Assembly: GCA_029856685.1 (NCBI GenBank)
Contig: JAHKKZ010000007.1
Coordinates: 1-39,534 of the forward strand
DNA from: Candidatus Njordarchaeota archaeon
GTDB taxonomy: Archaea > Asgardarchaeota > Njordarchaeia > Njordarchaeales > Panguiarchaeaceae
DNA length: 39,534 bases
Direction of reading: 5' to 3'
In this document: one piece after another, positions 1 through 39,534 of the stretch
How the letters are laid out: every line of letters starts with the position of its first letter
Numbering within the stretch: the stretch's first letter is position 1
Notes under the pieces: model-generated
Databases searched by the model: none
What the model was told of the DNA's origin: nothing
What the model saw: the letters and a program-made list of their open reading frames with translations, nothing else
Made by a program: the position numbers and the translations under genes

Positions 1-564
1 GGTAATATTTCAGAGGATGATTATAGGGAGCTATCTAGGCGACATAGAGCTCTCGTCTCAAGCCTTACATGTATGGTTGGACATACATATTTAGAGCTCA
101 TAGATTCCCTTATCAAGAAACTTAGTGTCCATGAGAGAAACATCCTATACTTCTTGGGAGGAGACTCCCAGTATGCCTCAGCACTTATGGCTATGGCAAA
201 GTTCAGGGAGCTTAGAATACTACATTCTATAGCATTTGAGCTTGAGGAGTTTATGCATTATGGTTCTATACCCCTCAGAGACGACATCGTATTTATTTTT
301 GTGAATAAGAAAACACTTGAGAGAGGAGTTGATGCTGCCGATCTAGTAGAAACTGTAGGCTCAAAACCAGTATTAGTTTCGAACTATTTGGGTAAGCTGA
401 GATTTCCTCATATTAGCATTATTGATACACCAGACATTTTCTCACCAATACCGACACTTCTCCTAGTACACTTACTAGCACTCAAAACAGCAAAGACGAA
501 GTATGGTGAATCCGTGGAGATACCATTCTCATCAGAAATCTCCAGGAAAATTAGGCTTAGGTGA
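1..564 (+). CDS. SIS-domain sugar-phosphate protein, C-terminal part (5' end outside window)
   Basis: The frame is open from the first base, so the ATG at 73 in the ORF track is internal and the gene begins upstream. The visible part resembles the second SIS (sugar isomerase) domain of GlmS-type aminotransferases and phosphosugar isomerases. It has a glycine-rich FLGGDSQYASAL loop that would bind the sugar phosphate. This is followed by the K-x-x-E-L helix and the SIAFELEEFMHYG stretch, which corresponds to the AEAYPAGELKHGP region of GlmS. SIS proteins isomerise or bind phosphorylated sugars in the cytosol. The stop overlaps the start region of the riboflavin reductase gene, suggesting co-transcription. 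The exact substrate cannot be told from this fragment. Confidence 0.75.
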   Translation, partial: GNISEDDYRELSRRHRALVSSLTCMVGHTYLELIDSLIKKLSVHERNILYFLGGDSQYASALMAMAKFRELRILHSIAFELEEFMHYGSIPLRDDIVFIFVNKKTLERGVDAADLVETVGSKPVLVSNYLGKLRFPHISIIDTPDIFSPIPTLLLVHLLALKTAKTKYGESVEIPFSSEISRKIRLR

Positions 565-569
565 TGCCT

Positions 570-1286
570 ATGCCTTGTAAGACGCTCTATATTGCTGAAC
601 AAACAGCCTGGAAACCCAAGGAGTGGAGACCATTTGTCATTGTTAGCTGTGCAATAAGTCTTGATGGGAAACTCGCATCAGCATGTGGAGATGTACGACT
701 CTCTAGTTTTGACGATAAAGTGGAAGTTCATAAGTTGCGGAGTATGGTGGATGCTATTCTTGTAGGAATAAACACGATATTGCGGGATAATCCGCATCTG
801 ACAGTGAGTGAGAAATATTATAGAAGCGATAATCACCCAATAAGAGTTGTCTTAGATAGTAGATGCAGAATACCTTTGGACGCTGAAGTTATAACAAGAC
901 GCCCTGAAGTCAGAACTATTGTGGCAACCACACGGCTAGCCCCCAAAGAAAAAATTGAGAAGCTAAAGAGGAGAGGAGTTGATGTTGTTGTTATGGGTAA
1001 TAGCAAAGTCGATCTAAAGAAACTTTTAAGGTATCTTAGAGATGAATATAATGTTAAGATACTCATGGTTGAGGGGGGAGGCTACGTGCTCGGGTCTTTC
1101 TTTAGGGAGGGATTAGTAGATTATCTTCGCGTATCTATCACACCAGTACTATTTGGTGATGGGGAGGCTGTATCTATGATTAGAGGCGCGGTTTTCTGTA
1201 AAATTGAAGATTCACCAAAGCTTAGACTTGAGAAAATAGAGATCTGTGGACATAATGTTATCCTCCACTTCGCTGTTTCCTCATAG
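570..1286 (+). CDS. RibD C-terminal-type reductase of riboflavin biosynthesis (diaminohydroxy-ribosylaminopyrimidine phosphate reductase)
   Basis: The protein matches the stand-alone archaeal reductase of flavin synthesis, which uses NADPH to reduce the ribosyl side chain of the 2,5-diamino-6-ribosylamino-pyrimidinone phosphate. Visible family signatures are the N-terminal VSCAISLDGKLA motif, the DAILVGINTILRDNPHLTV nucleotide-binding stretch, HPIRVVLDS, the VEGGG loop, and a C-terminal LVDYLRVSITPVLFGDG. Its length of about 238 residues is normal for the single-domain form; no deaminase domain is attached. The track start is a GTG at 561. The ATG at 570 lies 5 bases after GGTGA (560-564) and is preferred. 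ribH lies about 21 kb away, so the pathway is not clustered. Confidence 0.9.
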   Translation: MPCKTLYIAEQTAWKPKEWRPFVIVSCAISLDGKLASACGDVRLSSFDDKVEVHKLRSMVDAILVGINTILRDNPHLTVSEKYYRSDNHPIRVVLDSRCRIPLDAEVITRRPEVRTIVATTRLAPKEKIEKLKRRGVDVVVMGNSKVDLKKLLRYLRDEYNVKILMVEGGGYVLGSFFREGLVDYLRVSITPVLFGDGEAVSMIRGAVFCKIEDSPKLRLEKIEICGHNVILHFAVSS

Positions 1287-1303
1287 GTATGAGGTGAGAA
1301 GAT

Positions 1304-1723
1304 ATGTTTTATCAGGATGAGTTCATATTGGAGACAAAAGGAGAAAATGATATCATTGATATAACGAGCCATGTTAGAAGAATCGCTGAGAAATCGGGAA
1401 TAAGAAACGGTCTTGTTAATGTTTTTATACCTGGGTCGACAGGCGCTATAACCACTATGGAGTATGAGCCGGGCCTCAAAAAAGATCTGACTCTCGCACT
1501 AGGAAGAATCGCGCCAACCGAGATATATTACTACCATCATGAGAGATGGGGCGATGATAATGGTAGGTCCCATGTTAAGGCTAGTATTATAGGCCCATCA
1601 ATAACCATTCCTCTGCGAAATGGTGAGCTTATACTTGGAACATGGCAACAAATAGTCTTCCTCGAATTAGACACAAGACCAAGGACAAGAAGGATCATAG
1701 TGACTATCATAGGAGAAAAATAG
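1304..1723 (+). CDS. YjbQ/UPF0047 family protein
   Basis: This 139-residue protein covers the whole YjbQ (UPF0047) fold. It carries the diagnostic GLVNVFIPGSTGAITTMEYEPG segment, a YYHHERWGDDNGRSHVKA stretch with the conserved Asp/Asn/His cluster, and a terminal LILGTWQQIVFLELD block. Bacterial YjbQ has weak thiamine-phosphate synthase activity, but the physiological role of the family is not settled. The start at 1304 is supported by GAGGTGA 7 to 8 bases upstream. It follows the reductase gene by 17 bases on the same strand, so the two are probably co-transcribed. Confidence 0.88.
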   Translation: MFYQDEFILETKGENDIIDITSHVRRIAEKSGIRNGLVNVFIPGSTGAITTMEYEPGLKKDLTLALGRIAPTEIYYYHHERWGDDNGRSHVKASIIGPSITIPLRNGELILGTWQQIVFLELDTRPRTRRIIVTIIGEK

Positions 1724-1764
1724 GTTCATAGGCCTTCTATTGTTTTTTGGTAGTTGGATTCATT

Positions 1765-2361
1765 ATGTTTCCCATACTTATCTGCCTTCTACCCATCTTA
1801 TTATTCGCCATGGATACTACGTATTTCTATATGAAAACTACCAGATCTAGACTCATAGAAAACACCAAAAAGTATTTCATATGTAGAACTATTCTCCTCG
1901 GAGTCCTAAGCTCTGCAATCATAATATGTCTGGTAAAAAATCCTATTGTGTTAATTTTGATTTTTCCATGTACCCTTATTTATTTCTATGTCTCCCACAA
2001 CACATATAGCGTTCTTAATCTTGCGCTCTTTCTCGAAAAGGTTATATGTAAGAGGAGGAGTTGTCGAATATACATGGGATTCTTCTTCGCGGTAACTAAG
2101 ATCCGTGACTACATTTTATTTTGCTTTGCGAGGAATAGGATACATATGATTGTGGTGGCAGCGGAGAATCTGAGAAAAGGCGGAAGCTCTCTTCTAAGTT
2201 TCCTAAAACTATATTTGCGAGGCAAAATCGTGGATATTGTGGATATAGACTCCATCAGCATCATTCTTATTCAGGGAAAAACACAGATTTTTGACCCAGA
2301 AAAGCAAGGTTGGTATACTATTAGGGGCAAGATATCATGTATTGTGTTTCCCCATATATAA
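1765..2361 (+). CDS. Small membrane protein of unknown function
   Basis: Not recognised. The N-terminal half holds about three hydrophobic segments (MFPILICLLPILLFAM, TILLGVLSSAIIICLV, and PIVLILIFPCTLIYFYV). A basic, Cys-containing region (KVICKRRSCR), another hydrophobic patch and a C-terminal soluble part of about 90 residues follow. The track starts at a TTG (1747). The ATG at 1765 lies directly before the first hydrophobic segment and is a reasonable alternative; neither has a strong ribosome-binding site. It lies 23 to 41 bases downstream of the YjbQ gene on the same strand and may be its last operon partner. No catalytic motif is visible. Confidence 0.6.
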   Translation: MFPILICLLPILLFAMDTTYFYMKTTRSRLIENTKKYFICRTILLGVLSSAIIICLVKNPIVLILIFPCTLIYFYVSHNTYSVLNLALFLEKVICKRRSCRIYMGFFFAVTKIRDYILFCFARNRIHMIVVAAENLRKGGSSLLSFLKLYLRGKIVDIVDIDSISIILIQGKTQIFDPEKQGWYTIRGKISCIVFPHI

Positions 2362-2394
2362 GAATTCTTGGATAGCTAACGTCTGGGCATGTTG

Positions 2395-2404
2395 CTTATA
2401 AAAG
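2395..2404 (+). promoter_or_regulatory. Candidate TATA box for the acidic micro-protein
   Basis: CTTATAAAAG is a near-ideal archaeal TATA element. It lies about 50 bases before the GTG/TTG start of the small acidic gene, leaving room for a short 5' leader that contains GGTGA. Confidence 0.5.
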
Positions 2405-2456
2405 CTATTTTACTTAGATTCATAAAGAATCTACTTGGTTCTCGTCGGTGACCGCA

Positions 2457-2666
2457 TTGGGAAGCGACTTACTTAATGTTCTGCTGGAGATAAAAGATAA
2501 AGTAGATGGACTCATAAAAAACGCTAAGAAGATGGAAAACATCGAGGATGAAACGTTAGAGAAAGCGATAGATCTGATAAATGAGATCCTCAGAATGCTA
2601 GACGATCTCGGGGATAGATTGATAGGGCTAGCCGAAGAGGAAGAAGAGGAAGAAGAAAGTATCTAG
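2457..2666 (+). CDS. Small acidic helical protein (about 70 aa), unknown
   Basis: Not recognised. It is a short, strongly charged, probably all-helical protein with heptad-like spacing of Leu and Ile, ending in an unbroken run of eight Glu residues before SI. The track uses GTG 2448, but that GTG is part of a GGTGA motif. The TTG at 2457 sits 5 bases after it, the same spacing seen at other starts in this window, so I place the start there. A good TATA-like box precedes it. The stop is followed within a few bases by the stop of the convergent Nei-like gene. Such micro-proteins are often partners or modulators, but no partner can be named. Confidence 0.55.
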   Translation: MGSDLLNVLLEIKDKVDGLIKNAKKMENIEDETLEKAIDLINEILRMLDDLGDRLIGLAEEEEEEEESI

Positions 2667-2669
2667 TGA

Positions 2670-3443
2670 TCATCGTTGACAATAGTCACAGACAAATGTT
2701 TTTCTTCCATTTGGCTTCTGATAATAGAGTCTTATTGGCCTTCCACATCGTGGACAGGGCTTCCTAGCCTTATTGTAGACCATGAGTAGCGGCGCTATTC
2801 TTTTTCTTTCAATCTTCCGCCTAAAGAATTCCCAGGAGAGCTCCCAGGCATACCTAGCTATCCTCTCCACTTCTTTTTGGGAGAGATCTTTGACCAATCT
2901 CTCTGGATGTATCTTTGCTCTAAAGAGAATTTCATTCCTTAAGATATTGCCTATGCCTGCGATAACCCTTTGATCCAACAACACATCTCCTATCTTCCTA
3001 TCCCCATGGCGCCTAATAAGCATAACAGCTTTTTCAACACTCCAATCGTCTCTCAGAGGATCTACCCCAAGGGTTCTCTTCAGTTTGTCGAGTATTCGCC
3101 ACTTGTAGTCTATCTCGACAATAGGAGCATTGTATATGACAACTTTTTTAGACTCAAAGATCAGCATTAACCTCATTTTTGATTCTGGCTTCGTTAATGA
3201 TTCATCAAAATCATAGATATGTATAGTGCCGTACATCATCAGATGCGTCCTAACCATATAGTCCCCAAAAACAAACAGAATATTCTTTCCATACGCATCA
3301 GCGTAATCCAATCTAAGTCCAACAAGATTTCCAACATCAATATTGCTACGACCGCTCCTCATGATAGCTTCCGTAACGACCTCATCTCCAACCATCCTTT
3401 TCACAATTACTGCTTTTGCCTTCGCCGTTGGACCCTCAGTCAT
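2670..3443 (-). CDS. Fpg/Nei (formamidopyrimidine/endonuclease VIII)-family DNA glycosylase with Thr at position 2
   Basis: The protein is a full-length Fpg/Nei-family base-excision enzyme of 257 residues. It shows the N-terminal TEGP motif with the catalytic Glu3, Lys53 in YGKNILF, and HLMMYG, equivalent to the HLGMTG loop. It also has the helix-two-turns-helix motif GIGNILRNE with Asn166, and a C-terminal zinc finger of Cys230, Cys233, Cys252 and Cys255 that carries Arg247 in GRKTF. In the family the N-terminal Pro, exposed after Met removal, is the Schiff-base nucleophile; here that residue is Thr. NEIL3 of animals has Val there and still acts on DNA, so activity is possible. Fpg/Nei proteins are uncommon in thermophilic archaea, so lateral acquisition is likely. 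The gene is convergent with the acidic micro-protein and divergent from the ATP-cone gene. Confidence 0.88.
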   Translation of the reverse strand: MTEGPTAKAKAVIVKRMVGDEVVTEAIMRSGRSNIDVGNLVGLRLDYADAYGKNILFVFGDYMVRTHLMMYGTIHIYDFDESLTKPESKMRLMLIFESKKVVIYNAPIVEIDYKWRILDKLKRTLGVDPLRDDWSVEKAVMLIRRHGDRKIGDVLLDQRVIAGIGNILRNEILFRAKIHPERLVKDLSQKEVERIARYAWELSWEFFRRKIERKRIAPLLMVYNKARKPCPRCGRPIRLYYQKPNGRKTFVCDYCQR

Positions 3444-3513
3444 TCTGCTCAGCCTTATATTTAGGATAATATCATTTTTACATTGATACTAATTCGTTTT
3501 TCGCTTGGTGATT

Positions 3514-4116
3514 ATGTTGCCTAGAAAGAAGAAAGAAAAAAAGAAAATCGAAACAATGATAATTAAGATGGATGGCACCGCACAGCCCTATGATAGAGAG
3601 AAGCTTGTGGAAAGTATTATTAAAGCTGGGGCCTCTAAGAAAACTGCTGAGAAAATAGCTGACGTTGTGGAAAAAGAAATTGCGGATAGAAAGGAGGTCA
3701 CAACAAGAACAATAAGATCCATTGTGCTCAGAGAGCTTAGGAAAAGAGACCCCAAGGCATGGGATAACTGGGTATTCTACGATAGGATTGTCAAAAACAG
3801 GATCACGTATGAGAGAGGAAAATTCGTAGTAATAGAGAAGGGAAGCCTCTACCTAGGCAGAGAAGTTAGGGATGTTGGGAAACCTGGATTATCTGACATA
3901 GAGGAGGTCGCCGCCATAATTAGGGAACTCCAGGAGGACTATGATCATGGTGTTCCCAAGAGAACTATAAATGCTAGGACTTGGGTTCTCTTCATGGCGG
4001 TCCTCAAGTCAAAGCGTATGGATCCCGAAACGAAGAAGAAAGCTATCAATATGATAAATGATTTCAGAGCAAAGTTTGGTTGGAAACCTTTTGTGCCTAA
4101 AAAGCCGATAGAGTGA
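3514..4116 (+). CDS. Stand-alone ATP-cone domain protein
   Basis: After a Lys-rich start, residues of roughly 12-95 form an ATP-cone. The markers are IIKMDGTAQPYDREKLVESI, a KAGASKKTAEKIADVVEKEI helix pair, VTTRTIRSIVLRELRK, and WVFYDRI. ATP-cones sense ATP/dATP and normally regulate ribonucleotide reductases or the NrdR repressor. Here there is no zinc ribbon and no reductase domain. Instead there is a C-terminal part of about 100 residues of unknown type. The start could be TTG 3505, GTG 3508, ATG 3514 or TTG 3517. The GGTGA at 3507-3511 argues for one of the last two. It may be a nucleotide-sensing regulator, but its partner is not visible in the window. Confidence 0.75.
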   Translation: MLPRKKKEKKKIETMIIKMDGTAQPYDREKLVESIIKAGASKKTAEKIADVVEKEIADRKEVTTRTIRSIVLRELRKRDPKAWDNWVFYDRIVKNRITYERGKFVVIEKGSLYLGREVRDVGKPGLSDIEEVAAIIRELQEDYDHGVPKRTINARTWVLFMAVLKSKRMDPETKKKAINMINDFRAKFGWKPFVPKKPIE

Positions 4117-4139
4117 AACTTGAGATTGGTACTAGGGAT

Positions 4140-5690
4140 CTACCTTCTCTTTAGTTTTTTCTTGACAATACCCTTTATTAGTGCTCCGAAGGCTTTTGAT
4201 TCTAGGAAGAACCTTCGGAGCCCCATAGCTTTTCGTATTCCTATTAGCAGAGCAACCACGATGATTATTGTTAATGTTGCTACGAAGCCGATTAGTGATA
4301 ATATTTCGATTATTTCACCTGCAAATAATCTGAGGAGCAGATATATGTATGCTAGGGTACCACTACATATTGTCCATTTCCTACTCACACCATAAAACAT
4401 ATCACTTGTTATTTCCGCATTGGCTTTCTTAGCCATAGATAAGCCAAGAAGGTTGTAGGGAGAAGAGTATGGGTTAAGGCCACCACCGATGTTACAGGCA
4501 AAGATCAATGCTATCCAAAAGAGAGATTCATACTTCGAAAATGGGGGCTGAGAGACCAAAATCTGGACTATTGGTAGTACCGTTATTATGTATGGAACAT
4601 TATCTAAGAAGCCGCTTACTAGTAATGATAGCCAGAATATTGCTGATAGGAGTATGAAAACATCATTCCCCGCAAAGCTTAGTAATGAGTGTGCTATCAG
4701 ATCTAAGACGCCAGTATGTTCAAGCCCCCCTACTATTATGTAGAAGCCTAAGAAAAATAAGATTGTGTCCCAATCTACCTCATGAAGCAACTCTTCGGTT
4801 TTAGGAGAAGCAACAAGAATTATTGCCGAGAACAATATTGAAACAAACATAAGCTCTCTGAGGGCTATAAACCCAATAACAAGACCAACAATACTTACTA
4901 GTGATGCGTAAAACTCGAATCTGTTTCTCACAAATAGCCACTCATCCATATCCAGTATCGCCGCCGCGACTAATGGATGTATTTCCCTTTGTGGGGGGAT
5001 ATACGTGTAGAGCATGAGAAGACTAATAAGAAACAGAATAACTGTTAGAGGAGTCAAATTGACTATGAAGAATTCGTATGGGAGCCCTATCTCCTCAGCA
5101 ACAATAATATTTGGTATACCAGCAATAAGTGTTGTTGACGCACTAACATTTATTATGAATATCTCCATCAGAACATAGGGGCGAGGATCCATTCTCAGAA
5201 CTCCACATATTGCGAGAGTGAGGGAGACAACAACAGCTATTCCAGCTTCACAATTAAGAGCAAAACTAAGAGCATACGCAAATATAGCTAGGATCGCATA
5301 TAGACGTATTGGGTCACCTCTAGAAATCTTAGCTATTTTTATCCCGACGTAATACAGAAAACCGCTTTTGAGCCCAGCAGCAGCAACTAACATAACACCT
5401 AGCAGAGCTAAAATAACATCTAAATGAACCGTATGAGATGCGAACTCTGCTAGGTCATAAACACCAGAGAAGTATATAAGGATAAGCATAAGTGCGCTAC
5501 CTATAAACGCAGAGGCAGCTCTACTAAACGCCTCAGTTATCAACAAAAATACCGTGAAAATAAAGATCGCCATGGCTAAGGAGGCTTTCCAAGAAGCACC
5601 AAGTAGCTTTCCTATGACAACTATACATCCAGCTAGTATAGTAGCTTTTATTAGGAGCTTCACCGAATTTTCTGAGTTACCATACCTCAT
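4140..5690 (-). CDS. ArsB/NhaD-type ion transporter (IT superfamily permease)
   Basis: A polytopic protein of about 516 residues with 11-13 hydrophobic segments and the two-repeat plan of the ion-transporter superfamily (ArsB, NhaD, CitT). The first repeat carries SASTTLIAGIPNIIVAEEIG. The second carries FLDNVPYIITVLPIV and NIGGGLNPYSSPYNLLGLSMA, matching the paired substrate-loop motifs that contain NxxT/G and SSPxN-type sequences. It would act in the cytoplasmic membrane, moving an anion (arsenite, dicarboxylate, sulfate-like) or exchanging Na+ and H+; the substrate cannot be chosen from sequence. The ATG at 5690 lies 4 to 5 bases after GGTGAT and is preferred over the GTG at 5699. The last residues are very basic. 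No ars regulator or ATPase is adjacent. Confidence 0.8.
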   Translation of the reverse strand: MRYGNSENSVKLLIKATILAGCIVVIGKLLGASWKASLAMAIFIFTVFLLITEAFSRAASAFIGSALMLILIYFSGVYDLAEFASHTVHLDVILALLGVMLVAAAGLKSGFLYYVGIKIAKISRGDPIRLYAILAIFAYALSFALNCEAGIAVVVSLTLAICGVLRMDPRPYVLMEIFIINVSASTTLIAGIPNIIVAEEIGLPYEFFIVNLTPLTVILFLISLLMLYTYIPPQREIHPLVAAAILDMDEWLFVRNRFEFYASLVSIVGLVIGFIALRELMFVSILFSAIILVASPKTEELLHEVDWDTILFFLGFYIIVGGLEHTGVLDLIAHSLLSFAGNDVFILLSAIFWLSLLVSGFLDNVPYIITVLPIVQILVSQPPFSKYESLFWIALIFACNIGGGLNPYSSPYNLLGLSMAKKANAEITSDMFYGVSRKWTICSGTLAYIYLLLRLFAGEIIEILSLIGFVATLTIIIVVALLIGIRKAMGLRRFFLESKAFGALIKGIVKKKLKRR

Positions 5691-5950
5691 CGACATCACC
5701 CACGTGTAGTGATAGTCTTTGAGCGAATTGAGTATAATTTAGTGGTTGTCTTAGCGAAGTAGATATTGAACTAAAGAATTATCACTCTAAATATCTAGGA
5801 TGTTGGTAAATACGGTATAGTAGCTACGGAACCGAAAATTGCCATAACTTAATATAGCAGTTATACAAATCAATAAAACCGAAAAATATTTACAGAATTT
5901 CATGGAGCGGGCTGTGCACTAAGACATAAAAGGAGGCCAAGGCAAGACTA

Positions 5951-6693
5951 CTAAGGAGGTTCAAATACAGAAGAATATAAGACTTTTATTCTCTCCAGAT
6001 TCTCTCCCTGACATCCCGTACAATTATCAATATGGTCTACTACAAGTACTGGTTTGTTCTGTTCTCTCACTAGTCGAAGGTATCGTACTCTCTCCTCTAT
6101 TATCGCTTCTGGTAGTCTCTCAGAACCATTGTAGAACAAATCTTCGACTCCCCACGCAGAGATTGTCTCAGCAGTGTGCTATTATCATAGTCTAGTATTC
6201 TTTCCCTGTTTTGAGAGATTGTCCAAAAGTCGTTCCAGCAAGACTTCTAGCGTATTCTGCTATCTCAATAGATGAATTCTATCATTTCGTATGCTACCAC
6301 ATCTTCGGGTATCGTGAAGTTCTCTCCGTTATCGGGGTCGCTCCAATATTCAAACTCATCGAACTTATCGAGATACGCCCCAATAAAACCTTGGTTTATG
6401 ATTTTCTTCACATAGCCAAAGATTATTTGCTTCTACCTGTCATACCAATACTTAACAACATAGCATTCAAGCCGATCGGAATCCTCCCTCCCAAGCCAAT
6501 CGGATTCTCGCACCATGTTTTCGTTCCAATAATAGCGGTAGTCCTCAGCTTCACCAATACTGATGTCAAATGAGAATTTCGCTATTGTTATTGAATCAGC
6601 GTTCTGAAGCTAGCATGCCCAAGAGGATATTCTATTTTGCCTAGAGAGATTTGGGTATAGGATTATCACGACTATTATTATGACTACTATCAT
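5951..6693 (-). pseudogene. Decayed gene for a secreted TM1410/GH114-like protein (COG2342 type)
   Basis: Translating the minus strand gives an ordered set of fragments typical of the TM1410/GH114-like TIM-barrel family. They are an N-terminal hydrophobic anchor (MIVVIIIVVIILYPN), a WAYQLQNAD-like segment broken by TAG (SSWAC*LQNAD), SIGEAEDYRYYW, YVVKYWYD, GFIGAYLDKFDEFEYW, EYARSLAG, ILDYDNSTLL, ETISAWGVEDLFYNG, and KPVLVVDHIDN. Between them lie at least two in-frame stops and three frameshifts. There is also an apparent internal deletion of about 40 codons before SIGEAEDYR and a truncated C-terminus. Family members are exported or membrane-anchored and suspected to act on polysaccharides (endo-alpha-1,4-polygalactosaminidase-like). 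Only the 62-residue end is in the ORF track; the plus-strand 120-residue ORF here is antisense noise. Confidence 0.85.
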
Positions 6694-6820
6694 AACAGGT
6701 ACTCTGCGCAGACTGACCACCAACGATCATTAGATACTTTGACTTAAAATCCATTTTGGATTGCTATATTAGCTAAGAAACATAAAAATTTGTATCATAT
6801 GAAGCGTCTAGGTGCTCTTA

Positions 6821-7597
6821 TTGTCACTTTTAAATGAGCTCATCGAGAAGCTTAAATGTTTTACTGTAGATGATACCTTACATTTCGAGGAGATGTTTGA
6901 TGAGCAGTTCCACGCACTTAAGTATCTCCATAGCAAATCCATTAACGATGCTGTCTTCCTTAGCCTAGTAGTTCTAAATGCTCTGATTAGCTATCAGCTT
7001 AGCTGTTCTGGTGAAAGATACTGGTGGGAATTCGCTAGGTATTTCTCTAATATGAAGAATATACAATTCGAAAACATCCCAGAAGTTTTCATAGAATTTT
7101 TAAGTAAAACGACGTGTGGTCGCCGACTGAGATCCCAGAAAATATCTAGGATTAGGCGGGCTTGGAATGTAGTAAAGCAATACGCAACTCGTATAGACTG
7201 GCTTATAAAGAACCAGAAAACTTTTTCACTAAAGCTTGCTAGGGCTCTTAACTCGGCAGCTTCGGCTAAGACAATAGTTTTTTCTGTGAAGATGCTGAAC
7301 TATGCTCTCCGGATAGTGACTAAGCGCAAAATCATTTCTCCGATGAGTGTTGATATTCCGCTTGACTCTCGGATAAGGACGATATCTAAAGTACTCGGTG
7401 TCGAAAATTCTTTGGAGTTCTGGAGAATGACTTCTCGGAGATTAGGAATACCTCCTCTCCATCTGGATTCTCTTCTTTGGATAGGATTCCGCCTAGCAGA
7501 CCACATAGAGGACATAAGCAAGTTTTTGGAGGATCGAAGAATAGTTGAGTTCTTAATGGTTATGAGGAAAATTAAGCAGTCACTTAGTCATAGGTAG
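6821..7597 (+). CDS. AGOG-type archaeal 8-oxoguanine DNA glycosylase/lyase
   Basis: The protein matches the archaeal AGOG family of the helix-hairpin-helix-GPD superfamily, which excises 8-oxoguanine and cleaves the abasic site. Visible landmarks are LNALISYQLSCSGERYWWEFARYFS, AKTIVFSVKMLNYAL, VDIPLDSRI and GIPPLHLDSLLW. The Lys of AKTIVF (Lys150 from the chosen start) and the Asp of PLDSRI (Asp182) are 32 residues apart. That is the spacing of the catalytic Lys140/Asp172 pair known in Pyrobaculum AGOG. Its 258 residues are normal for the family. GTG 6812 is in the track, but it is part of a GGTG motif 6 bases before TTG 6821, which I prefer. The 3' end overlaps moaE convergently by 14 bases. 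Confidence 0.9.
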   Translation: MSLLNELIEKLKCFTVDDTLHFEEMFDEQFHALKYLHSKSINDAVFLSLVVLNALISYQLSCSGERYWWEFARYFSNMKNIQFENIPEVFIEFLSKTTCGRRLRSQKISRIRRAWNVVKQYATRIDWLIKNQKTFSLKLARALNSAASAKTIVFSVKMLNYALRIVTKRKIISPMSVDIPLDSRIRTISKVLGVENSLEFWRMTSRRLGIPPLHLDSLLWIGFRLADHIEDISKFLEDRRIVEFLMVMRKIKQSLSHR

Positions 7598-8153
7598 TTA
7601 TACTGATTCTGATCCTAATTTTTTCTGGACTTGTTCTCAAGGTTTCTCCAAGTAGGTTTATAAGAGAGCTAAATATTTTCTCTTTGTTTTCTATTCTTGC
7701 CTCCTTACCATCGATCAGGATTTGGAGGCGGGATGGATATTCGTCCTTTATCCAGAATTCTCCCTCCTCCGCAACTTCCTTTTTCCATATCGGCACTCCC
7801 ATTTTTATTCTTTCTATCGTCTCCTCCAATGCTGAAATGCCCTCAGCTCTATGCTTACTTGCGATACCCACAATCATTGTTTCCTCGCCGACGGATAGTT
7901 CTCCTATTTTATGCTCCAGTATTACATCTATGAGACCATACTTATTTTTCACATAGCTGGCTATTTCCCCAAGAAATTTTTCTGCAAGGTCTTTGTGGGC
8001 CTCATATATAAGCTTATTAACATTTCTACCTCTACTCTCCCTGCGGACTACCCCAACAAATATCGTTATGGCACCAACATTTTCACTACTTTTCTTCAGT
8101 TCTTCGAGGATTTTTCCTATTTCACTTAGCTCATTTCCAACTCTAACATGCAT
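7584..8153 (-). CDS. moaE: Molybdopterin synthase catalytic subunit MoaE with C-terminal extension
   Basis: MoaE transfers sulfur from the MoaD thiocarboxylate to precursor Z to make molybdopterin. The core carries GAITIFVGVVRRESRGRNVNKLIYEAH, the HR pair in SKHRAEG (about residues 101-102), and IKMGVPIWKKEV with two Lys (about 117 and 124). Their spacing equals that of the catalytic His103/Arg104/Lys119/Lys126 of E. coli MoaE. Past the normal end at FWIKDEY there are about 50 extra residues of no known domain. The start lies in the stop region of the upstream moaD-like gene, with GGTG 6 bases before ATG 8153, so translation is probably coupled. The cofactor likely serves the divergent AOR enzyme. 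Confidence 0.92.
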   Translation of the reverse strand: MHVRVGNELSEIGKILEELKKSSENVGAITIFVGVVRRESRGRNVNKLIYEAHKDLAEKFLGEIASYVKNKYGLIDVILEHKIGELSVGEETMIVGIASKHRAEGISALEETIERIKMGVPIWKKEVAEEGEFWIKDEYPSRLQILIDGKEARIENKEKIFSSLINLLGETLRTSPEKIRIRISITTYD

Positions 8154-8154
8154 A

Positions 8155-8436
8155 TCAACCACCTGAGCCCAGAGGCATTATATCAATGATATCACCATCC
8201 CGCAGAGAAATCCTCTCGAAGCTTCTCTCAGAACTTACAATCCTATTGTTTATAGCAATCACAACATTATTTCTGAGGGATCCATCATCTTCAAAAATAG
8301 CTCCACTCCTACTTCCCAGAGACTTCCTAATATCGGACAGTAAGTCAGCAAGCGACCCTAACCCATCCAATACTATTTCAGAGACCCCTATCTCTTCTCT
8401 CAACCAAGCGAAGAATCTAACCACTACCCTAGCCAA
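8155..8436 (-). CDS. MoaD/ThiS-like sulfur carrier protein (second copy)
   Basis: A 93-residue beta-grasp protein ending in Gly-Gly (PLGSGG), the tail that is adenylated and thiocarboxylated. It starts with VVVRFFAWLREEIG, the usual MoaD beginning, and has the DGDIIDIMP strand before the tail. The start is TTG 8436, 4 to 5 bases after GTGATC; an in-frame stop lies just upstream. It overlaps moaE by a few bases and follows the other moaD-like gene by 35 bases, so all three form one operon. Direct overlap with moaE makes this the more likely MoaE partner, but this is inference. It also has an insertion of about ten residues (SGAIFEDDGSL) relative to the usual fold. Confidence 0.85.
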   Translation of the reverse strand: MARVVVRFFAWLREEIGVSEIVLDGLGSLADLLSDIRKSLGSRSGAIFEDDGSLRNNVVIAINNRIVSSERSFERISLRDGDIIDIMPLGSGG

Positions 8437-8471
8437 AATAGATCACATACTTACCTATCGTTAATATAATT

Positions 8472-8762
8472 CTAACCCCCCGCTCCAGGAGGGAAAATCG
8501 CTATTTCATCTCCATCCTTTACAGCAGTATCAAATTCCCTGAAAAGACGAATATTAACCCCATTAACCAGAATTGGAAGAGAGCTATGTTGCTTCCACAA
8601 ATCAAATATTTTTTGTGGAAAATCCGCACCCACAACCTTTCCCAAAGCCTCAACAACATCTCTAACCACAACAGAATCCTTATGACTTCCCAAATCGAGG
8701 TCTATCTCCTCCTTCCCAACAAGTTCACGCAGAAACCCAAAGAATCTTACTCTAACTTTCAA
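8472..8762 (-). CDS. moaD: MoaD-like sulfur carrier protein (first copy)
   Basis: A 96-residue MoaD/ThiS-fold protein with VRVRFFGFLRELVGKEEI at the start, ILVNG in the middle, DGDEIAIFPPGAGG at the end and the essential terminal Gly-Gly. It is the first gene of a three-gene minus-strand operon (moaD-like, moaD-like, moaE). The start is TTG 8762, 5 bases after GGTGGG. It reads away from the AOR gene across a 267-base divergent region. One copy may supply sulfur for molybdopterin and the other for a different thiolation, for example of tRNA, or they may serve Mo and W enzymes differently. Sequence alone does not decide this. Confidence 0.88.
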   Translation of the reverse strand: MKVRVRFFGFLRELVGKEEIDLDLGSHKDSVVVRDVVEALGKVVGADFPQKIFDLWKQHSSLPILVNGVNIRLFREFDTAVKDGDEIAIFPPGAGG

Positions 8763-8906
8763 GGCAACCCACCTAAATTATTACAATAGTTATATCACTG
8801 AGATAAAAAGCTTGTCCATATCTCACCAAAAATTCTCGGCTAATGTAGCTTAGACCTTAGCTTCTGTATATATGTTTGGAACTCTCCTTAATTATCAAAG
8901 AAAAAA

Positions 8907-8919
8907 CGAAAAAATTTCG
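8907..8919. repeat. Short AT-rich palindrome nested in a longer inverted repeat, moaD-AOR intergenic region
   Basis: CGAAA-AAA-TTTCG forms a 5-base-pair arm inverted repeat. It is nested between GAACTC (8879-8884) and its reverse complement GAGTTC (8926-8931). Such nested symmetry between divergent genes could be an operator or an RNA hairpin, but the arms are short and chance is possible in AT-rich DNA. Confidence 0.25.
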
Positions 8920-8973
8920 TATTACGAGTTCTCCGCTATGAAGAAATTTGAAAAATTTTGCGTATATAGCAAA

Positions 8974-8984
8974 GAAATATAAAA
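8974..8984 (+). promoter_or_regulatory. Candidate TATA box of the AOR gene
   Basis: GAAATATAAAA lies about 50 bases before the AOR ATG. Initiation some 25 bases downstream would give a leader of about 20-25 bases containing the GGTGTGA ribosome-binding site at 9020-9026. Confidence 0.5.
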
Positions 8985-9029
8985 TCGTTGTCAATATATA
9001 CTTAGCATAGAAAAATTCTGGTGTGAATA

Positions 9030-10919
9030 ATGCCAGGCGGGTATATGGGCAAGGTTCTCCGTGTGAACCTAACCAAAGGCAAGATAAAAGAAGAAACTAT
9101 TCCGGAGGAAGTTCTACGCAACTGGATCGGAGGAAGAGGGCTAGGCGTATACATAATGCTTAAAGAGGTCGATCCAAAAGTAGATCCACTAAGCCCAGAT
9201 AACAAAGCTATTGTCTTAACAGGACCTCTCGTAGGTGTCCTAGGAGTTCCATCTAGTGGTAGATGGTGCTCGGTTACTAAGTCCCCACTAACAAATACAA
9301 TTCATGATAGTCACTGTGGTGGTAAGTTTGGTCCTGAACTAAAATTTGCTGGTGTGGATGCAATCATTATTGAGGGTGCCGCTAAGGAGCCCGTCTATTT
9401 GTGGATTCACGATGGGAAAGCTGAGCTACGTTCAGCTAAGCATCTTTGGGGTCTAGATGTCCATACAACTACTGACATGATTAAAGAAGAACTTGCTAAG
9501 GAGATTGGGAAAGATGAGGCTGATAAGATCAAAGTTGCTTGTATAGGGCCCGCAGGAGAAAATCTAGTTAAATACGCAGCGATAATGAGCGACTATAATA
9601 GAGCTGCAGGTAGGGGCGGACATGGAGCCGTTTGGGGCTCAAAGAAACTTAAGGCAATAGCTGTGAGAGGACATATGAAGGTACCAGTAGCTGATGAGGC
9701 TAAGCTCAAAGATGCCATTGCCAAGGCTATGGAGAAGATAAAAAAGAGCCCAGTTACTTCTGAATCCCTACCCACCTATGGAACCGCTGTGTTGGTGAAC
9801 ATTATTAATCAGCATGGAATACTCCCAACAAGAAACTTCCAGACCGGTGTATTCCCTGAAGCTGATAAAATCAGTGGTGAGACACTAGCTAAGACTTTAC
9901 TTGACAAGGAGCTCGTCAAGGAGGAAATCTGTTGGGGATGCCCAATAGGTTGTGCTAGGGGTACAAGAGTAACGACTCCTCCCTGGACTGGTGAGGGAGG
10001 AGGCCCAGAATATGAGACTATCTGGGCATTTGGGGCTCAGACTGGAACAAGTAATCTGGAGGCAATAACAAAGGCTAATTATCTATGTAATGAGCTTGGG
10101 TTGGATACCATCAGCATGGGTCATACGATTGGTACGCTAATGGAGCTTGCAGAAAAAGGAAAAGTTCCCAAGGAGAAGCTAAGAGGACTCAGAGTTGAAT
10201 GGGGAAGCGAGGAAGCTATAGTGGAGCTCACATGGAGAACAGCTTATCGTTCTGGAATAGGTAATGACCTAGCTGAGGGCGCACTAAGATTGGCTGAGAA
10301 ATATGGTGCGCCAGAGCTGGCTATGGTCGTCAGGGGACAGGAGCTTCCAGCATATGATCCGAGGGGAGCTCAAGGGCATGGACTTGCGTATGCCACAAGT
10401 AATAGAGGAGGATGCCACGTAAGAGCATACATGATCTCACCAGAGGTTCTTGGAGTTCCAGAACTCATTGATAGGTTCTCAACAGAAGGAAAAGCAAAGC
10501 TGGTCAAACACTTCCAGGATGTATTCGCTGTTATTGATAGTTTGGTCGTATGTCTGTTCACATGTTTCGCTATATGGGCAGAGGAGTACGCCGCATTGCT
10601 CTCCGCGGTCACTGGGTGGAATTATACTGTTGAGGACATAGAAAAAATCGGAGAGAGAATATGGAATGCTGAGAGAGCTTTCAATGTCCTTGCATTTGGA
10701 GATGGACGCAAATATGACACATTACCTAAGAGACTTCTAGAGGAACCCATGCCCGAGGGGCCCGCCAAAGGATATGTCGTGAAACTAGATGAGATGTTGG
10801 AGGAGTACTACAAGCTACGTGGATGGATCGATGGTAGGCCAACGAGAGCAAAGCTTGAGGCGCTGGGACTTGACTGGGTTGCTAAGAAGCTTGAGAAGGC
10901 TGGGCTTCTTCCTAGCTAA
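9030..10919 (+). CDS. Tungsten-type aldehyde ferredoxin oxidoreductase family enzyme
   Basis: The 629-residue protein spans the full AOR family, which oxidises aldehydes to carboxylic acids with ferredoxin, using a bis-pyranopterin tungsten (or Mo) centre and one 4Fe-4S cluster. The N-terminal domain shows GKVLRVNLTKG, GGRGLGVYIM, LTGPLVGVLGVPSSGR and GGKFGPELKFAG. The cluster ligands are visible as Cys301, Cys304 and Cys308 in CWGCPIGC, with Cys508 in DSLVVC as the fourth; Cys512 is an extra one nearby. GTSNLEAI, NELGLDTIS and YDPRGAQGHGLAYATSNRG are further family blocks. The start is ATG 9030 with GGTG 6 bases before it. A divergent moaD-moaD-moaE operon provides cofactor genes next door. 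Length is typical; the exact aldehyde is not predictable. Confidence 0.95.
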   Translation: MPGGYMGKVLRVNLTKGKIKEETIPEEVLRNWIGGRGLGVYIMLKEVDPKVDPLSPDNKAIVLTGPLVGVLGVPSSGRWCSVTKSPLTNTIHDSHCGGKFGPELKFAGVDAIIIEGAAKEPVYLWIHDGKAELRSAKHLWGLDVHTTTDMIKEELAKEIGKDEADKIKVACIGPAGENLVKYAAIMSDYNRAAGRGGHGAVWGSKKLKAIAVRGHMKVPVADEAKLKDAIAKAMEKIKKSPVTSESLPTYGTAVLVNIINQHGILPTRNFQTGVFPEADKISGETLAKTLLDKELVKEEICWGCPIGCARGTRVTTPPWTGEGGGPEYETIWAFGAQTGTSNLEAITKANYLCNELGLDTISMGHTIGTLMELAEKGKVPKEKLRGLRVEWGSEEAIVELTWRTAYRSGIGNDLAEGALRLAEKYGAPELAMVVRGQELPAYDPRGAQGHGLAYATSNRGGCHVRAYMISPEVLGVPELIDRFSTEGKAKLVKHFQDVFAVIDSLVVCLFTCFAIWAEEYAALLSAVTGWNYTVEDIEKIGERIWNAERAFNVLAFGDGRKYDTLPKRLLEEPMPEGPAKGYVVKLDEMLEEYYKLRGWIDGRPTRAKLEALGLDWVAKKLEKAGLLPS

Positions 10920-11180
10920 ACATTTTAACTTTTTTTATTTTTCTGACAACATATAGTTTTTTATTGCTACGTATAGCTTCCACGAATTCTTTAGCAACAC
11001 TATGTGGTTTTCTGATTATCCGTGAATAGGATTATGACTCCCTCTTCTTAGTGCGGTGGAGGCATCTTTCCTTATTGCCTTATCTATGTTTATTCTTAAC
11101 CTCTCGTTTTTCTCTCTGAGCAACACAAATGCTCAATATTGTCGCTAATAGCATCACCAATAAGTATCGCTAGCTGGAGA
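10915..11180 (-). pseudogene. Remnant of an unidentified small gene downstream of the DUF89 gene
   Basis: The minus strand here holds protein-like pieces in three frames that join in order: LQLAILIGDAISDNIEHL, then LLREKNERLRINIDKAIRKD followed by ASTALRRG, then VIILFTDN, then PHSVAKEFVEAIRSNKKLYV followed by VRKIKKVKM and a stop. Each piece has good amphipathic or strand character, and the joins need about three frameshifts. This fits a decayed gene of roughly 85-90 codons. I cannot name the family. It lies immediately after the intact DUF89 gene on the same strand, so it may be a lost operon partner. The other reading is a chance run of open frames, which is less likely given four consecutive segments. 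Confidence 0.5.
10921..10943 (+). terminator. T-rich terminator after the AOR gene
   Basis: Directly after the AOR stop the coding strand reads TTTTAACTTTTTTTATTTTT. This is the oligo-T type of intrinsic terminator used by archaeal RNA polymerase. Confidence 0.5.
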
Positions 11181-11184
11181 GTAT

Positions 11185-12063
11185 TCAGAAAAGCTTCTTT
11201 ATTACTAACTCACCCTGATTTACCCCCAGCGATCGGGCGACTGGTTTGCATTTGGCTTTAAGGATAATAAATGTAGGCGTATCTAACCTATATTCTGTCA
11301 GAGTTTCATATGCCCCCATACCCTTCGCTATGATTATTTCCGCCCTCCTAATCTCTCTTCTGAATTCGTCTGTTGCTTGCTCTAGCACCACTCCAACAAA
11401 TTCTCCTACAGGCACTAATACGTCCGCGACTTCTCTAAACCCAAGCATCCCTGCTTCCTCCACGGTTATGTCATTCAGAACAGGGGAGGCACGGGCACCA
11501 ACAACAATGCGGCCAGAAAATTTTCTCAGATACTTTATGACCCATAGATCTATTACTGCTTCTCCCGCATTGTCGAGGATATACAGTATATTTCTCTTAT
11601 CTTTAATTAGGTGATATAGTTCGATACTATCATCGATAGCTACTTTGCCCATAGCCTCCTTGAGCTCAGTTTCAAATGTTTCTAATGAGAATTCGTGGCC
11701 CTTTATAAACCACTCAGTGGCATTTGCAGCGGCGGCTAGAAACATTATTCTTCTGAAATTATCATACGATGTATCTTCCATGTCTACCTCAGAGAATATC
11801 TTCTGTGCTACTTTCGCCGCAATCCTATTGCTTTTCTCTTTCAGCATATTGTATGGATCCTCTATTCCGAGAGTCTCTGCGATTATTCTCTCACGTTTGG
11901 TTCCCAGTATTGCAGGTACGCTCCCCGGTGTAAATTCTCTTATGAGGAGCTCCGAAATCCTCTTCATAACCTCTATTATCTTCACCTTATCGTCTGATAG
12001 CATCTGAGAAATCCTTAGGGCTCTTTCCAGCAGACATATATAGCATTCGGGTTCAACTTTCAA
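11185..12063 (-). CDS. DUF89/ARMT1-like damage-control phosphatase family protein
   Basis: This 292-residue protein matches the archaeal subgroup of DUF89 (AF1104-like). It has the N-terminal PECYICLLERAL with a Cys pair, the metal-site motif ILYILDNAGEAVIDLWVIKYL (Asp-Asn and Glu), VVGARASPVLNDIT, and KGMGAYETLTEY with the conserved Glu. DUF89 proteins are metal-dependent phosphatases thought to remove damaged or over-phosphorylated metabolites; related members act on sugar phosphates and cofactors. The start is TTG 12063, preceded by GAGGTG. The gene is divergent from the small basic protein at 12131, and a gene remnant follows its stop. Confidence 0.85.
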   Translation of the reverse strand: MKVEPECYICLLERALRISQMLSDDKVKIIEVMKRISELLIREFTPGSVPAILGTKRERIIAETLGIEDPYNMLKEKSNRIAAKVAQKIFSEVDMEDTSYDNFRRIMFLAAAANATEWFIKGHEFSLETFETELKEAMGKVAIDDSIELYHLIKDKRNILYILDNAGEAVIDLWVIKYLRKFSGRIVVGARASPVLNDITVEEAGMLGFREVADVLVPVGEFVGVVLEQATDEFRREIRRAEIIIAKGMGAYETLTEYRLDTPTFIILKAKCKPVARSLGVNQGELVIKKLF

Positions 12064-12130
12064 GGATTAACACCTCGTATTACCAGGTCCTAATATATCG
12101 TTTTTTTCTTAATTATCTGGTGGATTATAT

Positions 12131-12346
12131 ATGAAGAAAAAACAGCTTTCACAGGCAACGATACGTGTTATGGGGAGCAAGGATCTTGTGACAAAATTAG
12201 TCTCACTGATATTGAGGGTGCTTGAGAGTCAAGGCCTTGACTTCACGGCTCCACGCGAATACCCTATGTATAAAGACAAGAAAAAGAGAAAGGAGATAGA
12301 CCCCGATAGGAGTAGGATATACATAACTGTTTATGGGAGTTTTTAG
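12131..12346 (+). CDS. Small basic protein, unknown
   Basis: A 71-residue protein rich in Lys and Arg. It has an N-terminal helix-forming part (SKDLVTKLVSLILRVLESQG), a basic linker (PMYKDKKKRKEIDPDRSR) and a final strand (IYITVYG). The pattern, together with ATIRVMGS at the start, suggests a small alpha/beta nucleic-acid-binding or ribosome-associated protein, but I do not recognise the family. GGTGG lies 7 to 8 bases before the ATG. It is divergent from the DUF89 gene, and its stop overlaps the ABC permease gene end by 4 bases. Confidence 0.6.
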   Translation: MKKKQLSQATIRVMGSKDLVTKLVSLILRVLESQGLDFTAPREYPMYKDKKKRKEIDPDRSRIYITVYGSF

Positions 12347-13938
12347 AGATACTCAGTCGCCTCTATCTCTCCAAGATACTTCCCAGCCGCTCTAATGAGT
12401 TTTCTTCTGATAGTGTAGGATATCAGTATTGCTACGAGCTCAATTACCACGAGATGCATAACGGATACTAGGCCAAATACTAGGAAGATACTTATAAAGG
12501 AACTAGTGATTATGGACACTATCATAATCGCTGAGGAGAGTATACCGCCAGTAGTCTTGAGAGCTTTTCTAGGATTCTCCGCTTTGAAGTCTGTCCACCT
12601 AACAGCGATGTATGATACTAAGCCTGTTGATAGAAGGGATAATACTGCTACATAAAGTATGACGACAACAGCAATATGCAGAGGTAACATAAAAACACAT
12701 ATAGGTGTTAACAGAGTTATCGTAATAGCGACCAGAATATCGGACATCAAAGCCTTAGCCCTCACAATTTTCGTTGGATCTATGGGACTTGAAAGCAATA
12801 ATGCAAGGTTCTGTTTCTCCATGGCAAGTGTTGTTGGTATGATTATCATCGGCGGAACCACGGACATTATAGATGCAAATATGAATATCAGATTTATGTT
12901 TGCTAGTTGGAGTTCCTCGGATGGTGCGCCGCCCAGTGTTCCCGGAGCGAAGTTTAATAGGAGAAGAATGTAAACAATGTAGACAAATAGTATTGATGAT
13001 ACAAGCGCGGGTTCGCGGGAGACCATGCGTAGTTCTTTTCTAAATAATCCACCCACCTCTTGACCAAACAACCTATATGTCAGGCTCTTCTTAGAGACAT
13101 ATTTTATCTTGATGCGTTCTTCTGGAGTCTTTATGAAGCCAGCCATATATTTTCTACGTAACAGGGATGAGACCCCCTCCATAAGGCTTACAGAGAAAAC
13201 CACAGATAAAGCAAATAGTAGTAGCTCACTAATATCCCCGACTCCTAGGTGCAGTGGGCTAGAATACCATCGAAGAGGAGAAGCTATATGTGATAGAAAA
13301 GCTGAGATTTCCTGGAAGATATTTATTATATTGGGATCGAAGGAATACACCGCACCATAAATATATCCGCCCAGAATCGCTATTGGTAGCCAGAGGGCTA
13401 ACCTCTGTTTACGTGTGAGACGCACATAGAATATACCTAGAGATGCACCAATAGACGCAAAGGTCAATACTCCTAGGAGCAGACTCATGCAGAAAAGAAA
13501 AACAGATAGTACGCTAAAACTGGCTGCTAGAAGAATTCCGATGAGGGCTGGGTAGGCCAGAATCATCATGAATAAAACAACGATGAGGCTATTGACCAAT
13601 AGGAAAGCTCTAAAAACATCATTAGGACTCATCGGAGAGTTTAAGAACAAGTTTATTTTAGCCCTTTGATTCTTCCGAACAGAGGTAACAATAGAAAAAC
13701 CACCGCTCAATGCAAAAAGGAATATCATGAGCAGAAATGTTGGCATAGCCTCCATAATCATCTGCTTCGCTTCACGAAGAAGCTCTCTGACTATGGGCAT
13801 GCTGAATATCGTGTATACGAATACTATGTAGAGTATTATGAGAATAATACCAATGATTAGTCCAGCTATCCTCGAATTTTTCTCTCTGATGTATCTTAAA
13901 AAGCTTTTTATTTCGTATTTAAACACTATCTTATACAT
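12343..13938 (-). CDS. ABC-2-type exporter permease
   Basis: A protein of about 530 residues with some 12 hydrophobic segments arranged in two blocks, each beginning with a soluble or amphipathic part. Examples are KIVFKYEIKSFLRYIREKNS at the start and KELRMVSREPALVSSILFV at the second block. FLNSPMSPNDVFRAF in the first half and LLLSSPIDPTKIVRAKAL in the second are the paired coupling loops expected for this exporter type. It is the membrane partner of the ATPase gene just upstream, whose end overlaps the track start (TTG 13953); ATG 13938 is the alternative I list. Together they would export a lipid, peptide or drug-like substrate. No substrate clue is visible. Confidence 0.75.
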   Translation of the reverse strand: MYKIVFKYEIKSFLRYIREKNSRIAGLIIGIILIILYIVFVYTIFSMPIVRELLREAKQMIMEAMPTFLLMIFLFALSGGFSIVTSVRKNQRAKINLFLNSPMSPNDVFRAFLLVNSLIVVLFMMILAYPALIGILLAASFSVLSVFLFCMSLLLGVLTFASIGASLGIFYVRLTRKQRLALWLPIAILGGYIYGAVYSFDPNIINIFQEISAFLSHIASPLRWYSSPLHLGVGDISELLLFALSVVFSVSLMEGVSSLLRRKYMAGFIKTPEERIKIKYVSKKSLTYRLFGQEVGGLFRKELRMVSREPALVSSILFVYIVYILLLLNFAPGTLGGAPSEELQLANINLIFIFASIMSVVPPMIIIPTTLAMEKQNLALLLSSPIDPTKIVRAKALMSDILVAITITLLTPICVFMLPLHIAVVVILYVAVLSLLSTGLVSYIAVRWTDFKAENPRKALKTTGGILSSAIMIVSIITSSFISIFLVFGLVSVMHLVVIELVAILISYTIRRKLIRAAGKYLGEIEATEYL

Positions 13939-13945
13939 TCCAAAC

Positions 13946-14725
13946 CTAACCAATTTTCTCCCTCATACGAAGAAACTCTATTATCATCTCATATTCTGGT
14001 CCACCAGTGAGTTCGAAGTATAGGTCTCGAAGTTTCCCGCCCTCTGCTGTTTCTGTTTTTATATCCTCGGGAGCGCCTTCCCATATTTTTCGTCCCTTAT
14101 GGATAATTACTATGCGGTCGGCGAGCACCTCAGCAACCTCGAGAATATGAGTGCTAAATAGTGTTGCTACCCCCTCCTTCTTCAATCCCGCCAAGATTAT
14201 CTCTAGTGAGGCTAGGCCCTTCGGATCTAAGTTCGCTGTGATTTCATCTATTATTAGGAGCTTTGGGTTGTGTATAAGGGCCATCATTAGGGCGAGTTTT
14301 CTTCTCATACCCGCCGAATATGTTGATACTAGCTGGTCTAATGCTTGTCCCATCTCTAGTATCTGTGCAAGTCTCATGAGTTCATCCTCATGTTCCTTCA
14401 AATTCATTCTCCATAGATCCGCTATGAGATTTATGTTTTCAAAGCCGGACAGAGAATCATACACATATGCGTCTTCGGGCACATACCCTAAACATCTCTT
14501 AGCTTGAATCGGTTCTCTCGTTATGCTGTGCCCGAATATGTATACATCGCCCTCAGTAGGTCTCAGAATCCCAACGGCGATCCTCATAAGCGTAGTTTTG
14601 CCGCTTCCATTAGGACCAAGAAGCGCTACTATCTCCCCTCTTCTTACTCTCATAGTAAAATTTCTAACCGCAGTAGTCCCGTTATAATTCTTAGTTACCT
14701 TATCAAAGAAGATTGCCTCAGACAT
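13946..14725 (-). CDS. ABC transporter ATP-binding protein
   Basis: A 259-residue ABC ATPase with Walker A GPNGSGKTT, Q-loop region GYVPEDAYVYDSLSG, signature YSAGMRRKLALMMALIHNP (LSGGQ variant), Walker B LLIIDEITANLDP and H-loop STHILEVAE. It belongs to the CcmA/NatA-like export class, with the YSAGMRRKL form of signature. The gene precedes and overlaps the permease gene, so the pair forms a two-gene exporter operon. The C-terminal 40 residues beyond the nucleotide-binding core (LRDLYFELTGG) are typical for this subgroup. Confidence 0.93.
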   Translation of the reverse strand: MSEAIFFDKVTKNYNGTTAVRNFTMRVRRGEIVALLGPNGSGKTTLMRIAVGILRPTEGDVYIFGHSITREPIQAKRCLGYVPEDAYVYDSLSGFENINLIADLWRMNLKEHEDELMRLAQILEMGQALDQLVSTYSAGMRRKLALMMALIHNPKLLIIDEITANLDPKGLASLEIILAGLKKEGVATLFSTHILEVAEVLADRIVIIHKGRKIWEGAPEDIKTETAEGGKLRDLYFELTGGPEYEMIIEFLRMREKIG

Positions 14726-14881
14726 CGGTTCCAGCCCTAAGTAGCTAGGTATTGTAGATTATATTGATAGAATATAATTAAATAACCGAGAAATATATCT
14801 CCCAGACAAAAATCTGTGCAGAACTATGATGAGTCAAAATTCAGTTTCTCCAACTAAACATCATCTCAAACTACGATTAGT

Positions 14882-15406
14882 TTACGATTCTATTTTAAGC
14901 CTAGAAACATAGTTAACAAGCTTCTCTATCGCCGGAATACGAACTAAAATCGATTCAGAGCAAAGTTTTCCTTCATGGAAACCCCAGACATGTAAAGTCC
15001 AAGCTTGGTCTAGGGCTTGCAGAATAAAATTTCCGAATTTTCTCGCTAGTCTTCTGGCCGCTTTATCCAAATCGGTGACAGTCCATCTACCCCGTGCTTT
15101 TACATCACCCAAAATATCGCCCAAGTTTTCTGCTACAGTTAAGGCCTTTATGGATTCTTCAACGGCCTTATAGAGTTTCTCCGATGCTTGGATAGGGTCT
15201 TTCTTAATTAGATTTTTTCCTTCCCTGAAAAACTTCTCTGCCAACTCTGCGTGGATTGAGGCTTCCTCTTTTGGGTCTAGATCTAATTTCTGAATCAGTG
15301 ATTCTATTATGAATTTTTCCACATCAATATTACGTTCCACAGCTTTCTGAAATAAACTTTTTGGTATCTCTATTGTGACAGACAAAGCGAACTCCTCCGG
15401 CGACAT
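14882..15406 (-). CDS. PaREP1-family protein
   Basis: The 174-residue protein fits the PaREP1 family first noticed as a multicopy family in Pyrobaculum. An N-terminal strand-helix part (VTIEIPKSLFQKAVERN) is followed by a HEPN-like helical core with AELAEKFFREGKNLIKKDPI, QASEKLYKAVEESIKAL, and WTLHVWGFHEG near the end. PaREP1 genes occur in many crenarchaea, often near mobile or toxin-antitoxin-like loci, and their function is not established. GGAGGTATC lies before ATG 15406. The gene stands alone, with AT-rich gaps of about 150-225 bases on both sides in which I see no gene. Confidence 0.8.
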   Translation of the reverse strand: MSPEEFALSVTIEIPKSLFQKAVERNIDVEKFIIESLIQKLDLDPKEEASIHAELAEKFFREGKNLIKKDPIQASEKLYKAVEESIKALTVAENLGDILGDVKARGRWTVTDLDKAARRLARKFGNFILQALDQAWTLHVWGFHEGKLCSESILVRIPAIEKLVNYVSRLKIES

Positions 15407-15633
15407 CCCGATACCTCCGATATCTTATGAAAAAAGATAAGGAAATCCTAAATCAAATCCAGCTCATATTCATCTATTCTTCTTCCCCATCCCTATCAAC
15501 AGCCACGACGAAAATACAGCCACCAAAACAGCAAAACAACTACTTAATTATATTGTGATGTGTAAGCTATTTATTAGTTGGTTTCATTATTAGCGATTAG
15601 ATTGCTTATCTACTATGATTCAGGAGGTTTTCG

Positions 15634-16344
15634 TTAATGCTTTGGTTCTCTTAGCCTGCCTTTAACGATGAACCATAGGATCGCCAGTATTATTGAGATC
15701 CAGATAAAGATATCAAGTTTGTCGAACCATATTTTGACAGCAACGTAGTTCTCCCCTAGTTTTAGACCCATAAATACTAGGAGGAAATCCCAAATGAAGC
15801 TACCTATCGATGTGAACAGAATAAATTTTGATATATTCATTCTTCCAAGTCCGGCTGGCACTGATATTAATTCTCGATATGCTGGTAGCATTCTTCCGAA
15901 GAGAACTGTTATGTCTCCATACTTATTGAAGAATTCCTCGGACATTTCAAGATGTCTTTTGTCGAGCAGGAAGTATTTTCCGAATTTCTCTACAAATGGT
16001 CTTCCAAGCCCCATACTTAGCAAGTATATTACCAGCATTCCCAGAATATTTCCCAGAGTAGCTACAATCACTGATGGAATAAAACTTAGTTTGTTTTCGG
16101 CAACAAGAAATCCCACGAAGGGCAAAACGAGCTCTCCTGGAATCGCAGGGTATATTATCTCGATGAAAGCTAAAAGAAATATCCCCAGGTACCCTATATT
16201 CTCAATAATATCCTTCACAAAACTGATGGTACCGACAAAAAGACCAGTACTAGGAACCCCAATTGAGAACACATAGGTCAGAATAGTCCCCAAAACCAGC
16301 GAACCGAGTATTGACGCCAAAAACAAGTAGTCGACATTATCCAC
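15634..16344 (-). CDS. DedA/SNARE-associated (VTT-domain) membrane protein
   Basis: A 236-residue polytopic protein of the DedA family. It carries FIEIIYPAIPGELVLPFVGF, the GRPFVEKFGKYFL segment, FGRMLPAYRELISVPAGLGRM and TSIGSFIWDFLL. These correspond to the reentrant-loop Glu and the FxGRxxPxxR-SxPAG motif of DedA transporters. Family members maintain membrane lipid and polyprenyl-phosphate traffic and proton-coupled homeostasis. The N-terminal extra hydrophobic segment (LFLASILGSLVLGTILTYVF) resembles a signal anchor. The GTG start at 16344 follows GGTGTGA. The gene is divergent from the MoeA fusion gene across 180 bases. Confidence 0.88.
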   Translation of the reverse strand: MDNVDYLFLASILGSLVLGTILTYVFSIGVPSTGLFVGTISFVKDIIENIGYLGIFLLAFIEIIYPAIPGELVLPFVGFLVAENKLSFIPSVIVATLGNILGMLVIYLLSMGLGRPFVEKFGKYFLLDKRHLEMSEEFFNKYGDITVLFGRMLPAYRELISVPAGLGRMNISKFILFTSIGSFIWDFLLVFMGLKLGENYVAVKIWFDKLDIFIWISIILAILWFIVKGRLREPKH

Positions 16345-16524
16345 GGTTCACACCAATGCTAGTCCCTTCCAGCAAGGATTCTCTCCATGCTACCCTGAAA
16401 CTCTTATGACTGTTAAGAGTATGTTTTTTGGAATTAAAAATGTCGATTTATGCATATGATAACACATCTAAACTCCGATATTAGGATCATCGGGTCTCTA
16501 AAAATAAGCTTTCGGTGAGAGGCC

Positions 16525-18228
16525 TTGCATATATTTAAAAAACTTATTCCCGTCGAGGAGGCACAGAGAATCCTCATTTCCTATGCACGGGAAGTCAAAG
16601 AATGCGAAGAGGTAGATATTGACAACGCGTTAGGTCGTGTAGTTGCTGAGGACATCTATGCTGGGATTGATATTCCAGGTTTTGATAGAGCGACGAGAGA
16701 CGGATATGCAGTTATCGCTGAGGACACATATGCGGCTTCTGAGAGAACACCTATTAAACTTCAACTACGGGGCTATATTAAGACAGGTTCATATCCTAAA
16801 AATATCCTAACACATGGTGAGGCGTTTAGAATAGATACTGGGGCTTCTCTGCCTAGGGGAGCAAATGCTATTGTCCCCATAGAGTATACTAGTGAAGAAA
16901 ATGGATACGTCATAATCTTTCGTAGAGTCTCTCCTTGGGCAAATATTCAGTGGGCAGGTGCAGATATCGCTCGTGGTGAGATAATAGTTCAGAGGGGAAC
17001 AATAATAACTCCTCGTCATATAGGAGCACTAGCTGGTATTGGATACCCAAGGATCAAAGTTAGGAGAAAACCCAAAGTGGCCGTCTTCTCGATTGGGGAT
17101 GAATTGATAAGTGTCGACTCAAAACTTACTCCAGGCAAAATATATGACATAAACATTCATACGCTGACATCTCTAATTAGAAAATCTGGTGGCGAACCTG
17201 TTGTTCTTGGCATAGCAAAGGATAGCACCGAGTCTATACTAAAAAAACTGAAGGAGGGTTTAGAAGTAGCAGATATCATTATCTCATCAGGAGGCTCGTC
17301 TGTAGGCCAATCCGATTTTATCCGAGCAGCTGTGGAGGAGCTGGGGGCTGAAGTTCTTTTCCACGGAGTTATGAGTAAGCCTGGGAAGCCCGTTCTAGGG
17401 AGCAGGATCGGTGATAAACTCTATATAGGTCTTCCTGGAAATCCAGCTTCAGCTATTCTGAGCTTCATTCTCTATGTGAAGCCTGTTATCTCCAAGATGC
17501 TGGGAATAAAGCCTACTCATAGAACCCCAGGAGGACTTGTGCTGAAGAGGCGAGAGTATGGTGTTAAGGGCCGAAGACTCTATAAAACTATCGCTATTAA
17601 GAGGAGGAATAGTGATTATGTCTATGAGTCGCTCCCAGCATCCTCAGAGTCTATATCTACATTATCAAAAGCTGATGCGTACTTTATCATACCAGAGGAT
17701 ACAGAGTTCATTGATTCTGGGATTGCGGTAAATCTAAGCTTCTTTGATGCTCAACCACAACTAGCTGGCATATTCATTGTTGGGGAGTACTCACCCAGTA
17801 TTCTCAGATCCATAATATCCATAATTGGAGACAAATACTTAGTTAGATATATCCGGAGAGACTATGAAGCAACCTTGCTTGCTGTCGAAGAAGGAGTCGC
17901 TGATATTGCCATATTCACAAAAGAAGTGAAAAACTCAATAAGACTAACCCGTAAAATCGCCCTTGCAGGAGATGCATCACGAGGAGACATTGTTACTGCG
18001 ATGAGAAATATCGAGGGAGAGAGAATCATAGTTGTTGGCTCTCATCAATCTGCTATACTAAGATATCTCAACGGTCTTGCGGAAGCTGTCATTGCGCCTA
18101 AGGAGCTTTTAGATTTATATGGTGTTGAGGAATATAGAATAATAGGTCAAGAACCCCTCTACATATACGCCTCTAGAGATCTGTCTGAGATTATAAGAAA
18201 TGTTCTGAAGAATCTAAGTAATCTCTGA
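16525..18228 (+). CDS. moeA: MoeA molybdopterin molybdotransferase with a C-terminal PBP-like domain
   Basis: MoeA inserts Mo or W into adenylylated molybdopterin. Residues 1-410 carry the family blocks: PGFDRATRDGYAV, VFSIGDEL, GGSSVGQSDFI, HGVMSKPGKPVLG and GLPGNPASAILSF. From about residue 420 a segment of about 145 residues (AGIFIVGEYSPSILRSII, VEEGVADIAIF, ALAGDASRGDIV, IIVVGSHQS, EAVIAPKELLDLYG) resembles the periplasmic-binding/LysR-type domain often fused to archaeal MoeA, but it is shorter than the usual ~220 residues. The start is TTG 16525, 6 bases after GGTGA. In FDRATRDGYA an Arg replaces the usual Met/Ala. The gene end overlaps the LRR gene convergently by 15 bases. A second moeA lies 10 kb away. 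Confidence 0.92.
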   Translation: MHIFKKLIPVEEAQRILISYAREVKECEEVDIDNALGRVVAEDIYAGIDIPGFDRATRDGYAVIAEDTYAASERTPIKLQLRGYIKTGSYPKNILTHGEAFRIDTGASLPRGANAIVPIEYTSEENGYVIIFRRVSPWANIQWAGADIARGEIIVQRGTIITPRHIGALAGIGYPRIKVRRKPKVAVFSIGDELISVDSKLTPGKIYDINIHTLTSLIRKSGGEPVVLGIAKDSTESILKKLKEGLEVADIIISSGGSSVGQSDFIRAAVEELGAEVLFHGVMSKPGKPVLGSRIGDKLYIGLPGNPASAILSFILYVKPVISKMLGIKPTHRTPGGLVLKRREYGVKGRRLYKTIAIKRRNSDYVYESLPASSESISTLSKADAYFIIPEDTEFIDSGIAVNLSFFDAQPQLAGIFIVGEYSPSILRSIISIIGDKYLVRYIRRDYEATLLAVEEGVADIAIFTKEVKNSIRLTRKIALAGDASRGDIVTAMRNIEGERIIVVGSHQSAILRYLNGLAEAVIAPKELLDLYGVEEYRIIGQEPLYIYASRDLSEIIRNVLKNLSNL

Positions 18229-19446
18229 GTCATGTTCTTCGATAATCTCCTCTAGGGTTTTCATCAAAACATTCACGCCTAATCTCTTAAGCTTGGCTAT
18301 CTGCTCAGTAGGAACATCACAACCACTAATATCCACGACTTTAAGTCTCCTAAACCGTTTTACTAGCCGTATTACCGGTGTTAGGTCATGGATAGGTGTT
18401 CCATCCAAATATAGCCTCTCGAGCGACTGGAGTTTTTCTACTACGGATATATCATAGATAAAGCAACTTGATATGTCGAGAACCCTAAGAGCTTTTAATG
18501 CGGCTAGATCTGATATGTCCTCGACAAGAGTGCTACTTACATCAAGTATTTCGAGACCCATAAGATTTCCTATCTCACTAAGCCTATCAATTCCTGTATT
18601 GGAGAGATTCAGCACCCTTAGTGATTTTAGTTTACTAAGAAACTCTGTCTCATATATGTTTGTGTTTCCGAGGTCAAGAACCTCAAGATACTTCAGATGT
18701 TCTATAGGTCTGGGATTCTGCATCGCCGTTGCATTGAGACTAAGTTCTCTGAGAAATCGCAACTCTTTGATAAAACCTATTTCTGAGACCTGAGTGTTAT
18801 TTATGTGAAGTACCCTTAGGTTTTTTAGTTGTGAGAGAGCACCACAATCATATATCTTTGTTGCGCTAAGGATTAGACGGCTAAGTTTTCTTAGTCCACC
18901 AAGCAGTTCGCATTCTGAGAATTGCGTTCCACCCAAATTGAGTATTTCCAGATTCCTTAGCTTGGATAATGTTCGGAAATCACCTATAATTCTTGCAAAC
19001 CAGAGACTAAGTTTTCGAAGCTTTCTTAGCCTACTGAGAGGCGATATGTTCTCTATGTATGTCTTATCTAGGATTAACTCCTCAAGCTCCCTAAGACTTG
19101 AGATCGGATCTATTTTCTCAACATTCACACAGCCCCTCAATGAGAGTTTCCTCAGCTTCTTAAGATGTTTGAGGGGGCTGAGATCCGCTATTTTTGTGTA
19201 GGATAGATCAAGCTCCATGAGGTTCCTAAGATTTTTCAATGGGTCTAAGCTCTCTATGCGCTTACAGTTACGCAGTGAGAGCCACCGTAGGCTTCTAAAT
19301 CCCGATATTGGTTCTAGATTCTGTATGGGAGTATCACTAAGATCCATACCTACTATCTTGCCATTCTCTATCTCGCAATATATGTTTTTGCCTAACTCCT
19401 TGGATAATAAATCCACAATTTGGATTTGGGGCTGTTTCTGATTCAA
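18214..19446 (-). CDS. Leucine-rich-repeat protein (SDS22/internalin-like repeats)
   Basis: About 14 tandem repeats of 22-23 residues cover nearly the entire protein. The consensus is LRxLRxLxLxxTxIxDxxPLxxL, as in NLMELDLSYTKIADLSPL, LRVLHINNTQVSEIGFI, YLEVLDLGNTNIYETEFL and ALRVLDISSCFIYDISVV. This is the 22-residue LRR class seen in SDS22 and internalins. There is no signal peptide or membrane segment, so it should be a cytosolic protein-binding scaffold. The first 40 residues (VDLLSKELGKNIYCEI) form a cap. The chosen TTG start at 19446 lies 7 bases after GGTG; the track start is GTG 19458. Long LRR proteins are uncommon in thermophilic archaea. The partner is unknown. Confidence 0.88.
   Translation of the reverse strand: MNQKQPQIQIVDLLSKELGKNIYCEIENGKIVGMDLSDTPIQNLEPISGFRSLRWLSLRNCKRIESLDPLKNLRNLMELDLSYTKIADLSPLKHLKKLRKLSLRGCVNVEKIDPISSLRELEELILDKTYIENISPLSRLRKLRKLSLWFARIIGDFRTLSKLRNLEILNLGGTQFSECELLGGLRKLSRLILSATKIYDCGALSQLKNLRVLHINNTQVSEIGFIKELRFLRELSLNATAMQNPRPIEHLKYLEVLDLGNTNIYETEFLSKLKSLRVLNLSNTGIDRLSEIGNLMGLEILDVSSTLVEDISDLAALKALRVLDISSCFIYDISVVEKLQSLERLYLDGTPIHDLTPVIRLVKRFRRLKVVDISGCDVPTEQIAKLKRLGVNVLMKTLEEIIEEHDSEIT
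18290..19400 (-). repeat. Imperfect ~66-69 bp tandem repeats encoding the LRRs
   Basis: The protein periodicity is mirrored in the DNA, with recurring minus-strand AGxxTTAGG / CTAAGxxT blocks every 66-69 bases. The copies have diverged in sequence, which points to old duplication with maintained protein structure rather than recent slippage. Confidence 0.55.
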
Positions 19447-19460
19447 AATTAGCACCACTT

Positions 19461-19470
19461 CTTATAAATA
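19461..19470 (+). promoter_or_regulatory. Candidate TATA element between the LRR and longin-like genes
   Basis: CTTATAAATA lies in the 83-base divergent gap. It is near-symmetric and could serve the plus-strand gene (start 19530), or the LRR gene if that uses the internal TTG and a nearly leaderless transcript. Confidence 0.35.
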
Positions 19471-19529
19471 GCGTTTTTATTTGTTTCTATGCAAACCCAT
19501 CATTTTAGCTTCTCAGGGGTTAGCTAAAT

Positions 19530-20510
19530 ATGATATACTTTATTAACATTATTGATGTTACGGCTGGCGGTGGAACGCCAAAATGGTACTTCATACATCC
19601 TGAGACTCCAGAGGCTCTTAGAAAACGTCTATATAAGTATAGGGATCTGATGTCGGGCTTCGCTTATTCAATAATAACTGCATTTGGCGAGGAGATCCTC
19701 GGCGCTAAACTGAGGGAATTAAAACTTTCGGATGTCCAGATGATATTCAGTACACTAAGACATAAAGACTACCTCTACTATGTGATATTTGTGGCGGACA
19801 TAAAAGATAATCCGTCTGCGGTTAATAGAATATTCCTCAAGTTCTATAGGAAATACTATGATGATTTCGACAAGATCCTCACAAGTGAGATTATCCCAAC
19901 TGATATCACCGAGAAGCTCAGAGCAGCTATGGCACAGTTTCTAGTCCCCTACTCTAGGCAGAATCCTGCCTTTGGTGCAAGAGATAGAAAACACTTATTC
20001 GTGAGCTACTTAGCTTCTATGTTGATTACGGGTATTATGGCGCTGATAGCTTGGATAGCTAATAGGATCCCTCAACCACATCTTATGGACGTAAATCCTT
20101 TGCTATTCGCAGCATTAGTATTTCTATTAATATTCGTGATTCCTGGAATACCTATAGGAATATTAACGCAATATAGAAAATTCGCGGTGGTGGTTGCATA
20201 TCTAAATAGCCTGACAATAGTTATGATCACAACAATACTCTGGCAGGAACTTCTAATATCCTACGCAGAATTCATAATTTCTGCGGGGGCGGAACTGAGA
20301 ATCCTAATTCTCGTAGGAGCACTATTGGCTGGGTTGATGCTAGGCACAATACTTATGTTCATAGCCTATATTACTGCTTGGTTCTTCGAAACAAGAAAAC
20401 TAACTAGTATTAGACCACTTGAGACAATAGCAAGAGCAAAAAGTGTTCCAGATGAGGAGATAGAAAGAGAAATAGAAGTCCCCAGCACTGAGGAGATATC
20501 CACAGAGTAG
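19530..20510 (+). CDS. Membrane protein with a longin/roadblock-like N-terminal domain
   Basis: Residues 1-140 look soluble and have an alternating order of strand (MIYFINIIDVTAGG), strand, long helix (RLYKYRDLMSGFAYSIITAF), strands (DVQMIFSTLRH, LYYVIFVADIKD) and helix. This resembles the longin-like sensor fold of small-GTPase-associated proteins in archaea and eukaryotes. Residues of about 160-295 form four hydrophobic segments. The tail (about 305-326) is acidic. The protein would sit in the cytoplasmic membrane with the N-terminal domain inside. The domain call rests on the pattern alone. It lines up well with the N-terminus of the protein at 30723-32117. No GTPase gene is visible in the window. 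Confidence 0.6.
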   Translation: MIYFINIIDVTAGGGTPKWYFIHPETPEALRKRLYKYRDLMSGFAYSIITAFGEEILGAKLRELKLSDVQMIFSTLRHKDYLYYVIFVADIKDNPSAVNRIFLKFYRKYYDDFDKILTSEIIPTDITEKLRAAMAQFLVPYSRQNPAFGARDRKHLFVSYLASMLITGIMALIAWIANRIPQPHLMDVNPLLFAALVFLLIFVIPGIPIGILTQYRKFAVVVAYLNSLTIVMITTILWQELLISYAEFIISAGAELRILILVGALLAGLMLGTILMFIAYITAWFFETRKLTSIRPLETIARAKSVPDEEIEREIEVPSTEEISTE

Positions 20511-20525
20511 CACCATAACAATCTT

Positions 20526-20540
20526 CACATTCTTTTTTAT
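20526..20540 (+). terminator. T-rich terminator after the longin-like membrane protein
   Basis: CATTCTTTTTTATTA lies 15-30 bases after the stop and contains a run of six T, compatible with archaeal oligo-T termination. Confidence 0.35.
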
Positions 20541-20624
20541 TAGCTAGGAAACTAAAAGCTGTATTCCCAGGTCTTATCTAAAATCAATGTTAAAGCTGTG
20601 ATTTTATTTCCATTTTATCGTTGT

Positions 20625-21128
20625 CTAAGTCGTTTCAGTTCGTATTTTCCAACTATTCTCCTTGGCTATTCTGAGAAAATCATTTACCATGCCGATCACC
20701 TTCGCTGCTATTTCTATCTCCTCAAAAACGTATGGGAGATCCGCAGGGCTTAGTTCCCTTATATGTTCTCTAACCCATCTGCATCTGAGAGATAGATACA
20801 CCCTGTTCTTCGGTATTTCAACGACTAGTGGAAACATTCTGCACGAAAGAGGTTTCCTGTTATGTATCATGCAGTCTACACCATTTAGAAACGGACATTT
20901 ACCATTTATGATCCACCTGTAGATATATACGAACTCTTCCTGTGGAGTTTCGACAACAAGAAAATTTTTGAAGCTAAGTTTGAGTCCTCTCTCCTCCGCA
21001 ATTTTCTCTAGTTCTTCTTTCTCCCAGTAAAAGATAAGAGGCATTTCTTCCTCCTTCTTAAAGAAACAGCAGTCTGGACATCTCTTACATGCAAATTTAT
21101 CCTTAGACAACTTAGGTATCACCAACAT
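20625..21128 (-). CDS. YkgJ-family Cys-cluster protein
   Basis: The 167-residue protein has the family layout. An N-terminal CKRCPDCC (CxxCxxCC) cluster is followed by a second set in CPFLNGVDCMIHNRKPLSCRMFPL. The Cys set is thought to bind Zn or an Fe-S cluster. YkgJ-like proteins occur in all domains; the biochemical role is unclear, and some are linked to protein or RNA modification. Its ATG lies 4 bases after the stop of the MazG-like gene, making it the last member of the nfo-ribH-mazG-ykgJ run. Confidence 0.85.
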   Translation of the reverse strand: MLVIPKLSKDKFACKRCPDCCFFKKEEEMPLIFYWEKEELEKIAEERGLKLSFKNFLVVETPQEEFVYIYRWIINGKCPFLNGVDCMIHNRKPLSCRMFPLVVEIPKNRVYLSLRCRWVREHIRELSPADLPYVFEEIEIAAKVIGMVNDFLRIAKENSWKIRTETT

Positions 21129-21131
21129 ATA

Positions 21132-21431
21132 TCATTCTTCCTCCTCAAAATGTTTTGTTGGTGGGATACCATATTTCTTTATTAAGGCGTCCTCAACATC
21201 TATATCTAGTAGGTTGGCTATGCTTACAACCCATGCTATGACATCAGCTATCTCCTCCGCAATATTCTCCTTATCGCCTCTCCGTATAGCCGTAGCCAGC
21301 TCACCTATCTCCTCCTGAAGCCACAGCCAGGTTTTAAACAGACCTCTCTTACTATCCCTCTCATAATAAGCCTTTCTTATTAGATCTTGAAAATCTCTCA
21401 CAGTCAGAGGTTTTCTCAGCATCAAACTCAC
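21132..21431 (-). CDS. MazG-like nucleotide pyrophosphohydrolase
   Basis: A 99-residue all-helical protein with the MazG core EEIGEL...[10 protein letters not shown], which supplies the acidic Mg2+ ligands that hydrolyse NTPs or dNTPs to NMP and PPi. The N-terminal [22 protein letters not shown] is also typical. Single-domain MazG proteins clean the nucleotide pool of non-canonical or damaged nucleotides. The gene start overlaps the ribH stop by 4 bases (21428-21431), so the two are translationally coupled. Confidence 0.9.
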
Positions 21432-21874
21432 TTTAGTCCTCTGAGTCGCCTAACCATCTTAACAGCAGCTTCTACAGCTCTTCTTGAATATTCCTCTATT
21501 CTCCTAACCGCTTGTTCTCTAGTCATACCAGGACCCGATATTCCCAGAGCCACTGGCTTATTATATTCTAAGGAGAGATCAACTATTTTTCTTGCTGTTT
21601 GATGAGCTATTAGTTCGTCGTGCTTTGTCTCGCCAGTAACAACGGCACCTATACATACGACAGCGTCAACATCATCTTTCTCTAGAAGCTTCTTGATGAA
21701 AATGGGCATATCGAAAACTCCTGGTACTGGAACAACATATTTTACTTCAGCACCTAAAAATTTTGCGTGGTCTAGGGCTTTTTCCAACATCATCTTGGTA
21801 ATATAATAGTTAAACTCAGAAACCACGATGGCTAGGCGTATAGGCTCATCAGAAGATGCTGAGTTTGGACACAT
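21428..21874 (-). CDS. ribH: 6,7-dimethyl-8-ribityllumazine synthase
   Basis: RibH condenses ribityl-diaminouracil with dihydroxybutanone phosphate, the next-to-last step of riboflavin synthesis. The 148-residue protein shows [13 protein letters not shown]-type N-terminal binding residues (here [16 protein letters not shown]), the [10 protein letters not shown] loop, [21 protein letters not shown] with the catalytic His, and [13 protein letters not shown]. Length is normal for archaea. It lies 63 bases after the endonuclease IV-like gene and overlaps the MazG-like gene. The pathway link is with the reductase gene at 570-1286. Confidence 0.95.
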
Positions 21875-21937
21875 TTCTGCTCACCATAGAAGTAGCTGAT
21901 ACCAAATAGAAATATTGTAGTGTATATAATATGTTGC

Positions 21938-22933
21938 TTACTGCTTCTTCTTTTTAGCTTTTTTCCTCTTTGTCTTCTTTCGTTTTCGCTTCCTCTTCTT
22001 AGCTGCTTTCTTAGGAACTTTCTTCGCTACTGGCGCTTTTTTACGAACCTTCTTAATAATCTCGATAGGTTTCTCAACAACGATAGGCTCCATAAGACCT
22101 TCTCTAATCAATATGTCTCTCATTAGCAACGCGTCGCGCTCAAGTATTGGGCTTTCAGAAACTATCTGAACCTCATCAAAATTGAATTCTTTGAGGGCCT
22201 CAACAAAATTTTCAAACATAGGCTCATGGGCTTCCAAAGCTAGATGGGCTCTCTCACCCTTATCCGTATACTCTATACATGAGAAGTGGATATGAATTAT
22301 CTTGATAGGCCTTCTCGAAATAAACTCATAGTAGCGGCTGAGAAGATTCTTAAAATCATCAACGGTTCTAAGAGCACCACCTTCCCTAGCATGTATATGT
22401 GCGAAGTCGATACATGGGATCAGCCTAAGATTGTCTATCTCCTCCACAAGCCTTATAAGCTCATCAAAACTTCCAAACTGACCCTTCTTCCCCGTGGTCT
22501 CTGGGCATATGTATACGTCCTCAAAATCGCTTGTTAGGTCAAGAACCCTGATAAGATTATTCTTAACAATCCTATATGTCTCCTCGGGGGACTTACCACC
22601 GTAGGTAGCAGGATGAAAAACAACACACCTAGCACCCATAATCGAGGCAAGCTTAGCAGACTCATAAATCCACTCCCTGACAGACCTCTCAACAATCGTA
22701 GGGTTATTCGAAGCCAAATTCACATAGTAGGGAGCATGAACAGTAAGCCTAACACCAAGCTCGCTTGCAAGCTCAGCAACCTGCAACGCAACTTCTTCTT
22801 TCATCTTTACTCCACGGACAAACTGCACCTCCATCAAGTTAAGTCCAAGATTATACACACACTTAATACCACTAATCGTATCCTTTTTAGGACAAGAAAT
22901 AGGGACACCAGCAGGCCCAACGTATATCCGCAT
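21938..22933 (-). CDS. nfo: Endonuclease IV (AP endonuclease)-type TIM-barrel protein with Lys/Arg-rich tail
   Basis: Residues 1-275 match the deoxyribonuclease IV family. Blocks seen are LMEVQFVRG, LTVHAPYYVNLAS, VVFHPATYGGKSPEE, ICPETTGKKGQFGS, IDFAHIHARE, IHIHFSCIEYTDKGERAHLAL and VSESP. They contain the His, Glu and Asp ligands of the three-zinc site. Endonuclease IV cuts 5' to abasic sites, the step after AGOG or Nei action. The last ~45 residues are an extraordinary basic tail (KKRKRKRKKTKRKKAKKKKQ), likely non-specific DNA binding. The start at ATG 22933 follows GGGGGGTGG, so the track start at 22957 is too long. It heads the operon nfo-ribH-mazG-ykgJ. Confidence 0.85.
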   Translation of the reverse strand: MRIYVGPAGVPISCPKKDTISGIKCVYNLGLNLMEVQFVRGVKMKEEVALQVAELASELGVRLTVHAPYYVNLASNNPTIVERSVREWIYESAKLASIMGARCVVFHPATYGGKSPEETYRIVKNNLIRVLDLTSDFEDVYICPETTGKKGQFGSFDELIRLVEEIDNLRLIPCIDFAHIHAREGGALRTVDDFKNLLSRYYEFISRRPIKIIHIHFSCIEYTDKGERAHLALEAHEPMFENFVEALKEFNFDEVQIVSESPILERDALLMRDILIREGLMEPIVVEKPIEIIKKVRKKAPVAKKVPKKAAKKRKRKRKKTKRKKAKKKKQ

Positions 22934-23005
22934 AGTAACCACCCCCCGAAAAACCAAACATGAAAAATAACCATCATAAATAAAAAACCAAATGCATTGG
23001 CACCA

Positions 23006-23013
23006 CTTATAAG
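23006..23013 (-). promoter_or_regulatory. Candidate TATA box of the nfo operon
   Basis: The palindromic CTTATAAG lies about 75 bases before the chosen ATG, with GGGGGGTGG between, giving a leader of around 50 bases. Confidence 0.35.
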
Positions 23014-23069
23014 AGAAGACATTGATAGCAAAAATTGAACCTACTCGAGAAAAACAATCACTATGGAAA

Positions 23070-24467
23070 TCATTCTAATATTCTTATTTTGAACTGACTT
23101 TTCGCTATAATGGCCATTTTGTTTAGATCTATTAGTATCGTGTTTTCTTCTGGTTCAAATTCAAATCCGCTTCTCGAAAAGAATATATATACTTCCTGTC
23201 TTTCCCTCTTTTTCCATCGAAATTCCTCTGCCTTTGTTATCAAGTCATAAAATTCTCTCTTTTTCAATGGGTTTTTTGACCATTTGCATTCTACAAAGTA
23301 TACTATTTTCTGCTTTTCATTTATTGCAACGAGGTCTATTTCTTTCTCACCTTTCCACCATTTTCCTATTCTATGAAATTCTATGGGTATTCCGTCCAGA
23401 ACGCTTCCATTTAGCCTCATTAGGAACTGTTTCACTATGTCCTCAAAGATATGGGATATGTATAGGTCTCGCTCCGCGAGGATTTGTTCCAGAACTATCT
23501 GTGTTTTGCCTAGCTCTAATAATGATTTATTGGGTAACACATATTTGAACCAAAAATAGATGAAGTTGCTTGTTATTCTATATATCGATCTGCCCTTCTC
23601 TTCAATAGGCTGTATTCTCTCGACTAGTTTAAGTCTGTTCATAAGGACATTCAAATATTTAGGAAGTTTTTCCCGTTCAAGTCCACTGGCATCGGCAATT
23701 TCTGAGAATCTTGTTTTTCCCATAGCAATTGTTTTTAGTATGGACATGTATGTCGATGGATCCCTCGTCTCTTGAAGCAGAAGTATTTCGGGCTCTTCGT
23801 ACAGATCCGAACCCTTCATAAGGATTTTTTCTTCAATATTTTCTTCTATTGGCTTATCAGCATCAAATTTGCTTAGATATAGCGGTGTTCCACCTAGAAT
23901 AGCATACGCAAATATCCGGTCATACTCACTATAATTTTTAAAGAACAAACGAGAAGCCCAATAATCGAGCTCTTTTATCTCCATCATTCCTGTTCTTCTG
24001 CCATAAATAGGACTTTCATAGGACTTACCTATTCGCTCAAAAACACTTACTGCTGAGCCCACTAGAATAAGAAAAATATTGGTATGTTTTAACTTCTCAT
24101 CCCAAATTTTCTGGAGAACAGATAAAGCACCCTTATAGGCATCTATTAATCTTTGAAACTCATCAAAAACAATAACAATACGTTTATCTTTTGCTATTTC
24201 GGACAGCAATAAGTAGAAATCTTCTAGACGATCGATTTTCATCAAACTATAGGGTTTACCCAATACCCAAAGAAACCCCTCTAAAAGCGTGTTTATATCT
24301 TCAGCTGTAACATAGAAATAGTAGCCCTCCTTATCCTCGAGAAACTTCTTGATTATTTCAGTTTTACCAATCCCACGTCGACCATAAATTATTATCAGCT
24401 CGGCTTTTCCAGACTGCCATCTTCTCTCCAGAAAGCTCAGTTCTGTTTCTCTATCAACAAAAAACAT
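23070..24467 (-). CDS. Archaeal AAA-type ATPase with DUF234/nuclease-like C-terminus
   Basis: A protein of about 465 residues. The N-terminus has MFFVDRETELSFLERRW, Walker A YGRRGIGKTEII, and Walker B RIVIVFDEFQRL, as in the archaeal ATPase family (PF01637). A winged-helix part follows (TRFSEIADASGLEREKLPKYLNVL). The C-terminus carries HRIGKWWKGEKEIDLVAIN and KIVYFVECKWSKNP, which give the D...ExK spacing of the PD-(D/E)XK nuclease fold seen in DUF234. These genes multiply and move among archaea and are poorly understood. The true start is probably ATG 24467; two further ATGs lie upstream. A perfect-arm inverted repeat sits just upstream. Confidence 0.88.
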   Translation of the reverse strand: MFFVDRETELSFLERRWQSGKAELIIIYGRRGIGKTEIIKKFLEDKEGYYFYVTAEDINTLLEGFLWVLGKPYSLMKIDRLEDFYLLLSEIAKDKRIVIVFDEFQRLIDAYKGALSVLQKIWDEKLKHTNIFLILVGSAVSVFERIGKSYESPIYGRRTGMMEIKELDYWASRLFFKNYSEYDRIFAYAILGGTPLYLSKFDADKPIEENIEEKILMKGSDLYEEPEILLLQETRDPSTYMSILKTIAMGKTRFSEIADASGLEREKLPKYLNVLMNRLKLVERIQPIEEKGRSIYRITSNFIYFWFKYVLPNKSLLELGKTQIVLEQILAERDLYISHIFEDIVKQFLMRLNGSVLDGIPIEFHRIGKWWKGEKEIDLVAINEKQKIVYFVECKWSKNPLKKREFYDLITKAEEFRWKKRERQEVYIFFSRSGFEFEPEENTILIDLNKMAIIAKSQFKIRILE

Positions 24468-24485
24468 TCTTATCATCATAATACC

Positions 24486-24504
24486 TTAAAGTATTATACT
24501 TTAA
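24486..24504. promoter_or_regulatory. Inverted repeat TTAAAGTA-TTA-TACTTTAA, candidate operator/promoter of the ATPase gene
   Basis: A 19-base near-perfect palindrome with 8-base arms and a 3-base spacer starts 7 bases upstream of the first ATG of the archaeal ATPase gene. Its location and symmetry suit a dimeric regulator or the ATPase's own winged-helix part. It also has TATA-like character. Confidence 0.45.
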
Positions 24505-24700
24505 AGTCTATTAAAATTTTTTTGAGTTTTCTTAAATACATGGCAGAATCTCTGATATTCATCATCTGTATCAATTAGCTCTTTAGTCTTTAGTTTCTGT
24601 TTCTGTGCTAAATTTAGGTTGTCTAGAGCTTTTCTTAGACTTAGTCACATAGTCAAAAGCTTTTGCTGTTAGATTCGAAGACTAGGAATGTGCTGAGACT
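24501..24700 (-). pseudogene. Possible remnant of an unidentified gene upstream of the ATPase gene
   Basis: The minus strand reads LSLRKALDNLNLAQKQKLKT followed by KELIDTDDEYQRFCHVFKKT and QKNFNRL, then a stop inside the palindrome. It is preceded in another frame by VFESNSKSFDYVTKS. The composition is protein-like and helical, but there is no start codon and a stop plus a frame change intervene. The region may be the tail of a decayed gene. Chance cannot be ruled out in DNA this rich in A and T. Confidence 0.25.
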
Positions 24701-24775
24701 ATTCTCAGATATCATAATAATACTATATTTTTCCTAGTTCTTTCATGGTTCTATTCGATGTTTTTGGTGCTTATC

Positions 24776-25795
24776 ATGGCTGGTGCTAAGGCTGATGAGA
24801 AGTTTAAGAAACTTCAGGCTTATGTTGAGATGGTTATTGACAGCAAATTGGAGGATTGGAGGGTTACTAGGAGAGATCTTAGGGCTATTTTGGAGAGGCT
24901 CAATGAGCTTCGGACTCAGGGGAATTCTCTTCTTCAGAGGCTCTCGGAAATCATCAATAATCAGGATTCTATTAAGGGACTCCTAGGGGAGATGCGTTCA
25001 GATGTTAAGCAGAGATCTGAGCTCATTGTTTCGAGAATCGATATGTCAGCGAAGAATATTATTGATTCTTATGCGAACCTCAGAAGCTTAACTATGAGTA
25101 TCCAGACTCAAAACAAAGAGATCTCCGAAAGACTAGAAGAATTCTTCTCTACATTCAAAACTTTTCGAGATGTAAGCGAGAAAACACTAAAAGGCATTCT
25201 TGGCTATCAGAAAGAAGCCATGGCCAGTTTAGGCAAACTAAAAGAGATGATAACACAATTAGGAAGCGAGCATAACGATCTACAATCTACAGTTGGGAAT
25301 ATTATGAATTCTATTCCGAAAATCCTTGAAAAACAGAGAGAAACTGACAATAAACTAGATAAAATAAGCATCTCAATCTCACAGATCAGTAGTGGTGTTG
25401 AGAAGCTCACGGGAGACGTAAATCAAAAATTCGAATCCATTAGAAATACCATCAAACATAGCTCTGAGGAGAACCTTAGAAGAACTCAGGAACTCATAGA
25501 TAGTCTCACGTCTCGTATTTCGAATCTTGCCTCAAGAATAGAAACTGTCAGTAAGAAACAGGAGAGGATCTTAGAGATTATGGGTGTTATGGACAGACAC
25601 CAAAAGACACAAGAGGAGACATTCAGAGAGATAAGTAGTGAGATTAAGGATATTGCTAAGAACTTTACTCTGCTAAAACAGATATTTGAGTATGTGGAGT
25701 CACTATCAAGAAAAATAGAGACACTCTCCGAAGAGCTCAGCAAGATAAAAGCTATGCTAGAAAAACTAATGGGAGAGGAAAAGGATTCTACTTAG
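24776..25795 (+). CDS. Long coiled-coil protein
   Basis: Not assigned to a family. From residue 5 to the end, almost all of the ~340 residues show heptad spacing rich in Leu, Ile, Glu, Lys, Ser and Gln, without Pro or membrane segments. Examples are LERLNELRTQGNSLLQRLSE and IETLSEELSKIKAMLEKLMG. This predicts a parallel rod, perhaps cytoskeletal, SMC-like or receptor-like in shape. The ATG at 24776 follows GGTG by 6 bases; the track start at 24758 is upstream of that site. The end overlaps the subtilisin gene end convergently by 8 bases. Confidence 0.75.
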   Translation: MAGAKADEKFKKLQAYVEMVIDSKLEDWRVTRRDLRAILERLNELRTQGNSLLQRLSEIINNQDSIKGLLGEMRSDVKQRSELIVSRIDMSAKNIIDSYANLRSLTMSIQTQNKEISERLEEFFSTFKTFRDVSEKTLKGILGYQKEAMASLGKLKEMITQLGSEHNDLQSTVGNIMNSIPKILEKQRETDNKLDKISISISQISSGVEKLTGDVNQKFESIRNTIKHSSEENLRRTQELIDSLTSRISNLASRIETVSKKQERILEIMGVMDRHQKTQEETFREISSEIKDIAKNFTLLKQIFEYVESLSRKIETLSEELSKIKAMLEKLMGEEKDST

Positions 25796-28244
25796 GCTTC
25801 CTCCTCATCCGCGGTAGGACTACTCTGAATACTAAATATGCTATGGAGAGCACTACGAGTAATGCTATTACTACTATTATCTCTATTTTCATCCTAATGT
25901 TTATTTTCCCAGACTCATATGCTACCAAGGAATCTCCAGCCCTATCGTTATCCGCATCCTCCACCTCAACAACATAGTACATTGTTTTGCCATTCCACTC
26001 AGATTTGACTTTAATCTCCGCTTTCCAGATATGCTTTCTCTGATCGTATGAGAGATTAAAGACGCCGTCGGCTAGGTCAAGACTATACTCATCTATTGGA
26101 TAATCTATCCGCCAGTACACTTTAACACTAGCTACTCCACTCTCTTCGTCATGAGCCTCAACTTTAAATATTATCTTATCGCCTAGCAATGTTGTGTCCG
26201 CATTAACAGATATTATCTTGGGAGGCTTGGAATCATCATCATAACCATAGAACATAGTTACGTTCTCTACTACATATGTCTTATTTCCGATGATATAGCT
26301 CACATTGGCATCCACCACAACTAAGCCTTCATCGGCAAAACATCCATTAAGAACTATTTCTATCTCCTCATTCACACCAATTCTGTCAATCTCAAATATT
26401 GTTTTGTTAAGCTCCATATTCTCAGTCTTCACCCTTAAAACCACATCTTCAGCAACATCCTCAGCATTGTTCTTAATTCTAAGCGTAACATTCCTAAATT
26501 GTGCATCTGAAATCCTATCTAGTGTTGGCATAATTAGATTCAGAGTCCTAGGCTTTCTAAGAGGCTTCGTCGATACTATGGCGACACTATCCAGCATTGG
26601 TCCATCAGCCCTATAAACCTTCTCTATGATAAGCCTATATGTCCCAGACACATTGGCTTGAAAGCCTATTTTGATCACATTATTTGTCGATTCCTTATGA
26701 TCATATACTACATGTCCATTAGGATCAATTATACAAACCCTAAAAACACCTATTTTGTAAAAGGAAAGCAGATTATTTGGAACACGCCACCAAACCATAC
26801 CCAATGAGAAACTCTCCCCACTTAGCATGTCAAACTCATAAATAATCCTGTTTCCAGAACTCACATTTAAAACAACAACATTGTCTATTACTTGGAGAGC
26901 GTTCCTAAGGTTCAGATATCCAAACCCATAGCGATTATTTGGAGGATTATCGCCCCAGAAATCGGCAGATAATATTATCACAGCCTTTGTTGCCAACGCT
27001 AAACTCCCAATCTCTGGCTTTTCATTTGAAAGATAACTATATATCAGTGCTGCCGCGCCAGAAACAATCGGTGTAGCAAAACTAGTCCCAGACCCCGTCG
27101 TCAGTGCACCTCCAACAGTATACGTCGTTATTCCAACTCCCGGAGCAACCACGTCTGGTTTAATCCTACCATCCTCTGTCGGCCCAACACAGCTTCCAGA
27201 CCATAGGCTATCATCTGACCTATCAACAGTATTTTTATCATCCATAGCTCCAGTAGCTATCCCATTGAACGCATCTGCAGGTATGTTGACCCCGCCATAT
27301 CCGCCTTCGACATTCCCAACAGCAATCACAGCCACAGCATCGTATAGATACGCCAATTGATCAATAAGTCTTGTTATTATTGATGAACCATCAGGTATCA
27401 GTCCAGCAGCGGCATTTTTGGGGGCACCAATACTCAGGTTTATTATTTCTGCTGTGTCTCCTGCTTGGATCAGAGCCCACTCAATAGCAGCCATAACATC
27501 ATCCAGTATTCCCTCTCCATTGCGGTTCAAAGCTTTGGCATTTATTAAGTTAACACCATACGCTATACCCCTATATTTCTGATCTCTACTCGCAACAATA
27601 TGAGCAACTTTCGTTCCATGACCATTAAAATCGGATGTTGTGGGCTCCCCAGTTGTGAAAGACTTAGCATCAATTATTTTCCCCGAGATGTAGGATGTCT
27701 CCGAGATACCAGTATCAACAATGGCAACTTCTATGCCCTTAATAAGATCATCATACTCAGATCCGTTCCAGCCCAGAGACCAGAAGTCTGGAGCATAAAC
27801 AGCCTTCGCAGCGACATCCATTGAGACCCTTACTTTGAATACAGGGATTATGTATCTTACTATATCACTTCTTCTTAGCTTATCAAGCTTATCTGCGGGA
27901 ACACAAGCACTAACAGCCCCTATCGATGCGATCCTATAAATTATAGTCCCTCCAAGTGATCTCAGTTCCGCAAGTAAATCGTTGAATGCGCTCTCATAAG
28001 CACTGAAAATCTTCGAGTATAATGCTTTCCTAGCAATATCAAGCTCTCTTTCTGTTTTGGAACCCCAGATACTCATCATAGCTTCTTGGATTATGTGTGG
28101 AATGCTCTTTCTCTCCTTTAGAAATATTAGGACCCTCACCAAAGAAGATTTCCTCTTATCACCAAAGCCCCAATCGAGTCGGTTTATTAGAGGCACCATA
28201 AGTATAAGTACTAGGAGGAGAGCTTTAATTGTTTTCATAGACAT
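25788..28244 (-). CDS. Secreted, membrane-anchored subtilisin-like serine protease (S8)
   Basis: About 818 residues. A signal peptide (TIKALLLVLILMVPLIN) is followed by an I9-type propeptide (about 35-140, ending IVRYIIPVFKV) and the S8 domain. The triad is Asp177 in VAIVDTGIS, His209 in NGHGTKVAHI and Ser388 in GTSFATPIVSGAA. The oxyanion Asn311 is in VIAVGNVEGG. Residues of about 570-780 form two Ig/CARDB-like beta domains. A C-terminal membrane helix (IEIIVVIALLVVLSIAYLVF) with a basic stop-transfer end follows. The protein would be outside the cell, tethered by its C-terminus. GTG 28250 and ATG 28238 are other possible starts. It would degrade extracellular protein or process surface proteins. 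Confidence 0.93.
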   Translation of the reverse strand: MSMKTIKALLLVLILMVPLINRLDWGFGDKRKSSLVRVLIFLKERKSIPHIIQEAMMSIWGSKTERELDIARKALYSKIFSAYESAFNDLLAELRSLGGTIIYRIASIGAVSACVPADKLDKLRRSDIVRYIIPVFKVRVSMDVAAKAVYAPDFWSLGWNGSEYDDLIKGIEVAIVDTGISETSYISGKIIDAKSFTTGEPTTSDFNGHGTKVAHIVASRDQKYRGIAYGVNLINAKALNRNGEGILDDVMAAIEWALIQAGDTAEIINLSIGAPKNAAAGLIPDGSSIITRLIDQLAYLYDAVAVIAVGNVEGGYGGVNIPADAFNGIATGAMDDKNTVDRSDDSLWSGSCVGPTEDGRIKPDVVAPGVGITTYTVGGALTTGSGTSFATPIVSGAAALIYSYLSNEKPEIGSLALATKAVIILSADFWGDNPPNNRYGFGYLNLRNALQVIDNVVVLNVSSGNRIIYEFDMLSGESFSLGMVWWRVPNNLLSFYKIGVFRVCIIDPNGHVVYDHKESTNNVIKIGFQANVSGTYRLIIEKVYRADGPMLDSVAIVSTKPLRKPRTLNLIMPTLDRISDAQFRNVTLRIKNNAEDVAEDVVLRVKTENMELNKTIFEIDRIGVNEEIEIVLNGCFADEGLVVVDANVSYIIGNKTYVVENVTMFYGYDDDSKPPKIISVNADTTLLGDKIIFKVEAHDEESGVASVKVYWRIDYPIDEYSLDLADGVFNLSYDQRKHIWKAEIKVKSEWNGKTMYYVVEVEDADNDRAGDSLVAYESGKINIRMKIEIIVVIALLVVLSIAYLVFRVVLPRMRRKPK

Positions 28245-28398
28245 TCTCACACATCTCCATGATATTGGGAATATCCCAATAAAAAACCAAAAAAGATAGA
28301 AATAAACAGGTTATGAGGCAGCATTAGAGTTTTTTAATAATGATTAAAGCTACCCCTTCTGAGCAATGATGAACCCGCGAAGGTATGATTCCAATAAC

Positions 28399-29643
28399 CT
28401 AAACTGTGGAGACATCCCGTATAAGTATAACTTCAACTTCTTTCCCTTCCTCGATACCTTCAGAGCCTTCTGGAACTTCTACGATTCCATCACTCATCAC
28501 CACTGATGATAGTACCCCCGAACCTGCGATCATTATCGGTTCCGCAACTATCATACTGTTTTTTCTTATGAGTTTCACCCTGACATATGTTCTTATACCT
28601 GGCTTTGACCAGATTCGCCTACCCAGAACAGCTCTTATTGTACTATGTCTAAATCTTCCCCTAATACTACTGATCCTCTCAATAGCTCTTAGCAGTATTG
28701 TTCTCACCGCGATGAATGTCGCGACTGGCAGACCAGGTAGACCTAATATTGGTAGCCTACCTATCTTACCTGCGCATATTGGCTTTCCCGGCTCAATAGC
28801 AACTCCATGAAAGATTAGTTCTCCGTATTTTCTGATTATGTGTGGTATTAGATCATGTTTTCCTACGCTTGTCCCACCCACAGTTATCAGCATATCTATC
28901 TGTGTTTGGGCTAACTGTATTTTTTTAAGAATCTCCTGCTCAGAATCTGGAGATATTCCGAAGTCTATCACCTCAGCTCCAAGTTTCTTAGAATACCCAA
29001 TTACTATCTCTCTGCTATACTCTAATATTTTTCCTGGTCCTAGCTCCTCGGGGTCATCTACAAGCTCGCTTCCACACGCCATAACAGCTATTCTGGGTCT
29101 CCGGAGAACTTCGACATATCTCATGCCTAGAGCTTTCATAATTGCGATATCTTCGGGGGCAATTAGTCTTCCTGCCCGAAGAACCTTGGTTCCTTTACTG
29201 ATATCTTCGCCTCTTCTAGATATGTTATCACCCGGAGCAAACGATTTTCTAACAAATATTTCGTCATCGACAACATCTACATACTCAATAGGAACAACAA
29301 CGTCCGCACCTATAGGTATTTTCGATCCAGTATGCACGTACACTGCTTCCCCCACAGATACTTTTCCTTCGAATGGTTTTCCTATTTCCGAAATACCAAT
29401 AACCCTAAGAACCTTAGGATTTTCGGGATCCGCATCATAGATATCCTCAGCCCTAGTGGCATAACCATCCATAGCAGCTCTATCGAACGGAGGAATATCC
29501 GCCTCTGCTACCACATCTCTCGCTAAAACCCTATCTAGGGATTCCCTAATGTGTATTTTCTCGGTTTCTTTGATGGGTTCTAGAATCCCAACAAACCTAT
29601 TGATAGCTTCATCTAGCCTGATAAGCTTTCTAAATCCATGCAT
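28399..29643 (-). CDS. moeA: MoeA molybdopterin molybdotransferase, single-unit form
   Basis: A 414-residue MoeA with the domain order and motifs IPPFDRAAMDGYATRAEDIY, VHTGSKIPIGADVVVPIEYV, VGGTSVGKHDLI, FHGVAIEPGKPICAG and GLPGLPVATFI, and the C-terminal MoeA_C beta domain (GVLSSVVMSDGIVEVPEG). It lacks the PBP-like tail of the other copy. Two MoeA proteins are common where both Mo and W are used or where the enzymes are specialised, but neither copy's metal can be told from sequence. The start is ATG 29643 after GGTGGTAATC. It ends a minus-strand run with the deacetylase-like and longin-like genes, spaced by about 120 bases. Confidence 0.93.
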   Translation of the reverse strand: MHGFRKLIRLDEAINRFVGILEPIKETEKIHIRESLDRVLARDVVAEADIPPFDRAAMDGYATRAEDIYDADPENPKVLRVIGISEIGKPFEGKVSVGEAVYVHTGSKIPIGADVVVPIEYVDVVDDEIFVRKSFAPGDNISRRGEDISKGTKVLRAGRLIAPEDIAIMKALGMRYVEVLRRPRIAVMACGSELVDDPEELGPGKILEYSREIVIGYSKKLGAEVIDFGISPDSEQEILKKIQLAQTQIDMLITVGGTSVGKHDLIPHIIRKYGELIFHGVAIEPGKPICAGKIGRLPILGLPGLPVATFIAVRTILLRAIERISSIRGRFRHSTIRAVLGRRIWSKPGIRTYVRVKLIRKNSMIVAEPIMIAGSGVLSSVVMSDGIVEVPEGSEGIEEGKEVEVILIRDVSTV

Positions 29644-29764
29644 CGCTGATTACCACCAATCCTAGGAAAACATCAAATTGAGAGTACTAGAAATCCTTAA
29701 GTTACTTGATTTTTTAACTTAATTTCGCTCAAAAAGCTCTTTATTAGAAGCTACATCGCTACAA

Positions 29765-30709
29765 TTATTTTAGATTGAAATATACGGCGAGATCATCTAT
29801 ATATTTGGCGAGTTCTTTTCTTATGGGTCCCTCCAACATCACTTCTTTCCCTTCAAGCCCATCCTTAATATCCCTTATGCCCCCTAGGATCCCGCTTGGG
29901 TTATATCCTCCCTCCAGCGCCATTACTATTCTGTATTCCCTGATATGCTTGAAGATGTTTCTCCAGACTCTTACCAGTGCCCAGTCTCCTAGCAGGTCTT
30001 TCTGATGACCATCAAACCCCATCGATATTATTATGATATCTGGATTTCTATTCTCTACTATGGGAATCACTAGTTTCTCGAAGATATAGAAGTACTCTAA
30101 GTCGTTGATCCATCCGAAGGGTAGTGGAATATTATATATGCGGCCCTCATCCCTCTCAACATAATGTCCGGTCCCAGGATATACACCGTATCGATGTATC
30201 GAAACAAAAACTGCTTCTTCGGGAAGAAGATTTTGAGTTCCATTTCCATGATGATAATCTAAATCCAATACAAGGACATCCAAACCATCATCAACTGCAA
30301 GCCTAGTAAGAATTGCGACATTGTTAAAGATACAGAACCCTCCCGGCTTATGTTTATCGGCATGATGACCTGGGGGCCTTGTAAGTGCAAAGACATGTTT
30401 GTTTCTAAGCTCATATGCTTTGATAAGCAGATTAGCGCTCAGAACGGCCGCGCGGTATGTGCCATGGACAAGATATGTGTCTGGGTCTAAGAAAATTACG
30501 GTTTCTGTTTTTTCGCTGAGCTTCTTTATCTCCTCAACATATTCTGGTGAGTGGACACGGCTTATTATATTCTCATCGAATTCTGGTTCGACTTCAATGA
30601 AATTGGAGACCTCCCTAAGTCTATCCTTTATACTCTCTATCCTCGACGCATTTTCTGGATGTTGCGGATAGTCGTGGAGTAGATGCTCCTTGAAATAGAG
30701 AACAATCAT
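29765..30709 (-). CDS. Histone deacetylase/acetoin-utilisation family amidohydrolase
   Basis: The 314-residue protein carries the class II-like arginase-fold deacetylase motifs: RPPGHHADKHKPGGFCIFNN (His-His charge relay), VLVLDLDYHHGNGTQN (zinc Asp and His), SMGFDGHQKD (second zinc Asp) and ALEGGYNPSG (Gly-Gly-Tyr with the transition-state Tyr). It removes acetyl or acyl groups from lysine or polyamines, or acts on acetoin-like compounds. No histone gene is present in this window. It follows the 464-residue longin-like gene by 13 bases, so the two are probably co-transcribed. GGAGAG precedes ATG 30709. Confidence 0.92.
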   Translation of the reverse strand: MIVLYFKEHLLHDYPQHPENASRIESIKDRLREVSNFIEVEPEFDENIISRVHSPEYVEEIKKLSEKTETVIFLDPDTYLVHGTYRAAVLSANLLIKAYELRNKHVFALTRPPGHHADKHKPGGFCIFNNVAILTRLAVDDGLDVLVLDLDYHHGNGTQNLLPEEAVFVSIHRYGVYPGTGHYVERDEGRIYNIPLPFGWINDLEYFYIFEKLVIPIVENRNPDIIIISMGFDGHQKDLLGDWALVRVWRNIFKHIREYRIVMALEGGYNPSGILGGIRDIKDGLEGKEVMLEGPIRKELAKYIDDLAVYFNLK

Positions 30710-30722
30710 CTTCTCTCCACGC

Positions 30723-32117
30723 CTATAATAATCCGAGACCTCTACAGATTTGAGAGCTATATTTAGTGTACCACAAAACTTCCTCTGAGGCTTCGCCGAA
30801 TCTATCTATTAGCTGTCCTGCTTTTCCCTCTAGCCTATACTTCCTTAATGCGTTTACTGATATATCTAGTATCTCTTTTGCCACCTCTCTATATCCCTCT
30901 AAATTGTGCTTATCAAAGACCCTAAGAAGTATTTCTAGGATATCCTCACTCATGATAGCTAGTTCATAATCATACTTTCCCTTTGGCACCAAACCAATAA
31001 GCCTCTTAAGAAACCTTGGTTTTGTTACTCTTCGGAGTTCAGATAGGCTGCTTTCGAGCTCTGATTCGTATTTCCTCAGATAGTCCTCTATTCCGCCCAG
31101 CTTCGTGTAGAGGTATACCCAATCAATTATCTTTGTTCTTTCAAATATGTTTTCTATGAGATTACTTATAATATCAGAATACTTGCTGAAAAATTCTCCT
31201 AGTTTCATACTGAACTCTGGCTCACGCATAAGTGTGTTTCCTAAGAATAAGAATGCTCGCAGAAGAGCTTTATCATCATCGAAGCTAAAATATTTAATAG
31301 CTTCTCGGAAAACTTCTAGGTATTCATTAGGCGCTACCTCTTCCAGCATAGGTCCTATCTCCGTTCTAATAAGTTTTGAGAATATACCCTCTGGAAGCCC
31401 AACAACTATTTTCTCTAAGAGGCTCATTGGCGGTGCTATTAAGCCATATATCGTGCTTGCCAGGATTCCCATACTAACTCCAAAAAGTTCTGCATCTCTA
31501 TCTTCTAGTTTTAGAGCTATAGCACATACATGCAGATAATAACTATTAAATGCGTGTTTCGGAGCCTCTTCAGGAGTTCCTGAGCTTCTCTCAAAATACT
31601 TCGCCCATCCCTCTTCGGCAACTTTAGATGAAGAATCAAAGGATCTAGCTATCTCAAATATTCTATTTTTAGCACTATCTGGGAATCTCTCTGATAGAGA
31701 TTTCCCTACCCCCTCGATTATTTCTCCATAATCCACCTTACTTTCGTCCGATACGTATTGTCGGAGAATTTTTCTCATCTTGCTCTCTAGGTAGCTATCG
31801 ACGAACCCGCTAGGGGAGGGAATGGAGCGATCATCATCGATCTCACGCGCTATAACTTTGAGAAAAGCATCTATATACTCCTCAGCTGTATAGCTAATAG
31901 CAAATACAATGTAGTTTTTCTTAGTCTTCGTCATTACGAGCTTATTTCTTCTGAAATCACTATTATTAACTTCTTCCTCCCCAAGGGCCTCTGCAATAGC
32001 GTGCACAGCGCTTAGAAGACTCGATATTAGGACACTAACATCAGACTCCTTAATAAACGACTCGTATGCTACTGAAACACTATCACCAGTTAGAATCTCT
32101 ATAAGCCTCATCACCAC
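30723..32117 (-). CDS. Longin-like N-terminal domain protein, unknown function
   Basis: The first ~110 residues read as a longin/roadblock-type sensor: a strand (IEILTGDSVSVAY), a helix LISSLLSAVHAIAEALGEEE, then KLVMTKTKKNYIVFAISYT and a final helix. This order matches the N-terminus of the membrane protein at 19530. The remaining ~350 residues are helical and lack membrane segments or known motifs (ELSLRRV-like repeats are not clear). The start could be GTG 32117, GTG 32114 or ATG 32111; GGTG lies 4, 7 or 10 bases before them. It is cytosolic and co-transcribed with the deacetylase-like gene, a possible regulatory pair. Confidence 0.6.
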   Translation of the reverse strand: MVMRLIEILTGDSVSVAYESFIKESDVSVLISSLLSAVHAIAEALGEEEVNNSDFRRNKLVMTKTKKNYIVFAISYTAEEYIDAFLKVIAREIDDDRSIPSPSGFVDSYLESKMRKILRQYVSDESKVDYGEIIEGVGKSLSERFPDSAKNRIFEIARSFDSSSKVAEEGWAKYFERSSGTPEEAPKHAFNSYYLHVCAIALKLEDRDAELFGVSMGILASTIYGLIAPPMSLLEKIVVGLPEGIFSKLIRTEIGPMLEEVAPNEYLEVFREAIKYFSFDDDKALLRAFLFLGNTLMREPEFSMKLGEFFSKYSDIISNLIENIFERTKIIDWVYLYTKLGGIEDYLRKYESELESSLSELRRVTKPRFLKRLIGLVPKGKYDYELAIMSEDILEILLRVFDKHNLEGYREVAKEILDISVNALRKYRLEGKAGQLIDRFGEASEEVLWYTKYSSQICRGLGLL

Positions 32118-32321
32118 ACAACACCTAAGAAATGTAGAAATATCTAAATCAAAATATTAGCTCAACAACACAACATCAAAACGGCTAGGCTTCCTCTAAC
32201 CACCAAAGTTATAGGGAACCTTAAGCTACCATATGTTGTTAGTATGCAGATGAAATATGATGTTGCTAGTAATATTTGTGTTAAAAGATATTACCTTAGC
32301 ACTAGACAATTGTTGGATTAA

Positions 32322-33095
32322 TTAGATATTGATGCCCAATACGGTAGCTAGCAGTATTAGCAAAGCAGAATAATGAAGTACTATTACTATTGTTAGTGAA
32401 CTTTTGAGAGGAAGACGTGCCACTATACTTACGGCTGATATGCAGAGGAGAAGCCCTACGATCTGTGCAGTTATATGAAATATGAATATCAGTAGTTGAT
32501 TAGCGGAGCAAAGAATTATCGGATATAGATTGATAATTATGTACGCTGGTGCGGACTTAACTAATAGTTCAAATATCCCTACCCGGCGCCTAAACAGAGC
32601 TCTTATTAGTATCTTCTCAACAGCACTACAGCATATAAAATTCGTTAAAATTATCGGCGGTGCAAACAAAGCAGATATTTTCATTGGTATGGGAACTATA
32701 AAAAGCAGTACTGTATCGGAGTATAGTATCCAAAAAAAGCTTGTTATGGTAAGTATCGCTATAAATAAATATGCTATGGGGCCCTCGATATATTCTAAGT
32801 ATGTTCTCGGTGTCAAGAGTTTTTGTATAGCCGTTTTGTCCTCTGGTATGAAGAAGTCTGATATAAGAAACTCATATACTTTCTCGCCTTTGGGCGTTAA
32901 TCTATACATCCGTCTATCGTCTTGCTCAATGAGATCCCCGAGAAGTCTTAGATGGTGATATAGTGCTCCAGCTTTGGGGACGATCTTGATCAAATCCTTG
33001 TAGCTTGCTGCTCCTTTCTCAGCAATAAACATAAGTATTTTTCGGCGGATGGGATTACTTAGAACTTTGAAGACATCAATCTCCTCCTCGGACAT
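32322..33095 (-). CDS. ArsR-type winged-helix regulator with membrane domain
   Basis: Residues 1-75 form a winged helix-turn-helix with FKVLSNPIRRKILMFIAEKG, the turn helix GALYHHLRLLGDLIEQDDRR and MYRLTPKGEKVYEFL. It resembles ArsR/DUF7347-type archaeal regulators. Residues 105-257 contain about four hydrophobic segments (YLFIAILTITSFFWILY to SLTIVIVLHYSALLILL). The protein is therefore a one-component, membrane-embedded regulator that would bind DNA at the membrane surface. GGAGG lies 11 bases before ATG 33095. An inverted repeat encloses its TATA box, suggesting autoregulation. It follows the surface-protein gene on the same strand. Confidence 0.8.
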   Translation of the reverse strand: MSEEEIDVFKVLSNPIRRKILMFIAEKGAASYKDLIKIVPKAGALYHHLRLLGDLIEQDDRRMYRLTPKGEKVYEFLISDFFIPEDKTAIQKLLTPRTYLEYIEGPIAYLFIAILTITSFFWILYSDTVLLFIVPIPMKISALFAPPIILTNFICCSAVEKILIRALFRRRVGIFELLVKSAPAYIIINLYPIILCSANQLLIFIFHITAQIVGLLLCISAVSIVARLPLKSSLTIVIVLHYSALLILLATVLGINI

Positions 33096-33124
33096 TTATT
33101 GGAAAACCTCCACAACTACTATTT

Positions 33125-33146
33125 AGTAACGGTATAAAATGTTACT
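33125..33146 (-). promoter_or_regulatory. Inverted repeat AGTAAC-N10-GTTACT around the TATA box of the ArsR-type gene
   Basis: Two 6-base arms flank ATTTTATACC, an excellent TATA element on the minus strand centred about 42 bases before the ATG. A dimeric winged-helix protein bound here would cover the TATA box and repress. The natural candidate is the gene product itself. Confidence 0.5.
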
Positions 33147-33174
33147 GAACAGAGACAAATAGCTATTACTTACC

Positions 33175-33215
33175 TCAGAAAAAGAGAAAATAAAAAAGAA
33201 GAAATTAAATAGAGA
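33175..33215 (-). terminator. T-rich terminator downstream of the surface-protein gene
   Basis: On the minus strand the sequence after the stop reads as a T-rich stretch with TTCTTCTTTTTTATTTTCTC, including a run of six T. This fits archaeal oligo-T termination and would separate the surface-protein gene from the ArsR-type gene. Confidence 0.4.
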
Positions 33216-33221
33216 CTATGC

Positions 33222-35876
33222 CTAATATTTGTTCCTTCTGGACATCTTCACATAGACTACGACGATGACTCCTGCAATAAGGGTTAGTAGTATTAGCATG
33301 CCCCAGCGAATTCCTCCACCGCCTTCTTCTCCTCCACCAGTAGGTGTTATTGTTAGTATGACTAGATTTGTGAATGTTGATAGTGCGTTGCCTCCTTCTT
33401 GCATTGTTCTGAGTACCTTGTTTGATATTACTAGTAGGCGTGCTCCTCCTTCATGATTAGTTTTGTTTCCTTCGTGCTCCATCTCCTCCCTAGAGTCTAT
33501 GTCCTCCATGTGTGACTCTTCATCTGAGATTTGATCTGGTTCGAATCTGCCGAAGTTGTATTCGATAAGCGTTGGTCTTATAACCATCTCACCACTATAG
33601 TTTGCTACAACCTTAACTGTGATCTTAACCCTGATTGTTTCTTCAGCTTTGATGGGTATCCATGGTGAGACTATTACGAGAACTCCGAGATCCTCCTTCA
33701 CCTCGACATATACATCAACAGCCCTTCCATTTATCTCCACTGAGATGACACCATTATTGCCAACACTCGTATTTATGTAGTCTGTTAATAGGAACTCATA
33801 GAATCTTATCTTCGTATCCGTGTCGCCCTCATTTGTAATGTTGATTGATATCGTGAGCTCACCAGTTGTATTGTCGTATGTTGCCAATTTCTCAATGTTG
33901 AGCTCAACGTGCGGATATGGGAATTCCCTCCTTAGGAGCCATCTCTGAATAATCCAGGGCATTGGTGGAACATAAATCATATAGCTATTCGTGGTGAAGC
34001 CAAGCGTCAGATTTCCTTCGGGAGTTTCTACGGTGAATTCGACATATCCAAATACTGCCCAGACGCCAGCTCTAAGCCTTCTGTCGAAGCTTAGACTAAA
34101 TGTGTGTACGGTCTCGTTATCTTCTCCTCTAATAATGTTCAGCTCATCTAGAGTAGCTTCTGCGACTTCATTTAGCTCAAGTCTTGAGACAATACTAGCT
34201 GGTTTGGACAAGAATAGTTTTGCCTTGATATCGAAGAACCTATCGATTTCGATTTCTGGGTTCTCTCCAGCAAAGACAGCGAGTGTTAAGTTGAAGTTGA
34301 ACCTGTAGAGAAGATCTTTTTCGTCGATTGGCTCTACTCCCGTCGGAATCAAGCCAGCTATTGTTCCTAGAGCTGCTCCTGGAGACACAACAAATCCATT
34401 AGCAATCACAAAGTAGTCTTTTCCTTCAATATCCTCATATGTTACTATTGGGCCCATCCAGAACGATAACGCAACAGCTAACGTGCCAAATCTCTCTCCA
34501 ATTATTCCGGGTATCAATAGGACACTGAAATTCAATAGGACTGTTTCGTTTGGTCCTATTCTATCAACAGTTGTTACGAATGCGTCCATATACGCATCGC
34601 CGATCTTCGTGTTATACTCTATTGTCCAGTTAGCACCAGATATAAATTCGCTGATGTTCTCGCCGAAATGAAATGCCATTGCATTTAAGACCCTTCTAAA
34701 GTCACCTACTAGTGGTAAAGCTACTCTAATATTTAAGGCATCTCCCTCACCTAGGTTCGCTATTGCTACTGTAAATGTCACATTTAGGGCGGGCCACGTC
34801 TCCAGAAAGTGCTGATATGTTGTTCCAGTTATATCCAATATGAAGAACATGCTTGTCATTATTGGCATCGTCTCCAGTTCTGCTGTGAAGTTGAATGCCT
34901 GCATGTATATGACTATATCATCAAACGTTCTGCTGAAGTTCTCCGCTTTGAGCAGGTATATGAATCTTCCTGAGAATTCGTATAGTGGGTTGTCTGGTAT
35001 TGTTGATCTGTTCTCATCAACTTCTAATGGTAGGTATGAGTGGACTGTGAGGATGCTATAGTTTGCTGTGGGGTTTGGCTCTATTACCGCCGTTGTCCCC
35101 AGATCTAGGGCTTCTTTTACTGAGAATTTGAACCATTCGCCTTCCTCTGTTATTGCGTCTGGAACCATAGTTGCAAGGATGAGTATTGGGACGAATTCTT
35201 CGGTGTTGTTATCTTCGTCGACGTCATAATAATCTCTAAATAGTGTTAGTGCTGCTCTGGTGTATACTTCCTCATTCATATTTGCCTGTACTATTGATGA
35301 ATATGCGAAGCTTGTTAGACCTTCTGTGGGGAATTTTGATATAATCTCATTGTTCATGAATTCTATTGTGCCGCTTAGGTTTAATTGGGCCGTGAATAGA
35401 AAGGCCGATCTATGCTCGTCGCCAAATGACCAGAGTGGATAGAATGTTATGTTTAGCGAATCTCCAACTTTATCGGCTAGACTCTTTGCGAGTGGTGTTG
35501 CCTCCGACTCGGATTTGTTATAATGCAGTATTAATGTTATCGTTGGTGGTATCTCTGGGCAGATATCATGGTGATAGTAGAGCCACCACCTATGTCCAAT
35601 ACCACCAGCTATTCTCATCGCTACTAATCCGTCGAACTCGGGCCAGCTTGGATCTACTGGTACTTCGATGCGGCCTCCTGCAGCCAATAGTACCATAGCA
35701 ACATGTCCAGCCTTACCTATATAGAAGTTAGCTGCCTCCGCATATACATTTATGTCTGTTGTCGTTGTGACTTTTGTGGATATGTTGTGTGTGCTTTCTA
35801 TACTATACATGCTATTAACTAAGACGATAGGGCTCATCAATATTAGCAGGGCTACTATGACTGCTTCCTTCCTCAT
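33222..35876 (-). CDS. Large secreted, C-terminally anchored surface protein
   Basis: About 884 residues. A signal peptide (KEAVIVALLILMSPIVLV) is followed by a beta-rich ectodomain with many N-x-S/T sequons. It includes repeated Ig/CARDB-like stretches, for example LNIEKLATYDNTTGELTISI with a following NITNEGDTDTKI. An acidic, His/Glu-rich stalk (HMEDIDSREEMEHEGNKTNH), a GGGEEGGGG linker and a C-terminal transmembrane helix (GMLILLTLIAGVIVVVYV) with RRNKY come next. The layout is that of an archaeal surface or S-layer-associated glycoprotein; no enzyme motif is visible. The ATG at 35876 follows GGTGGG by 5 to 6 bases; the track start is GTG 35885. The ArsR-type gene follows. Confidence 0.8.
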   Translation of the reverse strand: MRKEAVIVALLILMSPIVLVNSMYSIESTHNISTKVTTTTDINVYAEAANFYIGKAGHVAMVLLAAGGRIEVPVDPSWPEFDGLVAMRIAGGIGHRWWLYYHHDICPEIPPTITLILHYNKSESEATPLAKSLADKVGDSLNITFYPLWSFGDEHRSAFLFTAQLNLSGTIEFMNNEIISKFPTEGLTSFAYSSIVQANMNEEVYTRAALTLFRDYYDVDEDNNTEEFVPILILATMVPDAITEEGEWFKFSVKEALDLGTTAVIEPNPTANYSILTVHSYLPLEVDENRSTIPDNPLYEFSGRFIYLLKAENFSRTFDDIVIYMQAFNFTAELETMPIMTSMFFILDITGTTYQHFLETWPALNVTFTVAIANLGEGDALNIRVALPLVGDFRRVLNAMAFHFGENISEFISGANWTIEYNTKIGDAYMDAFVTTVDRIGPNETVLLNFSVLLIPGIIGERFGTLAVALSFWMGPIVTYEDIEGKDYFVIANGFVVSPGAALGTIAGLIPTGVEPIDEKDLLYRFNFNLTLAVFAGENPEIEIDRFFDIKAKLFLSKPASIVSRLELNEVAEATLDELNIIRGEDNETVHTFSLSFDRRLRAGVWAVFGYVEFTVETPEGNLTLGFTTNSYMIYVPPMPWIIQRWLLRREFPYPHVELNIEKLATYDNTTGELTISINITNEGDTDTKIRFYEFLLTDYINTSVGNNGVISVEINGRAVDVYVEVKEDLGVLVIVSPWIPIKAEETIRVKITVKVVANYSGEMVIRPTLIEYNFGRFEPDQISDEESHMEDIDSREEMEHEGNKTNHEGGARLLVISNKVLRTMQEGGNALSTFTNLVILTITPTGGGEEGGGGIRWGMLILLTLIAGVIVVVYVKMSRRNKY

Positions 35877-36131
35877 ATAACCCACCTAGTTTTGTTTTCT
35901 AATGTAGAAAGAACACAATTTCGTGGTTATAAGTTCTTCTACTCAAATATGCTTTAGGAGACAAACTCAAGAAGTTTTTTGCTGACTACTAAGATTTGTA
36001 GTTAGTTTTATTCAACAGAACTCCTATCCAGGGGGAAGAGATAAGCTTATTGCTCAGATTTAAGAGGGGGGCTGTTCTGTATTTAGGTATTATCTATATC
36101 TCATCGGTGGTCGTGTTGGGTGATTGGATGA

Positions 36132-36794
36132 CTATTCGACTACGATTTCTTCTTTTTTGGATTCTCCTAGGAGAGCTGCAATCAGTATGAGTATCAGATA
36201 TGTTAGTGTGCCGAGTATTGCTATGTCACTGTTGTAGGCAAGAGATCCTAGTATGTATACTGCAGGCACTAATATCAAGGCAATTATTGTGTCAGGATGC
36301 TTTATGATTATGTTACTTGTTAGAAAACCAAGATCGCTGATTGAGGGAAAACCGCAGACAGCAATGGATATGATCATCCAAGCAAGAAGCAATGCTCCTT
36401 CACTATGACCATATTCAAGGGATAGTATGAGAAGTCCTTTTAGGAGTATAAGAATTGGTAGCGATACTATGAGTGGCGAAATAGCCACCAAGCCTAGTCT
36501 CCAAGTACTAAGCTTATATGTGTCTGCCGATGTAAACAATCCAGCTCCGAAGCTCTCTCCAATGGGGCTGATCCTAAGAGCTGTATATGGTTTTATTCCT
36601 AAGAGTCGGGATAGTAAATAGTGTGAAGCAATATGGATGAGGACTCCGGGGAAAAGAAGCAACCCTATGAATTTAGACATGCCGCTCCAGCTGTACTGTA
36701 TGATCAGATATACTATCCATGCTAATATAAGGAAACCTATGTTGAGCGAAATAGATATCATAAATGAGGATATAGATCCTAGCCAAAGTCCCAA
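36132..36794 (-). CDS. M50-like membrane protein with HIASH in place of HExxH
   Basis: A 220-residue protein with six or so hydrophobic segments. The second half of the first block reads LLLFPGVLIHIASHYLLSRLLGIKP. It resembles the FPGVxxHExxHxxxAxLLGxK signature of archaeal M50-like (site-2 protease-related) membrane proteins, and SPIGESFGAGLF plus GLVAISPLIVSLPI match their later part. The catalytic Glu of HExxH is Ile here, so peptidase activity is doubtful. The start is TTG 36794, 6 bases after GGTGA. It may be an inactive, scaffold-type member. A short AT-rich gap separates it from the surface-protein gene on the same strand. Confidence 0.6.
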   Translation of the reverse strand: MGLWLGSISSFMISISLNIGFLILAWIVYLIIQYSWSGMSKFIGLLLFPGVLIHIASHYLLSRLLGIKPYTALRISPIGESFGAGLFTSADTYKLSTWRLGLVAISPLIVSLPILILLKGLLILSLEYGHSEGALLLAWMIISIAVCGFPSISDLGFLTSNIIIKHPDTIIALILVPAVYILGSLAYNSDIAILGTLTYLILILIAALLGESKKEEIVVE

Positions 36795-36933
36795 ACCAAT
36801 TCACCAATAGTGAATATAGCGGAAAACTTTAGAAAACTTTCTATAGATTCTCAATAATATCTACTTATTCTCTTAGCAGAGGAGTAGTAAAGCGCATCAA
36901 GAGACTAGCACCGACAGATAATCTTTATCCCTC

Positions 36934-37080
36934 TCAAACTAACCATAAGTACTGCCCTTCATAATCGATGGTTATGCTGAGGTCTCCACACATATTTAAA
37001 AAACTTAGTAGCTTGTCCTTTTCTATTTTTCCATAGCTCTCTTGTTCACAGTTTATACTCGTTTTATTTCCTATCCTCAT
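36934..37080 (-). CDS. Possible 48-residue small protein divergent from radA
   Basis: The ORF is below the ORF-track limit. It begins with ATG at 37080 (MRIGNKTSINCEQESYGKIE) and ends GQYLWLV. Composition and helix-strand pattern (KIEKDKLLSFLNMCG, DLSITIDYEG) look protein-like. An AT-rich TATA-like stretch (AATTTATTTTT) lies 20-30 bases upstream with no Shine-Dalgarno motif, which would suit a leaderless transcript. Function unknown. The rest of the 36795-37135 gap shows nothing else I can name. Confidence 0.4.
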   Translation of the reverse strand: MRIGNKTSINCEQESYGKIEKDKLLSFLNMCGDLSITIDYEGQYLWLV

Positions 37081-37095
37081 TCTAGGTTGTATTTG

Positions 37096-37110
37096 TTAAA
37101 AATAAATTAT
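37096..37110. promoter_or_regulatory. AT-rich divergent promoter between the small ORF and radA
   Basis: GTTAAAAATAAATTAT can be read as a TATA element in both directions. It is 16-30 bases from the minus-strand small ORF start and about 35-49 bases from the radA ATG. Confidence 0.35.
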
Positions 37111-37144
37111 TGGAAGATTTTCTGGGTTCATTGCTGTGATTTTC

Positions 37145-38173
37145 ATGGCTAAGGAACCAACAATCCATGAGCTTAGGCTTTCTAAGCATACGTTAAATGC
37201 TTTGGAATCCGCTGGGATATACTACATTAAGGATTTACTTCTTTATAGTCCAACGAGACTTGCTGAGATTACTGGTCTCTCTAAGGAGACATGCGAGAAA
37301 GTTCTGGATAAGGCAATAGAGTTTCTGGATCGATATAGGAAGAAGTTTTTAACGCTCGAAGAATTGGAGAAAGTTGAGGAGAAGAAGATATTTATGTCGA
37401 CAGGAGCACATAGCCTTAATAGGCTTCTACATGGAGGATGGTGTGTTGGGGAGGTAACAGAACTTGCAGGACCCTATGCCTCGGGTAAGAGCCAAGCGTG
37501 TTTTACCGCATTGGCAACAGTCTTCCTTCCAATGATGAGCCAAAAGGAGATTCAAGAGATTTTATACGGTGGCGAGGAGACTAGAAGCTCGGAAAGAAAA
37601 GATGTTCATTGGGGTCTTAACGATGGAGATATATCAGCTGTGATAATTGATTCCGAGAGAACATTCTCTATTCAGAGATTTAGGAAGATTCTCGGAAGAT
37701 TCGGGCTTAACGAGAAGGAAATTATGAAGAAAGTTATTATTAGCAGACCAGAGAATGCTTGGGATCAGAAGAGGATTATTGAGAGTCTTGTTGGTGTTGT
37801 GAGGGAGAACAATGTTAAGTTGGTGGTTGTTGATAGCCTCACAAAGCTTCCTAGAGCCGATTTTTCTGGGCAAGGAGAGCTTTATACTAGGCAAAGACTC
37901 ATATTGGATATGGTGGAGAAGCTTAGGAGGATAGCCATAAACTATAGAGTTGTCGTTATTGTGACAAACCAGGTTGTGGCTACTCCGGGAGTGTTGTATG
38001 GTCGTGGATATAAACCTATAGGGGGACATGTATTAGCGCACACCGTTGATACACGCTTACTTCTCACACGAGCTACTGATCCATATAGAAAAGTCACGAT
38101 TTTGGATTCTTCGTGGCTTCCCCCTGGGGAATGTAAGATTAGGATTACCGATGAGGGAATAGCGGATGCTTAG
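37145..38173 (+). CDS. radA: RadA-family recombinase
   Basis: A RecA/RAD51-class protein of 342 residues. The N-terminal helix-hairpin-helix part (LSKHTLNALESAGIYYIKDL to TGLSKETCEKVLDKA) is followed by the STGAHSLNRLLHGGW segment. The ATPase core has Walker A GPYASGKSQ, Walker B VKLVVVDSLTKL, the L1 region, IVTNQVVATPG and GGHVLAHTVDTRLLL. It catalyses strand exchange in homologous recombination. Unlike standard RadA, the first helix after Walker A is followed by an insertion of about 25 residues (MSQKEIQEILYGGEETRSSE), and Walker A has PYAS instead of EFGS. It may be the main RadA or a divergent paralogue. GTG 37136 is the track start; ATG 37145 lies 4 bases after GTGAT. It heads a tight run of four genes. 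Confidence 0.85.
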   Translation: MAKEPTIHELRLSKHTLNALESAGIYYIKDLLLYSPTRLAEITGLSKETCEKVLDKAIEFLDRYRKKFLTLEELEKVEEKKIFMSTGAHSLNRLLHGGWCVGEVTELAGPYASGKSQACFTALATVFLPMMSQKEIQEILYGGEETRSSERKDVHWGLNDGDISAVIIDSERTFSIQRFRKILGRFGLNEKEIMKKVIISRPENAWDQKRIIESLVGVVRENNVKLVVVDSLTKLPRADFSGQGELYTRQRLILDMVEKLRRIAINYRVVVIVTNQVVATPGVLYGRGYKPIGGHVLAHTVDTRLLLTRATDPYRKVTILDSSWLPPGECKIRITDEGIADA

Positions 38174-38423
38174 CCAGGATGAGCTTAGGGACCTAGCAAT
38201 ATTTCTTACATCTTTTGGTAAGAACCTGCCAAATATTCTCTGTGACCCAAGCAGAATTCCTAGAACGCCAAAAACGCGGTTGTGGCTTGAAAGTGCGGAA
38301 AGGCTCGGTGTGATTGACATATCTGGCGATATTATAAGGATTAGAAGAGGGGGCATACAGAGTCTTATCGAAAAGATAAATAGGGCTTTTGATTATTGGT
38401 TAGATGAGCTTTCGAGGTCGTAA
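38166..38423 (+). CDS. Small protein of the radA-linked run, unknown
   Basis: An 85-residue protein whose ATG lies inside the radA end (ATGCTTAG overlap of 8 bases), so translation is coupled. It begins LSQDELRDLAIFLTSFGKNL and has a helix-strand-strand segment TRLWLESAERLGVIDISGDI followed by IRIRRGG. This looks like a small winged-helix fold that could bind DNA or the recombinase. No family recognised. Confidence 0.65.
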   Translation: MLSQDELRDLAIFLTSFGKNLPNILCDPSRIPRTPKTRLWLESAERLGVIDISGDIIRIRRGGIQSLIEKINRAFDYWLDELSRS

Positions 38424-38426
38424 GCC

Positions 38427-38864
38427 TTGTCGTTCTTATGGAGACTTATACCCAATAAGCTTGCTAAGAGAATTAAGAAATATGTCCATGAGGATATTGA
38501 CGATAAGTATTTGAGGAGGGCATTGAATATAGCTAAACTTGAGAAAACTGAGGAATCCTTTGACACCATCGAGTGGAGGGGGTGGAGCGAATCATACCAA
38601 TTGCTGGAGAGAATTCTCAATGTTCTTAGTGGGTTTGGTGGAGCATTTCTGTATGCCTTAGAGCTGGGAGAATTCTACTTCAGAGAACTTCAGATGAAAG
38701 TAAGATCAGCAAAAGTTACGAGGGCTTGGATAAAAAACGCTACAAGCATAGGTCTTATTAAGAGAGACAAGAATTCTCATGGTGTTACACGCTATCAAAT
38801 CGATCAGCAAATGCTGGATAAGATCCGAGGAATTCTTGTGGGAGCGTTAGAGGATCTAATATGA
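38427..38864 (+). CDS. Winged-helix-like protein of the radA-linked run, unknown
   Basis: A 145-residue protein starting at TTG 38427, 3 bases after the previous stop. A basic N-terminal part (NKLAKRIKKYVHEDIDD) leads to a helical middle (SESYQLLERILNVLSGFGGAFLY), and the end looks like a winged helix (SAKVTRAWIKNATSIGLIKRD, GVTRYQIDQQ). I do not recognise the family. Its last bases overlap the start of the next gene as ATGA. Position suggests a role with the RadA-like protein in DNA repair. Confidence 0.65.
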   Translation: MSFLWRLIPNKLAKRIKKYVHEDIDDKYLRRALNIAKLEKTEESFDTIEWRGWSESYQLLERILNVLSGFGGAFLYALELGEFYFRELQMKVRSAKVTRAWIKNATSIGLIKRDKNSHGVTRYQIDQQMLDKIRGILVGALEDLI

Positions 38865-39534
38865 GGTTTATAGATAATATACTCGCGGAGGTAATTATTA
38901 GGCTTGCTGACAATTCATCGAGCTTTGCGGAGATCTCAGAAAAGTTGCAAGAGGTAGTGCCAAGAGGATTTATTCCCATGGTATTAAGAGCGCTTGAGAT
39001 TTTCTATGAAGAGAAGACATACAGTTTACCCCCAGAACTTATAGCTGCTTGGAAGAAGTATTCTGGCACGTTCATACGCCTAGATGAGTTAGATGATATG
39101 ATAGATGAGTTCTGTGCCAAGTACAACCTCAATAAGAAGCAATTTTTGATGTGGTTCAATGGAGAGAAAAGACTTATGAAAAAAGCGGAGGTAAACCCAG
39201 AACTACTAGCCAGAACAGTTAATTTCTTCATATTCAGAAGAATTATTCGTAAGGCAACAAGGATCATAGCATACTTACCTAGAGCTACTGGTGGATCTAT
39301 AGTCAAGGAGGTCTTGTTTATGTCCAAAAATTTAGGGGCTAATGTCAATATTCGGAACGAATCCAAAATAATCATCGAGATATTACCAGGCGAGCTTAGC
39401 CTCGAGCCCCTATCCGTAGCACTCACATCCGCTGAGATCATTGAGATTTTTCTACCAAATGGTAAGAAGATTTTGATTAGGGATATCCCCATCTTAGCGA
39501 CTTTCAGACCAAAAGTCTTCGATAGTTCGTTGGA
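38861..39534 (+). CDS. Protein running off the right edge, possibly DUF790/Bax1-like
   Basis: Absent from the ORF track because it has no stop in the window. It begins ATG 38861, overlapping the previous stop (ATGA), and is open for 224 codons. The N-terminus is helical (NILAEVIIRLADNSSSFAEI). Segments such as LPPELIAAWKKYSGTFIRLD and EVNPELLARTVNFFIFRRII recall the DUF790 family, whose best known member is Bax1, the nuclease partner of the XPB helicase. The match is by eye and weak, and no XPB gene is visible here. The reading continues beyond 39534. The remaining gene will decide this. Confidence 0.6.
   Translation, partial: MRFIDNILAEVIIRLADNSSSFAEISEKLQEVVPRGFIPMVLRALEIFYEEKTYSLPPELIAAWKKYSGTFIRLDELDDMIDEFCAKYNLNKKQFLMWFNGEKRLMKKAEVNPELLARTVNFFIFRRIIRKATRIIAYLPRATGGSIVKEVLFMSKNLGANVNIRNESKIIIEILPGELSLEPLSVALTSAEIIEIFLPNGKKILIRDIPILATFRPKVFDSSL

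What the first reader, a model, noticed from the sequence alone, without database searches (positions are those of the whole stretch)
2670..3443. Nei-like glycosylase with Thr instead of the catalytic N-terminal Pro
All other hallmarks are kept (Glu3, Lys53, His67, Asn166, four zinc Cys, Arg247), but the residue exposed after Met removal is Thr. In the family this amine is the Schiff-base nucleophile; animal NEIL3 tolerates Val. A Thr form could be monofunctional, have altered lyase activity or prefer single-stranded or structured DNA. The family is rare in thermophilic archaea.
Basis: partly seen in the sequence, partly recalled or inferred. Interest (0 to 1): 0.6.

Follow-up and report, generated by a model that had tools for sequence, protein, structure and literature searches.

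The report
Archaeal NEIL-like glycosylase lacking catalytic proline
This archaeal DNA-repair enzyme belongs to a family that normally attacks damaged DNA with a proline at its very first position, but here, and in all 27 close archaeal relatives read, that proline is replaced by threonine or valine; in related enzymes the same change largely separates base removal from strand cutting.

Summary
Window 2670-3443 (-) is an intact 257-aa Fpg/Nei-family (H2TH) DNA glycosylase starting MTEGP, with every other catalytic residue kept. The start is secure: there is no upstream in-frame ATG/GTG/TTG, and relatives start at the same codon with ATG, GTG or TTG. Thr is not a one-off. The 27 clade members with a readable N-terminus (5 Njordarchaeales including the window, plus Bathyarchaeia and other Thermoproteota) have Thr (6) or its isostere Val (21), never Pro, with varied codons and dN/dS of 0.09-0.17. 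The other Asgard and bathyarchaeal Fpg/Nei genes read have Pro. On a tree built without residues 1-2, the clade is supported (100/98) and groups (99/96) with mammalian NEIL3 (Val2), NEIL2 (Pro2) and an unnamed 'MEGP' group. Published P2T, P2A and V2P variants of Nei, NEIL1, Nei2 and NEIL3 suggest the likeliest mechanism: Thr2's free primary amine still serves as nucleophile, but strand cutting is weak, so the enzyme acts mainly as a monofunctional glycosylase. No activity was measured and the substrate is unknown. Verdict: new variant of a known kind.

The parts
2670..3443 (-). Fpg/Nei-family (H2TH) DNA glycosylase, 257 aa, N-terminus MTEGPTA (stop codon at 2670-2672)
   Evidence: AlphaFold2 model pLDDT 88.2, pTM 0.84; Foldseek top hits mouse NEIL3, then Fpg and Nei, TM-score 0.81-0.88
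3438..3440 (-). codon 2, ACT = Thr, at the position of the Schiff-base Pro nucleophile; expected N-terminus after Met removal
   Evidence: Met removal before Thr/Val/Pro in archaea: PMC2946573
3435..3437 (-). codon 3, Glu3 (general acid/O4' contact in the family)
   Evidence: conserved in 72/72 aligned rows
3285..3287 (-). Lys53 (conserved catalytic/phosphate-binding Lys; Nei2 Lys51, NEIL3 Lys81)
   Evidence: conserved in 72/72 aligned rows
3231..3239 (-). Met69-Met70-Tyr71, at the Gln-Leu-Tyr (QLY) loop of E. coli-type Nei
   Evidence: alignment
2928..2957 (-). H2TH motif GIGNILRNEI (residues 163-172); GNI[IL][KR]NE is shared with NEIL3, NEIL2 and nearly all of the MEGP group
   Evidence: Pfam H2TH
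2676..2756 (-). beta-hairpin zinc finger, Cys230, Cys233, Cys252, Cys255, with Arg247

Best explanation
It is an active H2TH DNA glycosylase of a so far unnamed archaeal 'Thr/Val' clade, on the NEIL2/NEIL3 side of the Fpg/Nei family. After methionine aminopeptidase exposes Thr2, its free primary alpha-amine takes the place of Pro: with Glu3, Lys53 and Arg247 it attacks C1' of a flipped-out damaged nucleotide and expels the base. The beta-branched primary amine (Thr, or its isostere Val in most relatives) makes the following beta/delta-elimination slow, so the enzyme behaves mainly as a monofunctional glycosylase, like NEIL3, and hands an AP site to a separate AP endonuclease. The likeliest substrates are oxidised pyrimidines or hydantoins, with 8-oxoG left to AGOG, encoded in the same window. 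Shown here: family, residues, start, clade-wide Thr/Val, purifying selection, tree position; the fold is a confident prediction. Inferred from relatives and published mutants: nucleophile role, weak lyase, substrate.
For: Other catalytic positions invariant in 26 clade members; residue 2 is Thr 6/Val 20 in these, and Val again in the truncated 27th; synonymous codon variety (ACT/ACA/ACG, GTT/GTC/GTA) and dN/dS 0.09-0.17 indicate selection on the residue. Model has the family fold; best PDB sequence hits are NEIL3 and the best Foldseek hit by E-value is NEIL3. Tree: clade 100/98; clade + MEGP + NEIL3 + NEIL2 99/96, still joined to MEGP without the NEILs (SH-aLRT 93). NEIL3 with Val2 is essentially monofunctional and V2P restores coupled incision (PMC5727206). 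NEIL1 P2T keeps weak 5-OHC glycosylase and loses nearly all lyase, said to match E. coli Nei (PMC5566547). Fpg P2T keeps about 10% activity (PMC10164570). M. smegmatis Nei2 P2A loses AP lyase but keeps 5-OHU glycosylase and psoralen resistance in vivo (PMC11323726). Archaeal Met removal allows Thr and Val; reported archaeal N-acetylation is at Ser/Ala and is disfavoured by Glu at position 3, so the amine should be free (PMC2946573). No long Fpg-type insertion between H2TH and zinc finger; AGOG at 6812-7597.
Against: No activity was measured. Engineered P2T in Nei and NEIL1 impairs glycosylase as well as lyase, so activity needs compensating changes that were not identified. Nei2 P2C complements without detectable 5-OHU glycosylase, so glycosylase activity and in vivo role do not map simply. 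The genome (79% complete) shows no ExoIII-type AP endonuclease and only a sub-threshold EndoIV-like gene, so the downstream enzyme is uncertain. The superclade rests on one NEIL3, one NEIL2 and few bacterial sequences, several of them long branches.
Confidence: 0.6

Rival explanations
1. Fully bifunctional glycosylase/lyase: the archaeal active site is tuned so that a Thr/Val primary amine drives beta (or beta,delta) elimination as well as Pro does in Nei.
For: All lyase-relevant residues other than Pro (Lys53, Arg247) are invariant; P2T mutants of other family members lack the co-evolved context of a natural Thr enzyme.
Against: Published P2T, P2A and P2C variants of family members lose most lyase activity, and the natural Val enzyme NEIL3 is weak in it.
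Confidence: 0.22
2. A dedicated NEIL3-type unhooking enzyme for interstrand crosslinks (AP-site or bulky-adduct) at forks or in single-stranded DNA, where not cutting the strand is the point.
For: Groups with NEIL3/NEIL2; lyase-dead Nei2 P2A still protects from psoralen; NEIL3 resolves crosslinks (PMC5727206).
Against: No conserved partner gene: no neighbour family is shared by more than 3 of the 24 loci compared. The Met-Met-Tyr/Phe loop is bulkier than NEIL3's Gly-Met-Lys. No substrate data. It overlaps with the best explanation.
Confidence: 0.12
3. An AP-site capture or shielding protein: Thr2 forms a Schiff base with AP sites, does not eliminate, and protects them in the manner of HMCES/YedK.
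For: From memory of the literature, E. coli Nei P2T forms Schiff bases efficiently yet does not cut (Burgess et al. 2002; not read here).
Against: Glu3, needed for base excision and dispensable for lyase in Nei2, is invariant; Nei2 P2A trapped little AP-DNA (6.1%); no thiol for a thiazolidine.
Confidence: 0.04
4. Artefact: wrong start, sequencing error, or decaying gene.
For: Single MAG contig from an incomplete genome.
Against: Independent genomes agree; no alternative start; dN/dS well below 1 in the clade.
Confidence: 0.01

Closest known systems
NEIL3 (animal Nei-like 3, catalytic domain)
   Same: Non-Pro N-terminal residue (Val2, a Thr isostere); EGP motif; GNI[IL][KR]NE H2TH motif; best PDB sequence hit (74 bits) and top Foldseek hit; joined on the tree.
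   Different: About 26% identity; lacks NEIL3's extra C-terminal zinc-finger domains; has Met-Met-Tyr where NEIL3 has Gly-Met-Lys; an exclusive NEIL3 + archaeal clade is weakly rejected (AU p 0.041).
E. coli endonuclease VIII (Nei)
   Same: Same fold (TM-score 0.87); Glu3, Lys, Asn, Arg, zinc Cys; bulky loop (Gln-Leu-Tyr versus Met-Met-Tyr).
   Different: Nei has Pro2 and Glu6; NCBIfam endonuclease VIII equivalog not reached (89.7 versus 252 bits).
Mycobacterial Nei2
   Same: Similar length and architecture; NF040775 match over full length at 95 bits.
   Different: Pro2; far below the equivalog cut-off (400 bits); actinobacterial Nei2-like proteins (EGD) lie outside the supported clade.
MEGP group (unnamed; in G009, G018, G197, G198, G669)
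   Same: Non-Pro N-terminus and GNIIKNE-type motif; nearest prokaryotic neighbour group on the tree.
   Different: Met1 itself occupies the nucleophile position because Met directly precedes Glu.

Membership tests
Fpg/Nei (H2TH) DNA glycosylase family | H2TH domain and Fapy_DNA_glyco N-terminal domain | tested here: met
   Pfam both above gathering cut-off; model fold matches
Fpg/Nei (H2TH) DNA glycosylase family | Glu3, conserved Lys, Asn of H2TH, zinc-finger Arg | tested here: met
   E3, K53, N166, R247 present and invariant in the clade
Fpg/Nei (H2TH) DNA glycosylase family | N-terminal Pro nucleophile | tested here: not met
   Thr2 here; Thr or Val in all 27 clade members. NEIL3, an accepted member, also lacks it, so membership in the wider family stands, as a variant
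Fpg/Nei (H2TH) DNA glycosylase family | Glycosylase and AP lyase activity | not testable with these tools
   needs purified protein
Fpg/MutM equivalog (TIGR00577) | NCBIfam curated cut-off (203.3 bits) | tested here: not met
   102.3 bits
Endonuclease VIII equivalog (NF007763) | NCBIfam curated cut-off (252 bits) | tested here: not met
   89.7 bits
Nei2 equivalog (NF040775) | NCBIfam curated cut-off (400 bits) | tested here: not met
   95.0 bits
NEIL3 orthologue | Non-Pro (Val) N-terminal residue | tested here: met
   Thr here, Val in most of the clade
NEIL3 orthologue | Exclusive common ancestry with NEIL3 | tested here: not met
   NEIL3 is closer to the MEGP group; AU p 0.041 against an exclusive NEIL3 + archaeal clade
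NEIL3 orthologue | C-terminal extension with extra zinc fingers | tested here: not met
   Protein ends right after the catalytic-domain zinc finger
NEIL3 orthologue | Preference for ssDNA/fork substrates and crosslink unhooking | not testable with these tools
   needs biochemical assay

The most novel reading that the evidence does not exclude
A non-proline N-terminal amine is the ancestral state of the whole NEIL2/NEIL3/MEGP/archaeal branch: NEIL3's Val2 is inherited rather than an animal oddity, NEIL2 regained Pro, and the archaeal Thr/Val enzymes are working NEIL3-like strand-sparing glycosylases, possibly for crosslinks, in Asgard and other archaea.
Probability: 0.12. Interest if true: 0.75.

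Novelty: new variant of a known kind. Interest (0 to 1): 0.5.

Why it matters
A catalytic residue treated as the hallmark of the Fpg/Nei family is absent across a whole archaeal clade, with Thr or Val instead. That makes a textbook question (what a secondary-amine Pro contributes over a primary amine, and whether strand cutting is dispensable) testable on natural enzymes rather than on crippled mutants. It also contradicts a published statement that H2TH glycosylases are missing from Archaea (PMC8307549) and gives NEIL3, treated as the exception, prokaryotic company.

Tried and rejected
Alternative start restoring Pro: none exists. Decay or sequencing error: rejected by independent genomes and dN/dS. 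Conserved gene partner: no neighbour family shared by more than 3 of 24 loci. Virus-borne spread: no relatives in viral contigs; in phage and plasmid records only distant homologues, at most 32% identity in the rows listed. N-terminal acetylation blocking the amine: considered; reported archaeal specificity (Ser/Ala, disfavoured by Glu at position 3) makes it unlikely. 'NEIL3 and the archaeal clade alone share a Val/Thr ancestor': weakly rejected (AU p 0.041); archaeal clade + MEGP + NEIL3 without NEIL2 rejected (AU p 0.008). Scan of viral contigs with the MEGP group found nothing.

Full report
Observation. The minus-strand ORF at 2670-3443 encodes 257 residues, MTEGPTAKAKA...CQR. Pfam recognises the H2TH domain (5.4e-20) and the Fpg/Nei N-terminal domain (3.2e-7) above their cut-offs. 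The frame upstream of the ATG is open for 15 codons and holds no ATG, GTG or TTG, so no alternative common start can supply Pro; a downstream start would delete Glu3.

A clade trait. Related genes from Njordarchaeales (L001, L002, L004, L008) read MTEGP; L003 (Bathyarchaeota) reads MVEGP. Profile searches found 10 loci in 257 genomes of L003's class (one a fragment without N-terminus) and 17 in 398 sampled genomes of its phylum, partly the same genomes. Every member with a readable N-terminus has Val or Thr: 26 rows, Val 20 and Thr 6, plus a C-terminally aberrant MVEGL copy in G402. Start codons vary (ATG 20, GTG 5, TTG 1) and the Thr and Val codons vary synonymously, so the start is pinned and the amino acid, not the DNA word, is kept. 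dN/dS between close pairs is 0.09-0.17. Within Asgard the other Fpg/Nei genes read have Pro (MPEGP or MPELP), apart from the MEGP group described below. The clade scores stand apart: about 460-476 bits against at most 135 for the next Asgard protein.

Place in the family. A maximum-likelihood tree of 72 proteins, with residues 1-2 removed so that the trait could not build the tree, gives the Thr/Val clade 100/98 support and joins it at 99/96 with NEIL3, NEIL2 and five archaeal 'MEGP' proteins, in which Met directly precedes Glu. Without the two long NEIL branches the clade still joins MEGP (SH-aLRT 93). Shared features include GNI[IL][KR]NE in the H2TH region and loss of Glu6. The archaeal clade, MEGP and NEIL3 without NEIL2 are not one clade (AU p 0.008), and an exclusive NEIL3 + archaeal clade is weakly rejected (p 0.041). 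So the tree does not show that Val2 of NEIL3 and Thr/Val2 here are one inheritance. Sampling of bacteria and eukaryotes is thin.

Structure. AlphaFold2 from five sequences gives pLDDT 88.2 and pTM 0.84. Foldseek ranks trapped mouse NEIL3 first by E-value, with Fpg and Nei giving the higher TM-scores, about 0.87. There is no long Fpg-type insertion between H2TH and zinc finger in the alignment; from family knowledge, that loop contacts 8-oxoG in Fpg. The window also encodes an AGOG 8-oxoG glycosylase at 6812-7597. The Met69-Met70-Tyr71 loop resembles Nei (Gln-Leu-Tyr) more than NEIL3 (Gly-Met-Lys), which argues against simply copying NEIL3's ssDNA preference.

Mechanism. Archaeal methionine aminopeptidase removes Met before Gly, Ala, Pro, Val, Ser and Thr, and reported archaeal N-acetylation is at Ser and Ala and is disfavoured by Glu at position three (PMC2946573; mainly haloarchaeal data, not Njordarchaeales). 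A free Thr amine is therefore expected. Published variants: NEIL1 P2T keeps weak 5-OHC glycosylase and almost no lyase, said to match Nei (PMC5566547); Fpg P2T keeps about 10% activity (PMC10164570); Nei2 P2A keeps 5-OHU glycosylase and psoralen resistance but loses AP lyase (PMC11323726); NEIL3 (Val2) is essentially monofunctional and V2P couples excision to incision (PMC5727206). Together these make 'glycosylase yes, lyase weak' the best prediction. That glycosylase activity is fully restored by natural compensation is inference.

Downstream. The genome (79% complete) has no ExoIII-type match and one EndoIV-like TIM barrel below the curated cut-off, at 21938-22957 of this same window. A monofunctional glycosylase would need an AP endonuclease; whether that gene serves is unknown. 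No gene neighbour is conserved across the clade, so this looks like a stand-alone repair gene.

Verdict. Real, well supported, and a new natural variant of a known family rather than a new kind of system. A published review states that H2TH glycosylases are missing from Archaea (PMC8307549); in this data set 113 of 228 Asgard-phylum genomes have a match at E<=1e-12. Many of those are draft assemblies with some contamination, but the Thr/Val clade recurs in many archaeal genomes with mutually closest sequences.

Noticed in passing
L010, L036, L037, L038, L115: A NEIL3-like 'MEGP' group in which Met directly precedes Glu, so Met1 itself should carry the nucleophilic amine; its G009 member scores 124 bits against NEIL3 versus 73 against NEIL2. 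G009 is 12% contaminated.
   Followed up: partly
L117 (G754), L118 (G775): Two Fpg/Nei proteins of the Bathyarchaeota phylum with Ser at position 2 (MSEGPEV), on a different branch next to an E. coli-type Nei.
   Followed up: partly
window 6812-7597 (+): AGOG-type N-glycosylase/DNA lyase (8-oxoG), Pfam 3.2e-59; a second, unrelated base-excision enzyme about 3 kb away.
   Followed up: partly
window 21938-22957 (-): TIM-barrel protein related to endonuclease IV (Nfo 74 bits, below the 129.65 cut-off) with a marginal UvdE match; the genome's best AP-endonuclease candidate.
   Followed up: partly
window 16525-18228 (+) and 28399-29643 (-): Two MoeA-type molybdopterin genes in one window.
   Followed up: no
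window 18214-19458 (-): Leucine-rich-repeat protein (LRR_4 6.7e-45) in an Asgard genome.
   Followed up: no
G402 (L068/L113): Clade copy with MVEGL and an aberrant C-terminus that loses the second half of the zinc finger; possibly decaying.
   Followed up: no

Follow-up and report, generated by a model that had tools for sequence, protein, structure and literature searches.

The question raised by this locus is whether a RadA-like gene and the three genes packed behind it encode a recombination or repair complex, as the first-pass annotation had proposed, or belong to a larger assembly. The window (the whole stretch of DNA analyzed, 39,534 nucleotides) is contig C220 of a draft Njordarchaeal genome, G000, which is 79% complete. 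The four genes lie at its right end on the plus strand. Gene A (37136–38173) encodes a RadA/Rad51 paralog of 345 residues and starts with GTG, with an alternative ATG at 37145; position 37096 carries no coding start in the open reading frame list. Gene B (38166–38423) encodes an 85-residue probable winged helix and gene C (38427–38864) a winged-helix protein of 145 residues, while the 5′ part of gene D (38861–39534), whose product has a C-terminal Bax1/DUF790 nuclease domain, runs out of the window. The open reading frames bear out the overlapping or abutting arrangement described at first pass: an 8-base overlap between A and B, a 3-base gap between B and C, and an ATGA overlap between C and D. 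The extension to the right that had been called for is provided by contig C52 (L003), whose first 123 bases equal the window's last 123 (39412–39534), base for base. Gene D is completed there (stop at L003:472), giving a total of 340 residues. In addition to the remainder of D, C52 carries a nucleotidyltransferase gene, the helicase gene F, and genes G and I; no further contig overlaps the right end of C52. The nucleotidyltransferase, a lone MNT-type protein of 115 residues encoded right after D (L003:486–833, plus strand; Polbeta, E-value 1.4e-11), separates D from F in G000 and is missing at that position in the sister species G001.

In G001 (L027), the A-B-C-D row is found with the identical 8-base overlap, 3-base gap, and 4-base overlap. 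Between the two species, proteins A to D are 50 to 81% identical, with pN of 0.13 to 0.31 against a saturated pS of 0.75 to 0.80; since pN lies far under saturated pS, all four are constrained proteins. Given these values in all four genes and the identical junctions, the coupling of A, B, C, and D is more than chance. All the genomes compared are draft assemblies, and gene starts are approximate.

The product of gene A matches the Pfam Rad51 family (E-value 1.2e-50), confirming its RadA-like nature, and has an N-terminal helix-hairpin-helix domain at residues 9 to 59 (HHH_5, 1.3e-3; RNA_pol_A_CTD-type helix-hairpin-helix, 3e-8). Its Walker A motif, reported earlier as changed, reads GPYASGKS and fits GxxxxGK[ST], as it does in all nine aligned Njordarchaeal relatives (9/9), so that this claim was overstated; Walker B is intact as well. 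The reported insertion is real, about 27 residues past the Walker A helix, and in the alignment of Njordarchaeal relatives it is confined to the window's genus. The position of the FxxA polymerization motif is occupied by FLTL in the window, FMPI in G001, FVKI or FVKL in the copies of family f2, and FEKA in the lone copy of G008. Because its residues depart from FxxA, we name A a paralog and not RadA. The protein also scores under the curated RadA equivalog cut-offs, with 227.8 bits against 259 for NF003301 and 192 against 361 for TIGR02236. The canonical RadA of G000 is encoded on contig C1, apart from A, and a 52-protein tree groups the nine A proteins of Njordarchaeales on a single 100/100 branch, separate from the genome's own RadA; together, these two results rule out the window operon as the main RadA of the genome. 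On sequence grounds, then, A is a RadA/Rad51-family paralog, for which strand exchange activity is predicted at most.

Close homologs of A are restricted to Candidatus Njordarchaeota (Njordarchaeales; B6_G17, B77_G9, M288, and others) and to the sister JZ-1.bin_83, which was deposited as Crenarchaeota. A scan of viral contigs returned no homolog of A, and a viral origin was rejected on this basis. Two extra, more divergent copies of the RadA paralog are found outside the locus in G002, a member of f2 (G002:C181, L033, and G002:C138, L034). A published Asgard tree contains a RadA duplication with a paralog clade that includes Njordarchaea (PMC12722695). A, likewise a RadA paralog of this lineage, is a candidate member of that clade; whereas the consulted parts of the paper give no description of a gene neighborhood, the window locus provides one.

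Of the two small proteins that follow, described at first pass as winged-helix-like, C is the better supported. It matches a fusion protein of f2 (phmmer, 1.9e-12) composed of a transmembrane (TM) helix and two winged-helix-like domains: C matches the first of these and B, more weakly, the second (hhalign E-value 1.3e-4, probability 53%). The relatives of C in f2 bear their TM helix at the N terminus. The AF2 model of the fusion protein was made without B, which MAFFT had set on the winged helix of C and not on the second one of the fusion; it is confident over the winged helix to which C aligns and poor elsewhere (mean pLDDT 60). A Foldseek search with this model gave best matches that are nearly all winged-helix proteins, at E-values of only ~0.01 to 0.05. 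As judged from the model, C is a winged-helix protein, in agreement with the earlier description, which for B holds in a weaker form: B is probably a winged helix. It is 64% identical to its G001 counterpart, with pN of 0.23 against pS of 0.77.

The resemblance of the fourth, large protein to the Bax1/DUF790 family, a studied nuclease family, is confirmed by a DUF790 match at residues 217 to 331 of D (2.1e-19). The match covers just positions 269 to 386 of the 387 in the profile, and the first ~215 residues of D match nothing in the Bax1/DUF790 family. The G001 homolog of D aligns with the Bax1 structure 6p66 (1.3e-12). D resembles the nuclease of the XPB-Bax1 system (PMC7293015) in its Bax1 nuclease domain and in retaining the acidic active-site residues aligned with Bax1 D305 and E318, the first Glu being shifted by one position from E275. 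It differs in that the XPB-binding N-terminal and central domains of Bax1 are not matched in D, and no XPB gene neighbors D in either G000 or G001. Only in these two genomes, which make up the window's genus, does D adjoin A; the order's other DUF790 matches fall in longer genes that stand apart, one of which is a second gene elsewhere in G000. The gene order is kept in the sister species, but since the nuclease stands beside A in one genus only, the conserved core is something other than RadA with these three genes.

Gene neighborhoods were compared among ten genomes placed in Njordarchaeales, which form four families, f1 to f4, of a phylum that also has Heimdallarchaeia-type genomes; the TM helix counts come from a simple hydropathy rule. 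Gene E (36132–36794, minus strand), divergent from A, encodes a membrane protein with about six TM helices that belongs to an order-wide family and in relatives is encoded beside H or F. Other Asgard membrane proteins with which E can be aligned bear HEASH, a motif of the HExxH type (weak Peptidase_M50 match, 1.2e-4, under the cut-off). In the Njordarchaeal E proteins the Glu is lost, the site reading HIASH in the window and HIASH or HVASH across f1, with the His gone too in most f2 copies, and only E relatives outside the locus retain HEASH. We infer from these motifs that E is a dead M50-type protease, now a structural or sensory protein. Distant E-like membrane proteins also occur in another Asgard family (f18; L064, L065, L066), where the genes are flanked in three genomes by the same two unrelated gene families, resembling another conserved cassette. 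Upstream of E, the window encodes an 887-residue secreted protein with TM segments (33222–35885, minus strand), unrelated to the Ig-repeat protein J of relatives. Other genes of the window encode a secreted subtilase (25791–28250, minus strand; 8e-39), a leucine-rich-repeat protein of 414 residues (18217–19458, minus strand; LRR_4, 6.7e-45), MoeA (16525–18228), and an aldehyde:ferredoxin oxidoreductase (9030–10919, plus strand).

Gene F encodes an XPD-family helicase of ~520 residues, with 31 to 42% identity between subgroups. The iron-sulfur cysteines C104, C118, C123, and C159 and the motifs GxGKT, DEAH, and QxxGRxGR are invariant in 8/8 sequences, and the Thermoplasma XPD structure is matched at about 1e-36. 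F is therefore like the XPD/Rad3/DinG proteins in its XPD-type iron-sulfur cysteines, its motor motifs, and its nearest structures, but unlike them it is divergent and encoded alongside membrane-protein genes. F also matches the PADLOC type IV DinG model (5.9e-43), a match expected for any helicase of the XPD/DinG family. Together with the helicase-nuclease pairing and the variable neighborhood, it could point to an anti-virus defense locus. We consider this very improbable: apart from F, no part of the locus convincingly matches a PADLOC defense model, the scanned viral contigs lack A, and the distribution is order-wide rather than patchy. A defense system was rejected as a candidate, PADLOC having returned the generic DinG match alone.

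The soluble protein H, of ~330 residues, occurs in 7/228 genomes of the phylum, all Njordarchaeales; the same search over 228 genomes detected none in the window's own, 79% complete genome. The AF2 model of H is confident (pLDDT 86), and nearly all its Foldseek matches in the PDB are Rad51/RadA, with E-values from 1e-4, a TM-score of ~0.3, and an r.m.s. deviation of ~14, while hhalign of H against the A family gave nothing. H (L029:6262–7269 and nine homologs) may, on this model, have a degenerate RecA-like fold without a P-loop. The small protein G combines a signal-like N terminus with a TM helix at its C terminus; I and T are TM proteins. J is large and secreted, and each of the three copies scanned contains Ig-like domains. 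Gene K encodes a GTPase of the Arf family (Arf, 2.5e-15 and 2.1e-19; Gtr1_RagA, about 1e-6), whose gene directly adjoins that of I in G001 and G003. This adjacency of an Arf/Rag-like GTPase and a TM protein recalls the Asgard small GTPase/roadblock/longin systems (PMC10933270), from which the locus differs in that K sits among helicase and surface-protein genes. A longin or roadblock nature of I and of the C terminus of K is suggested by eye only, and for I Pfam and PDB sequence searches gave no support. In sum, A, C, D, F, J, and K belong to known families or folds, G, H, and I to no family, and E has distant relatives only.

Genes of these families are assembled in twelve loci from 8/10 Njordarchaeales genomes, in forms that are rearranged, inverted, or fused. 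In G000, a draft genome in which neither J nor K could be placed, the order is E (−) A B C D, then F G I (−), and in G001 D C B A (−), E (+), H J (−), K I G F (+). G002 and G007, both f2, share the order C+B fusion, A E H G F, in which A is mid-operon and co-directional with the C/B fusion, E, H, G, and F, and the E-H-G-F junctions are 8-base overlaps each. G008 has E H G F; G006 divides the genes between two contigs, C H E and J I F; G003 has E H J and E H G K I J; and G005 has F J H E G T I C. Second copies read I T G E H F in G002 and T H F in G005. Of the remaining two genomes, G009, 12% contaminated, yields a weak E match only, and G004 (0.9 Mb) lacks E and H, its helicase match being marginal. 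Since these neighborhoods share recurrent families, the window operon is one edge of a conserved larger locus, of which we found no published account in open-license papers. A recombination or repair complex, as first proposed, is plausible, and a helicase is linked to the locus too, but conservation extends beyond the four genes to others for membrane and surface proteins and a GTPase.

These arrangements bear on the possibility that two unrelated units lie side by side, a cytosolic repair operon (A, the winged-helix proteins, and D) adjoining a membrane or surface locus. Such a juxtaposition would fit the solitary A genes of G005, G006, and G008, which lie apart from the locus, and the loci without A in other genomes; in G000 and G001, A-B-C-D are moreover transcribed away from E, and D belongs to a repair nuclease family. 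It does not account for the C-like winged-helix proteins with TM helices that are encoded in the membrane locus even where A is absent from it (G005 and G006), for the place of A in the middle of the operon in G002 and G007, or for the DNA helicase F encoded in the membrane locus itself. We regard two independent units as possible, though not the likeliest arrangement.

We favor instead, with a probability of roughly 40%, that A to D belong to a conserved Njordarchaeal locus encoding a membrane-anchored DNA-processing machine. DNA processing is read from the presence of a helicase, a recombinase, winged-helix DNA binders, and a nuclease, and the envelope location from the TM helices on E, G, I, and the C-like proteins and from the Ig-repeat protein J; the presence of the GTPase K suggests a switch. 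In this machine, E, G, I, the TM-anchored winged-helix proteins, and J would constitute an envelope platform, on the cytoplasmic side of which the winged-helix domains would hold DNA. The XPD-family iron-sulfur helicase F would open the duplex, and the RadA paralog A would load onto the single strand, there to search for homology or exchange strands. Trimming of the DNA would fall, in the window's genus, to the Bax1-type nuclease D, and the Arf/Rag-like GTPase K would switch the assembly. That the products form one complex with such a division of labor is our interpretation of their sequences, and its purpose may be DNA exchange with the outside, membrane-tethered repair, or segregation or holding of the chromosome. 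The link of A to the membrane parts may be loose, because three genomes carry A by itself and the draft genomes of f3 yielded no A next to the locus.

The same parts could also serve membrane-to-DNA signaling, the surface protein acting as a sensor, the GTPase and the dead M50-type protease as a relay, and the membrane-bound winged-helix proteins and a TFIIH-like helicase as effectors that alter transcription, with A as an accessory. TM-anchored winged-helix proteins do resemble membrane-bound regulators, a GTPase and a pseudo-protease are typical relay parts, and XPD has a transcription role within TFIIH. This scheme, however, leaves the recombinase and the nuclease unexplained, and we know of no archaeal transcription system made up of a surface protein, a GTPase, a pseudo-protease, winged-helix proteins, and a helicase; we therefore hold it to be unlikely.

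A narrower form of the membrane-anchored DNA-processing machine would be a machine dedicated to DNA uptake or to the exchange of DNA between cells. The locus does bring together a surface protein, membrane proteins, a helicase, a recombinase, and a nuclease, and in co-encoding membrane proteins with recombination genes it is like the Ced/Ted import systems (PMC11868833, PMC9905601), the Ted loci of Thermoproteales also encoding HerA and Rad50 (PMC9905601). In contrast to these systems, neither a VirB4/CedB-type ATPase nor a pilin was found in the Njordarchaeal locus; across the order, no VirB4-type ATPase rose above the cut-off in the ten incomplete genomes, two of which have sub-threshold matches. 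A ComEC search gave no match in the draft genomes of the order, nor in any archaeal control, so that these absences weigh little, and a channel role of E is only putative. We hold a dedicated exchange machine to be unlikely. A further, tentative proposal is a previously undescribed, order-specific machine spanning the envelope, in which a surface protein and a GTPase switch of eukaryotic type would be coupled to a helicase-recombinase module, for instance to pass DNA between cells.

Asgard archaea are the nearest known relatives of eukaryotes, and to our knowledge their DNA repair, exchange, and recombination have hardly been described. The present analysis puts into genomic context a RadA duplication of Asgard archaea so far described from trees, and offers a testable gene set consisting of A, C, E, F, G, and H. 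A second RadA copy in a conserved neighborhood with helicase, DNA-binding, membrane, surface, and GTPase genes and, in one genus, a repair-type nuclease gene suggests an undescribed membrane-tied DNA-handling machine. If real, the locus would tie eukaryote-type membrane signaling to recombination.
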